In this document: positions 1 through 64,000 of the stretch, one piece after another | How the letters are laid out: each line of letters starts with the position of its first letter | Position numbering within the stretch: the first letter of the stretch is position 1 | Source: Labia minor | Taxonomy: Eukaryota; Arthropoda; Insecta; Dermaptera; Spongiphoridae | DNA: 64,000 nt | Reading direction: 5' to 3' | Assembly (NCBI GenBank): GCA_963082975.1 | Contig: OY720350.1 | Span: forward strand, 51,786,734-51,850,733 | Notes under the pieces: generated by a model | Told to the model about the DNA's origin: nothing | Database searches by the model: none | The model's input: only the letters and a program-made list of their open reading frames with translations | Position numbers and translations under genes: made by a program

Positions 1-125
1 GCTTGGAAGACCAAGGACGCAGTGGGTGGACAATGTAGAAAGGGTCGTGAGAGAGATGGGAAAGGGTAGGAGTTGAATGGTTATGGCCAGGATACGGACA
101 CTTGGAGAACTTTCAAGTACACTAG
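1..125 (+). pseudogene. LINE reverse transcriptase 3'-end fragment
   Basis: The plus strand reads GRPRTQWVDNV followed by VVREMGKGRS and then a stop. This matches the C-terminal tail (RPxxRWxDNxxxDLRE pattern) of RTE-like endonuclease/reverse-transcriptase LINE proteins. The piece is cut by the window edge and has stops and frame damage downstream, so it is a dead remnant. Confidence 0.6.
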
Positions 126-1004
126 AGCCACAGAGATAGATTGATAAATTTTCACTGTGAATTTGGTCATCAAAACTTTTGAAAAATCCTCTCCACGCCT
201 ACCAATAAAATATATATAAGTATTCCGCCACTGATTATTTCTATTTATTTACTATTCCAAAGAGGAATTCTTTCAAAGAAATGATTAATCATCTTTACAA
301 ACTTTTTTGGGGAGAGATAATTTTGTAATACGACCTACGTCCAAACATTAGGAACAAACTAAAGTTCTTCTGAATCTACTTTTCCAATCAAAAAAACTTT
401 TACATTTAAATTTAGAAAGAGAGAGAGATAGAGATTCTGTTCATTTAATAGATGGAATAGTAATATTAATACTGTTCATATCATTCATCTAGTGTTATAC
501 TTAAAACATTTATTATATTTAAAAGAATTACATTGCCTTGACTATGTTAAATAATTAATTAAAATAAAACACTATATTAATATATTACAAAAATTCGCAT
601 CAAATTAAAAGATTATTCAGCTAAATTATTTCGTCATCCTCATTACTTTCATGATGTTGTATAATTATCAGCAAACAAGATTTCTTAAAAAGGAATTAAC
701 ATAATTTTACTTTAGATAAAAAAGGAAATTTTAAAATTAAATAAATCTTAAAGAATTTTAACATATGATACATACTTAAGTTAAACTTAACTGGTAAATT
801 TTTTATGGATATCATAGTTAGTAAGATAATAATTATTATTATATATTAATAATTATTTATTAATTGTTCTTAAAACACATTAAAATATCTACATTTTCAA
901 TATTATTCATTGAAATTTATAAAAATTTATTTATATGTTTATCATTTTATATTTTAAATCAATCGATTACACGTGTCTATATTTTATCTATCTATCACTG
1001 TGGG
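126..1004. other. AT-rich intergenic DNA, nothing recognised
   Basis: This stretch is strongly AT-rich with short poly-A and poly-T runs. Short open frames are present but have no conserved motif, splice pattern or repeat structure that I could recognise. Confidence 0.5.
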
Positions 1005-1203
1005 TCTACGGAACTCAAAAGTTCTTGGGCCCAGCAACCTCATTTCTCCAAGTGACCCTATCCTCGGCCATAGACATCCAACTCCAACCCTCTCCCATCT
1101 CTCTCACTTCCCTTCCTACATTGTCCACCCACCCGGTCTTTGATCTTCCAACTGGACGTTTCCCAGTCGGTCTCACCACTAATATATTGTAATATATATG
1201 CAC
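1005..1203 (-). pseudogene. LINE reverse transcriptase C-terminal fragment
   Basis: The minus strand encodes RPTGKRPVGRSKTGWVDNVG followed by REVREMGEGWSWMSMAEDR and VTWRNEVAGPKNF. This is the usual end of RTE-like LINE ORF2 proteins. Only about 60 codons remain and nothing upstream continues the reverse transcriptase. It belongs to the same family as the fragment at the window start, in opposite orientation. Confidence 0.65.
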
Positions 1204-3310
1204 TTTAATAGGGAAATAGCATTATAATGCTATAAATAAACTTGCAAGCTCATAGAAAATAGATAATTAGATACCTGGAAGAAATAACCTGAAGAATCCT
1301 CTCGTGAATTTCTATGTACACCGAACTATCTATATTATCAATAACAGCTAGGTGGACGATCCTTATGCAATTGCTAATTAAATACTAAACCTGATTTAAT
1401 TTATAATATCAAATACATAACTTTATTTTCTAATTAATTACCTTTTTCTAATGTCTAACGATACCAATTATAATTATATTAAATTCTTTAGTTATTAAAT
1501 ATTAATTTTATCTTAATTTAATATTTGATTTTTATTCTAAATTAATTCAACTTTAGCTCTTCCCTTATCAACCGTCACTAGATTCACCAAACAATAATCT
1601 ATTCACAATTACCAGACTGCTACCAAATTAAATTAAACATCAAATTTATTAATTTTAAAACCCATTTTTTCATAATAAACCCTTACTAAGCCCCCATTAT
1701 ACGAAAATATATTTCTCCATTTTTTACCCTCTCATTCTAGCCAGGTGCCCTGCACATCGCAGCGTTCAATTCTAATTATTATAGTACCTGAAGGCTAATA
1801 AAATAAAACATTAGTAATTTCTCTTTTCCGATTCATCATTATCGAATTAATTCAAATAAAACAAAAGGAACTTACAGATTGAAATTCGTTGAAATTATCC
1901 AGAAATTCACCGATTATATCCCTTAGAAAGTGAAATAGATAGCACAAATTGAATCGAAGATAATAATTTGATCTTCCTCCAGTTTGGGATTTATTATAGT
2001 ATAGTTGTGTTGCAATAAACTATTTACCTTCCTATTTGAAGCAACAGAATTATCCCAAAATTTCAACTAAATCATTGATAATATTAGACAATAGGATAGG
2101 ATACCTTTAAACTTGAGAAACGTAAAATGAATGAAGACAACTGTAATGAATTATCTTTTATCAAATTATTCTCACTCAGTTATATTAAGCATGATAAGTT
2201 TAATAAATATTGGCCTTCATTTTTATAATAATCTAAATAAAAAAGAAAAAGAGATTTATTTATTTTTTACATTTTAAAATACAATAATTAATGTAAATAT
2301 GAGTATAAGTAATTATCTATGCCAAACCTTTTAAGTAATCAATAAATTCACATGTGAACATATTTAGACACTTGTAAATTGAGAATAAAATATTAATTTT
2401 ATTTAAAAATTGATAAAAATAAGTATTAAATAAGAATTTTTAAATAAATACAAAATAATTGAAATCATACTACTTTTATTTTAAACATCTTTTAACATAT
2501 TTTATTTTTCTGTATTTTGAATTAAAATTTTAGGTTTTTCAATTTAATAATTCATAAACTTAAATGATATACCGTTAGCATATACATATACATATATATA
2601 TATATTAATAGGTTTATAATATATTAGCATTTTTCTAATTCTAAATTGCATCAGTTGTGTTACATACTTCCAAATTTCTTATAACTTAAAATCACAGAAA
2701 AATATAATTTCATAAATAAAATTATCTTTATATATATATATATATATAAATGCAAACAAATTCTCTCTCCCTCTATCTATTAACTTTTATGAAAAAATTT
2801 CCTTAACACGTCGCAATTCATTTTAATAAAATATACAAACTTAAGATTAACTTACTAATTTTAAATAAATATTGCTAGAGAAAATTTAAATTTAGCTTTG
2901 AAAATAATTTTAGTTAACATTCAAATATTATAAATACAATATGCTATAATAGATAGATATTTAAATCTACAAGATATTAAATAAACTATTAATTTATAAA
3001 TAAAAGCCTTTATTATTTAAAGTATTTTTTACAAATGATAAATAACTTTTTATTTATTATTTTATTGTTCATTAAATGTTAGATTCAATAGTATTATATT
3101 CGTATTATTATCATGTATCCTTCTTTTATATTACAATATATCAAATCTATATTACATAATAAACTTATAATATGACTAATTAATTATTTAATTGTATAAA
3201 GTTTCAAACAAATAAAACTAAAATCGAAATTATTTTACGAAAATATTAAAAAACAACAGAAACAGATGTAGTGAAATCATTAATCTATTTCTGAATTGTG
3301 ATTTGGGTGG
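1204..3310. other. AT-rich intergenic DNA, nothing recognised
   Basis: About 2.1 kb of AT-rich DNA with AT dinucleotide tracts near 2580-2606 and 2732-2750. No gene, RNA or transposon end could be supported. Confidence 0.5.
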
Positions 3311-3317
3311 AATAGTT

Positions 3318-3838
3318 AAATAAGTGGCCAGGTCCGAACCGTCAGACGGTTTGAAGTAAATTAATTTCCAGCTACAGAAACAATTTTAAATAATTTTAAT
3401 ATATCTATTAATGTAATAAAAAACAGATATATAACATAAATATTTTTAATTTTATTTTATTTGTAATATATATGTAAGACCAGGCTGTGACGTCATGAAT
3501 GGCTGGATGACGTCATATAATTTTAAATTAAGAAAAAACTAATAAAGATGATTTTTCTCGTGGATAAAACCAATACAAAGTGCATGATTCGTGGTGAAAT
3601 GTAAAAAATCTCCTCATGTGAAATTTGGTGTGAAAATAACCCTTCCCTTCCTATCGTCGATCGCTAATACTATCACTTCCGGTTTCCGGATTTGCACCAA
3701 AAGTTGATCAATCCATCATACTGATGCATTAAGTAAATATACCAAATTTCATCAAAATCCGTTGAGCCGGTCAAGCTGTACAAATCTATACGGACGGACG
3801 GACGGACAGACATGCTAAAAATACTTTTTACCGACCGA
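3318..3838 (+). repeat. Dispersed repeat A, copy 1 (forward arm)
   Basis: Repeat A recurs across the window (10893, 20787, 21779, 32737, 61765, 63125 and the duplicated copies). It begins near aagtggccaggtccgaacc, carries two TGACGTCA palindromes about 18 bp apart (from about 3488), a cacttccggtttccgg box, an aaatttcatcaaaatccg box and a GGAC tetranucleotide run. No protein is encoded. This copy lacks the last ~80 bp and runs straight into an inverted copy. The class is unknown; the gtttcatcaaaat-type box before a GGAC/CAGA run resembles ends of non-autonomous Helitron-like or RTE-derived elements. Confidence 0.75.
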
Positions 3839-4087
3839 CGATAGTAAGGGAGGTATTGTTTTCACACCAAATTTCACATGTGGAGATTTTTACATATCTC
3901 CACGAATCATGCATTTTCTTAACAGAAAAAAGTATTTTTAGCATGATGTCTGTCCGTCTGTCCGTCCGTATAGATGTGTACAGCCTGAACGGCTTAACGG
4001 ATTTTGATGAAATTTGGTATATTTACTTAATGCATCAGTGGGATGAATTGATCAACTTTTGGTGCAAATCCGGAAACCGGAAGTGGA
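3839..4087 (-). repeat. Dispersed repeat A, inverted copy
   Basis: This is the reverse complement of the 3' half of repeat A: GTCTGTCCGTC run, aacggattttgatgaaattt box, then ggtgcaaatccggaaaccgg. It abuts the forward copy ending at 3838 and with it makes a hairpin-capable inverted pair (arms about 3680-3800 and 3965-4085). Its outer edge lies inside the last coding exon of the FLVCR-like gene and supplies that gene's stop codon. Confidence 0.75.
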
Positions 4088-7000
4088 AGTTTCCAAATTA
4101 TTAATTGGTTGATAATTTAAATTCTTATTGGTTTCTTTCATTGCTCTTTGCCTTCTTAAATCCGATTTAATAAAAATAAAAACTGTCATCCCAAGAAAGA
4201 AAAGTCCTGAAAATACTAAATTAGATATTTTATAACCATACGTGTCGATAATTATTCGCATTGTTGGTATAAAAATTAATGTAAATATTTGAGAAATTGC
4301 AATTAAACTTGCAGATGAAGTACTCGGTTTTTCAGGATAAGTTAATTCAACAGTGAAATCAATACCAGTTTGAAGAAATCCAAATATAAAGAATCTAAAA
4401 ATATCAAATTATTTTATTTTCTTTGAAAATATTTTAATATTTTTTTTTATTTTGATAATTGATTACAAAACGGGAAGCTTCATGGATTTGGATGAAACTT
4501 TGCCAGTGGATTCCTTTTTTAATTCCAAAGAAACTTTCCTTATGCAATATTCTCGGTCTCTTCTAGTTTACGAAATAAAAATTTTTTTCAGTTTGACAGG
4601 TTAGGTGGTTATGAACGTCGAAATGTGTAGCCATTAAGTAATGTATTATTGATTAATTCACTAATTATTCACTTTTTCACATTTTTTTTTTGTTTTTCCA
4701 GTTCGGCTTGGATATATGAAAATTAAAAAATTAATTAATTAAGTAATTTTCCTATATCCAAACGGAACTGAAAAAAACCCCGTGAAAATTAGAGGAGTCC
4801 TCTGCTGGCCAAATGAATAAAACATGGTAGCTAAACTGAATATCAATGGGTTTATATGAAAATTTTAATAATTTTTATCTCGTAAACTAAAAAAGATCGA
4901 GAAATATTGCATAAGAAAAGTTTCTTTGGAATCAAAAAAAGAATCACTGACAAAGTTTCATCCAAATTGCTGAGGCTTTCCGTTTTATAAAGAATTACCT
5001 TTATTTTTATTAAAAATAAATATTACCCCAAAAAAGTTGCAATAATACATGTTGCTATTTTATTCTTTATTTCAATAACAAATGTAAATGTCAGGTATAA
5101 TAATCCAGTAGAAAAATAAAGAAAACAAGTAATTAATCTAAACAAAAGAAAAATAAGAAATAAAAGTGAAAATTAATAAAATATTTATTTAATTATTTAA
5201 GTGGGGAAAATCTATTATTGTTTGGTTGTATAAGTATCGTATAAATCAAAATAAAATGAAATAAAAATTAGTTGATATCATATATGTTATAAGGCTTAAA
5301 ATATTAGTTTATTTATTAATATAGATTGAAGATAATCCATAATGGGAGGAAAATAAAATAAGAATAATCCTTAAAGAAAATTGTGGTGAATCTTAATTAT
5401 ATAAAAATAGATAGAAATTAAATAAATATGACTATCTAAAAACTTGAAATTGATTGAAATATATATATGTAATATAAGGTGAATGTACCAGTAGTTGACA
5501 CTTGAACATTTAATATTGGATAATAAGACTTTTATCTGTCTAAACTTTTCTAAATGAAAGTAATTCCTTCTCTATTGAAGTTGTGTAAATATAAAAGTTT
5601 TGAGTAACCGTCTGAGTAAACGGCACAATTACTTTTTATAGAATCGAACAAATGAATATTTTAATATTTTGTTCTTCGAATGCTTAAACTGCACTAATTT
5701 TAATTTTTATTTTTGTTCTTTAGTATTAACATCAATATTAAATATTATTAATTGAATGTCCATATTACCTAATCTTAAGGGTGTCAACTAATGGTGCTTT
5801 TAGATGCTAATGTTAAAAAAATATAAAAAATAAAAGAAATAGAAAATTGCATTGGTTTGCAGATAAATTCTTCACTATTAACCAATGAATCATATCATCC
5901 AAAACTCAAATTGATTTCTGATAAAAAACAGAAGATATCAATTTTTTCTCATAAAGTTGTCCTTATAGTGTTAACTACTGATACATTCACCTTATATCAG
6001 CGGTCGGGGAACTTTTTTAATCATTACCCCAAAATATTTTTGTGTAAGTTGATATTACCCCATGGTGAAGAGCAAAAAAAAAACCGAAATCGCCTCTTTT
6101 TAGCATATTTTCTATTATAGCCCTCATGATAATTTTGAAAAGAAAACAATAACTAAAAATTTAATTTTCAAAAATACTAACAAGTTTATAAAATAGCAAA
6201 TTAAAATATATACTTTCTACTCACAAAAGTTTCATTTTTAGTCCATGGTTAATTTACCCCGGTTCTCCGACCGCTGCCTTATATAATATATATATATTAT
6301 ACCGGGACCCCGAGCCTCGGCTCGGTACTTAAGTTAAAAAAAATGATTCATTATTATTGGGTTTGGCTGGTAATATTAATACCTGGGATACCGAGCTGTC
6401 GCTCGAAAAAATGTTTAGACATTATTATAGACATTTTCATTCTGTAAATTAAATAATTTTATTTCATTTAAATAAATATCTATTTTTAAATAATTTTTCT
6501 CTACATTATTTATCTAATTCTGACAATATATTAAGATCACACCGGGACCCCGAGCCTCGGCTAGGTAATTAAGTTAAAAAAAAATAATTCATTATTATAT
6601 TGGGTTTGGCTGGTAATATTAATACTTGGGACACCGAGCTGATATACAATTCTTTAATTATTTATTACAATTATTAAATGTTGCATCATTGCATGGAACT
6701 TGGGGTCCTCAATAATACATAAATATGTATTATTAGATATGTTTCTAAGCAAAATTAAATAATAAAAATTTATAAAAAATAAAAAAAAAATTTGAATTAA
6801 TATTAAATTATTAGTTAATGACTAATAAGTAATTAATAAAATAAAAAAAATAAAATTTATTACAATATTACAATTATTAAATGTTGCATCATTTTAATTA
6901 ATAAAATAAAATAAAAGAAATTAAATTTAATCAAAGAACAATGAATAAATAAATATAAAATAATAGATAAAAAAAAAAAAAATTTTTTTCCGCCGGTTTC

Positions 7001-10000
7001 GATCCTGCTAAGTTGACTATTCAAAACAGTGCCTTTACCCAATAGACTAATATATTTAGATGATTAAAATGACATTTTTAATCTCTTTGCAAGAATTATA
7101 TGTTTTTTTTGTTTTTGTTTTTGTTTTTTTTGAGAGTGATTAATAAATATATATATATATTTTATTAAAAATAAATATTTTTAATTTTATTTTGAAATTA
7201 AATAATGAATTTTAAAATATTTTAAATATATAAAAAAATGTTAATACAATTCATTTAAAAAAAAGCGGGAATCAACCAACCGTATTTTTTTGTTAATAAT
7301 TAATTAATTAAGATTAATAAATATATATATATATATATATATTATTAAAAATAAATATTTTTAATTTTATTTCGAAATTTATTTTATTTTAAAATATTTT
7401 AAATATAAAAAAAATATTAATTGAAGTAAAATTGATGACGTCACACCCATATATAATTTTCAATTAAGAAATTAATAATGAAGCTGTAAGTTTCAAGAGA
7501 TGTGATCAATAAAACTCAATTTTTCTTTATAAATACTATATCTAGTGTAAATTTGAAAAAAATCGTTAGAGCGGTTTTTGAGAACCAATGGTTATATATA
7601 TATACAAATATATATACAATTTTAGCTAGCATAATAAGATAAGATATATCAATAATTAATATAGACTTACTTGAATTTTCTTGTCCTATCAATTATTTGA
7701 GCCCAAACAATTGAACCAATTATACCTATAATATTAAAAAGATTACCAATTAACCCAGCAAATTTATGAGATCCCTAAAAAAAATATTATTGTAATTAAA
7801 ATTTTATTTACATTTACTCATTAATGTATATTGTAATGATATAATATTGATTATATATACTGAGTTATTGTGAAATATATTTTCTAATAATAAAATATTT
7901 ACATTGGTATATATTTAGGTAAATATTTTTTTTAATAAACCGAAGATAGGAAATATGTAAAAATGTATACTTTAATTTAATATTAGTTTAGTATATCTTA
8001 TTACATCGAAATAGTTTAAGGTAATTTCTCCCACATGAATTGTTATGGTGTATTGCAATCCACACATTAATCCATAAGCAAATAATATAATTAAAAAATT
8101 TATATTTTTACATAATCTTCTTAGTGAATTAATAAATTGAGTTAAAGTTTCCAATTCAGTAGTGTTAGTTTGTGCAGCACTTGGTGGTGTAGGTGGTTTT
8201 GATTTAAATACTAAAACAATACATTTAAGAATATTAGTAAGATTAAAAAAACATTCATACATTAAATTAGAAGAGAAGTAAAAAATCTCCAAGTGTAAAA
8301 TTAAAATTAAAAAAAAAACTTTGATATAAACCTATAAACCATTTAGAACTCAATATTTCGTAGAAAAGTATAAAGAAAATAAATAAAATTTGAATTGACT
8401 CTTAATTATTCTTTGAAAAAGACTAATCTTTGTTTATTAAGTAACAAATAGCTTATGTTTTGGGTATTAATGGTCTCTCATTTTCCTGGGAGATTTAAAT
8501 GTTCGAGAGTACTTACCAAAAATTATTAAAATCAAGATTAATATTTGTAAAATGGTTAAATAAAGAAAAAGATAAAAGAGATCATTCCCGATTTCATCAA
8601 GATTATCGCTATTTCGTACAAGAATAGGACTAATCACATAAGAAGCAGAGAGTCCAAATTGTAAGCCAAAAAAACCGATAGCAGTTATCGTTGCAGCTTG
8701 ATTTAAAGGAAACCAAGTTGCAGCAAGATACGATGGAACAGGTAAAATGAAAATCTGTAAATGAGATATTAGTGTTTAATCATTAAAAGTATTCAATGTA
8801 TATATAAATTATTTAAAGTTATAAATAATCATTTCATGAATTTTTAAATAAAAAAAAATGAATCAAAAAATTATTGTGAGAAGAATAAGGAAACAATGGA
8901 TAGATAATATAAGGAGAGTCCTGAGGGAGTTGGACGTAGGTTGCTTTGAAGAGACGGTTGGTGAAATGTGGTTGCTGCACAAAAGAAATTTCGAGAGTTC
9001 TTAAAAGCCTCAGAGATTGAAAGGTATGTTTAAATCATAGGAACTCATGTCTCTCTCTTTTGCTTTCCTTCTATATCATTATACACCTTTCATTAATTCA
9101 GTGGCGTACCTAGAACTTTTGCCGCCCGGGGCGATATCTAGTTTGCCGCCCTTTCTATTATAAGTCAATCAAATAGTGGTTTTTATAAATAATATTTAAT
9201 CAATATTAATTAATACACAGGAACTGACAAGCCCTGGTTCTATACAACCCTGCACCAGTAGGACTACTTCAAAAACAAGCAACACAAGCAACATAGGATC
9301 GTGATGAAAATAACTCCAGGTGGTACCAAATCTACCCGTCACCTGGAGGATCCGGATCTTCACGAGCACTCAAAAAGAAGAATAAAAGTTAACACTTAAA
9401 GAACATTCATATATAAGCGGGCACACTTAACATCAATACCCTTGTATATGGGAGCTTTGCGAGATCCTAGATGGTCCAGACGCAAATAATAATAATAATA
9501 ATAATAATAAATAATAATTAAAAAATACACAGAGTAAATTTTTTTACACATATTTGTATGCACTCGTAAACATATTTATATAATATTTACTCTTCTAGCT
9601 TTCATACTAGAAAAATCGTGTATAATGCTCTCAAAATTTATATTATTTGTAATTTCTTGTTCTATTGACAATATTGCAAGATTTTTAGTCTTAATTGACT
9701 CATTGTAGAACGAAGATCATTTTGCTGAACAAAATCTTAATGATGCGTTTACGAATTCAACGAATTTTAATGAATACAATAAAATAAAATTATTATCCTG
9801 TTCTTGGAATTAGAATTCCAAATTTACACTAAAATGCATTTATATACACCGAGGAATAATATTCGAAATCATATAGTTAATCATAATTTATATAAATCAA
9901 ATAGTAAACTTATAATAATCATAATAATCATTTATTATTCAAGAAAGAAAAAAAATAAATATGAAATGAATAAGTTGCTTTTTACAACTATAACTAAATA

Positions 10001-13000
10001 TAAAAAATGCCGCCCCAAGATAAGTGGCGCCCGGTGCGGACCGCACCCCCCCCCCTAGGTACGCCACTGCATTAATTTATAATAGAAAAGTATATTAAAA
10101 TGAATCTTAAGGAGTATTGTATTTCATTATATCAATATTCAAGATATAATTAATTTAGTTATTAAATTAAAAAATAAGAAGAAAAACCAAAATGAATGTT
10201 TTAATTTTCTGAATGAAATAAAGAAAATCTAAAACTATTAGATTCAGACATCTATTGACTAAATAAAAATATTATAAAAAATATTAAATAAAATAAATAC
10301 AGTAAACCCCCTTAGTACGAACTCGTTTATATCGAACTAAATCTACGGTCCCTTCAGAATTGTATGTGGTTATTATTTATAACCTCCGATAAAATGAGTT
10401 ATTACAATTAATGAACAATTTTTATGGGCTCTATAAACTATTACCCCTCATTATAACAAACTGATTACTCACTAACTTATATATCAACAAATTTATTTTC
10501 AAATACATAAAACAAAGAAACAGGGCGGTACTTTTGTCGGCATTATTTTTTTTACGGATTAGGGCTTCTATGATCTTTTATTCTTTTGCAGACTAGAATT
10601 GATGGTATGAAGATATCGTTATATCTTCCTTGGATTCGCAGCAACAACCAATTAAAGCTTCTTATGAGTCTGATGATGATGACGATGTAATAATTAGGTC
10701 AACAAAATCAGAGACAAACGACGCTCTCGATGTAATTCAACGATTTTCAATGAGTTCAAATGTATCCCATGAATTTACTGAAGCCCTGGACATCATTAGA
10801 CTGTATTGAGCAACCCTTCTCAAGTCCAAATGGCATTACATTTTATCAAAAGTTATTTCGAATCAACCTATTGTATCGGTAATATTAAATTGAATAAGTT
10901 GACCTGTGGCCAGGTCCGAACCGACCGACGGTTTGAAATAAATTAATTCCCAGCTACAGAAACAATTTCAAATAATTTTAATATATCTATTAATGTAATA
11001 AAAAACAGATATGGATATAACATAAATATTTTTAATTTTATTTTATTTATAATATATAGCTGAAGTAGCCGGCGTTACCCGAGGCTGTGATGTCATGAAG
11101 GGCTGGGTGACGTCATATAATCTTAAATTAAGAAAAACATAATGAAGATGATTTTTCCCGAGGATAAAACCAATACATTCGTGGTGATATGTAAAAAAAT
11201 CTCCTTATGTGAAATTTGGTGCGAAAATAACCCTTCCCTTCTTATCGTCGATCGCTAATACTACCACTTCCGGTTTCCGGAATTGCACCAAAAGTTGATC
11301 AATTCATCCCACTGATGCATTAAGTAAATATACCAAATTTCATCAAAATCGGTTGAGCCGTTCAGGCTGTACACATCTATACGGACGGACGGACAGACGG
11401 ACGGACGGACAGACATCATGCTAAAAATACTTTTTTCTGTTAAGAAAATGCATGATTCGTGGAGATATGTAAAAATCTCCACATGTGAAATTTGGTGTGA
11501 AAACAATACCTCCCTTACTATCGTCGGTCGGTAAAAATCCTGAAGACTCCAGTAAAGCAAATCCCTTTGAATAAATTACTTTAGAATTCATTGATACAGA
11601 TGTTTTTAATTCATTATTTTAACACATATACAGTGAAACAGGATTATGAGTATTTTTGGGTTTACGATTTTTTCGGGTCACGAACTTGAGTCTTCTGTTT
11701 CCATTTACGAGCAAAATTTCGGGTTACAAGTTTCTTGAGCGCTTTTAGTGGGATTTTTCTTCCACTGCGCTGCCTACTCTGCACACTATACCTTGTGTTT
11801 ATCTTACAATTAGATCAGTACTCAGTGCGTGGATCGACGAAGAGTTGTTTACTCAATGGTTATACTGTTCTACTGGTCATGAGATAAAACAATATCATAA
11901 TCTTCCTCTGAAAATCATGCTATTTATGGATAATGCTCCTGTCCACATAAAGAGAGTACAGGATAACATTTTGGGTAGTTTAGCTTTAAACAAATTGCAT
12001 TCGTTCAACACAACTCCTATCCTGAGAGAAAAGCTAGGGATGATGAATGTGAAATAGAATATTTTTAGGTCTGAAAAGAATTAATATCATTTACATTAGT
12101 TATTATGTGAAAACTTACTTCGGTTTACAAACATTTTGGGTTACGAGTCACATTCTGAAACGAACGAATTAGCTCGTAACCTGAGGTTCTAAAATATAGA
12201 TTGTATTAAGATTAGTTTACTTAAAAATTTCTTACCAAACTACTTCCACAAATGAATTGTGAAAACAATGCAAGCCAAAATCTATCTGGATGAAATGATC
12301 CCATTCTTATACAAGCACCAATGGTAGTAATAACCGAACTAAGAATCGTGCATCGTTGTAAACCCAATCGGTTAACAATATAAATCCCAGGTAGAAAAAG
12401 TATAAAAAACGTAATAAAATTAGCTAATTTCAACCATTGCAACGATTGGGATGAAATTGAATAATATTTCTATATATTAAAAAAAAAGCATAAGTAAATT
12501 AGAAAATTATATTGCATTATTATTAATATTATATAAGTATCTTTATTTAATTGGTAGAATTTGTTGATAAATAAAAAAATTTAACCTAATAATGCAAACA
12601 ATGTTTGTTATTTATTAATTAATAATCAATTATTCATCATCAAAATTAAATTAAATAATTAAAGTTTTAATTTATAAAACTAGTATTTTAATAGTTATGT
12701 TATATGGATGTGAGACGTACGTCGATGTCTGGTAGATGATAATGGATTTGGAAAATAAAATGTTCCGCCAATTTTATGGACCGAATCTGCATATTACTGA
12801 AGACCGGCGGTAATTACATATTGATTATATGATATCTTTGGATCCCCAAATACGAGGTATGATAAAAAATTGGTTCAAAATTTTGAATTTTCAACACAAT
12901 ATATTTTATTTGTCATTATGTATAATGTCGCAATATTTAAATTTTAGTCACTGTGTATAGTTTCCAATGAATATAGCCTAGTTTACACGGGCTTAGTACT

Positions 13001-14185
13001 TGTCATTAGTTCAGGGGTGGACAAATACTTTTAAGCTCTGGCCAAAATGAAATTTTCAAAATGTCTTCCGGGCCGGAGAACTATATTTCGAAAACACTAA
13101 TAAAAAAAATTTATCATTTTTTAGACATATTGAACGAAAAATCAAAATAAATAAGAGTCAACTTTTTCAACGGGCCGGCGGGCGTTCAAAAGCCTGCGCT
13201 TAAAAGTATTTGCCCACCCCTGAACTAATGACAAGTACTAAGCCCGTGTACTAAGCTTTCAGCGATTTTGATTTTTTTCCTTCAAATTATTCGGAAAAAA
13301 AGTTTTCTTTTGTTTTTGTTTTTTTCAATTTATGAGGCAAATTTCATTCTCGTTTCGACTCAATTAAATTAAGTGTAACATCATGAGGTAAAAATTGATA
13401 ATCCTAAAAATAATGAGGACATTTTTGACATTCGATCAAACTTAAGATAATTATTGAATCTTGAAATTGCTTGAAATAAATGTGAGCCTTTGTTTCTAGT
13501 AATTTTTCATTCAAAATTTACTTATTATTCTTTGACGGAACATTGTAAAAATAAAAAGAATCTCCGAATATACAAAATTATTCATTGAGAGTCAATTCAA
13601 ATAAATAGGATTATCAATTGAAACAAAAATCACTATCAGATTAACTAACATATCTACAAAAACGTTTATATTTGCGATCAGTGTAGCAAAGAAATTTTAA
13701 TAAAATTGCACCAACTTTTTGATCATACCTCGTACAGCTCTAAAATCATTAAGTTAAAATGGGAAGATTGAGCTCGAATGAAAGAAAAATGATTAGGGAA
13801 AAGTTTATTTATGAAAAAAAAACTAGTGAGTTAAATGAGATAAATATGTAAATATATTTATTTTAAATAAAATTAAATATATATTCATAATTTTTTTAAA
13901 TTTTTTTAATAATAAACATTCCAGAGAAATGAAGAAATTTGTACTTATATTGAGTTTGAATTTTAGATGAAATTTTTTGGATAAATAATTACTAATCCAA
14001 AAAATTATTTTGTTTTTTAAAATTTGTAATAATACCTTAATAATATCTTCTATGATTATATAATTGCCCATAAATGGAAGATTACACATAGCATTTAGAA
14101 AAAAAATTAATAAAACAATCCATCGTTTACGATAAAGTTTGTATTCCAAATTAGTTGTTAAATGTTGTTTGGAAATTGTTTCCAT
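4052..14185 (-). CDS. FLVCR: FLVCR-like major facilitator transporter (SLC49 family), seven exons
   Basis: Exons on the minus strand are 14185-14036, 12469-12236, 8754-8517, 8210-8005, 7774-7671, 5137-5027 and 4394-4052. Every junction has GT-AG ends and the phases add up to 462 codons including the stop (461 residues). FLVCR family members are twelve-helix plasma-membrane or mitochondrial transporters linked to choline, ethanolamine and heme transport. Family landmarks seen are KRWIVLLIFFLN in helix 1, the segment ending GACIRMGSFHPDRFW, PSYLAATWFP, the loop SKPPTPPSAAQ, DFTVELTYPE and the cytosolic KSDLRRQRAMKET tail. The N-terminus is shorter than in vertebrate FLVCR1/2. The start at 14185 is the first ATG that leaves a short cytosolic leader; an in-frame ATG at 14215 would add ten residues. 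The final ~11 residues and TGA derive from repeat A. Intron 2 holds several transposons. FLVCR1 versus FLVCR2 cannot be resolved by eye. Confidence 0.85.
4467..4987. mobile_element. Foldback-type element with ~120-bp inverted arms
   Basis: The left arm (aaaacgggaagcttcatgg, running through ttggatgaaactttg and ccaaagaaact) is matched in reverse complement by the right arm ending gaggctttccgtttt. A second, inner inverted pair (cagttcggcttggatatatg with catatccaaacggaactg-type sequence) surrounds the centre near 4700-4770. It has no coding capacity and lies in the last intron of the FLVCR-like gene. Exact ends and target duplication are unclear. Confidence 0.6.
5477..5992. mobile_element. Tc1/mariner-type MITE with TA target duplication
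   Basis: The ends are inverted: AGGTGAATGTACCAGTAGTT at the left and the complement of AGGTGAATGTATCAGTAGTT at the right, each flanked by TA. The interior is about 470 bp of AT-rich DNA without a transposase. The inverted repeats resemble those of the element at 14296-14517 (gtaccagtaattgacc), suggesting a related family. Confidence 0.65.
5998..6276. mobile_element. hAT-type MITE with 8-bp target duplication
   Basis: The 279-bp element starts CAGCGGTCGGGGAAC and ends with the complement of CAGCGGTCGGAGAAC. It is flanked by the exact 8-bp direct repeat ccttatat (5990-5997 and 6277-6284), the signature of hAT transposition. It has no coding capacity. The left target duplication overlaps the end of the neighbouring TA-flanked MITE, so the hAT element inserted at that element's tip. 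Confidence 0.85.
6299..6650. repeat. Direct repeat pair carrying a GC-rich hairpin
   Basis: Two related units of about 105 bp begin at about 6301 and 6541. Each has ccgggaccccgagcctcggc followed by ttaagtt, an A run and tgggtttggctggtaatatt. The ccgagcctcggctcgg core forms a 7-bp stem in the first unit and is mutated in the second. No protein is encoded. They could be ends of a degraded Helitron-like element, but the class is not certain. Confidence 0.5.
6985..7050 (-). repeat. Possible tRNA-derived SINE head
   Basis: On the minus strand TAGTCTATTGGGTAAAGGC is followed about 30 bp later by GGATCGAAACC, which fits the Pol III B-box consensus. The A-box fit is weaker, and the tRNA fold does not close convincingly, so this is a tentative SINE head and not a tRNA gene. 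Confidence 0.3.
7100..7640. repeat. AT-rich degraded repeat with TGACGTCA motif
   Basis: This intronic stretch has two long AT dinucleotide tracts, each followed by attaaaaataaatatttttaat-type sequence, a TGACGTCA palindrome at about 7435 and a gcggtttttgagaacc box before another AT tract. Its order of boxes matches the right half of the Helitron-like element at 57913-59587, so it is probably a decayed relative. Confidence 0.4.
8868..9004 (+). pseudogene. LINE reverse transcriptase C-terminal fragment
   Basis: The plus strand reads RRIRKQWIDNIRRVLRELDV and continues to a stop after about 45 codons. This is the same RTE-like C-terminal motif seen at the window start. It lies in intron 2 of the FLVCR-like gene, in antisense orientation to it. 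Confidence 0.6.
9099..10069. mobile_element. Non-autonomous hAT element with 8-bp target duplication
   Basis: The 971-bp element begins CAGTGGCGTACCTAG and ends with the exact complement CTAGGTACGCCACTG. It is flanked by the direct repeat cattaatt (9091-9098 and 10070-10077). Subterminal GC-rich sequence (gccgcccggggcg; gccgccccaag) contrasts with the AT-rich interior. No hAT transposase is left. A small retroelement is nested inside at 9221-9523. Confidence 0.85.
9221..9523 (+). mobile_element. Nested LINE 3' end or SINE with (AAT)n tail
   Basis: About 300 bp ending cctagatggtccagacgc followed by an (AAT)n tail is flanked by the 9-bp direct repeat aatacacag (9212-9220 and 9524-9532). A variable-length target duplication plus a simple-repeat tail is typical of target-primed reverse transcription. 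An internal 8-bp stem (tccaggtg / cacctgga) is present. It has no coding capacity, and it interrupts the hAT element, so it is younger. Confidence 0.65.
10300..10830 (+). pseudogene. pogo/Tigger-type transposon remnant
   Basis: The left end CAGTAAACCCCCTTAGTACGA follows TA and resembles pogo/Tigger inverted repeats. Near 10620-10810 the plus strand reads ESDDDDDVIIRSTKSE, then DALDVIQRFSMSSN and ALDIIRLY, typical of the acidic C-terminal tail of CENP-B/Tigger-like transposases. The DNA-binding and catalytic parts are missing. The right end is lost, probably under repeat A. Confidence 0.5.
10893..11537 (+). repeat. Dispersed repeat A, near-full copy
   Basis: It runs from aataagttgacctgtggcc to actatcgtcggtcggtaaaaa. 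It contains one intact TGACGTCA (a second decayed to TGATGTCA), the cacttccggtttccgg box, a GGAC/AGAC microsatellite (about 11386-11412), and an internal direct repeat: the block from gtgatatgtaaaaa to the tatcgtcg box occurs twice. The sequence accgaccgacg near the start recurs inverted at the end. Confidence 0.75.
11631..12195 (+). pseudogene. Tigger/pogo transposon with DDE_1 domain remnant
   Basis: The left end follows TA (cagtgaaacaggattatgag). From about 11830 the frame reads WIDEELFTQW, then NLPLKIMLFMDNAPVH, the conserved second catalytic region of pogo-clade DDE_1 transposases (LLxDNAPxH). The frame stops at 12057. The 3' part (ttagctcgtaacctgaggttc) resembles the terminal ggtt-rich ends of this group. 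Most of the transposase is deleted. Confidence 0.6.
12690..12860 (+). pseudogene. LINE reverse transcriptase fragment
   Basis: The plus strand gives VMLYGCETY, then LENKMFRQFYGP and HIDYMISLDPQIRG with two in-frame stops between. LYGxETW followed by RRxLRxIxGP is the thumb region of many LINE reverse transcriptases. It lies in intron 1 of the FLVCR-like gene. Confidence 0.55.
12984..13250. mobile_element. hAT-like MITE with 53-bp inverted ends; duplication breakpoint inside
   Basis: The inner ends are CAGGGGTGGACAAATACTTTT and the complement of CAGGGGTGGGCAAATACTTTT (13012 to 13222). Outside them a further 28 bp (tacacgggcttagtacttgt, continuing cattagtt) is perfectly inverted at 13223-13250. 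The interior has a gggccggcgggcg motif, as in many hAT ends. No 8-bp direct repeat is visible because the flanks are inverted, not direct. Base 13206, inside the right end, is where the large tandem duplication begins. Confidence 0.7.
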
Positions 14186-14295
14186 TATAAGAAGAAATCT
14201 GAAATTTAAATACAAATATAATAGTTGAAGATCATAGAAAAAATATAGTTGGAAGAGTACTATTATTACACAAATTATAAAATATTATATATTTA

Positions 14296-14517
14296 GGGTA
14301 AACGTACAAGTAGTTCACCACTGTACCAGTAATTGACCATTTGATCAAAATAAGTTTTTTAATTTCTCTGTTTCATTGTTAAGCAATCCGGAAGAGGCTC
14401 TTTTTGATATTTACAAAACATCTCATGCTTAATTTGAAATTAAAAAGCTTATTTTGATAAAAAAATCTATGAAATGGTCAATTACTAGTACAGTGGTCAA
14501 CTACTTGTATGTTTACT
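14296..14517. mobile_element. Foldback MITE with TA target duplication (copy at 35695-35916)
   Basis: The arms GGGTAAACGTACAAGTAGTT and the complement of GAGTAAACATACAAGTAGTT extend inward about 60 bp each (ccactgta, agtaattgaccattt, tcaaaataag). TA flanks both sides. It lies between the two divergent host genes, and a transcript through it would fold into a long hairpin. Confidence 0.7.
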
Positions 14518-14524
14518 CTAGTTA

Positions 14525-14610
14525 CTTTTTAATTTGAAAGTTCTTAGGTCCAACAACCACATTTCCCTAACCATCTTTATCCAATCCCTATTCTCACTAT
14601 ACTCTTTTAA
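14525..14610 (-). pseudogene. Short LINE 3' fragment (copy at 35924-36009)
   Basis: The minus strand has gattggataaagatggttag then ggaaatgtggttgttggac, and resembles the C-terminal LINE remnants at 1005-1203 and 8868-9004. It is too short to class further. Confidence 0.4.
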
Positions 14611-15423
14611 TATATTATTATAAATAGCACATACCACTTAAATTAATTCTCCTTTTGGTATAACACTTTATAGTACCATGCATTAGTATTAGTAGTATGT
14701 TGTATCAATATAGTGCTGTTTCAATTGTGTTATGATGGTCTGTTCTGATTATAAATATATGAATTTTCGATTTTATTTTTTTCAACCTCTTTGTTATCTT
14801 TAGTTTGAAATATTAAAAACAAATATTTCATTATTTTAATTAGAGGAAAATAATTCTTTTTTTAAATATAAACATTTTTTTAATATGGATGAATGGTATT
14901 TTATTTATGTAATAATTCCTCTATCTAATTAATAAAAAATATATTTTTACTTTGTTATAAAACAATATTTTTAAACTTTATATACATAATAACAAACATA
15001 TTATGAAAATATTGTTTTATGGCTGTAATTTGGTTTTATTTATTGTATATTCAGTAGATAAACTTATTGTGTTTAATTTATTATATTTTAGATAAATACA
15101 TAAAAAACTTGACAAATTTTGAATTTGATAATAATATAATAGTTCATCAAAAACCCATATGATGTCACTAAAAATAATGTCAAATATAAAAATAATGATG
15201 ACATTTAATTTAAATATAATATGGAATAAAATATAAATAATTATTTCAAAATTAAAAATTATGTAACAGAGTGTTTTAATAAAAATCTATTACTTATATG
15301 TATATAAAGGCCAAATTTAAAGAATTATGATTTTTTTTATAAATTTATATGTTAACTGATAATTTTCAGATTATTCATGTTTTTGTGTCAATTGGTGTCA
15401 ATCGTGTCAATCCATTAATTATT

Positions 15424-18400
15424 ATGCGTCGTCATTTAACAACATTCCCATTAAATGATATTGGGTTGAAAAAATTACTTCAAAATGGATATATCTATAA
15501 GGATGATCTTTATGAAAATCAAAGTATTAAAATCTATTTATTTTAAATTTCTTCAAAATATACGTTTCTTTTCTTTTTTATAAATAGAAATTTCGCCAAA
15601 GGTTATTCAAATATTGAATAAAACAAATAATTCTCCAAATATTTTTTCAATATCAAAAATAGAAATACAAACTGCATTTAATATATTGCAAGAGGAAGAA
15701 AATACACCACGAATTGTCTCATTAAGTCGTTCATTAGATCATTTACTTGGTGGAGGGTTTCCTTGTGGAAAAATCATTGAATTATTTGGACCACCGGGAT
15801 CAGGAAAAACTCAAATTTGGTAAAGAGATTATAAAATTATCCTATGTATATTTATTGGCTTTTTTTTTAAATTAGGCAATTTGAAAATAATTTTAGCCTA
15901 CAACTCTCTGTATCGGTACAAATACCAAAAAGTCTTGGAGGACTCGAGGGTGAAGCAATTTTCATAGATACCGATCATGGATTTTCACTTAATCGTATTC
16001 AAGGTTGTAATTTTCAAAATTGATTTAAGAATTATAACTGTTCATGCATACAATACAATATAAGTCTATATTGAATGTAAAGTCAGTTTTTGTGGAATGT
16101 AATTGATGAGTAATATTAATTATGAAAATGATTAATATTTGAGGAGAGATTTTTTGATTAATTAGTAGAGAATTCTTGAAATTTAGAAAATCTTAAAAGA
16201 TATAATTTCATAAATTTCCAAATTTTATTCAGGGAATCTCTTAACATTATCGACGTTTAACATAATCTAAAAACATTTTTTTATTGGTTTTCTTTACTTT
16301 TAAAAAGGATGAATGTTTAGTTATTAATTTTTTTTTTAATATAAATAATTTTATCACATTAATCTGTTTAAATATAGATAAATTTTAATTTTCATCATTT
16401 AATATTTTTCTTTCAGAAATGTCAGCTTCATGTATTCATCAATTAAAAGAAAATCTTCCGGATTCTTTAAAAGAGAATTGGACATTAAATTCTTTATTAA
16501 ATGGAATTCGTCATATTCATGTTACTACCATTCCGGAACTATTTGCATGTCTTTTTCGACTTAATGATATATTAAAGAATGATTCAAAGGTTTTTTTATT
16601 TGTTTTTTAATTAATTTTTTTATATGTGTAGAGTTCTGGATGCAATCTTTACAAATACATCTTTAGATAAAAATCAAAGGAAATATATTATAATTTATCG
16701 CTTAGTATCATATTTTCTTTTAAAACAAATTCTTGATAACATAATGGTATCTACGGAAGAATATTTTTAAATAATTTATACTTTGAAAAACCTTTTCCAG
16801 TTTTTGACCTTTGCATGTCATTATATATTGATTTATTTATTGGTGTTTATTCATTACAATTATAAAGTGACAAAGAAATAAAAACATTTGATTAAAAAAT
16901 ATTAATTCTTTAATCAACTATATATATATATATATATAATACTAATATACTATATAAAAATAAATGGGTTAATTGCCATTTGATAAATGATGATTATTGT
17001 TTTCACTTTCATTTAAGCATATATATTATTATTATACGGTTAGTGTTATTATGATTTATATGTTTATTTTATTAATATGAAAAAGGTACAATTACAATAT
17101 TATTTTCATAGAATTTGAGAATTGAAACGAAATTATTATCATGGTAAATAATAAAATATGAATGAATAAACTAAAAACGAAAAATAAAATTTTATTTCAT
17201 TTATTTTAATTATTAAATATAATTATATATACTTATTAAATTGTATTTTAATTTATATCTTTTTTAGATACGTCTAATTGTAATAGATAGCATTGCTTTT
17301 CTATTCCGTGATGGTGAAAAGAGAACTAAAGATAGAACTTCACAAATTTTTACACTTTTACAGCAATTGGATTATTTTGCTCAAACTTATAAAATCGCTG
17401 TAAGATTTTTATTTATAATTCTATATTATATCTATTATTTTTATTGTATTTATGTTATTATTATTACATTTAAATTATATTTATCACTTCATAGTTTACC
17501 TTTTACTTTTATATAAAAACAGTGAAGAAATTTTTTTTTGTACAAATCATTTTATTGTATTTAAAATTTATAAATTTTTCCTACTTTGACGGTAGTATCA
17601 CAAAATATGTTTTTTAATGCTTCATAAGCGTAATTAAAATTACTGGCTATTATTTTTTTGTTTGATAGCTTGGAACAGAAAGGTTTTTGGTAATTAATCA
17701 GAGAATGTTGGGAAATGAGACAGAAATTCACATGTGAGACTGAATCATTGAAATTATTTTTCAGTTTTTATGTCACCTTTAACTTCCCCTGAAGGTATTT
17801 CTACATTTTCTAGATCAACTGGTGGTTGAGGTTCGTGGGTCTAGTCCCAGGATCATCGTGTGTAATTTTAATACTTGGTCGAGATAGATTGGGGAAGACG
17901 CGGAATAACTTAAGAGTTAAAATAAAACCCTGTTAGAGATACATTCTCTTGTCAAAATTGTTTAGACTTTCCCCAGGACGGATATTTTATATTTTTAAAC
18001 TTAAGTTTGATCTGTGACTTGATCAATACACAAAACATCCACCAGATTATTGATTTTGATATTATAAAGATGCTACTGGAAAACTAACTGACATTTGAAA
18101 TGGTAGTTAAGGTAATTTAATGTAACATTGTCATGGTGAGTAGTCATATTAATGATAATATCGTTGGTCAAGGACGGCCCCAAGCCCAGCTGCAAAAGGA
18201 GGGTTAGACGTAGGGCTAACAACCCTACTCTGTAAAAACCCACTTGTTAAAAAACGTGAACAAAAGCCTCGGATCCGGACTGATACAATGAAAACGACAA
18301 GGCAATGAAAAAATGACATGGGATTAGGAGCTTGGAATATTTTAAGCTGTTTGTGCACCAGGAGCATCTGCGAAGGCTATTGAAGAGATTGGTAGATACA

Positions 18401-19739
18401 ACCTCGATATCACAGCAGTTCAGGAAATAAGATGGCCAGAAAACGGTAACATCAAAATAGGCAAGCATATAGTTTTCTTTAGCGGAAACAATGCTAGACT
18501 CCATCAATTTGGCACTGGGTTTGTTATAACGGAAGATAATCTACTCTTGATTAATTTTTTGATTATATTTGATATTGGAAATTTGCACATTTGTCCATTC
18601 ATTATATTATCAGAAAATAAAATCATCCAGAAAGAAAAGGAAAAAAGACAAGTAAAGTGATTGGACAAATATTAAGATCACGAATACTAAAATCTAAAGT
18701 AGAATCTCGAAAGAATCAACCCCATATATATAGTATATATATATATATATTATTATTATTATTATTGTTAATTGAATTGAATCAATACTCATCTGACAAT
18801 TTGATTGTGCTGCACTTCAAGAACTAAAATTTAATTAAAAAATACGTGCAAAAAATTAAATTGTCCCCAGGGGTTCTGTGTGCCAAGATGAGCCGCTTCC
18901 CTTATTAAAAAAATTATTATTTATTTCAATTAAATATCAACTCTATATTTTTATATTAATTATTAATTAATTAGCTATTAATCTAAATATTACGTAAGAT
19001 ATATGTGAACATTTTGAATATTGTTTCGAAATTGTGACAATAAAAAACAATAACAAATTATTTTCTTTTTAAGGTGTTGTTGACAAATCAAGTAACAACA
19101 AGAATTGATGAAAATGGTGAAGCATCAATTATTCCAGCAATGGGTGATACATTTCCAAGTCGTATAAATATTAGGGTCTTATTGGGAACTGAAGGAAATA
19201 TTACATTTCATTACCATGCTGCTGTTCTGGTAAAGTCGAGTAATCACGAAGAGAATTCAGCTATTTTTAAAGTAATTTAGCCATTTTTCATAGCTTATTG
19301 GATTTATATCCAATCAATAATTATTATAATTATTATAATTATTAACATTTAAATAACATTTATAAAAAAAACTAGGTGGACATTATTATGAGATTTAAAA
19401 TCTAAATATTGTGAAAATTAATTTATATCTTAAAGTAATGAAATATACATATATTATTTTTATAATATAAATATATATTTTGTAAAAAGCTATTAAAATA
19501 TTAATTTCATTTTAAATTGGCGGCCAAAAGTTTTTACGGTTTGAGGAGACATATTAAAATAAATTTTATTGTATTATCATCAAAAATAATGAAAATATCT
19601 ATTTATAATTTTTCATCTAAAATTTAATGAATCATTTAGTTATTTATATTTTGCTTTTATTACTTATTATTTTCTATAAATATATCAATTTTTGTTTTGA
19701 TTTCAGATTACTAAAGAAGGAATTCGTGATTGTGGATAA
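15424..19739 (+). CDS. RAD51C: RAD51C recombinase paralogue, seven exons, copy 1
   Basis: Exons are 15424-15523, 15588-15819, 15897-16003, 16417-16589, 17268-17399, 19074-19271 and 19707-19739, all with GT-AG introns. They total 975 bases, a 324-residue protein (human RAD51C is 376). RAD51C is a RecA-family ATPase that helps load RAD51 and resolve recombination intermediates in the nucleus; its fly orthologue is spn-D. Seen: N-terminal LTTFPLNDIGLKKLLQNGY; LDHLLGGGFPCGK before Walker A GPPGSGKT (residues 101-108); VQIPKSLGGLEGEAIFIDTD; Walker B LIVID (207-211) then SIAFLFR; VLLTNQVTT; and a C-terminal ITKEGIRDCG. An in-frame ATG at 15349 would add 25 residues, but MRRHLTTFPL aligns with the conserved start of the family, so 15424 is preferred. 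Intron 5 holds a LINE fragment. Confidence 0.92.
18160..18555 (+). pseudogene. 5' end of an RTE-like LINE (UTR and endonuclease start)
   Basis: The leader has gacgtagggctaacaaccct and gcctcggatccggactgata, matching the style of RTE-like LINE 5' regions. From about 18345 the frame reads AKAIEEIGRYNLDITAVQEI, then RWPENGNIKIGKHIVFFSG and HQFGTGFVI, the start of the apurinic-type endonuclease domain. The first part is shifted in frame and the rest of the element is missing. It lies sense-oriented in RAD51C intron 5. An identical copy is at 39559-39954. Confidence 0.7.
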
Positions 19740-19822
19740 TTTATTAATTTTATAAAATTTTCTATTATTTATTAAATTTTATTGTAATTTTTTTATATAT
19801 TGATTTATAATTAGAAAACCTT

Positions 19823-19828
19823 AATAAA
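19823..19828 (+). terminator. Likely polyadenylation signal of RAD51C copy 1
   Basis: AATAAA lies 84 bases after the RAD51C stop codon in AT-rich DNA. It is the first canonical signal downstream of the stop, and recurs at 41222 after copy 2. Confidence 0.45.
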
Positions 19829-20042
19829 ACTATTATTTTTAAAAAAAATTTTTAAATACTAATCTTTTATAACACTCAGAATTTCGTTTTTTATATTTAT
19901 AAATTTGTTCACATAAACCTTACCATCCTATCGACGGTCAGTAAAAATGGGCCTAAAATGCAAACCAAACAAACAGAGACTCATTTCATTTTCATCAATC
20001 CATTTGAAAAGTATTTTTGTACGTGCATTAGTTGTATATATA

Positions 20043-20521
20043 CAGTAGAACCTCGGTAACTTAAAAACCTCTACAACTTCAAAAAATAATATGTTCCCCT
20101 CCCATCAGAGCTCAATTCCTCAATAACTTAAAATATGCAACCTCTATAACTTAAATAAGTAATCTCTATATCAGAAGCTGAAATCTTGAAGAAGCAAGAA
20201 TCAGTAGAAAATCTACAATGTAAAAGACGCAAAATTGCCGAATTCCCTAATTTAGAACAATGTGTGGTTCAAACAGTGTCGAAACAAAAACATCAGTGTT
20301 AGTGAACCTATACTGAAAGAAAAATCTGAAGAGTTCGCTAATTCGCTGAAAATCAAAAATTTTAAAGCCTGCAATGGATAGAGAATTTTAAGAAACGACA
20401 TGATTTAGCCTTTAAAAAAATGTTATTAACCTATCCCTAACATACACCCTTGATAACTTAAATCCTCTATAACTTAAAATATTTTGTTTCCCTTGGACTT
20501 TAACTTATCGAGGTTCTACTG
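20043..20521 (+). mobile_element. Non-autonomous pogo/Tigger element with CENP-B-like domain remnant
   Basis: The 479-bp element has 13-bp perfect ends CAGTAGAACCTCG / CGAGGTTCTACTG flanked by TA. Inside, frames give CKRRKIAEFPNLEQCVVQ and later NGWIENFKKRHDLAFKKM-type sequence (with a shift), the two helix-turn-helix blocks of CENP-B/Tc5 DNA-binding domains. The catalytic domain is absent. Internal aacttaaa motifs are repeated near both ends. Confidence 0.75.
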
Positions 20522-20786
20522 TATATGTATATGTATATATATATATATATACATATACATATACAATTTACATTTATCTCCACGCAATGACGTAGCGTGT
20601 TCTATTATGTTGGGGGGGGGGGCACGGGGTGGTCCTGGGTTCTCCCCAGAAAAATTTTAAAATAAACAAAATAAATTATTTATTTATTCAAAACCTTTAG
20701 AGGTTTTTACCGCGACACACTTTTAACGGTTTAAAAATTTGTCGGCTCACAGAGAAAAAGATAAGTGTAAAAGTTTACCATATTGA

Positions 20787-21433
20787 AATAAGTTGACCTG
20801 TGGCCAGGTCCGAACCGACCGACTGTTTGAAATAAATTAATTTCCAGCTACAGAAACAATTTCAAATAATTTTAATATATCTATTAATGTAATAAAAAAC
20901 AGATATGGATACATAAATAATAAATAAAACATTTTTAATTTTATTTTATTTATAATATATATGCAAGACCAGGCTGTGATGTCATGAATGCCTGGATGAC
21001 GTCATATAATTTTAAATCAAGAAAAAACTAATAAATATGATTTTCCCGAGGATAAAACCAATACAAAGTGTATGATTCGTGGTAATATATAAAAAAATCT
21101 TCTTTGGTGTGAAAATAACCCTTTCCTTCCTATCGTCGATCGCTAATACTACCACTTCCGGTTTCCGGATTTGCACCAAAAGTTGATCAATTCATCCCAC
21201 TGATGCATTAAGTAAATATACCAAATTTCATCAAAATCGGTTGAGCCGTTCAGGCTGTACACATCTATACGGACGGACAGACGGACAGACGGACAGACGG
21301 ACGGACAGACATCATGCTAAAAATACTTTTTTCTGTTTAGAAAATGCATGATTCGTGGAGATATGTAAAAATCTCCACATGTGAAATTTGGTGTGAAAAC
21401 AATACCTCCCTTACTATCGTCGGTCGGTAAAAA
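20787..21433 (+). repeat. Dispersed repeat A, near-full copy
   Basis: It runs from aataagttgacctgtggcc to tcgtcggtcggtaaaaaa. One TGACGTCA palindrome is intact. The GGAC/AGAC run (21270-21308) is longer than in other copies. An identical copy is at 42186-42832. Confidence 0.75.
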
Positions 21434-21524
21434 AGTGGTCCCAAAAACGGTTTACCTTTTTTTTAAACCATATTGAAAAATTTAGAAAAAAAGTCGGAAA
21501 TGTTTAAGAGTCTTATAATCTCGC

Positions 21525-21660
21525 GGTACAGTGGTTGAGAATCACTGGTTTAGACTTAGACCAAGAGGTAGCCAACCCAAATGATCTTGCGGGCCACTTT
21601 GGAAATGCATCATAACTTCGCGGGCCGCATATAAAATTATACATACCCATATTAGATTTA
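21525..21660. mobile_element. Degraded hAT-type ends
   Basis: The sequence cagtggttgagaatcactgg and then aagaggtagccaacccaaatg with gcgggccact and gcgggccgcat resembles inverted ends of hAT transposons (CAGtGGTTctcaa; CAGAGGTgGgcAACcc with GCGGGCC blocks). No second end or target duplication was found. Confidence 0.4.
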
Positions 21661-21778
21661 GACCCAATATATTGTTTGGTGTGACAAATTGAAAAATAAT
21701 GAATGTTTATTATGTTTAATATTATTTTTACATATAAACATATATAATATAATAATAATGATACTGAATGCACATTGT

Positions 21779-22972
21779 AAATAAGTTGACCTGTGGCCAG
21801 GTCCGAACCGACCGATGGTTTGAAGTAAATTAATTTCCAGCTACAGAAACAATTTCAAATAATTTAAATGTATCTATTAATGCAATAAAAAACAGATATG
21901 TATAGAACATAAATATTTTTTATTTTATTATATTTATAATATATAAGTAGTAGCTGGCTGTGACGTCATGAAGGGCTGGGTGACGTCATATAATTTAAAA
22001 TTAAGAAAAAACTAATGATGATTTTTTCCGAGGATAAAACCAATACAAAATGCAAGATTCGTGGTAAGCATGTAAAAATCTCCACATGTGAAATTTGGTG
22101 TGAAAACAATACCTCCCTAATATCGTCGGTCGGTAAAAATTGAATAATATTGGGTTTATTCACGGATGATATTATTATTTATGTAAACCGAGACATTTTA
22201 TCTCCCGGAGAATTTTTGCGGGAACACTGAGACACACAGAATACACATAAGAATAAGCAAAATGATCGTACGGAATAAGAATATTTGATCTATCAAAATT
22301 AAAAAAATTTTTAGGAGATCTAATTTTATTTATTTATTTAAAATAAGTTGTACCACATGTTTATAATTAACAAAAATTATACATTAAGTTAATTTTTTAA
22401 ATAAGATTAACTATATATATTTTATTTCTTTCCAAATATGATTTATCAGTACAATGATAAGAAAATTTTTTTATAATTTATTAATATTAAATTATTATTG
22501 AGTATAGATATATTCGATTACAATATATTTATATTCATATGAAATAATTTCCATAATAAAAAAAAATAAAATATTTTTATATTTGGTAAATTAAAAAGAA
22601 ATAATAATGAAAAAGAGTTATATTTTTACAATATATATGATTTTTTTTATATTTTGTGATGTTTGCATTTTAATTTTAAATTGAGAATTAATTCTATCTA
22701 TAAAATATTTAAAATATATCAAAGTTTAAATTATGAAATTGAATATTTCAAAATGAAAATAAAAAGTTAAAGAAAATAATCGCGATATTCAATTATTTTT
22801 TTATTATTAATTAAATTAAAAAAAAAACAATTGAATATTTAATAGGGCCTCCTCCTTTCCCCATAAATTAGCCCTTCCAAGCCTCGCCTTCCGAAATTTC
22901 GAAAAATTAATAATAAAGAAAGTTCGCCTTAAGAAAAAAGATTAAAAAAAACTAAGGCGTTTGGTCTGTAGC
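21779..22972 (+). repeat. 1.2-kb composite repeat, paralogous to 55173-55685 plus 60936-61552
   Basis: It opens with a shortened repeat A (21779-22140) that lacks the middle section, then continues tgaataatattgggtttatt, tctcccggagaatttttgcg, a long AT-rich stretch, cctcctcctttccccataaa and aaggcgtttggtctgtagc. The same order recurs at 55173-61552, where a hAT transposon splits it. The two versions differ by many substitutions and small gaps, so they are old. A near-identical copy from the large duplication lies at 43178-44371. Confidence 0.7.
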
Positions 22973-24195
22973 CTCTTTGAATCATCTGAGAGTGCCTTTG
23001 ATTTTTTGGATTTCGAAATGAAATCGCGACATTCGGGGCAACCTGAAATAAAACCTACGTACCTAGTAAGGGAGTGCATAGCCTCCATCAAATTGGATGG
23101 AAGGCCCATGCTAATCGAAAAAGCCCTGCGCTCAAAAGGTAGCCAACAATTTGTTCCTGTTCAGGCTAATCCCATTTCGGAACTGTGCTGAATTACCTTC
23201 CCGAATGTCCGTTCATCCAATCCACCTCAAATACACTCTCAGTAATACAAAATGGCACAATTCAGACCTGACATGCAATTCATGCAATCCATCCCTAAAA
23301 TGGCATTTGTTTTATCCACCCGTATTTTATTTATTTATTAATTCTAATCTAATCTATGAATTAGTAGGATGAGAACATGCATGGATGTGTAGGAGGCAAC
23401 CACCTTAAAATTCCTATCAACTATATATCAAAAAATAGCCACCCTCCCAGTATAACACATCGAAACCTACTAATTCTAAAAATACCTGTGTCTCTTCTGC
23501 CTCCTTTATCAATGCTTCTTCTTGAAAGATGTACTCTGAAATTCCCTAATCTCACTAAATTCTATCATATAATTTAATATATTTCTCTATAATCTCCTAA
23601 TGAATATTATCAAAAGCAAAAATTCATTGTAATTTAATTCTACTTTCTATATTATATTAAACTTTACTTTAAATATTATATTTACATTTTCTATTATAAA
23701 GTGCGCCATGCTAAATAAATAACGATTATTACTTACATTTGGAGAGCTGAATTTCAATCATTTCATCGTCATGAAGGATGGAGAAGATAATCAAGAATTC
23801 AAATCAACATTCAGTAGCAGGAACGAAGATTGAAACATGAAATAGAAGAAGAAAAATCACTTATTAGTTTATAATCAATAAATTTAAATTGAATTAAAAA
23901 TAAAATTAATAATAAATACTGACCTCGGAGTTCATAAAGGGTTGATATTTCTCGCAGATTAAACTCGAAGAACAGCTCGTAGACTTGAATTGATGTCCAT
24001 CACTCTCGCCTCGATAAAGAAAAAAATAATTAAGATTAGATATTTATATTATATACGGGAAATAAAAAATAAGATATAAATAAATAAATAATATTAATAT
24101 ATTTTAAAAAGTGTATAGATTTTTAAAAATATTATCTTATTTCTGTAATATTAAAATACTAAAATTATTTTACATCCTATATAGAACGATGATTA
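22973..24195. other. Intergenic DNA, unrecognised short ORFs (copy at 44372-45594)
   Basis: The first 220 bp are less AT-rich and open on both strands (plus-strand frame to 23191 containing LVRECIASIKLDGRPMLIEK), but I do not recognise the product. Between 23735 and 24009 the minus strand has splice-like signals (CCAAATGTAAGT; exon-like 24009-23924 followed by GTCAGT). No complete gene could be assembled. Confidence 0.35.
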
Positions 24196-24488
24196 TGTAA
24201 GCGGGTTGTCCCCTGGTTAAATCACAAATTAAATATAAAATAATTTAGATTTATTTGAATCCAAATTTTTATTACATTTATAAACTCTAAAATAAATGAC
24301 AACTTAAAAGTAATTATTAAAAAAATAAATGTCTCAATTGAGATAGTCACAAGTCTTCTTTCTTCTCGGGCCACACTCTCTTCGTTCCCTTCCTCTCACC
24401 TCAGTGTCCGAGCTCGGTCTGTCTAACCAGCAGCAGGCAAACGCCAGCCACCTTCACCAGATCAAGGGTCATTTTTCCCACTATTACA
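24196..24488 (-). repeat. 3' LTR of Gypsy copy 1
   Basis: On the minus strand it begins TGTAATAGTGGG and ends CCCGCTTACA. An AATAAA lies in the AT-rich 3' half. There is no clear TATA box in the U3-like part. It matches the 5' LTR at 30470-30762. Confidence 0.9.
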
Positions 24489-24491
24489 TCG

Positions 24492-24501
24492 TTCTCCCTT
24501 T
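24492..24501 (-). other. Polypurine tract of Gypsy copy 1
   Basis: The minus strand reads AAAGGGAGAA, three bases from the 3' LTR. This is the expected site for plus-strand DNA priming. Confidence 0.7.
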
Positions 24502-24504
24502 AAG

Positions 24505-24537
24505 AAAGATTGTCCATTAATTTCTTGGACAATCTTT
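24505..24537 (-). other. Perfect 11-bp stem-loop beside the polypurine tract
   Basis: The arms AAAGATTGTCC and GGACAATCTTT surround an 11-base loop, between the third-frame stop and the polypurine tract. It would form in the element RNA. Function is unknown. It recurs at 45904-45936. Confidence 0.6.
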
Positions 24538-24659
24538 GTCATTTATATCAGCGAGAGCGAAGGGACTCCGATTCGACATTAGCGAAACACCCCTCCGTCT
24601 TCGGTATCTCTCTTCTTTCTTCTGTCTTGAGGTTTATGTTAGTTTGAGAGTTCTTTTCC

Positions 24660-25958
24660 TCAGTTAGAATCACCACTATTATTATTACACTGCGTTAAAC
24701 TATCTTCTGTTTCACAGTCACTTGCTACAGCGAGAGGAATGGAATGAGCTGACATTGCTAATTCTGTTTCAGCACGATTGCCTAAAGTATTCCTAACTCT
24801 TAGCCCATAGGGAGATCTATTAACTTGACCGATATTTCTGCCTGGAATCCATTGAGAATCTTCAATGGAGGGACTCGAGCTGTCTTCTACTTCTTCTCTG
24901 ATGGTGCTTTCAATTCCTTGCTCTCCTTCTACTCCTGCAATCTCATTCTCTGAGCATAAATCTTCCCCAACCACCCTTCTAGAACTTCTAAGGAAATAAG
25001 GAGATCTTTCACGGTGAGATGACTCTCCTTCCGGAGTCCACTCTGATTCCGTCAAAATGGACCCATTATTTGAAGGCGAAGAGGTAACTTGAGTTTCATT
25101 ATTATCTATATTTTCATTTTCCTCTCTACTCAGAATCGGATCGTTTATAGCTACTTCTTCTATATTATCCGTTGAACGAGCTTGATTAAAGGAATTATCT
25201 ATATTTGTGTTCATTTCCTTCGAGTGTATCATGTTTGGTTCTTCATAAGGAAAGGTCTCTCTCGTACACTCCCAACATTCAGAATCTATAGGATTTTCTT
25301 CTAAATCATTTAATGTTTCTGTATAAATGCGGATTAAAATCGAATGATGTTTAATTTCTTCTAAAATAATTTCTCTAACTTTTTCCCAAGTTAGTCGATC
25401 TGAACCGCAGCCTATGCGAGGTAATGCTATTTGTTTTATCCGTAGATTTTTAGCCTGGAGTATCATAGATTTGATGCATTTTCTTAGTTGTTCAATTTTC
25501 ACTTTCTCATCTATCGTTTCTTTTAAAATTAGATGAAAGATAATTCTCTCAGGGTGAAACTGAACAAGTGTATCACCTACTTTGGGAGTAGGTTTGATTT
25601 CTAATGGATGACGAGGGTATACTCTTTTAATTTCCTTAGCAATACCACGTGACATTACTAAGTCGGCAGCAATTCCATAACCCAGCGCGAAATTCGTTGG
25701 TGCTTCTATAAGCTTACCTTCCACTTCTTCCAATCCGACGCTGTCTTTTATTTTCGAAGGTAATACGCTCGATTTTAATCGATTAACATGCACGTTCATA
25801 GTTTTATTTGGTCCGATAGCAACTTCATAGACTACCGGAGATTTTACCGAAACGATTACATACGGGCCCTTCCATGGTTTATTAAATTTTTTTGCTTGTT
25901 TTTCACCCGTTGCGGGTGTTAATAAAAATACGGAATCTCCTTCAAAAAATTGACGCAT
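24660..25958 (-). CDS. Gypsy third frame: integrase GPY/F domain plus TARG1-like macro domain
   Basis: The 432-residue frame opens with the C-terminal integrase module (WKGPYVIVSV, GPY at 31-33, ending in VHVNRLK). Residues about 82-215 resemble the OARD1/TARG1 group of macro domains, which bind ADP-ribose and remove it from acidic side chains: ALGYGIAADLVMSRGIAKEI, VGDTLVQF, LILKETI, LPRIGCGSDRLTWEKV and a final IRIYTE. Lys146 and Asp187 sit where the TARG1 catalytic pair is expected (inferred by eye). The rest is Ser-, Asn- and Glu-rich, with two related motifs (EWTPEG with RSPYFLR; QWIPGR with RSPYGLR). It overlaps pol by 17 bases and is offset +1 from it, so pol's integrase is split between frames. 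There is no signal peptide or membrane segment, so it is not an envelope gene. Confidence 0.82.
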   Translation of the reverse strand: MRQFFEGDSVFLLTPATGEKQAKKFNKPWKGPYVIVSVKSPVVYEVAIGPNKTMNVHVNRLKSSVLPSKIKDSVGLEEVEGKLIEAPTNFALGYGIAADLVMSRGIAKEIKRVYPRHPLEIKPTPKVGDTLVQFHPERIIFHLILKETIDEKVKIEQLRKCIKSMILQAKNLRIKQIALPRIGCGSDRLTWEKVREIILEEIKHHSILIRIYTETLNDLEENPIDSECWECTRETFPYEEPNMIHSKEMNTNIDNSFNQARSTDNIEEVAINDPILSREENENIDNNETQVTSSPSNNGSILTESEWTPEGESSHRERSPYFLRSSRRVVGEDLCSENEIAGVEGEQGIESTIREEVEDSSSPSIEDSQWIPGRNIGQVNRSPYGLRVRNTLGNRAETELAMSAHSIPLAVASDCETEDSLTQCNNNSGDSN

Positions 25959-28900
25959 TTTTCTTTTTTTTATTTTTATTTTTATGTGATAGTTTCAGCT
26001 CTTGGCGGGATTTATTTAGAGATAAATAATAAGCTTTTTCCAAACGATTTATTAAATCTTCAATATATTTATCTCTAATGGAATCGGAATAATGATACCG
26101 ATATTCGTTCGCACAAGGTAAGTTTATTTCCCTTCCATATAATAAAAAATTTGGAGAGTAACCTGTGCTTCCATGTGGAGTAGAGCAATAGGCCATCATG
26201 GCATGAGGAAGCCACTGATCCCAATCTCTTCCATCAGGACGTACATAATGAGACATCGTGTCTATTAGTGTTCGATGGAATCTTTCTAATCGCCCATTAG
26301 ATTCCGGGTGATAAGCTGTAGTGTTAATTTTCTTTATACCCAATAGCTTACAAAGGTGAGATAGAAGATTTGACATAAAGTTTTTACCTTTATCACTTAG
26401 CAACTTTTCAGGAGCCCCAAATCTACAAATCACTCTTTCTACCAATGCTCTTGCTATACGCTCCGCTGTTTGGTTAGGGAGAGGAATTGCTTCAGCGTAT
26501 CTGGTAAAATAATCAATACAGGTAAGAATGTATTTATTTCCTCTTTTTGTAGTTGGTAACGGTCCAACAATATCAACTGCTACCATTTGAAATGGTCTAG
26601 AGGTGTCTTCGTGTTCTTGAATGGGTACTTTTAGACCAACCGGAGATTTTCTCAGATTACAACTTCGGCAAGTTTTCACATATTGCTCCACATCTTTTTT
26701 GAGTGTTTTCCAAAAGTATAAACGTTCTATCAGTTTTTGTGTGGCTTCAATACCCCGGTGACCTGCCATAGGATGATCATGATGATTTTTAATAACTTGA
26801 AGAACGTATGATTTAGGTACTATTAATTTAGGTTCATCATCATCTTCTGATTTTAAATATATAATTCCTCTTTCATCCTCTACAAAAGGTAAGTGTTGTT
26901 TTATCAATTGGCAGTCGATATCTTTCAATTGAGCCTGTCTTAATTCCGTAGGATTATTATTTAATTCAATTATTTCAACCATTCCAACCGAACGACTCAA
27001 TGCATCGGCATTTTTATGTAATTTTCCTGCTTTATGCTCAACTTCATAATTAAATTCTGCTAGCTTTAAGGTCCAGCGTGTTAATCTGGATGAAGCATTT
27101 TTTAAGCTTAGCATCCATTTTAATGCTGCATGATCAGTTAATAATTTAAATTTTCTTCCATATAAATAACATCTGAATTGTTGGGTAGCCCATACTACCG
27201 CTAATAGCTCTTGCTCTGTAACCGAATAGTTTTGCTCTGCCTTATTCAAATTTCTACTTGCAAAGGCCACAGGTCTTTCATACCCATTCCTTAGTTGAGA
27301 AAGTACGGCTCCTATCGCTCTACCCGAAGCATCTGTCGCGAGAATAAAGGGATCTTTGAAATCTGGATAAATTAAAACATTATCCTTTATTAATTCAGAC
27401 TTAAGTTTATTAAATGCAACTTCCTGATCATCATTCCATTTAAACGGTTGGTCTTTTTTGGTTAATTGGGTCAATGGTCGGGCTATATGAGCATAGCTAG
27501 GTATAAATCTCCTATACCAACCAGAAAGGCCTAAAAACTGTCTTACCTCTCTGATATTCTTAGGTCGAGAATATAGTTTAATTGCTTCTGTATTTTTGGG
27601 ATGCGGTTTTATACCATCGGCAGAAACAATATGACCCAGATATTCTACTTCGGAGACTGCAAAGTTGCATTTTGATATTTGTAATTTTAAATTTGCTTTT
27701 TGGAGCCTATTTAAAACATTTCGTAATCGAACAAGATGTTCATTCCATGAGTCTGAGAAGATGATAACATCATCTAAGTATACGAAACATTCCTCTCCTT
27801 TTATATGAGCCAACACTCTATCCATCAGCCTTTGAAAAGTCGCCGGTGCTCCTGCTAGGCCGAATGGCATGCGATTGTATTCAAAGTGCCCTTCAGGAGT
27901 AGAAAAAGCGGTCTTCTCCTTATCCCGAGGGTCCACTAATATTTGATGATAACCACTGGCGAGATCTAAGGTAGTAAAAAGGCTTGCCTTACCAAGTGAT
28001 TCTAACGTTTCGGTTATATTAGGTATTGGATAGCTTGCTACTTTCGTTATTTGATTCAATGATCGAAAATCTGTACAAAACCGATATTTTATTTCTCCAT
28101 TTTTCTTTTTAGGTACTAATATCACGGGCGCTGACCAAGGTGAGTCTGAGTCTTGTATAATATTCTTTTCCAGTAATTCCTTAATTTGATTTCTCATCTC
28201 ATCTTTCAACGCATTGGGAACCCGGTATGGTTTTTTACAAATAGGTGGGGAGAAATCAGTTATTATACGGTGCATGACACCCGAAGCACATCCAATATTT
28301 TTGTTACTTTCGTCGTAAATAACCCCTGGATATTCGTGTAATAATGCCTTTAATTGATTTTTATGTTCTTTAGTTAAGTGTTTGATTTTATTTTCTAATA
28401 TAGCCTTGAAGTCACTTGTTTCACATTCATTTTCCCATTTAATTTGATTCACCTCAAATACATCAGTTAATTCTCCAACCGCTATTTCAGTTTTATTATC
28501 TACTCTTAATTTCTTTCCCGTCATATTAATCATTTTAATAGGTGTCATTCCATTGACGATTCTCCCAATAGAATAAGCAATCCGTACACCTCCTCCTATT
28601 TGGGCAGGTTGAAGCAATAGATTTCTTTTTTCTAAATTTTTTGATTTTGAAACTTTACCCCAAATAAATATTTCTGACCAAGGAGGAATTTCCACATTTT
28701 CAAGGCAATGCACTGAATATTCCTTTTTCGTGTCAGTTTCCAAACTAATCACTTGTTGGTTATCTTCTTTAATTTCGTTAAAACGCAATTCTTGAGAAGA
28801 AAAATCTAAAGTGGCTCCTATTTTCTTTAATAGGTCTGCCCCGATCAGGCCTGCTCCGACATTTTTCAGAGGGGAAATAATAAATTGATGTTGCAATGTT

Positions 28901-29103
28901 TTTCCGCACAGTATTACTTTTACCTTTTGAATACCTATTATATTAAGGAGGTCTCCAGTAATACCCCTAGCTACTCCCGACCAGGGATATATCGGAATGC
29001 CGGGTACCGGGTCTCTTAAAATTGATACTTGTGCTCCTGTATCAACTAATAAACGACGATATACATCCCCCACTAAAGCACCCACGCGATTATCATCCCC
29101 CAC
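25942..29103 (-). CDS. pol: Gypsy Pol: protease, reverse transcriptase, RNase H, integrase core, copy 1
   Basis: The 1053-codon frame starts after the gag stop and has no good ATG; the first codon listed is GTG, and the frame is open upstream to the frameshift site at 29181-29187. Domains in order: aspartic protease LLVDTGAQ (DTG 21-23); reverse transcriptase with LDLASGYHQI and YLDD at 442-445; RNase H with ATDASGRAIG (Asp591) and NADALSR; integrase zinc finger (HPMAGHRG, then CRSC near 812-815); and the DDE core with D844, D904 and E940, the last pair 35 residues apart as usual. It ends in a Lys/Asn-rich stretch just before the GPY/F module, which lies in the next frame. Confidence 0.93.
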   Translation of the reverse strand: MGDDNRVGALVGDVYRRLLVDTGAQVSILRDPVPGIPIYPWSGVARGITGDLLNIIGIQKVKVILCGKTLQHQFIISPLKNVGAGLIGADLLKKIGATLDFSSQELRFNEIKEDNQQVISLETDTKKEYSVHCLENVEIPPWSEIFIWGKVSKSKNLEKRNLLLQPAQIGGGVRIAYSIGRIVNGMTPIKMINMTGKKLRVDNKTEIAVGELTDVFEVNQIKWENECETSDFKAILENKIKHLTKEHKNQLKALLHEYPGVIYDESNKNIGCASGVMHRIITDFSPPICKKPYRVPNALKDEMRNQIKELLEKNIIQDSDSPWSAPVILVPKKKNGEIKYRFCTDFRSLNQITKVASYPIPNITETLESLGKASLFTTLDLASGYHQILVDPRDKEKTAFSTPEGHFEYNRMPFGLAGAPATFQRLMDRVLAHIKGEECFVYLDDVIIFSDSWNEHLVRLRNVLNRLQKANLKLQISKCNFAVSEVEYLGHIVSADGIKPHPKNTEAIKLYSRPKNIREVRQFLGLSGWYRRFIPSYAHIARPLTQLTKKDQPFKWNDDQEVAFNKLKSELIKDNVLIYPDFKDPFILATDASGRAIGAVLSQLRNGYERPVAFASRNLNKAEQNYSVTEQELLAVVWATQQFRCYLYGRKFKLLTDHAALKWMLSLKNASSRLTRWTLKLAEFNYEVEHKAGKLHKNADALSRSVGMVEIIELNNNPTELRQAQLKDIDCQLIKQHLPFVEDERGIIYLKSEDDDEPKLIVPKSYVLQVIKNHHDHPMAGHRGIEATQKLIERLYFWKTLKKDVEQYVKTCRSCNLRKSPVGLKVPIQEHEDTSRPFQMVAVDIVGPLPTTKRGNKYILTCIDYFTRYAEAIPLPNQTAERIARALVERVICRFGAPEKLLSDKGKNFMSNLLSHLCKLLGIKKINTTAYHPESNGRLERFHRTLIDTMSHYVRPDGRDWDQWLPHAMMAYCSTPHGSTGYSPNFLLYGREINLPCANEYRYHYSDSIRDKYIEDLINRLEKAYYLSLNKSRQELKLSHKNKNKKKKNASIF

Positions 29104-29174
29104 TTTATTGGTAGTTACTGTTGTAATAATTATGCCCTGATTTTTGGATCGATTAACAGGTCTTTGCTCGATCC

Positions 29175-30056
29175 TTATTCGTTTCCCTTTTCTCTGAAGC
29201 TTTTTCGATTTTCTCCTTTGATCGCTTGTATTCTTGGAGAAGTGCTAGATTCAAAAATTCTCGAACTCGATGTGCGAGGAGATTCCGTAGTGAGATTTGA
29301 ACAATTTCTGGCCAAATGACCCTTTCCTCTGCATTTGAAACATACTATCTCCTTTGATGGTGAAGAAGCACAATGTCTAGCCATGTGACCTTTAATTCCA
29401 CAATTGAAACAACTCTGGTTTTTTGTGTATGTAAAATTATTTGTATATAAATCATCCCCTTGATTTTTACAACCCGATTCCTTTCTCAATTTTTCCATTT
29501 CGAATTCGATTCTTTTAGCTCGTGATAGAGCCTCTTCTTCATCTTCTGGAGGTGATACTCGTAAAGTTTTACCTACTTCACCTTCAAGTCCCTCTAAGAA
29601 AAGTTCTAAAACTGTAAATCCAAATGATTCTCCACTTTCTAATACAGCTTTTATCCTATCATAAAAATCCCCAGCTTGTTCATAAGGTAATTGTTTTAAG
29701 CCCGTTAATTGTTTAATTCGATCTAATTTATTAATTTTATTCCCGAAGCGATTTATAAGTTTAGCTTTTAGTTCAGCATAATTTAATTCACTAGATTGCC
29801 CCTGAACAAATAAAAGAGGTGTTCCTTCTAATTTTAATTTTAATACCACTAGTTTGTCAGCATCACTCCATCTCCCTAGCAGAGATAATTGCTCGAACCT
29901 AGTTATAAATTCATCAAACGATTGTTTACCATCCCAGGTTTTTATTTGATCTAAGAGTGTAAAGTTAGGTTCACGTTCAACTTTGACGGTAATTGCGGTA
30001 GGTCGTTTTGCAAGTTCTGCTTCTAAGATTGCAATTTTTTCTTCTAAATTAGTCAT
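29175..30056 (-). CDS. gag: Gypsy Gag with two CCHC zinc knuckles, copy 1
   Basis: The 293-residue protein starts at the first ATG after the leader. Residues 1-20 look helical and Glu-rich; 35-165 have the FDEFITRFEQL and LEGTPLLFVQ style of Ty3/Gypsy capsid. Two knuckles follow: CFNCGIKGHMARHC (216-229) and CFKCRGKGHLARNC (239-252), which bind element RNA. The end is Ser/Arg-rich. The stop (29175-29177) lies just beyond the GGGAAAC slippery heptamer. Confidence 0.93.
   Translation of the reverse strand: MTNLEEKIAILEAELAKRPTAITVKVEREPNFTLLDQIKTWDGKQSFDEFITRFEQLSLLGRWSDADKLVVLKLKLEGTPLLFVQGQSSELNYAELKAKLINRFGNKINKLDRIKQLTGLKQLPYEQAGDFYDRIKAVLESGESFGFTVLELFLEGLEGEVGKTLRVSPPEDEEEALSRAKRIEFEMEKLRKESGCKNQGDDLYTNNFTYTKNQSCFNCGIKGHMARHCASSPSKEIVCFKCRGKGHLARNCSNLTTESPRTSSSRIFESSTSPRIQAIKGENRKSFREKGNE
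29181..29187 (-). promoter_or_regulatory. -1 ribosomal frameshift heptamer GGGAAAC (gag to pol), copy 1
   Basis: On the minus strand G GGA AAC lies in the gag zero frame, one sense codon before the gag stop. Shifting back one base enters the pol frame, which has no stop from there into protease. The heptamer fits the X XXY YYZ rule. It recurs at 50580-50586. Confidence 0.8.
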
Positions 30057-30361
30057 TTTTAAATAATATTAAACAAAATAAAATATAAAAATACCACTTA
30101 TATATATAGAATATATATAAATATTACACTCTAGGTATATAAATAATTATATTTTACATGAACATTGATTTTTATAAACACACACAAATATTATATTTAT
30201 TTAAAGATATAAATACACATTACTATTATAAATAATATTATATAAATTTATAAATAAAACTTATTTTCTATTTGAAAAAAATTTTAAGTAGATTAACTGA
30301 ATGAATACGCACTTTGAACATACACATTTTAGAAAAAAAACTTTATAAATTTTAAAAATTC

Positions 30362-30400
<39 letters not shown>

Positions 30401-30448
30401 ATGAAGGGTCCCTAATTTATTCTAATTGTAGAATAGTATAGGTAACTC

Positions 30449-30466
30449 ACCTCACACCTGACACCA
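30449..30466 (-). other. Primer binding site of Gypsy copy 1 (tRNA-Leu-like)
   Basis: Three bases after the 5' LTR the minus strand reads TGGTGTCAGGTGTGAGGT. The first ten bases fit the complement of a typical tRNA-Leu 3' end; the remainder differs, so the tRNA assignment is an inference. Confidence 0.55.
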
Positions 30467-30469
30467 AAT

Positions 30470-30762
30470 TGTAAGCGGGTTGTCCCCTGGTTAAATCACA
30501 AATTAAATATAAAATAATTTAGATTTATTTGAATCCAAATTTTTATTACATTTATAAACTCTAAAATAAATGACAACTTAAAAGTAATTATTAAAAAAAT
30601 AAATGTCTCAATTGAGATAGTCACAAGTCTTCTTTCTTCTCGGGCCACACTCTCTTCGTTCCCTTCCTCTCACCTCAGTGTCCGAGCTCGGTCTGTCTAA
30701 CCAGCAGCAGGCAAACGCCAGCCACCTTCACCAGATCAAGGGTCATTTTTCCCACTATTACA
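30470..30762 (-). repeat. 5' LTR of Gypsy copy 1
   Basis: It is the same 293 bp as the 3' LTR with no difference noticed. An AT dinucleotide run at 30364-30398 lies in the leader between it and gag. Confidence 0.9.
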
Positions 30763-31034
30763 ATTATAATAAGTTATAATACGCATTTAATAGACATATA
30801 ATAAAAATATCTTAGAAAACATCAGAAAACTAATTATGATTATATTATTAATTTCACGAAGATTTTATTCTGTTTAATTGATATATTATAGGTAATAGAA
30901 ATATTATTCATTTTTCAAAAGTGTTATAATAATATGAAATTGACAATGAGATTTGAAAGGAACGGTGTGAGCGATAATGAGATTAGAAAGAATATATAGA
31001 ATATTTAAATATTATATTTATTATTATATGAATA

Positions 31035-31797
31035 TGAGGCCAGCAGGATCAAGGGGGCAATAAAACGCTGATGTTGTTTGTAGAATCGGTATTTATTGCT
31101 TGACGTGTTCGGGAGTGTAGAGGTTACAAATTCGGTGTTGTTGAAGTCGCTGAAGGTGGCCGAAGGCGGATCGTCGGTGTGGGATCCAGAGTACGAAGTC
31201 CTCTCGGAGTGCTGCTAGATGGCCCTGGGCGGTCGGTGATGTGGCCGGGTCGGATGATGGTCCGTGAGCAGTGTGCGGGGACCGGAGGGCGACTCGTGGA
31301 CGACGGTCTGGAGGACGGTCACTGGACGATGCCCGTGGCCCGGAGGATGGTCAGTGGATGATGCTCGTGGCCCAGAGGACGATGCTCGGGCCTGGGGGGT
31401 AGTGGTGGCTTGCGGAATCTCGATCTGCCTACTCCCCGCAAGCCGGAATGGTGAGGAAGGGAATGATGGTGACGGAGGCCGAGCCGTGGCAATGAGGGCC
31501 GTAGGCAACCGGAGCGGTGAGGCCCGGAGGTAGCCGTCCGTCGGGGTCCCCAAGTGAGGGGACCCGTGTAGGAGAGGATGGTTAGGAGTGGAGGGTGAGG
31601 ATAGGACTGGGTGCCGGACTGCTGTTGGGCTGCCCTTATATACCTCCAGCAAGCGCCTCTGGCCCGCCCTATTGGGCGTGTCCGGGGGCGGAGTTATTTC
31701 TTCTCGAAACGCCTGGAACCTTCTGGAAGTTTCTGAGAGCATCTCGAAACGTCTGGACTGTTCTGGAGCCTTCGAGCATGATTTGTGTGACGCCACA
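31035..31797 (-). mobile_element. Solo LTR, 763 bp (TRIM family), copy 1
   Basis: On the minus strand it starts TGTGGCGTCACAC and ends GCTGGCCTCA, flanked by AATA on both sides. It is GC-rich against AT-rich surroundings. A TATATAAG box (31635-31642) and an AATAAA (31092-31097) are in the right order for an LTR promoter and polyadenylation site. In copy 2 of the duplication the same site carries LTR, internal DNA and LTR, so this is a solo LTR left by recombination. It lacks one 33-bp minisatellite unit that both copy-2 LTRs have. Confidence 0.82.
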
Positions 31798-32736
31798 AAT
31801 ATAAGAAATTTATATTTTTTTGATTTATAATTATATTATATGAATTTTGAAAATAATCAGCACATCTTCCTATTTTTTAAATAAATAAGTTTTAATAGGA
31901 TTAATATATATATATTGAAATTTAAAAAATATTTCAATAAGTATATTTAAAGAAATATAAAATTTTATATATGATTTTTAATTTTTAAATAATTTTAATT
32001 TAACTTTTAATAAAATTTAATTAATGAGATCTGATAGAATATTTAAGATGAATTCTTTTCAAAGATTTGAATGAAAAATTTATAAATTTATTTGGGTATA
32101 GGTATGAATAAAAAATTATAAAAATGCACTTTATAAAATTTAATTTTTATTGAAATATTTTTTTTTTAAAGTTCACTAATCTTCCTTTTAATTAATAAAA
32201 ATAAATAATAAAATTACAATTAATTCTTGATTAGCGACTGATTAAGGGATGATTTCAGTGGAGAGGCCGCTTAGCGTTTTACACACAGCAGGGAAGGGGA
32301 ACGAATGGGTTCGAGCAGGCCGGGCGGCAAGAGGAGGTCAAGCCAGGCGTTGGAGGGGCTTGGAGAGGGGCGAGCGGGGAGTGGAGAGGTGAGCGCTCTA
32401 CTGCAAATTATTTCAAATAAAATACATATTAAAATAAAATAAAATAAACAAATATTAATTTTTAAAATTAGTGGTGATTTAGAATGCATCTTAAATCGAA
32501 TCAATAAGTTTAATTCTATTAATTCTATTAAATCAATAAGCTTAATTTTATTCAAAGATCTTAATGAAAATTTAAAAAAAAATTATAAATATATCAGTAA
32601 GAAGTTCATTAATGAAATTATCATATTTTGAAAAAAAAACAAGGAGGTGGCATATTAATGTAAATGGTTCAATTTAAATTTAAAATTGTTTGCCGAATGT
32701 GATATAATTTTAATTTAATGTAAATATATTTCATAA
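31798..32736. other. AT-rich intergenic DNA with a GC-rich island (copy at 54234-55172)
   Basis: Most of this is AT-rich and featureless. Bases about 32240-32400 are GC-rich (gagcaggccgggcggcaagag; ggcttggagaggggcgagcg) with abrupt edges, so probably a piece of another element, but I recognise no ends, gene or RNA in it. Confidence 0.4.
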
Positions 32737-33249
32737 ATAAGTTGACCTGTGGCCAGGTCCGAACCGACCGACGGTTTGAAGTAAATTAATTTCCAGCTAC
32801 AGAAACAATTTCAAATAATTTAAATGTATCTATTAATGCAATAAAAAACAGATATGTATAGAACATAAATATTTTTAATTTTATTATATTTATAATATAT
32901 AAGTAGCAGCTGGCTGTGACCTCATGAAGGGCTGGGTAACGTCATATAATTTAAAATTAAGGAAAAACTAATAAAGATGATTTTTCCCGAGGATAAAGCC
33001 AATACAAAATGCATGATTCGTGGTGATATATAAAAATCTCCACATGTGAAATTTAGTGTGAAAACAATACATCCCTTACTATCGTCGGTCGGTAAAAATT
33101 GAATAATATTGGGTTTATTCACGGATGATATTATTATTTATGTAAACCGAGACATTTTTATCTCCCGGAGAATTTTTGCGGGAACACTGGGACAGAATAC
33201 ACATAAGAATAAGCAAAATGATCGTATGGGATTTGTAAGTCACCTAAAG
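32737..33249 (+). repeat. Shortened repeat A plus flank, cut by a hAT transposon
   Basis: This is the left half of the 1.2-kb composite repeat (compare 21779-22290), with both TGACGTCA sites decayed (tgacctca, taacgtca). It stops at 33249 where the hAT element begins. The same sequence is at 55173-55685. Confidence 0.7.
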
Positions 33250-34604
33250 CAGTGCTCCGCAACGTTTTTTTATTCGTGGCACACCAAAAGCTTTTTCTGG
33301 TTTTCACGGCACACCAAATTTAATAGGTATAAATATAATAAAACAACACGTATACACATCAGAAAATAATACATTAATTAATATTTTAATTCGTTTTATT
33401 TTACATATTTACGGTATTATATGTACATAACATATATAATTAATTACAAAACTACATTAATACAAAAAAATAGGCAAAAAGGGTAATTAATGTGATACTT
33501 GAGCTTGTTTCAAGGAACACAAGTATTTTATATTGGGCTCGATATTTGATAGTGCAACTCGAAGTTCTTGATCGAGATTTTTTAAGCAAGACCGCTTATC
33601 ATTTTTAATTAAAAGAAGTGTCGAAAAGCTTTGTTCGCATGAATATGTCGTTGAAAAGGGGATTAAAATTGAAATAGCCTGTTTTGAAATTTGAGGATAT
33701 TCATTCTTAGCCGAAATCCAGAAAACATCCAATGGAACTTCTCCAAAAGTAAGTTTTAACGTCCCGTCGTTACTCAGTTCAATAAACTCTTCTTTAAATT
33801 TAAGAGAAAATGCATCAACAGATTTTTTTGCATTAGTTGCAAAAGGATTGCGAATCCAATCATATTCTTCACTTTTAATCGAATGAAAATAGTAGTCGAA
33901 ATTATTTTCCAGTGTTGTTAAATGGGATTGGGCCAGATCGATAATTAATTGCCTATTTTCAATTATTGTATTATGAACCCTTTGAAACATTTCTAAAGAG
34001 TTGTTACTTAGTTCATTCTGCCAAAGTTCCAGTTTATTTTTGAACCCTTGCAATTTGTCGGAACAGGTTAATAAGTTTTCATTCGGACCTTGCATTTTTC
34101 TATTAAGTTCATTAAGATGGTCGAAAATGTCAGCCATATATGCAAGTTTGGCGATCCAACTGTTATCTTCGAAGTGCTGGCCGAGTTCGGGCATATTTTG
34201 ATTTAGTAAAAACTGATGCACTTCACAGCGAAGTTCAAACAATCTAGCCAACACTTTTCCTCGGGATAACCAACGTACTTCAGTATAAAATAATAAAGAT
34301 TTATGTTCTGAACCCATTTCTTCACAAAGAATTTCGAAAATTCTTGTATTTAAAGCTCTTGATTTAATAAAATTTATAATTTTGATGCATTCATTCATAG
34401 TTTTTAAAAGTTGTTCTGGTAAATTCTTCACCATCAATACTTCCCGATGTATGCAGCAATGTGTAAATTGTATTGCCGGATTTTGTTGTTTTACAAAGGC
34501 AACAAAACCCTTTATGTTACCAGTCATTGCTGCGGCGCCATCAGTACAAATACTCATGCAGTTACTCCATTGTAGATTATGTATTTTGAAGAAATCATCA
34601 GTTA
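33250..34604 (-). pseudogene. Truncated hAT transposon and transposase fragment, copy 1
   Basis: The left end CAGTGCTCCGCAACG is present, followed by GGCACACC subterminal motifs. The minus-strand transposase frame (33487 to 34604) keeps the C-terminal ~371 residues, including the second catalytic Asp in ICTDGAAAM and the CEQSFS dimerisation region. The BED zinc finger and first catalytic Asp are missing because the sequence switches at 34604/34605 to the start of the second duplication unit. It cannot make an active enzyme. Confidence 0.9.
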
Positions 34605-35434
34605 GTATTTGCCCACCCCTGAACTAATGACAAGTACTAAGCCCGTGTACTAAGCTTTCAGCGATTTTGATTTTTTTCCTTCAAATTATTCGGAAAAAAA
34701 GTTTTCTTTTGTTTTTGTTTTTTTCAATTTATGAGGCAAATTTCATTCTCGTTTCGACTCAATTAAATTAAGTGTAACATCATGAGGTAAAAATTGATAA
34801 TCCTAAAAATAATGAGGACATTTTTGACATTCGATCAAACTTAAGATAATTATTGAATCTTGAAATTGCTTGAAATAAATGTGAGCCTTTGTTTCTAGTA
34901 ATTTTTCATTCAAAATTTACTTATTATTCTTTGACGGAACATTGTAAAAATAAAAAGAATCTCCGAATATACAAAATTATTCATTGAGAGTCAATTCAAA
35001 TAAATAGGATTATCAATTGAAACAAAAATCACTATCAGATTAACTAACATATCTACAAAAACGTTTATATTTGCGATCAGTGTAGCAAAGAAATTTTAAT
35101 AAAATTGCACCAACTTTTTGATCATACCTCGTACAGCTCTAAAATCATTAAGTTAAAATGGGAAGATTGAGCTCGAATGAAAGAAAAATGATTAGGGAAA
35201 AGTTTATTTATGAAAAAAAAACTAGTGAGTTAAATGAGATAAATATGTAAATATATTTATTTTAAATAAAATTAAATATATATTCATAATTTTTTTAAAT
35301 TTTTTTAATAATAAACATTCCAGAGAAATGAAGAAATTTGTACTTATATTGAGTTTGAATTTTAGATGAAATTTTTTGGATAAATAATTACTAATCCAAA
35401 AAATTATTTTGTTTTTTAAAATTTGTAATAATAC

Positions 35435-35584
35435 CTTAATAATATCTTCTATGATTATATAATTGCCCATAAATGGAAGATTACACATAGCATTTAGAAA
35501 AAAAATTAATAAAACAATCCATCGTTTACGATAAAGTTTGTATTCCAAATTAGTTGTTAAATGTTGTTTGGAAATTGTTTCCAT
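35435..35584 (-). pseudogene. Orphan first exon of the FLVCR-like gene
   Basis: It is identical to exon 1 at 14036-14185, with the same ATG and GT donor. The other six exons are not present downstream in this copy, because the duplication starts within intron 1. It encodes 50 residues including the first membrane helix. On the same strand, the next recognisable coding sequence is the truncated hAT transposase at 33487-34604. Confidence 0.85.
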
Positions 35585-35694
35585 TATAAGAAGAAATCTG
35601 AAATTTAAATACAAATATAATAGTTGAAGATCATAGAAAAAATATAGTTGGAAGAGTACTATTATTACACAAATTATAAAATATTATATATTTA

Positions 35695-35916
35695 GGGTAA
35701 ACGTACAAGTAGTTCACCACTGTACCAGTAATTGACCATTTGATCAAAATAAGTTTTTTAATTTCTCTGTTTCATTGTTAAGCAATCCGGAAGAGGCTCT
35801 TTTTGATATTTACAAAACATCTCATGCTTAATTTGAAATTAAAAAGCTTATTTTGATAAAAAAATCTATGAAATGGTCAATTACTAGTACAGTGGTCAAC
35901 TACTTGTATGTTTACT
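35695..35916. mobile_element. Foldback MITE, second copy
   Basis: Same as 14296-14517, carried within the large duplication. Confidence 0.7.
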
Positions 35917-36822
35917 CTAGTTACTTTTTAATTTGAAAGTTCTTAGGTCCAACAACCACATTTCCCTAACCATCTTTATCCAATCCCTATTCTCACTATA
36001 CTCTTTTAATATATTATTATAAATAGCACATACCACTTAAATTAATTCTCCTTTTGGTATAACACTTTATAGTACCATGCATTAGTATTAGTAGTATGTT
36101 GTATCAATATAGTGCTGTTTCAATTGTGTTATGATGGTCTGTTCTGATTATAAATATATGAATTTTCGATTTTATTTTTTTCAACCTCTTTGTTATCTTT
36201 AGTTTGAAATATTAAAAACAAATATTTCATTATTTTAATTAGAGGAAAATAATTCTTTTTTTAAATATAAACATTTTTTTAATATGGATGAATGGTATTT
36301 TATTTATGTAATAATTCCTCTATCTAATTAATAAAAAATATATTTTTACTTTGTTATAAAACAATATTTTTAAACTTTATATACATAATAACAAACATAT
36401 TATGAAAATATTGTTTTATGGCTGTAATTTGGTTTTATTTATTGTATATTCAGTAGATAAACTTATTGTGTTTAATTTATTATATTTTAGATAAATACAT
36501 AAAAAACTTGACAAATTTTGAATTTGATAATAATATAATAGTTCATCAAAAACCCATATGATGTCACTAAAAATAATGTCAAATATAAAAATAATGATGA
36601 CATTTAATTTAAATATAATATGGAATAAAATATAAATAATTATTTCAAAATTAAAAATTATGTAACAGAGTGTTTTAATAAAAATCTATTACTTATATGT
36701 ATATAAAGGCCAAATTTAAAGAATTATGATTTTTTTTATAAATTTATATGTTAACTGATAATTTTCAGATTATTCATGTTTTTGTGTCAATTGGTGTCAA
36801 TCGTGTCAATCCATTAATTATT

Positions 36823-39800
36823 ATGCGTCGTCATTTAACAACATTCCCATTAAATGATATTGGGTTGAAAAAATTACTTCAAAATGGATATATCTATAAG
36901 GATGATCTTTATGAAAATCAAAGTATTAAAATCTATTTATTTTAAATTTCTTCAAAATATACGTTTCTTTTCTTTTTTATAAATAGAAATTTCGCCAAAG
37001 GTTATTCAAATATTGAATAAAACAAATAATTCTCCAAATATTTTTTCAATATCAAAAATAGAAATACAAACTGCATTTAATATATTGCAAGAGGAAGAAA
37101 ATACACCACGAATTGTCTCATTAAGTCGTTCATTAGATCATTTACTTGGTGGAGGGTTTCCTTGTGGAAAAATCATTGAATTATTTGGACCACCGGGATC
37201 AGGAAAAACTCAAATTTGGTAAAGAGATTATAAAATTATCCTATGTATATTTATTGGCTTTTTTTTTAAATTAGGCAATTTGAAAATAATTTTAGCCTAC
37301 AACTCTCTGTATCGGTACAAATACCAAAAAGTCTTGGAGGACTCGAGGGTGAAGCAATTTTCATAGATACCGATCATGGATTTTCACTTAATCGTATTCA
37401 AGGTTGTAATTTTCAAAATTGATTTAAGAATTATAACTGTTCATGCATACAATACAATATAAGTCTATATTGAATGTAAAGTCAGTTTTTGTGGAATGTA
37501 ATTGATGAGTAATATTAATTATGAAAATGATTAATATTTGAGGAGAGATTTTTTGATTAATTAGTAGAGAATTCTTGAAATTTAGAAAATCTTAAAAGAT
37601 ATAATTTCATAAATTTCCAAATTTTATTCAGGGAATCTCTTAACATTATCGACGTTTAACATAATCTAAAAACATTTTTTTATTGGTTTTCTTTACTTTT
37701 AAAAAGGATGAATGTTTAGTTATTAATTTTTTTTTTAATATAAATAATTTTATCACATTAATCTGTTTAAATATAGATAAATTTTAATTTTCATCATTTA
37801 ATATTTTTCTTTCAGAAATGTCAGCTTCATGTATTCATCAATTAAAAGAAAATCTTCCGGATTCTTTAAAAGAGAATTGGACATTAAATTCTTTATTAAA
37901 TGGAATTCGTCATATTCATGTTACTACCATTCCGGAACTATTTGCATGTCTTTTTCGACTTAATGATATATTAAAGAATGATTCAAAGGTTTTTTTATTT
38001 GTTTTTTAATTAATTTTTTTATATGTGTAGAGTTCTGGATGCAATCTTTACAAATACATCTTTAGATAAAAATCAAAGGAAATATATTATAATTTATCGC
38101 TTAGTATCATATTTTCTTTTAAAACAAATTCTTGATAACATAATGGTATCTACGGAAGAATATTTTTAAATAATTTATACTTTGAAAAACCTTTTCCAGT
38201 TTTTGACCTTTGCATGTCATTATATATTGATTTATTTATTGGTGTTTATTCATTACAATTATAAAGTGACAAAGAAATAAAAACATTTGATTAAAAAATA
38301 TTAATTCTTTAATCAACTATATATATATATATATATAATACTAATATACTATATAAAAATAAATGGGTTAATTGCCATTTGATAAATGATGATTATTGTT
38401 TTCACTTTCATTTAAGCATATATATTATTATTATACGGTTAGTGTTATTATGATTTATATGTTTATTTTATTAATATGAAAAAGGTACAATTACAATATT
38501 ATTTTCATAGAATTTGAGAATTGAAACGAAATTATTATCATGGTAAATAATAAAATATGAATGAATAAACTAAAAACGAAAAATAAAATTTTATTTCATT
38601 TATTTTAATTATTAAATATAATTATATATACTTATTAAATTGTATTTTAATTTATATCTTTTTTAGATACGTCTAATTGTAATAGATAGCATTGCTTTTC
38701 TATTCCGTGATGGTGAAAAGAGAACTAAAGATAGAACTTCACAAATTTTTACACTTTTACAGCAATTGGATTATTTTGCTCAAACTTATAAAATCGCTGT
38801 AAGATTTTTATTTATAATTCTATATTATATCTATTATTTTTATTGTATTTATGTTATTATTATTACATTTAAATTATATTTATCACTTCATAGTTTACCT
38901 TTTACTTTTATATAAAAACAGTGAAGAAATTTTTTTTTGTACAAATCATTTTATTGTATTTAAAATTTATAAATTTTTCCTACTTTGACGGTAGTATCAC
39001 AAAATATGTTTTTTAATGCTTCATAAGCGTAATTAAAATTACTGGCTATTATTTTTTTGTTTGATAGCTTGGAACAGAAAGGTTTTTGGTAATTAATCAG
39101 AGAATGTTGGGAAATGAGACAGAAATTCACATGTGAGACTGAATCATTGAAATTATTTTTCAGTTTTTATGTCACCTTTAACTTCCCCTGAAGGTATTTC
39201 TACATTTTCTAGATCAACTGGTGGTTGAGGTTCGTGGGTCTAGTCCCAGGATCATCGTGTGTAATTTTAATACTTGGTCGAGATAGATTGGGGAAGACGC
39301 GGAATAACTTAAGAGTTAAAATAAAACCCTGTTAGAGATACATTCTCTTGTCAAAATTGTTTAGACTTTCCCCAGGACGGATATTTTATATTTTTAAACT
39401 TAAGTTTGATCTGTGACTTGATCAATACACAAAACATCCACCAGATTATTGATTTTGATATTATAAAGATGCTACTGGAAAACTAACTGACATTTGAAAT
39501 GGTAGTTAAGGTAATTTAATGTAACATTGTCATGGTGAGTAGTCATATTAATGATAATATCGTTGGTCAAGGACGGCCCCAAGCCCAGCTGCAAAAGGAG
39601 GGTTAGACGTAGGGCTAACAACCCTACTCTGTAAAAACCCACTTGTTAAAAAACGTGAACAAAAGCCTCGGATCCGGACTGATACAATGAAAACGACAAG
39701 GCAATGAAAAAATGACATGGGATTAGGAGCTTGGAATATTTTAAGCTGTTTGTGCACCAGGAGCATCTGCGAAGGCTATTGAAGAGATTGGTAGATACAA

Positions 39801-41138
39801 CCTCGATATCACAGCAGTTCAGGAAATAAGATGGCCAGAAAACGGTAACATCAAAATAGGCAAGCATATAGTTTTCTTTAGCGGAAACAATGCTAGACTC
39901 CATCAATTTGGCACTGGGTTTGTTATAACGGAAGATAATCTACTCTTGATTAATTTTTTGATTATATTTGATATTGGAAATTTGCACATTTGTCCATTCA
40001 TTATATTATCAGAAAATAAAATCATCCAGAAAGAAAAGGAAAAAAGACAAGTAAAGTGATTGGACAAATATTAAGATCACGAATACTAAAATCTAAAGTA
40101 GAATCTCGAAAGAATCAACCCCATATATATAGTATATATATATATATATTATTATTATTATTATTGTTAATTGAATTGAATCAATACTCATCTGACAATT
40201 TGATTGTGCTGCACTTCAAGAACTAAAATTTAATTAAAAAATACGTGCAAAAAATTAAATTGTCCCCAGGGGTTCTGTGTGCCAAGATGAGCCGCTTCCC
40301 TTATTAAAAAAATTATTATTTATTTCAATTAAATATCAACTCTATATTTTTATATTAATTATTAATTAATTAGCTATTAATCTAAATATTACGTAAGATA
40401 TATGTGAACATTTTGAATATTGTTTCGAAATTGTGACAATAAAAAACAATAACAAATTATTTTCTTTTTAAGGTGTTGTTGACAAATCAAGTAACAACAA
40501 GAATTGATGAAAATGGTGAAGCATCAATTATTCCAGCAATGGGTGATACATTTCCAAGTCGTATAAATATTAGGGTCTTATTGGGAACTGAAGGAAATAT
40601 TACATTTCATTACCATGCTGCTGTTCTGGTAAAGTCGAGTAATCACGAAGAGAATTCAGCTATTTTTAAAGTAATTTAGCCATTTTTCATAGCTTATTGG
40701 ATTTATATCCAATCAATAATTATTATAATTATTATAATTATTAACATTTAAATAACATTTATAAAAAAAACTAGGTGGACATTATTATGAGATTTAAAAT
40801 CTAAATATTGTGAAAATTAATTTATATCTTAAAGTAATGAAATATACATATATTATTTTTATAATATAAATATATATTTTGTAAAAAGCTATTAAAATAT
40901 TAATTTCATTTTAAATTGGCGGCCAAAAGTTTTTACGGTTTGAGGAGACATATTAAAATAAATTTTATTGTATTATCATCAAAAATAATGAAAATATCTA
41001 TTTATAATTTTTCATCTAAAATTTAATGAATCATTTAGTTATTTATATTTTGCTTTTATTACTTATTATTTTCTATAAATATATCAATTTTTGTTTTGAT
41101 TTCAGATTACTAAAGAAGGAATTCGTGATTGTGGATAA
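36823..41138 (+). CDS. RAD51C: RAD51C recombinase paralogue, seven exons, copy 2
   Basis: Exons are 36823-36922, 36987-37218, 37296-37402, 37816-37988, 38667-38798, 40473-40670 and 41106-41138. The coding sequence and introns match copy 1, including the Walker A and B motifs, so the predicted 324-residue protein is the same. The alternative upstream ATG is at 36748. It has the same 5' flank as copy 1, back to 34605, so both copies should share promoter elements. If the duplication is real the genome has two functional doses; if it is an assembly artefact this is the same gene seen twice. Confidence 0.92.
39559..39954 (+). pseudogene. RTE-like LINE 5' fragment, second copy
   Basis: Same as 18160-18555, in intron 5 of RAD51C copy 2. 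Confidence 0.7.
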
Positions 41139-41441
41139 TTTATTAATTTTATAAAATTTTCTATTATTTATTAAATTTTATTGTAATTTTTTTATATATT
41201 GATTTATAATTAGAAAACCTTAATAAAACTATTATTTTTAAAAAAAATTTTTAAATACTAATCTTTTATAACACTCAGAATTTCGTTTTTTATATTTATA
41301 AATTTGTTCACATAAACCTTACCATCCTATCGACGGTCAGTAAAAATGGGCCTAAAATGCAAACCAAACAAACAGAGACTCATTTCATTTTCATCAATCC
41401 ATTTGAAAAGTATTTTTGTACGTGCATTAGTTGTATATATA

Positions 41442-41920
41442 CAGTAGAACCTCGGTAACTTAAAAACCTCTACAACTTCAAAAAATAATATGTTCCCCTC
41501 CCATCAGAGCTCAATTCCTCAATAACTTAAAATATGCAACCTCTATAACTTAAATAAGTAATCTCTATATCAGAAGCTGAAATCTTGAAGAAGCAAGAAT
41601 CAGTAGAAAATCTACAATGTAAAAGACGCAAAATTGCCGAATTCCCTAATTTAGAACAATGTGTGGTTCAAACAGTGTCGAAACAAAAACATCAGTGTTA
41701 GTGAACCTATACTGAAAGAAAAATCTGAAGAGTTCGCTAATTCGCTGAAAATCAAAAATTTTAAAGCCTGCAATGGATAGAGAATTTTAAGAAACGACAT
41801 GATTTAGCCTTTAAAAAAATGTTATTAACCTATCCCTAACATACACCCTTGATAACTTAAATCCTCTATAACTTAAAATATTTTGTTTCCCTTGGACTTT
41901 AACTTATCGAGGTTCTACTG
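41442..41920 (+). mobile_element. Non-autonomous pogo/Tigger element, second copy
   Basis: Same as 20043-20521, with TA flanks and 13-bp inverted ends. Confidence 0.75.
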
Positions 41921-42185
41921 TATATGTATATGTATATATATATATATATACATATACATATACAATTTACATTTATCTCCACGCAATGACGTAGCGTGTT
42001 CTATTATGTTGGGGGGGGGGGCACGGGGTGGTCCTGGGTTCTCCCCAGAAAAATTTTAAAATAAACAAAATAAATTATTTATTTATTCAAAACCTTTAGA
42101 GGTTTTTACCGCGACACACTTTTAACGGTTTAAAAATTTGTCGGCTCACAGAGAAAAAGATAAGTGTAAAAGTTTACCATATTGA

Positions 42186-42832
42186 AATAAGTTGACCTGT
42201 GGCCAGGTCCGAACCGACCGACTGTTTGAAATAAATTAATTTCCAGCTACAGAAACAATTTCAAATAATTTTAATATATCTATTAATGTAATAAAAAACA
42301 GATATGGATACATAAATAATAAATAAAACATTTTTAATTTTATTTTATTTATAATATATATGCAAGACCAGGCTGTGATGTCATGAATGCCTGGATGACG
42401 TCATATAATTTTAAATCAAGAAAAAACTAATAAATATGATTTTCCCGAGGATAAAACCAATACAAAGTGTATGATTCGTGGTAATATATAAAAAAATCTT
42501 CTTTGGTGTGAAAATAACCCTTTCCTTCCTATCGTCGATCGCTAATACTACCACTTCCGGTTTCCGGATTTGCACCAAAAGTTGATCAATTCATCCCACT
42601 GATGCATTAAGTAAATATACCAAATTTCATCAAAATCGGTTGAGCCGTTCAGGCTGTACACATCTATACGGACGGACAGACGGACAGACGGACAGACGGA
42701 CGGACAGACATCATGCTAAAAATACTTTTTTCTGTTTAGAAAATGCATGATTCGTGGAGATATGTAAAAATCTCCACATGTGAAATTTGGTGTGAAAACA
42801 ATACCTCCCTTACTATCGTCGGTCGGTAAAAA
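42186..42832 (+). repeat. Dispersed repeat A, second copy of 20787-21433
   Basis: Identical as read, including the length of the GGAC/AGAC microsatellite, which argues for very recent duplication or one allele read twice. Confidence 0.75.
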
Positions 42833-43177
42833 AGTGGTCCCAAAAACGGTTTACCTTTTTTTTAAACCATATTGAAAAATTTAGAAAAAAAGTCGGAAAT
42901 GTTTAAGAGTCTTATAATCTCGCGGTACAGTGGTTGAGAATCACTGGTTTAGACTTAGACCAAGAGGTAGCCAACCCAAATGATCTTGCGGGCCACTTTG
43001 GAAATGCATCATAACTTCGCGGGCCGCATATAAAATTATACATACCCATATTAGATTTAGACCCAATATATTGTTTGGTGTGACAAATTGAAAAATAATG
43101 AATGTTTATTATGTTTAATATTATTTTTACATATAAACATATATAATATAATAATAATGATACTGAATGCACATTGT

Positions 43178-44371
43178 AAATAAGTTGACCTGTGGCCAGG
43201 TCCGAACCGACCGATGGTTTGAAGTAAATTAATTTCCAGCTACAGAAACAATTTCAAATAATTTAAATGTATCTATTAATGCAATAAAAAACAGATATGT
43301 ATAGAACATAAATATTTTTTATTTTATTATATTTATAATATATAAGTAGTAGCTGGCTGTGACGTCATGAAGGGCTGGGTGACGTCATATAATTTAAAAT
43401 TAAGAAAAAACTAATGATGATTTTTTCCGAGGATAAAACCAATACAAAATGCAAGATTCGTGGTAAGCATGTAAAAATCTCCACATGTGAAATTTGGTGT
43501 GAAAACAATACCTCCCTAATATCGTCGGTCGGTAAAAATTGAATAATATTGGGTTTATTCACGGATGATATTATTATTTATGTAAACCGAGACATTTTAT
43601 CTCCCGGAGAATTTTTGCGGGAACACTGAGACACACAGAATACACATAAGAATAAGCAAAATGATCGTACGGAATAAGAATATTTGATCTATCAAAATTA
43701 AAAAAATTTTTAGGAGATCTAATTTTATTTATTTATTTAAAATAAGTTGTACCACATGTTTATAATTAACAAAAATTATACATTAAGTTAATTTTTTAAA
43801 TAAGATTAACTATATATATTTTATTTCTTTCCAAATATGATTTATCAGTACAATGATAAGAAAATTTTTTTATAATTTATTAATATTAAATTATTATTGA
43901 GTATAGATATATTCGATTACAATATATTTATATTCATATGAAATAATTTCCATAATAAAAAAAAATAAAATATTTTTATATTTGGTAAATTAAAAAGAAA
44001 TAATAATGAAAAAGAGTTATATTTTTACAATATATATGATTTTTTTTATATTTTGTGATGTTTGCATTTTAATTTTAAATTGAGAATTAATTCTATCTAT
44101 AAAATATTTAAAATATATCAAAGTTTAAATTATGAAATTGAATATTTCAAAATGAAAATAAAAAGTTAAAGAAAATAATCGCGATATTCAATTATTTTTT
44201 TATTATTAATTAAATTAAAAAAAAAACAATTGAATATTTAATAGGGCCTCCTCCTTTCCCCATAAATTAGCCCTTCCAAGCCTCGCCTTCCGAAATTTCG
44301 AAAAATTAATAATAAAGAAAGTTCGCCTTAAGAAAAAAGATTAAAAAAAACTAAGGCGTTTGGTCTGTAGC
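43178..44371 (+). repeat. 1.2-kb composite repeat, second copy of 21779-22972
   Basis: Same sequence as in unit 1; see 21779-22972 for its structure. Confidence 0.7.
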
Positions 44372-46058
44372 CTCTTTGAATCATCTGAGAGTGCCTTTGA
44401 TTTTTTGGATTTCGAAATGAAATCGCGACATTCGGGGCAACCTGAAATAAAACCTACGTACCTAGTAAGGGAGTGCATAGCCTCCATCAAATTGGATGGA
44501 AGGCCCATGCTAATCGAAAAAGCCCTGCGCTCAAAAGGTAGCCAACAATTTGTTCCTGTTCAGGCTAATCCCATTTCGGAACTGTGCTGAATTACCTTCC
44601 CGAATGTCCGTTCATCCAATCCACCTCAAATACACTCTCAGTAATACAAAATGGCACAATTCAGACCTGACATGCAATTCATGCAATCCATCCCTAAAAT
44701 GGCATTTGTTTTATCCACCCGTATTTTATTTATTTATTAATTCTAATCTAATCTATGAATTAGTAGGATGAGAACATGCATGGATGTGTAGGAGGCAACC
44801 ACCTTAAAATTCCTATCAACTATATATCAAAAAATAGCCACCCTCCCAGTATAACACATCGAAACCTACTAATTCTAAAAATACCTGTGTCTCTTCTGCC
44901 TCCTTTATCAATGCTTCTTCTTGAAAGATGTACTCTGAAATTCCCTAATCTCACTAAATTCTATCATATAATTTAATATATTTCTCTATAATCTCCTAAT
45001 GAATATTATCAAAAGCAAAAATTCATTGTAATTTAATTCTACTTTCTATATTATATTAAACTTTACTTTAAATATTATATTTACATTTTCTATTATAAAG
45101 TGCGCCATGCTAAATAAATAACGATTATTACTTACATTTGGAGAGCTGAATTTCAATCATTTCATCGTCATGAAGGATGGAGAAGATAATCAAGAATTCA
45201 AATCAACATTCAGTAGCAGGAACGAAGATTGAAACATGAAATAGAAGAAGAAAAATCACTTATTAGTTTATAATCAATAAATTTAAATTGAATTAAAAAT
45301 AAAATTAATAATAAATACTGACCTCGGAGTTCATAAAGGGTTGATATTTCTCGCAGATTAAACTCGAAGAACAGCTCGTAGACTTGAATTGATGTCCATC
45401 ACTCTCGCCTCGATAAAGAAAAAAATAATTAAGATTAGATATTTATATTATATACGGGAAATAAAAAATAAGATATAAATAAATAAATAATATTAATATA
45501 TTTTAAAAAGTGTATAGATTTTTAAAAATATTATCTTATTTCTGTAATATTAAAATACTAAAATTATTTTACATCCTATATAGAACGATGATTATGTAAG
45601 CGGGTTGTCCCCTGGTTAAATCACAAATTAAATATAAAATAATTTAGATTTATTTGAATCCAAATTTTTATTACATTTATAAACTCTAAAATAAATGACA
45701 ACTTAAAAGTAATTATTAAAAAAATAAATGTCTCAATTGAGATAGTCACAAGTCTTCTTTCTTCTCGGGCCACACTCTCTTCGTTCCCTTCCTCTCACCT
45801 CAGTGTCCGAGCTCGGTCTGTCTAACCAGCAGCAGGCAAACGCCAGCCACCTTCACCAGATCAAGGGTCATTTTTCCCACTATTACATCGTTCTCCCTTT
45901 AAGAAAGATTGTCCATTAATTTCTTGGACAATCTTTGTCATTTATATCAGCGAGAGCGAAGGGACTCCGATTCGACATTAGCGAAACACCCCTCCGTCTT
46001 CGGTATCTCTCTTCTTTCTTCTGTCTTGAGGTTTATGTTAGTTTGAGAGTTCTTTTCC

Positions 46059-47357
46059 TCAGTTAGAATCACCACTATTATTATTACACTGCGTTAAACT
46101 ATCTTCTGTTTCACAGTCACTTGCTACAGCGAGAGGAATGGAATGAGCTGACATTGCTAATTCTGTTTCAGCACGATTGCCTAAAGTATTCCTAACTCTT
46201 AGCCCATAGGGAGATCTATTAACTTGACCGATATTTCTGCCTGGAATCCATTGAGAATCTTCAATGGAGGGACTCGAGCTGTCTTCTACTTCTTCTCTGA
46301 TGGTGCTTTCAATTCCTTGCTCTCCTTCTACTCCTGCAATCTCATTCTCTGAGCATAAATCTTCCCCAACCACCCTTCTAGAACTTCTAAGGAAATAAGG
46401 AGATCTTTCACGGTGAGATGACTCTCCTTCCGGAGTCCACTCTGATTCCGTCAAAATGGACCCATTATTTGAAGGCGAAGAGGTAACTTGAGTTTCATTA
46501 TTATCTATATTTTCATTTTCCTCTCTACTCAGAATCGGATCGTTTATAGCTACTTCTTCTATATTATCCGTTGAACGAGCTTGATTAAAGGAATTATCTA
46601 TATTTGTGTTCATTTCCTTCGAGTGTATCATGTTTGGTTCTTCATAAGGAAAGGTCTCTCTCGTACACTCCCAACATTCAGAATCTATAGGATTTTCTTC
46701 TAAATCATTTAATGTTTCTGTATAAATGCGGATTAAAATCGAATGATGTTTAATTTCTTCTAAAATAATTTCTCTAACTTTTTCCCAAGTTAGTCGATCT
46801 GAACCGCAGCCTATGCGAGGTAATGCTATTTGTTTTATCCGTAGATTTTTAGCCTGGAGTATCATAGATTTGATGCATTTTCTTAGTTGTTCAATTTTCA
46901 CTTTCTCATCTATCGTTTCTTTTAAAATTAGATGAAAGATAATTCTCTCAGGGTGAAACTGAACAAGTGTATCACCTACTTTGGGAGTAGGTTTGATTTC
47001 TAATGGATGACGAGGGTATACTCTTTTAATTTCCTTAGCAATACCACGTGACATTACTAAGTCGGCAGCAATTCCATAACCCAGCGCGAAATTCGTTGGT
47101 GCTTCTATAAGCTTACCTTCCACTTCTTCCAATCCGACGCTGTCTTTTATTTTCGAAGGTAATACGCTCGATTTTAATCGATTAACATGCACGTTCATAG
47201 TTTTATTTGGTCCGATAGCAACTTCATAGACTACCGGAGATTTTACCGAAACGATTACATACGGGCCCTTCCATGGTTTATTAAATTTTTTTGCTTGTTT
47301 TTCACCCGTTGCGGGTGTTAATAAAAATACGGAATCTCCTTCAAAAAATTGACGCAT
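46059..47357 (-). CDS. Gypsy third frame with GPY/F and macro domains, copy 2
   Basis: Identical 432-residue frame to 24660-25958; the macro domain spans about 46713-47114. Retention of the open frame in both units is not independent evidence of selection, since the units are near-identical. Confidence 0.82.
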   Translation of the reverse strand: MRQFFEGDSVFLLTPATGEKQAKKFNKPWKGPYVIVSVKSPVVYEVAIGPNKTMNVHVNRLKSSVLPSKIKDSVGLEEVEGKLIEAPTNFALGYGIAADLVMSRGIAKEIKRVYPRHPLEIKPTPKVGDTLVQFHPERIIFHLILKETIDEKVKIEQLRKCIKSMILQAKNLRIKQIALPRIGCGSDRLTWEKVREIILEEIKHHSILIRIYTETLNDLEENPIDSECWECTRETFPYEEPNMIHSKEMNTNIDNSFNQARSTDNIEEVAINDPILSREENENIDNNETQVTSSPSNNGSILTESEWTPEGESSHRERSPYFLRSSRRVVGEDLCSENEIAGVEGEQGIESTIREEVEDSSSPSIEDSQWIPGRNIGQVNRSPYGLRVRNTLGNRAETELAMSAHSIPLAVASDCETEDSLTQCNNNSGDSN

Positions 47358-50300
47358 TTTTCTTTTTTTTATTTTTATTTTTATGTGATAGTTTCAGCTC
47401 TTGGCGGGATTTATTTAGAGATAAATAATAAGCTTTTTCCAAACGATTTATTAAATCTTCAATATATTTATCTCTAATGGAATCGGAATAATGATACCGA
47501 TATTCGTTCGCACAAGGTAAGTTTATTTCCCTTCCATATAATAAAAAATTTGGAGAGTAACCTGTGCTTCCATGTGGAGTAGAGCAATAGGCCATCATGG
47601 CATGAGGAAGCCACTGATCCCAATCTCTTCCATCAGGACGTACATAATGAGACATCGTGTCTATTAGTGTTCGATGGAATCTTTCTAATCGCCCATTAGA
47701 TTCCGGGTGATAAGCTGTAGTGTTAATTTTCTTTATACCCAATAGCTTACAAAGGTGAGATAGAAGATTTGACATAAAGTTTTTACCTTTATCACTTAGC
47801 AACTTTTCAGGAGCCCCAAATCTACAAATCACTCTTTCTACCAATGCTCTTGCTATACGCTCCGCTGTTTGGTTAGGGAGAGGAATTGCTTCAGCGTATC
47901 TGGTAAAATAATCAATACAGGTAAGAATGTATTTATTTCCTCTTTTTGTAGTTGGTAACGGTCCAACAATATCAACTGCTACCATTTGAAATGGTCTAGA
48001 GGTGTCTTCGTGTTCTTGAATGGGTACTTTTAGACCAACCGGAGATTTTCTCAGATTACAACTTCGGCAAGTTTTCACATATTGCTCCACATCTTTTTTG
48101 AGTGTTTTCCAAAAGTATAAACGTTCTATCAGTTTTTGTGTGGCTTCAATACCCCGGTGACCTGCCATAGGATGATCATGATGATTTTTAATAACTTGAA
48201 GAACGTATGATTTAGGTACTATTAATTTAGGTTCATCATCATCTTCTGATTTTAAATATATAATTCCTCTTTCATCCTCTACAAAAGGTAAGTGTTGTTT
48301 TATCAATTGGCAGTCGATATCTTTCAATTGAGCCTGTCTTAATTCCGTAGGATTATTATTTAATTCAATTATTTCAACCATTCCAACCGAACGACTCAAT
48401 GCATCGGCATTTTTATGTAATTTTCCTGCTTTATGCTCAACTTCATAATTAAATTCTGCTAGCTTTAAGGTCCAGCGTGTTAATCTGGATGAAGCATTTT
48501 TTAAGCTTAGCATCCATTTTAATGCTGCATGATCAGTTAATAATTTAAATTTTCTTCCATATAAATAACATCTGAATTGTTGGGTAGCCCATACTACCGC
48601 TAATAGCTCTTGCTCTGTAACCGAATAGTTTTGCTCTGCCTTATTCAAATTTCTACTTGCAAAGGCCACAGGTCTTTCATACCCATTCCTTAGTTGAGAA
48701 AGTACGGCTCCTATCGCTCTACCCGAAGCATCTGTCGCGAGAATAAAGGGATCTTTGAAATCTGGATAAATTAAAACATTATCCTTTATTAATTCAGACT
48801 TAAGTTTATTAAATGCAACTTCCTGATCATCATTCCATTTAAACGGTTGGTCTTTTTTGGTTAATTGGGTCAATGGTCGGGCTATATGAGCATAGCTAGG
48901 TATAAATCTCCTATACCAACCAGAAAGGCCTAAAAACTGTCTTACCTCTCTGATATTCTTAGGTCGAGAATATAGTTTAATTGCTTCTGTATTTTTGGGA
49001 TGCGGTTTTATACCATCGGCAGAAACAATATGACCCAGATATTCTACTTCGGAGACTGCAAAGTTGCATTTTGATATTTGTAATTTTAAATTTGCTTTTT
49101 GGAGCCTATTTAAAACATTTCGTAATCGAACAAGATGTTCATTCCATGAGTCTGAGAAGATGATAACATCATCTAAGTATACGAAACATTCCTCTCCTTT
49201 TATATGAGCCAACACTCTATCCATCAGCCTTTGAAAAGTCGCCGGTGCTCCTGCTAGGCCGAATGGCATGCGATTGTATTCAAAGTGCCCTTCAGGAGTA
49301 GAAAAAGCGGTCTTCTCCTTATCCCGAGGGTCCACTAATATTTGATGATAACCACTGGCGAGATCTAAGGTAGTAAAAAGGCTTGCCTTACCAAGTGATT
49401 CTAACGTTTCGGTTATATTAGGTATTGGATAGCTTGCTACTTTCGTTATTTGATTCAATGATCGAAAATCTGTACAAAACCGATATTTTATTTCTCCATT
49501 TTTCTTTTTAGGTACTAATATCACGGGCGCTGACCAAGGTGAGTCTGAGTCTTGTATAATATTCTTTTCCAGTAATTCCTTAATTTGATTTCTCATCTCA
49601 TCTTTCAACGCATTGGGAACCCGGTATGGTTTTTTACAAATAGGTGGGGAGAAATCAGTTATTATACGGTGCATGACACCCGAAGCACATCCAATATTTT
49701 TGTTACTTTCGTCGTAAATAACCCCTGGATATTCGTGTAATAATGCCTTTAATTGATTTTTATGTTCTTTAGTTAAGTGTTTGATTTTATTTTCTAATAT
49801 AGCCTTGAAGTCACTTGTTTCACATTCATTTTCCCATTTAATTTGATTCACCTCAAATACATCAGTTAATTCTCCAACCGCTATTTCAGTTTTATTATCT
49901 ACTCTTAATTTCTTTCCCGTCATATTAATCATTTTAATAGGTGTCATTCCATTGACGATTCTCCCAATAGAATAAGCAATCCGTACACCTCCTCCTATTT
50001 GGGCAGGTTGAAGCAATAGATTTCTTTTTTCTAAATTTTTTGATTTTGAAACTTTACCCCAAATAAATATTTCTGACCAAGGAGGAATTTCCACATTTTC
50101 AAGGCAATGCACTGAATATTCCTTTTTCGTGTCAGTTTCCAAACTAATCACTTGTTGGTTATCTTCTTTAATTTCGTTAAAACGCAATTCTTGAGAAGAA
50201 AAATCTAAAGTGGCTCCTATTTTCTTTAATAGGTCTGCCCCGATCAGGCCTGCTCCGACATTTTTCAGAGGGGAAATAATAAATTGATGTTGCAATGTTT

Positions 50301-50502
50301 TTCCGCACAGTATTACTTTTACCTTTTGAATACCTATTATATTAAGGAGGTCTCCAGTAATACCCCTAGCTACTCCCGACCAGGGATATATCGGAATGCC
50401 GGGTACCGGGTCTCTTAAAATTGATACTTGTGCTCCTGTATCAACTAATAAACGACGATATACATCCCCCACTAAAGCACCCACGCGATTATCATCCCCC
50501 AC
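47341..50502 (-). CDS. pol: Gypsy Pol, copy 2
   Basis: Identical to 25942-29103, with the same protease, RT (YLDD), RNase H and integrase D-D-35-E motifs and the same 17-base overlap with the offset third frame. Confidence 0.93.
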   Translation of the reverse strand: MGDDNRVGALVGDVYRRLLVDTGAQVSILRDPVPGIPIYPWSGVARGITGDLLNIIGIQKVKVILCGKTLQHQFIISPLKNVGAGLIGADLLKKIGATLDFSSQELRFNEIKEDNQQVISLETDTKKEYSVHCLENVEIPPWSEIFIWGKVSKSKNLEKRNLLLQPAQIGGGVRIAYSIGRIVNGMTPIKMINMTGKKLRVDNKTEIAVGELTDVFEVNQIKWENECETSDFKAILENKIKHLTKEHKNQLKALLHEYPGVIYDESNKNIGCASGVMHRIITDFSPPICKKPYRVPNALKDEMRNQIKELLEKNIIQDSDSPWSAPVILVPKKKNGEIKYRFCTDFRSLNQITKVASYPIPNITETLESLGKASLFTTLDLASGYHQILVDPRDKEKTAFSTPEGHFEYNRMPFGLAGAPATFQRLMDRVLAHIKGEECFVYLDDVIIFSDSWNEHLVRLRNVLNRLQKANLKLQISKCNFAVSEVEYLGHIVSADGIKPHPKNTEAIKLYSRPKNIREVRQFLGLSGWYRRFIPSYAHIARPLTQLTKKDQPFKWNDDQEVAFNKLKSELIKDNVLIYPDFKDPFILATDASGRAIGAVLSQLRNGYERPVAFASRNLNKAEQNYSVTEQELLAVVWATQQFRCYLYGRKFKLLTDHAALKWMLSLKNASSRLTRWTLKLAEFNYEVEHKAGKLHKNADALSRSVGMVEIIELNNNPTELRQAQLKDIDCQLIKQHLPFVEDERGIIYLKSEDDDEPKLIVPKSYVLQVIKNHHDHPMAGHRGIEATQKLIERLYFWKTLKKDVEQYVKTCRSCNLRKSPVGLKVPIQEHEDTSRPFQMVAVDIVGPLPTTKRGNKYILTCIDYFTRYAEAIPLPNQTAERIARALVERVICRFGAPEKLLSDKGKNFMSNLLSHLCKLLGIKKINTTAYHPESNGRLERFHRTLIDTMSHYVRPDGRDWDQWLPHAMMAYCSTPHGSTGYSPNFLLYGREINLPCANEYRYHYSDSIRDKYIEDLINRLEKAYYLSLNKSRQELKLSHKNKNKKKKNASIF

Positions 50503-50573
50503 TTTATTGGTAGTTACTGTTGTAATAATTATGCCCTGATTTTTGGATCGATTAACAGGTCTTTGCTCGATCC

Positions 50574-51455
50574 TTATTCGTTTCCCTTTTCTCTGAAGCT
50601 TTTTCGATTTTCTCCTTTGATCGCTTGTATTCTTGGAGAAGTGCTAGATTCAAAAATTCTCGAACTCGATGTGCGAGGAGATTCCGTAGTGAGATTTGAA
50701 CAATTTCTGGCCAAATGACCCTTTCCTCTGCATTTGAAACATACTATCTCCTTTGATGGTGAAGAAGCACAATGTCTAGCCATGTGACCTTTAATTCCAC
50801 AATTGAAACAACTCTGGTTTTTTGTGTATGTAAAATTATTTGTATATAAATCATCCCCTTGATTTTTACAACCCGATTCCTTTCTCAATTTTTCCATTTC
50901 GAATTCGATTCTTTTAGCTCGTGATAGAGCCTCTTCTTCATCTTCTGGAGGTGATACTCGTAAAGTTTTACCTACTTCACCTTCAAGTCCCTCTAAGAAA
51001 AGTTCTAAAACTGTAAATCCAAATGATTCTCCACTTTCTAATACAGCTTTTATCCTATCATAAAAATCCCCAGCTTGTTCATAAGGTAATTGTTTTAAGC
51101 CCGTTAATTGTTTAATTCGATCTAATTTATTAATTTTATTCCCGAAGCGATTTATAAGTTTAGCTTTTAGTTCAGCATAATTTAATTCACTAGATTGCCC
51201 CTGAACAAATAAAAGAGGTGTTCCTTCTAATTTTAATTTTAATACCACTAGTTTGTCAGCATCACTCCATCTCCCTAGCAGAGATAATTGCTCGAACCTA
51301 GTTATAAATTCATCAAACGATTGTTTACCATCCCAGGTTTTTATTTGATCTAAGAGTGTAAAGTTAGGTTCACGTTCAACTTTGACGGTAATTGCGGTAG
51401 GTCGTTTTGCAAGTTCTGCTTCTAAGATTGCAATTTTTTCTTCTAAATTAGTCAT
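50574..51455 (-). CDS. gag: Gypsy Gag, copy 2
   Basis: Identical to 29175-30056, with two CCHC knuckles. The GGGAAAC heptamer is at 50580-50586. Confidence 0.93.
   Translation of the reverse strand: MTNLEEKIAILEAELAKRPTAITVKVEREPNFTLLDQIKTWDGKQSFDEFITRFEQLSLLGRWSDADKLVVLKLKLEGTPLLFVQGQSSELNYAELKAKLINRFGNKINKLDRIKQLTGLKQLPYEQAGDFYDRIKAVLESGESFGFTVLELFLEGLEGEVGKTLRVSPPEDEEEALSRAKRIEFEMEKLRKESGCKNQGDDLYTNNFTYTKNQSCFNCGIKGHMARHCASSPSKEIVCFKCRGKGHLARNCSNLTTESPRTSSSRIFESSTSPRIQAIKGENRKSFREKGNE
50580..50586 (-). promoter_or_regulatory. -1 frameshift heptamer GGGAAAC, copy 2
   Basis: Same position relative to gag and pol as at 29181-29187. Confidence 0.8.
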
Positions 51456-51761
51456 TTTTAAATAATATTAAACAAAATAAAATATAAAAATACCACTTAT
51501 ATATATAGAATATATATAAATATTACACTCTAGGTATATAAATAATTATATTTTACATGAACATTGATTTTTATAAACACACACAAATATTATATTTATT
51601 TAAAGATATAAATACACATTACTATTATAAATAATATTATATAAATTTATAAATAAAACTTATTTTCTATTTGAAAAAAATTTTAAGTAGATTAACTGAA
51701 TGAATACGCACTTTGAACATACACATTTTAGAAAAAAAACTTTATAAATTTTAAAAATTCT

Positions 51762-51800
<39 letters not shown>

Positions 51801-52434
51801 ATGAAGGGTCCCTAATTTATTCTAATTGTAGAATAGTATAGGTAACTCACCTCACACCTGACACCAAATTGTAAGCGGGTTGTCCCCTGGTTAAATCACA
51901 AATTAAATATAAAATAATTTAGATTTATTTGAATCCAAATTTTTATTACATTTATAAACTCTAAAATAAATGACAACTTAAAAGTAATTATTAAAAAAAT
52001 AAATGTCTCAATTGAGATAGTCACAAGTCTTCTTTCTTCTCGGGCCACACTCTCTTCGTTCCCTTCCTCTCACCTCAGTGTCCGAGCTCGGTCTGTCTAA
52101 CCAGCAGCAGGCAAACGCCAGCCACCTTCACCAGATCAAGGGTCATTTTTCCCACTATTACAATTATAATAAGTTATAATACGCATTTAATAGACATATA
52201 ATAAAAATATCTTAGAAAACATCAGAAAACTAATTATGATTATATTATTAATTTCACGAAGATTTTATTCTGTTTAATTGATATATTATAGGTAATAGAA
52301 ATATTATTCATTTTTCAAAAGTGTTATAATAATATGAAATTGACAATGAGATTTGAAAGGAACGGTGTGAGCGATAATGAGATTAGAAAGAATATATAGA
52401 ATATTTAAATATTATATTTATTATTATATGAATA

Positions 52435-53230
52435 TGAGGCCAGCAGGATCAAGGGGGCAATAAAACGCTGATGTTGTTTGTAGAATCGGTATTTATTGCT
52501 TGACGTGTTCGGGAGTGTAGAGGTTACAAATTCGGTGTTGTTGAAGTCGCTGAAGGTGGCCGAAGGCGGATCGTCGGTGTGGGATCCAGAGTACGAAGTC
52601 CTCTCGGAGTGCTGCTAGATGGCCCTGGGCGGTCGGTGATGTGGCCGGGTCGGATGATGGTCCGTGAGCAGTGTGCGGGGACCGGAGGGCGACTCGTGGC
52701 CGATGAGTGGTTGACCGCAGGGCGACTCGTGGACGACGGTCTGGAGGACGGTCACTGGACGATGCCCGTGGCCCGGAGGATGGTCAGTGGATGATGCTCG
52801 TGGCCCAGAGGACGATGCTCGGGCCTGGGGGGTAGTGGTGGCTTGCGGAATCTCGATCTGCCTACTCCCCGCAAGCCGGAATGGTGAGGAAGGGAATGAT
52901 GGTGACGGAGGCCGAGCCGTGGCAATGAGGGCCGTAGGCAACCGGAGCGGTGAGGCCCGGAGGTAGCCGTCCGTCGGGGTCCCCAAGTGAGGGGACCCGT
53001 GTAGGAGAGGATGGTTAGGAGTGGAGGGTGAGGATAGGACTGGGTGCCGGACTGCTGTTGGGCTGCCCTTATATACCTCCAGCAAGCGCCTCTGGCCCGC
53101 CCTATTGGGCGTGTCCGGGGGCGGAGTTATTTCTTCTCGAAACGCCTGGAACCTTCTGGAAGTTTCTGAGAGCATCTCGAAACGTCTGGACTGTTCTGGA
53201 GCCTTCGAGCATGATTTGTGTGACGCCACA
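52435..53230 (-). repeat. 3' LTR of the TRIM-like element
   Basis: The LTR has TATATAAG at 53068-53075 (minus strand) and an upstream GC-rich region with two 33-bp minisatellite units beginning gggcgactcgtgg. It appears identical to the other LTR. Confidence 0.82.
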
Positions 53231-53417
53231 CCACCCCCTGCCGAGAATGTTGGTCACGGAGTGTTTATGTCTCGAAGTTGTGCAGAGCTCGGAGGCGACG
53301 TATCTTGCGTCCTGTTCATGAGGTCCTGTTGGGGCAGTTTGATTGCCACCCGATTCGCTGCTGGATTCTCGTTTTTCAATCATTTTTCTTCGTAGGGGGA
53401 ACCAATTGAGGCCCCCC

Positions 53418-53435
53418 ATCACGTCGGGGTCACCA
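53418..53435 (-). other. Primer binding site of the TRIM-like element (tRNA-Trp)
   Basis: Two bases inside the 5' LTR the minus strand reads TGGTGACCCCGACGTGAT. From memory of insect tRNA-Trp, this is the complement of its 3' 18 bases including CCA. Confidence 0.75.
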
Positions 53436-53437
53436 AT

Positions 53438-54233
53438 TGAGGCCAGCAGGATCAAGGGGGCAATAAAACGCTGATGTTGTTTGTAGAATCGGTATTTATT
53501 GCTTGACGTGTTCGGGAGTGTAGAGGTTACAAATTCGGTGTTGTTGAAGTCGCTGAAGGTGGCCGAAGGCGGATCGTCGGTGTGGGATCCAGAGTACGAA
53601 GTCCTCTCGGAGTGCTGCTAGATGGCCCTGGGCGGTCGGTGATGTGGCCGGGTCGGATGATGGTCCGTGAGCAGTGTGCGGGGACCGGAGGGCGACTCGT
53701 GGCCGATGAGTGGTTGACCGCAGGGCGACTCGTGGACGACGGTCTGGAGGACGGTCACTGGACGATGCCCGTGGCCCGGAGGATGGTCAGTGGATGATGC
53801 TCGTGGCCCAGAGGACGATGCTCGGGCCTGGGGGGTAGTGGTGGCTTGCGGAATCTCGATCTGCCTACTCCCCGCAAGCCGGAATGGTGAGGAAGGGAAT
53901 GATGGTGACGGAGGCCGAGCCGTGGCAATGAGGGCCGTAGGCAACCGGAGCGGTGAGGCCCGGAGGTAGCCGTCCGTCGGGGTCCCCAAGTGAGGGGACC
54001 CGTGTAGGAGAGGATGGTTAGGAGTGGAGGGTGAGGATAGGACTGGGTGCCGGACTGCTGTTGGGCTGCCCTTATATACCTCCAGCAAGCGCCTCTGGCC
54101 CGCCCTATTGGGCGTGTCCGGGGGCGGAGTTATTTCTTCTCGAAACGCCTGGAACCTTCTGGAAGTTTCTGAGAGCATCTCGAAACGTCTGGACTGTTCT
54201 GGAGCCTTCGAGCATGATTTGTGTGACGCCACA
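53438..54233 (-). repeat. 5' LTR of the TRIM-like element
   Basis: Same 796 bp as the other LTR, at an exact 1003-bp offset. TATATAAG is at 54071-54078. Confidence 0.82.
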
Positions 54234-55172
54234 AATATAAGAAATTTATATTTTTTTGATTTATAATTATATTATATGAATTTTGAAAATAATCAGCACA
54301 TCTTCCTATTTTTTAAATAAATAAGTTTTAATAGGATTAATATATATATATTGAAATTTAAAAAATATTTCAATAAGTATATTTAAAGAAATATAAAATT
54401 TTATATATGATTTTTAATTTTTAAATAATTTTAATTTAACTTTTAATAAAATTTAATTAATGAGATCTGATAGAATATTTAAGATGAATTCTTTTCAAAG
54501 ATTTGAATGAAAAATTTATAAATTTATTTGGGTATAGGTATGAATAAAAAATTATAAAAATGCACTTTATAAAATTTAATTTTTATTGAAATATTTTTTT
54601 TTTAAAGTTCACTAATCTTCCTTTTAATTAATAAAAATAAATAATAAAATTACAATTAATTCTTGATTAGCGACTGATTAAGGGATGATTTCAGTGGAGA
54701 GGCCGCTTAGCGTTTTACACACAGCAGGGAAGGGGAACGAATGGGTTCGAGCAGGCCGGGCGGCAAGAGGAGGTCAAGCCAGGCGTTGGAGGGGCTTGGA
54801 GAGGGGCGAGCGGGGAGTGGAGAGGTGAGCGCTCTACTGCAAATTATTTCAAATAAAATACATATTAAAATAAAATAAAATAAACAAATATTAATTTTTA
54901 AAATTAGTGGTGATTTAGAATGCATCTTAAATCGAATCAATAAGTTTAATTCTATTAATTCTATTAAATCAATAAGCTTAATTTTATTCAAAGATCTTAA
55001 TGAAAATTTAAAAAAAAATTATAAATATATCAGTAAGAAGTTCATTAATGAAATTATCATATTTTGAAAAAAAAACAAGGAGGTGGCATATTAATGTAAA
55101 TGGTTCAATTTAAATTTAAAATTGTTTGCCGAATGTGATATAATTTTAATTTAATGTAAATATATTTCATAA
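54234..55172. other. AT-rich intergenic DNA with GC-rich island, second copy
   Basis: Same as 31798-32736. Nothing further recognised. Confidence 0.4.
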
Positions 55173-55685
55173 ATAAGTTGACCTGTGGCCAGGTCCGAAC
55201 CGACCGACGGTTTGAAGTAAATTAATTTCCAGCTACAGAAACAATTTCAAATAATTTAAATGTATCTATTAATGCAATAAAAAACAGATATGTATAGAAC
55301 ATAAATATTTTTAATTTTATTATATTTATAATATATAAGTAGCAGCTGGCTGTGACCTCATGAAGGGCTGGGTAACGTCATATAATTTAAAATTAAGGAA
55401 AAACTAATAAAGATGATTTTTCCCGAGGATAAAGCCAATACAAAATGCATGATTCGTGGTGATATATAAAAATCTCCACATGTGAAATTTAGTGTGAAAA
55501 CAATACATCCCTTACTATCGTCGGTCGGTAAAAATTGAATAATATTGGGTTTATTCACGGATGATATTATTATTTATGTAAACCGAGACATTTTTATCTC
55601 CCGGAGAATTTTTGCGGGAACACTGGGACAGAATACACATAAGAATAAGCAAAATGATCGTATGGGATTTGTAAGTCACCTAAAG
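55173..55685 (+). repeat. Left half of the 1.2-kb composite repeat
   Basis: It continues at 60936 on the far side of the hAT transposon, and corresponds to 21779-22290. The last eight bases, acctaaag, are the hAT target duplication. Confidence 0.75.
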
Positions 55686-55922
55686 CAGTGCTCCGCAACG
55701 TTTTTTTATTCGTGGCACACCAAAAGCTTTTTCTGGTTTTCACGGCACACCAAATTTAATAGGTATAAATATAATAAAACAACACGTATACACATCAGAA
55801 AATAATACATTAATTAATATTTTAATTCGTTTTATTTTACATATTTACGGTATTATATGTACATAACATATATAATTAATTACAAAACTACATTAATACA
55901 AAAAAATAGGCAAAAAGGGTAA

Positions 55923-57779
55923 TTAATGTGATACTTGAGCTTGTTTCAAGGAACACAAGTATTTTATATTGGGCTCGATATTTGATAGTGCAACTCGAAG
56001 TTCTTGATCGAGATTTTTTAAGCAAGACCGCTTATCATTTTTAATTAAAAGAAGTGTCGAAAAGCTTTGTTCGCATGAATATGTCGTTGAAAAGGGGATT
56101 AAAATTGAAATAGCCTGTTTTGAAATTTGAGGATATTCATTCTTAGCCGAAATCCAGAAAACATCCAATGGAACTTCTCCAAAAGTAAGTTTTAACGTCC
56201 CGTCGTTACTCAGTTCAATAAACTCTTCTTTAAATTTAAGAGAAAATGCATCAACAGATTTTTTTGCATTAGTTGCAAAAGGATTGCGAATCCAATCATA
56301 TTCTTCACTTTTAATCGAATGAAAATAGTAGTCGAAATTATTTTCCAGTGTTGTTAAATGGGATTGGGCCAGATCGATAATTAATTGCCTATTTTCAATT
56401 ATTGTATTATGAACCCTTTGAAACATTTCTAAAGAGTTGTTACTTAGTTCATTCTGCCAAAGTTCCAGTTTATTTTTGAACCCTTGCAATTTGTCGGAAC
56501 AGGTTAATAAGTTTTCATTCGGACCTTGCATTTTTCTATTAAGTTCATTAAGATGGTCGAAAATGTCAGCCATATATGCAAGTTTGGCGATCCAACTGTT
56601 ATCTTCGAAGTGCTGGCCGAGTTCGGGCATATTTTGATTTAGTAAAAACTGATGCACTTCACAGCGAAGTTCAAACAATCTAGCCAACACTTTTCCTCGG
56701 GATAACCAACGTACTTCAGTATAAAATAATAAAGATTTATGTTCTGAACCCATTTCTTCACAAAGAATTTCGAAAATTCTTGTATTTAAAGCTCTTGATT
56801 TAATAAAATTTATAATTTTGATGCATTCATTCATAGTTTTTAAAAGTTGTTCTGGTAAATTCTTCACCATCAATACTTCCCGATGTATGCAGCAATGTGT
56901 AAATTGTATTGCCGGATTTTGTTGTTTTACAAAGGCAACAAAACCCTTTATGTTACCAGTCATTGCTGCGGCGCCATCAGTACAAATACTCATGCAGTTA
57001 CTCCATTGTAGATTATGTATTTTGAAGAAATCATCAGTTACTCGAAAAATATCCTCTCCAGTAGTTCGTTCGGAAAGTTTTTTACAAAATAAAAAATTTT
57101 CTTTTATGCAATCTTCGCCAACAAAACGTACAATTGCAATTAATTGTGCTTGATTTTTAATATCCGTTGACTCGTCAATTTGAAGAGCAAAATTGTTAGC
57201 TGCGATCAATTTCAAAATAAGCGTGTTCAAAATATCTGTTGACATGTCGCCAATACGTCTTTTAATAGTTTCAGCTGACAGTGAAACCTTACTCACTTCC
57301 TGAACCTCTTTAGGTCCAAGCATAACTCGCACAATTTCCATACATGCTGGTTTAATAAGTTTTTCTCCAATAGTATGAGGTTTCTTTTCACGAGCTATTA
57401 ATCTTGCAATGTAATAGCTAGCTTCTAATGCTTTATCGGAAACAGATACGGTCGACATCATAAATTTTTTTTGTTTTAAATTTTGAGCCAAAATCCTTTG
57501 AAAATATGATATATCCTTTTTAGCACAATTCGGATGTTTTGAAGTTAGATGGCGATTTAGTTTACTGGGCACCATTGAGTCGTTTGTTAATTGTTCGTTG
57601 CAAATTACACATAATGGTTTCGGAGCCGCTTCATCGCCGCACCAATAAAAGCCATAACGAATGTAGTCTTCGAAGTATTTTCTATTCACAATCTTTCTTT
57701 TCTTAGCAATACTGCTTGTGCAAGGTTCATCATCTTCTGCCCGAGAAGTAGATTGTTTTCCAAATAAAAATTTATCCAT
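55923..57779 (-). CDS. hAT transposase with BED zinc finger
   Basis: The frame is open from 57821; the ATG at 57779 (MDKFLFGKQ, 618 residues) is preferred, since hAT proteins normally begin shortly before the BED finger. Seen: BED-type finger with CVIC (57-60) and HLTSKH (77-82); LQIDESTD with the first catalytic Asp (about 202); ICTDGAAAM with the second (about 268); then CCIHRE and the C-terminal dimerisation region around YSCEQSFS. It resembles ZBED/FAM200-like hAT proteins. It cuts and rejoins DNA at the element ends in the nucleus. No stop or frameshift is seen, so it could be active. Confidence 0.92.
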   Translation of the reverse strand: MDKFLFGKQSTSRAEDDEPCTSSIAKKRKIVNRKYFEDYIRYGFYWCGDEAAPKPLCVICNEQLTNDSMVPSKLNRHLTSKHPNCAKKDISYFQRILAQNLKQKKFMMSTVSVSDKALEASYYIARLIAREKKPHTIGEKLIKPACMEIVRVMLGPKEVQEVSKVSLSAETIKRRIGDMSTDILNTLILKLIAANNFALQIDESTDIKNQAQLIAIVRFVGEDCIKENFLFCKKLSERTTGEDIFRVTDDFFKIHNLQWSNCMSICTDGAAAMTGNIKGFVAFVKQQNPAIQFTHCCIHREVLMVKNLPEQLLKTMNECIKIINFIKSRALNTRIFEILCEEMGSEHKSLLFYTEVRWLSRGKVLARLFELRCEVHQFLLNQNMPELGQHFEDNSWIAKLAYMADIFDHLNELNRKMQGPNENLLTCSDKLQGFKNKLELWQNELSNNSLEMFQRVHNTIIENRQLIIDLAQSHLTTLENNFDYYFHSIKSEEYDWIRNPFATNAKKSVDAFSLKFKEEFIELSNDGTLKLTFGEVPLDVFWISAKNEYPQISKQAISILIPFSTTYSCEQSFSTLLLIKNDKRSCLKNLDQELRVALSNIEPNIKYLCSLKQAQVSH

Positions 57780-57912
57780 ATTGAAATGGGCACAAAAATA
57801 AATCACGTTAATAACAAACACGAATGGTTAATTTATAAACTTCTGCGATTTAATTTATAGGGGTGTATGTGTCCAGTAGAAATTCGTATCTAACACTGAC
57901 AATATAATATAA

Positions 57913-59587
57913 CTAGCTGATCAGAGCGCCTTCCAGGCGCTCTTCACACCTAGACGGGGGCTCCGCCCCCTGTACCCCCGAGTGATACATAGTATTTGGT
58001 TGAAAGTCTGTATGTAAAAGGTTTTCATCCATTTTGTTTCAATCAGTATAAGTAGATAAGACATATATTTGTTTTCTTGGAAAATATATTTTAATTTAAT
58101 CAACAACAAATTTTCCTAGTATAAATATAAAAATGCTTGTTTTTTATGCTTATATATTGGATGTATTATGATACTGAGCACATGGCAAAGACTTTCTAAA
58201 AATAATTGTTTTAAAAAAAAAACGCAGGGAAAACCCAGAGATATACCTCTTCGTTACCCCAATAGAGAGAGAGGGGTGGACAATTTTGCCAAGTGGCAGA
58301 GGAGGGGATGATTGGCTTCGACATATTTTGAATTCTCAATTCCTTAACTACACAATATACCAACTGTGGTCGACAATTGGTAATTAATAATTAATTATAA
58401 ATTGCATTTGCTAAAATATAAATTAAAGTTCTTTTAATTTATATTTCTATTTTTACGGTACCTTTCAATTATTCTATTTCATCTTAATTTCTTGAGTTAT
58501 CTATTTTAATTTAAATTCTTACAGTTTTATTAAATAAATCATTTTTAGTTATAATTTTATATAAGCATTTTTTAATTGCACCTATTCAATCTTGTCATTC
58601 CCTAATCAACCTACGCGGTTTCAATAACCCTTTTAATTATTCTAAATTCAATCCAGAGTGCTACCAATTAATTAAACTTATTTTTAACCCAATTTTTCTT
58701 ATAAAATACCTCATCCCTAATATCTTATACACGACAATCTATATATAAGATGGTAGGTTTAATCAAATGGACTATAGACAGATTTGTTTGCTAAAAAAAA
58801 ATTTTAAATAATTACAATAAATAGAATAATATATTCTTACCTAAAAACAAATTGGTTTTTATAGTCAACAATTCTTTAACACACAACAATTCCGTCTCAT
58901 TATTGTAATACAAAGTTAGAAATATTAAGTTAATATAATTAATATTATTTATTTATTAATACCAATTAATAATAGTAATTACTTATAAATAATTCATAAT
59001 AATAATAAATTGTGATACCAACTTATAGGAATATTAAAATAATATAATTATTATTTTACATATATATGAATATAATATAAATATTTTTAATTTTATTTTA
59101 AGAATAGATATATATCTAAAAGGAGGTAACTGTGACGTCACATATATACATTTAAATTAAAAACAACTAATGAAGATGATTTTTTCCAGATATGTGATCA
59201 ATAAAACTAAATAACTTAAGAGTATAACTAATGGTTTTCAATTTATAAAATCTAATTTAACACACAACAATTCCGTCTCATTATTGTATTGTAATACAAA
59301 GTTAGAAATATTAAGTTTAAAAAAAATTTAAAATATTTGAATTTTGAAAATTATATGTAGCGCCATCTGTCGATAGTTTTGTGACACTACAGACTTTTAG
59401 CAATATATTACTAATTAAATTAATTTTGGATAAATTAATTTTGGATTTAACTACACTAAAACCTTCCTTGGTATGCCCACAACAATTCCTGAAAGTTTCA
59501 CCGTAATCGGACGGGTAGTTTTTGAGTCTATAAGAGACAGACAGACAGACACACAGACACACAGACATTGCCTTTTATATATATAGA
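57913..59587 (-). mobile_element. Helitron-like element nested in the hAT transposon
   Basis: On the minus strand it starts TCTATATATATATAAAAGG after an A, and ends with a GAGCGCC/GGCGCTC hairpin, seven bases, then CTAG before a T. A 5' TC, a 3' hairpin plus CTRR, no target duplication and insertion between A and T are Helitron features. It is 1675 bp, encodes no Rep/helicase, has CAGA repeats near its 5' end and a TGACGTCA site, and contains a ~55-bp direct repeat (58875-58930 and 59256-59315). It lies 5' of the transposase within the hAT element. Confidence 0.65.
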
Positions 59588-59743
59588 TAAATATATATTT
59601 TATGTTAGAGATTACAATTTATAAAACAGTTCGTATTGCAATATTTTAAACAAAGTTGTATATATATATAAATATAAGTTACAAATTTGTTTAAAATTAT
59701 GTTTAAAATAATATATAAATTATATATGTTGTAATATATAAGT

Positions 59744-60031
59744 ATTCAATTTCAAGTAGAGAATTTAAAAAGGAACAATATACCGACAGATGAAATTAAA
59801 GAAATAAATAATGGATTGGAAAATAGAGAAAGTGAATTAATAGAGCAGGTACCAGAAATAGTGAATTTAAAAGAAAGAATTGACCAGGCCCCGGAGGCAA
59901 TGTCTATTAACAATATTCAAATTGCAAAAAGTCCAAATAATAATAACAATAAACAAATAGAAACAAAAAGGAAAAATATACCGATGGACCCAGTCAAAAT
60001 AAATTCTAAGGAGCCCACAGAGGTAAGGTAA
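59744..60031 (+). CDS. Unrecognised exon-like ORF inside the hAT element
   Basis: The plus-strand frame is open from 59744 and includes ENRESELIEQVPEIVNLKER, an Asn-rich run and a basic end. It is followed by GAG|GTAAGG, a strong splice donor, just before the stop. The product is hydrophilic and I do not recognise it. Direction is opposite to the transposase. It could be a captured host fragment or an accessory frame; it could also be chance in AT-rich DNA. Confidence 0.35.
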   Translation: MQFQVENLKRNNIPTDEIKEINNGLENRESELIEQVPEIVNLKERIDQAPEAMSINNIQIAKSPNNNNNKQIETKRKNIPMDPVKINSKEPTEVR

Positions 60032-60040
60032 TGGATAGAC

Positions 60041-60610
60041 ATGCCTATTGTCTTCTTAGGTGTAGTGTCAGGTAGCGAAAAGCAGAGGACATTAAAAATG
60101 AAACGTGCCTGCAATACAATTGATAAAGTTAAAGAGATGCCTATTGTTCCGGTAAGCAATGAAATAAAAATGAAACTAAAAATGAAAAGGACAAGTAAGG
60201 CAATTGATAAAGTTAAAACCCACACCCCCCTTAGGCCCATTCATATTAGGGTAAATAATAAAAATAATTCCTTATTTATCTCCTATAGGAAATACCCGGG
60301 AGTTATATCGAATACAATTTTAGTAAAATACAATAAAAACAAGACGTCGCATATTTCGAGACATTCGAAGCAAGGCACCCGTCCCAAGCTTTTTTATAGA
60401 AATCAATTAGTAGTTGTTTGCAAAATTAAATATCATATTGGGTTAGTAAATTATATTAGATCATGGCAAATAACCCCGTCACTTTCTCCACACATTAATA
60501 AGATAAGGAGAAAGATATCAAAGAAATGGAAATATCATTTAAGACGGGCGTGGACAAAATTTAAATTTAAATTGTATAAATTTGTTTTATTTCGGCATAT
60601 TATAATATAA
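60041..60610 (+). CDS. Unrecognised 189-residue basic ORF inside the hAT element
   Basis: It starts with ATG and begins with two related blocks (KMKRACNTIDKVKEMPIV; KMKRTSKAIDKVK) that are tandemly repeated. The rest is rich in Lys, Arg and Ile with aromatic residues (LVNYIRSWQITPSLSPHI; KISKKWKYHLRRAWTKFKF). No signal peptide or known motif is seen. It follows the ORF at 59744-60031 by nine bases in another frame, and an intron could join them. Function is unknown. Confidence 0.4.
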   Translation: MPIVFLGVVSGSEKQRTLKMKRACNTIDKVKEMPIVPVSNEIKMKLKMKRTSKAIDKVKTHTPLRPIHIRVNNKNNSLFISYRKYPGVISNTILVKYNKNKTSHISRHSKQGTRPKLFYRNQLVVVCKIKYHIGLVNYIRSWQITPSLSPHINKIRRKISKKWKYHLRRAWTKFKFKLYKFVLFRHIII

Positions 60611-60935
60611 GTTTATTTTTTTTCTCTATTAGTTTTAGGAGGTACCTTAATGATTAGAAAGAGTGCAAAATTGTATTAATTGTTAAAAATTCCTTTTCGA
60701 TATCCACCAACCACAAAGGTAATCCAAATAAATTCGAGTTATAATATTAATAAAAAATAAAATAAAAACAATTTAGTAAGTATATACAATTCGTTTTTAT
60801 AAATTGTAAATTTGTATTAGAGTACATTGCATTAAAATAAATATGTTGTGTAATTTCAAGCGGCGGCACACCTGTGTTTCAGCTGCGGCACACCGGTGTG
60901 CCGTGGCACACCGGTTGCGGAGCACTGACCTAAAG

Positions 60936-61552
60936 AATAAGAATATTTGATCTATCAAAATTAAAAAAATTTTTAATTTTTTTAAATAAGCTTAACTATA
61001 TTTTATTTCTTTCCAAATATGATTTTTATCAGCATAATGATAAGAAAAAAATTTGATAATTTATTAATATTAAATTATTATTGAGTATAGATATATTCGA
61101 TTACAATATATTTATATTCATATGAAATAATTTCCATAATAAAAAAATAATAAAATATTATTATATTTGGTAAGTTAAAAAGAAATAATAATGAAAAAGA
61201 GTTATATTTTTACAATATATATGTATTTTTTGGGATGTTTCATTTTAATTTTAAATTGAGAAATTATAATAATAATTAATTCTACCTATATAGTAAAATA
61301 TTTAAAATATATCAAAGTTTAAATTATGAAATTGTATATTTCAAAATGAAAATAAAAAGTTAAAGAAAATATTAATTAAAATTTTATTATTAATTAAATT
61401 AAAAAAAAAACAATTAAATATTTAATAGGGCCTCCTCCTTTCCCCATAAATTAGCCATTCCAAGCCTCGCCTTCCGAAATTTAGAAAAAGTAATAATAAA
61501 GAAAGTTTGCCTTAAAAAAAAAGATTAAAAAAATAAGGCGTTTGGTCTGTAG
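60936..61552 (+). repeat. Right half of the 1.2-kb composite repeat
   Basis: It resumes at aataagaatatttgatctat and continues to aaggcgtttggtctgtagc, matching about 22275-22972 with substitutions and small gaps. The hAT element separates it from its left half at 55173-55685. Confidence 0.75.
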
Positions 61553-61764
61553 CAATAAAGTCCAATTTTCAACAAACTATTTTTTCCATGAAAAAAAATA
61601 AGCGGGATTGTCCTCCACTAGACTTTCCCGCATATAAATAGGAATAAAGAGTTGTGAATGAATATTTAGAATGTGTAAACTAGGTATTGATAAAGAGCCA
61701 GTTCATATTAGTTTATTGGTGTCAAATTTGATATTTAGTAACATTTATATATATATATATAGAA
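61553..61764. other. Intergenic DNA, nothing recognised
   Basis: It contains gcgggattgtcctccactag then actttcccgc, an imperfect inverted pair, and an AT run. No gene or transposon end is supported. Confidence 0.35.
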
Positions 61765-62310
61765 TAAAGTGCTACTTCCGGTTAACTGATATTTTAAATG
61801 TAAAAAAAAAACAGATATGGATATAATATAAATATTTTTAATTTTATTTTATTTATAATATATAAGGGCTGGCTGTGACGTCATGAAGTGCTGGGTGACG
61901 TCTTATATTTTAAATTAAGAAAAAACTAATGAAGATGATTTTTCTCGAGGATAAAACCAATACAAAGTGCATAACACGTGGAGATATGTCCTCACGTGAA
62001 ATTTGATATGAAAATAACCCTTCACTTCCTCTCTTCGATCGGCAATACTAGCACTTCCAGTTTCCGGATTTGCACCAAAAGTTGATCAATTCATCCTACT
62101 GATGCATTAAGTAAATATACCAAATTTCATCAAAATCCGTTGAACCGTTCAGGCTGTACACATCTATACGGACGGACGGACAGACATCATGCTAAAAATA
62201 CTTTTTTCTGTTAAGAAAATGCATGATTCGTGGAGATGTACCTAAAAATATCCATAGGTGAAATTTGGTGTGAAAACAATACCTCCCTTACTATTGTCGG
62301 TCGGTAAAAA
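61765..62310 (+). repeat. Dispersed repeat A, 5'-truncated copy
   Basis: It enters at acagatatggatataatata and runs to ttgtcggtcggtaaaaa. One TGACGTCA is intact, the other decayed to tgacgtct. The GGAC run is short. It is more diverged than the other copies. Confidence 0.7.
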
Positions 62311-63124
62311 GAAACGCTACTTGTATAGGTAAAATGTCACTTCCGGTAGTCAGATCATGATGAAATTTGATATCTCAATTTTTTTCATATTTTTAAATCT
62401 ATATACAAAATATGGAGCAAATATCTCGAAGCAAACTGGTACTTTACTTGAAAGGTAAACGCAACCAGTGTAGGTAAAGTACCACTTCCGGTTAACCGAT
62501 TTTGACGAAATTTTGATAGAAATCTACAAACTGTGAATAATATCGGTGTACCAAATTTCGAAGTCCTAGCTTGATTAGTTTTTGAGTAAATTTGCTTACA
62601 GACATTACATACATACATACATACATACACACACACAGACATAATTCGAAAAATGGTATTTTCCGACTCAGGGAGGTCTAAAACGTCAAGATCTATCGAA
62701 ATCTCGAAGTCGAAATTTTTGACGATTCCAATACTTCCCTTATACGAAGTATGCGGGAAAATAACTAAGGAAACGTGTTCCCCTCCCAAGCAAATCTTTT
62801 TAATCATTTCAATTGATTTTAAGAATTGTGAGTGCCTTCGGTCGAGAATTATTAGAACCGAACCTAACCGCAAACATTGATATCTTGATTTGAAAGTGCA
62901 TAGATAATTTGAATGCTACCGCGGAGGAAGAATTTTTTCTGTGATTTTAAATCTCCCCTCTGTTAATAAATAAACAAATATTAATTTTAAAAATAATAAT
63001 AATTTATAATAAAATTATTTAAAACAGTTGGAGGAACTATTTCCAAAATAATTTTTATATATGCAAATTAATTCTTAAATCTAGTCCAGTTTTTTCTAAA
63101 TTTTTTCAATTTGGTTCTTAAAAA
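62311..63124. repeat. Mixed repeat-derived DNA with ACAT microsatellite
   Basis: Two blocks with cacttccggt and a ttgatgaaattt/ttgacgaaattt box (about 62338 and 62487) resemble parts of repeat A but with different spacing. An (ACAT)n/(AC)n run lies at 62606-62638, followed by ggtattttccgactcaggga and cccttatacgaagtatgcgg. After about 62880 the DNA is AT-rich and featureless. ORFs here are repeat-derived. Confidence 0.45.
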
Positions 63125-63215
63125 AATAAGTTGACCTGTGGGCAGGTCCGAACCGACGATGAAGTAAATTAATTTCCAGCTACAGAAACAATTTCAAATA
63201 ATTTTAATATCTATA
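63125..63215 (+). repeat. Dispersed repeat A, 5' piece only
   Basis: It has aataagttgacctgtgggca through caatttcaaataattttaat, and then breaks off. Confidence 0.6.
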
Positions 63216-63649
63216 TATTTAATACGATAGTGTCCGTCTGTACGCAAAAAACTCCAGAGCCTAAACTACAAGGAGTAAGGTAACCAAATTTTTCTGAGGC
63301 GAAGGGTACCTCAAATGATGAAAAATAAAAAAGAAATTAGATTCTTAGGTAACTCCTGAGCTGAGCTGTGGGTGTTCCATTTTCCAGAAATATATATAAA
63401 GGAGAGTATTTGTATGTATGTAATTTGTTTACTTTTTTGCTGTCATAGAAACAGATATATATAAAATTAGAACCTCTCTCTTTCCCTCTATTTAAAATTT
63501 TAAAAAAATGGAGTGTTCTAGCCAAATTAAGAAATTTAAATTCCTTATGCAACATTGATAGGTAAATGAATTGGACTGGAATAGGAGACATATGATTAGA
63601 GAAATTGGGGAAAAATCAACCGAAATGTAATTAAACAAAAAAATTCAAG
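63216..63649. other. Intergenic DNA, nothing firm
   Basis: A tacgatagtgtccgtctgtacg sequence followed by ctccagagcctaaactacaa looks repeat-derived. No gene is supported. Confidence 0.35.
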
Positions 63650-63865
63650 AATTATGATACGGATACGACTTACATACAATTAACATACAAAATGTAGAAT
63701 TTGAAAAAGTATAAATATTTAAATACTTAAGATCTCTAATCACGAAGGATAATAATATTCGAGAAGAATTTAAATCGACGTTGTAATTGAGTAACGCCTG
63801 TTATACAGTAAAGGGGCTTATCTCATCAAGAGGATCAAAATTAAAATATATAAAATAATTATTTT
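63650..63865 (+). pseudogene. LINE reverse transcriptase fragment
   Basis: The plus strand reads LRSLITKDNNIREEFKSTL, stop, LSNACYTVKGLISSRGSKLK. This matches the FKYLGSxITxDxxxxxEIxxRI region of RTE-like reverse transcriptases, with a stop and a frame change. It is dead. Confidence 0.6.
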
Positions 63866-63881
63866 TCATGTTGATCGATGA

Positions 63882-64000
63882 CTAGGGTAACCATATTTCG
63901 AAAACACCAAACCGGAACAAACTTTGTTTTTAGAACTAAATTGAAAAAATTTTGAAAAAAAAATTACGAAATGTCCTAAATATTGAAAAAACGGGACAGT
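63882..64000. mobile_element. Possible hAT end, cut by the window edge
   Basis: The sequence tagggtaaccatatttcgaa then accaaaccggaacaaac resembles hAT-type ends beginning TAGGGTGACCATA. The far end is outside the window. Confidence 0.35.

Follow-up and report, generated by a model that had tools for sequence, protein, structure and literature searches.

The 64,000-nucleotide stretch of DNA analyzed here (the window) lies on chromosome 6 of Labia minor and carries a Ty3/Gypsy element on its minus strand, a copy of what we call family A (Table 1). The copy shows the features that define Ty3/Gypsy elements (Metaviridae): gag CCHC knuckles, protease, reverse transcriptase (RT), RNase H and integrase in that order, a GPY/F module, identical long terminal repeats (LTRs) with TG...CA ends, and a short target-site duplication. 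The initial annotation of this DNA, which had called the carrier a Gypsy element, was therefore correct on this point. A frame break lies upstream of the GPY/F module, between the 1100-aa and 444-aa frames. The corresponding region is a single frame of 1527 aa in 17 of the 31 family A copies, of 1526 aa in one and of 1801 aa in another; with 19 of 31 copies in one open frame of at least 1526 aa, a programmed frameshift before the module is ruled out. The window copy has no env, as the pol frame ends at 24660 and the LTR at 24488 with no room between them, and a profile scan of this copy (E up to 1) gave no chromodomain match at the C terminus of the integrase.

Table 1. Features of the element in the window (positions in the window; -, minus strand)
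Feature	Position	Strand	Remarks
Ty3/Gypsy element, family A copy, 6567 bp	24196..30762	-	two 293-bp direct repeats, TG...CA ends, ATTA flanks
5' LTR	30470..30762	-	100% identity to 24196-24488
3' LTR	24196..24488	-	293-bp repeat, partner 6274 bp away
Target-site duplication ATTA	24192..24195 and 30763..30766	.	flanks both element ends
Putative tRNA primer-binding site	30450..30466	-	three bases past LTR; read from sequence
gag frame, 297 aa, two CCHC zinc knuckles	29175..30068	-	zf-CCHC E 1.4e-9, two stretches
pol frame, 1100 aa: protease, RT, RNase H, integrase zinc finger and core	25942..29244	-	
Aspartic protease	28807..29073	-	RVP E 4.6e-5
Reverse transcriptase	27625..28110	-	RVT_1 E 4.7e-35
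RNase H	27052..27438	-	RT_RNaseH E 7e-41; RT_RNaseH_2 E 1.5e-36
Integrase H2C2 zinc finger and rve core	26305..26820	-	Integrase_H2C2 E 2.3e-20; rve E 3.9e-15
444-aa stop-to-stop frame (GPY/F module and macro domain)	24660-25994	-	432 aa counted from first Met
Integrase C-terminal GPY/F-type module	25773..25868	-	Integrase_p58_C E 1.3e-8; residues 43-74 of 444-aa frame
TARG1-type macro domain	25320..25730	-	residues 89-225 of 444-aa frame
Lys158 of 444-aa frame (Lys146 of 432-aa frame)	25521..25523	-	corresponds to TARG1 catalytic K84
Asp199 of 444-aa frame (Asp187 of 432-aa frame)	25398..25400	-	Asp of TARG1 GCGLDR loop
Pol C-terminal tail past macro domain	24663..25319	-	no Pfam match; less constrained than macro domain
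Second element copy, same 444-aa frame length	45595..52162	-	within 21.4-kb tandem duplication

In frame with the GPY/F module, residues 112-210 of the 444-aa frame match PF01661 Macro (E 1.1e-8; 35.5 bits against a cut-off of 22), and residues 85-225 match human TARG1 (OARD1, C6orf130; best E 7.2e-14). The TARG1-type macro domain recognized earlier from the sequence is thus present, and the motifs quoted for it are found in this frame. PF01661 scores above the same cut-off were obtained for family B (28.5 bits) and for the protein P0001 (31.6 bits). An ungapped alignment pairs Lys158 with TARG1 K84 and Asp199 with the Asp in the GCGLDR loop, which we take to be D125, in agreement with the catalytic pair assigned in the initial annotation. 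Both residues are found in 64 of 64 family A and B copies counted; the count covers 64 of 65 copies, L043 being excluded for a stop inside the macro domain, and a further broken B copy, L126, in which a deletion removes the Asp loop, stands outside it. Each residue is present in 33 of 33 rows of the alignment used for modeling (A2), and both are also kept in the rows for P0001, family C and lineages D and E, at macro domain identities between lineages of only 21.5 to 47%. The PR(I/L)GCG loop preceding the Asp, PRIGCG in TARG1, is retained in A, B and P0001, altered in D (TRLGCG) and E (PRLGCR), and lost in C. Family A carries GYGIA where TARG1 (AHCIS) and family B carry AHC(I/V)S, so binding in family A may differ from that of TARG1.

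The AF2 model of the macro domain, predicted from the 33-row alignment with a pLDDT of 83.1, was used in place of an earlier, weak one from 11 rows (pLDDT 57.9). When this predicted model was compared with solved structures, macro domains took the top ranks, with TARG1 first and DarG next; identity in this comparison was 26-30% for TARG1 and 8-12% for macro domains of the alphavirus type. The element domain is thus more similar to TARG1 than to the macro domains found in alphaviruses and their relatives among animal RNA viruses. Chance similarity is ruled out by the Pfam Macro and TARG1 matches together with the structure ranking of the predicted model. The 444-aa frame had no significant match among 391 candidates in a protein database search whose length range excluded full-length Pol, and no match was found in the viral contigs searched.

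The same fusion recurs in the genome and beyond, in families A, B and C, in lineages D and E, and in P0001. A genome scan with Pfam Macro gave 92 matches, comprising 31 in family A, 57 in family B and four in three host-gene loci (one that we read as macroH2A-like, the others MACROD-like and GDAP2-like), with no listed match in family C. Human TARG1 as a query gave 121 matches (E up to 0.01), adding family C, the single lineages D and E, and the host TARG1 gene (C2:49803561-49804023; two exons, 52.5% identity to human TARG1 and 34% to family A). Frames in family C are about 1490 aa long; the family numbers about 23 copies as read off the table for the TARG1 query, and six of them were read. 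In family B, 34 of the 57 copies were fetched and the other 23 were assigned by score and coordinates. Human TARG1 shares about 32% identity with family A and 23-38% across the element lineages; it is a cellular ADP-ribosylhydrolase, whereas the element domain is part of a retroelement Pol.

Integrase cores were collected with the window copy as the query, and 150 of 1549 candidates were scored. Among matches with at least 58% identity, 108 of 111 are followed by a macro match on the same strand, no more than 2.5 kb downstream (the exceptions lie at C4:41011889, C2:51600279 and C5:37699528), whereas none of the 39 matches at 46-51% identity is. The macro matches are those of the TARG1 query, and this query would miss a macro domain that had diverged very far beside one of the 39. 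As far as the scored candidates and this sensitivity show, the macro domain therefore marks one Gypsy clade and is found near none of the more distant families. The idea that an element simply struck the host TARG1 gene draws on the similarity to TARG1 only and is next to impossible, refuted by 108 recurrences behind an integrase and with the host gene located elsewhere.

The initial annotation had placed the domain where env occurs in other elements, and this part does not stand: it is the C-terminal part of Pol. In family B, the macro domain again lies directly behind a GPY/F-type module, and one copy, L035, has in addition a Baculo_F match (E 2.4e-10) downstream of the macro domain, seen in this one copy. 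Because L035 combines the macro domain with a match to a Baculo_F-type Env, the domain is a Pol module and no substitute for env; replacement of env by the macro domain is thereby ruled out. The comparison with errantivirus-like elements (Gypsy elements with env) accordingly differs between the window copy, which has no env, and L035. In another family B copy, the LTR pair is identical across 1036 bp and a 428-aa frame lies between Pol and the LTR. By eye, the Baculo_F stretch of L035, into which its Pol frame runs on (914 aa in the fetched stretch), also opens that 428-aa frame.

P0001 (1452 aa), the sole significant match among 299 candidates, combines RT, RNase H, integrase, a GPY/F-type module and Macro. 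Its macro domain is 47% identical to that of B, 42% to that of A and 38% to human TARG1, and its RT is 79% identical to that of B and 73% to that of A. P0001 is probably not a Labia copy, because a copy with 38% identity to TARG1 should outrank family B in the TARG1 genome query. No chromodomain was matched in the profile scans of family B or P0001. A basic GRPKK/GRPPK stretch followed by WNF, which resembles an AT-hook, ends both family B (the tail of L046) and P0001; GRPKK was found in 29 of 33 B copies read, and family A has no GRPKK/GRPPK stretch.

The insertions are recent, as the LTR pairs are mostly identical. In family A, pairs were sought for 20 of the 31 copies and compared for 19 (one over 189 bp and one over 287 bp); 16 are identical and three have one mismatch, and flanking repeats of 4-5 bp match at 18 of 19 other copies compared. 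In family B, 10 pairs were sought and nine compared (397-794 bp), of which eight are identical and one has two mismatches. Variant counts in 23 of 31 A copies and in 31 of the 34 fetched B copies gave N/S ratios for the macro domain of 0.15 in A (S 10, N 5; p 4e-4) and 0.21 in B (S 24, N 16; p 1.5e-6), p values that are rough since the copies are not independent. The ratio for the integrase part is 0.19 in both families; it is 0.23 (A) and 0.32 (B) for the stretch between the integrase part and the macro domain, and 0.37 (A) and 0.48 (B) for the C-terminal tail, so that the tails are constrained too, though less than the macro domain. Judged from these counts, the macro domain is under purifying selection in families A and B, like the integrase part.

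Family C departs from this pattern. It keeps the Lys and Asp and carries SKEDLVTD in place of PRIGCGLD in five of the six copies read (L118, L119, L121, L124 and L125); the sixth has a frame break ahead of the loop. No constraint on the macro domain was detectable in the five copies left when the frame-shifted one was set aside (S 4, N 10, p 0.40), and yet the domain stays open in many copies. By sequence, not all members of the clade retain a normal active site, and the loop change in C is possibly a change of function.

Trees were built without five near-duplicate or short proteins of 29. When C, D and E are left out, a branch with support 100/99 separates the seven element rows from the rest. 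In the wider tree, which also omits the B row L035 used in the first, A, B, D, E and P0001 group together (100/98), and family C sits with TARG1 of human and Labia (97/92); its branch is very long, and the bootstrap of this tree had not settled. A further split sets element and animal domains apart from the short database proteins (98/95; unrooted), one of which is named Ruminococcus and one called hypothetical. This raises the possibility of two captures, one of TARG1 shared by A, B, D, E and P0001 and a separate one from animal TARG1 in C, a reading that also fits the absence from C of the shared QYHPxR stretch. We regard two captures as a minority possibility, given the long branch of C and the unsettled bootstrap. 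A single clade of all element macro domains is not rejected by the AU test (p 0.33), and among the four RTs compared that of C is the most divergent (64-66% identity, against 70-79% among A, B and P0001), as one early capture predicts. One early capture is the simpler reading of the origin; two captures can hold with either of the functions discussed below.

What does the domain do? We infer, with somewhat better than even confidence, that a Ty3/Gypsy clade captured a TARG1-type ADP-ribosylhydrolase and kept it in Pol behind the GPY/F module as an eraser that aids cDNA completion or integration. The domain would be made as part of Gag-Pol and would move into the nucleus together with integrase, where the complex of integrase and new cDNA would present substrates. 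It would take ADP-ribose off element proteins (integrase, Gag), off newly made cDNA at its ends or where it is single-stranded, or off chromatin where integration takes place; neither cDNA completion nor integration would then be blocked by ADP-ribosylation from the host. Of the functions put forward in the initial annotation, ADP-ribose removal is likely for the family A and B domains, given the kept Lys and Asp and the purifying selection; countering PARP and acting at the integration site are proposals, as are substrate, packaging and benefit to the element. According to PMC8501950, TARG1 takes ADP-ribose off thymidine in DNA, and its K84A variant cannot rescue bacteria from DarT. A title in the reference list of PMC11088682 states that SIRT6 represses LINE1 by ribosylating KAP1, and hence there is a mammalian precedent for host ADP-ribosylation acting against retroelements.

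Second to an eraser travelling with integrase we would place a reader of chromatin, which we consider unlikely: the macro domain, without erasing anything, would tether integrase to ADP-ribosylated chromatin or DNA breaks and so set the integration site. In A, B and P0001, the domain sits directly behind the GPY/F module, where chromoviruses have their chromodomain. Readers among macro domains include those of macroH2A1.1 and ALC1 (PMC11088682). The catalytic Lys and Asp, however, survive deep divergence although pure binding should not need them, and the nearest relatives by fold and sequence, TARG1 and DarG, are hydrolases. Far less probable is a passenger, captured once in ancient times into a tolerant C-terminal extension of Pol and open by chance and short age; the young element copies and family C, without the PRIGCG loop or measurable constraint, would suit it, but in A and B the macro domain is as constrained as the integrase part, and Lys and Asp are kept across lineages whose RTs have diverged by 21-36%.

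Returning to an eraser carried in Pol, an extension that we consider possible but less likely than not is a scenario in which insects defend themselves against mobile elements by ADP-ribosylating DNA, RNA or integrase, the Gypsy clade has escaped through a TARG1 eraser fused to its integrase, and C, its catalytic loop lost, has switched from eraser to ADP-ribose reader and target choice. An eraser of the TARG1 type fused to integrase across this clade, under constraint in two families and recently inserted, would link ADP-ribosylation with how insects control their mobile elements, and the fusion suggests that ADP-ribose tags matter in the conflict of insects with mobile DNA. Families A, B and the loop-changed C offer natural variants for comparing eraser and reader.

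Among known systems, macro domains in animal RNA viruses serve counter-defence. Chromoviruses are Gypsy elements with a chromodomain after the GPY/F module; they resemble the present elements in having an extra domain right behind that module and differ in its being a chromodomain rather than a macro domain. Fish epsilon-like endogenous retroviruses, as described in a review (PMC4977317, citing Basta et al. 2009), are LTR elements that likewise carry an added macro domain but differ as vertebrate retroviruses with additional ORFs, a likeness drawn from the review's description. Gypsy elements of orchids carry an AlkB-type m6A demethylase domain with demethylase activity in vitro, according to PMC9289625; theirs too is a captured enzyme erasing a modification, with a plant host, an additional ORF and other chemistry. 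No description of a macro domain in a Gypsy element was found in the literature searched, the scope of which left aside most subscription papers and Repbase.

Both units of a 21.4-kb tandem duplication in the window (13205-34604 and 34604-57040; identity 99.85-99.97%) contain the element, and the duplication is either recent or an assembly artefact. The stretch TGGTGTCAGGTGTG at the putative primer-binding site is nearly the same in families A (30450-30466) and B (L070, about 1193-1209), where it likewise follows an LTR, and its primer may be tRNA-Leu. Labia minor has seven chromosomes according to Table 1 of PMC11829193, and of five contig ends inspected one (C10) carried the TTCGG telomere motif, at a site that agrees with that paper.
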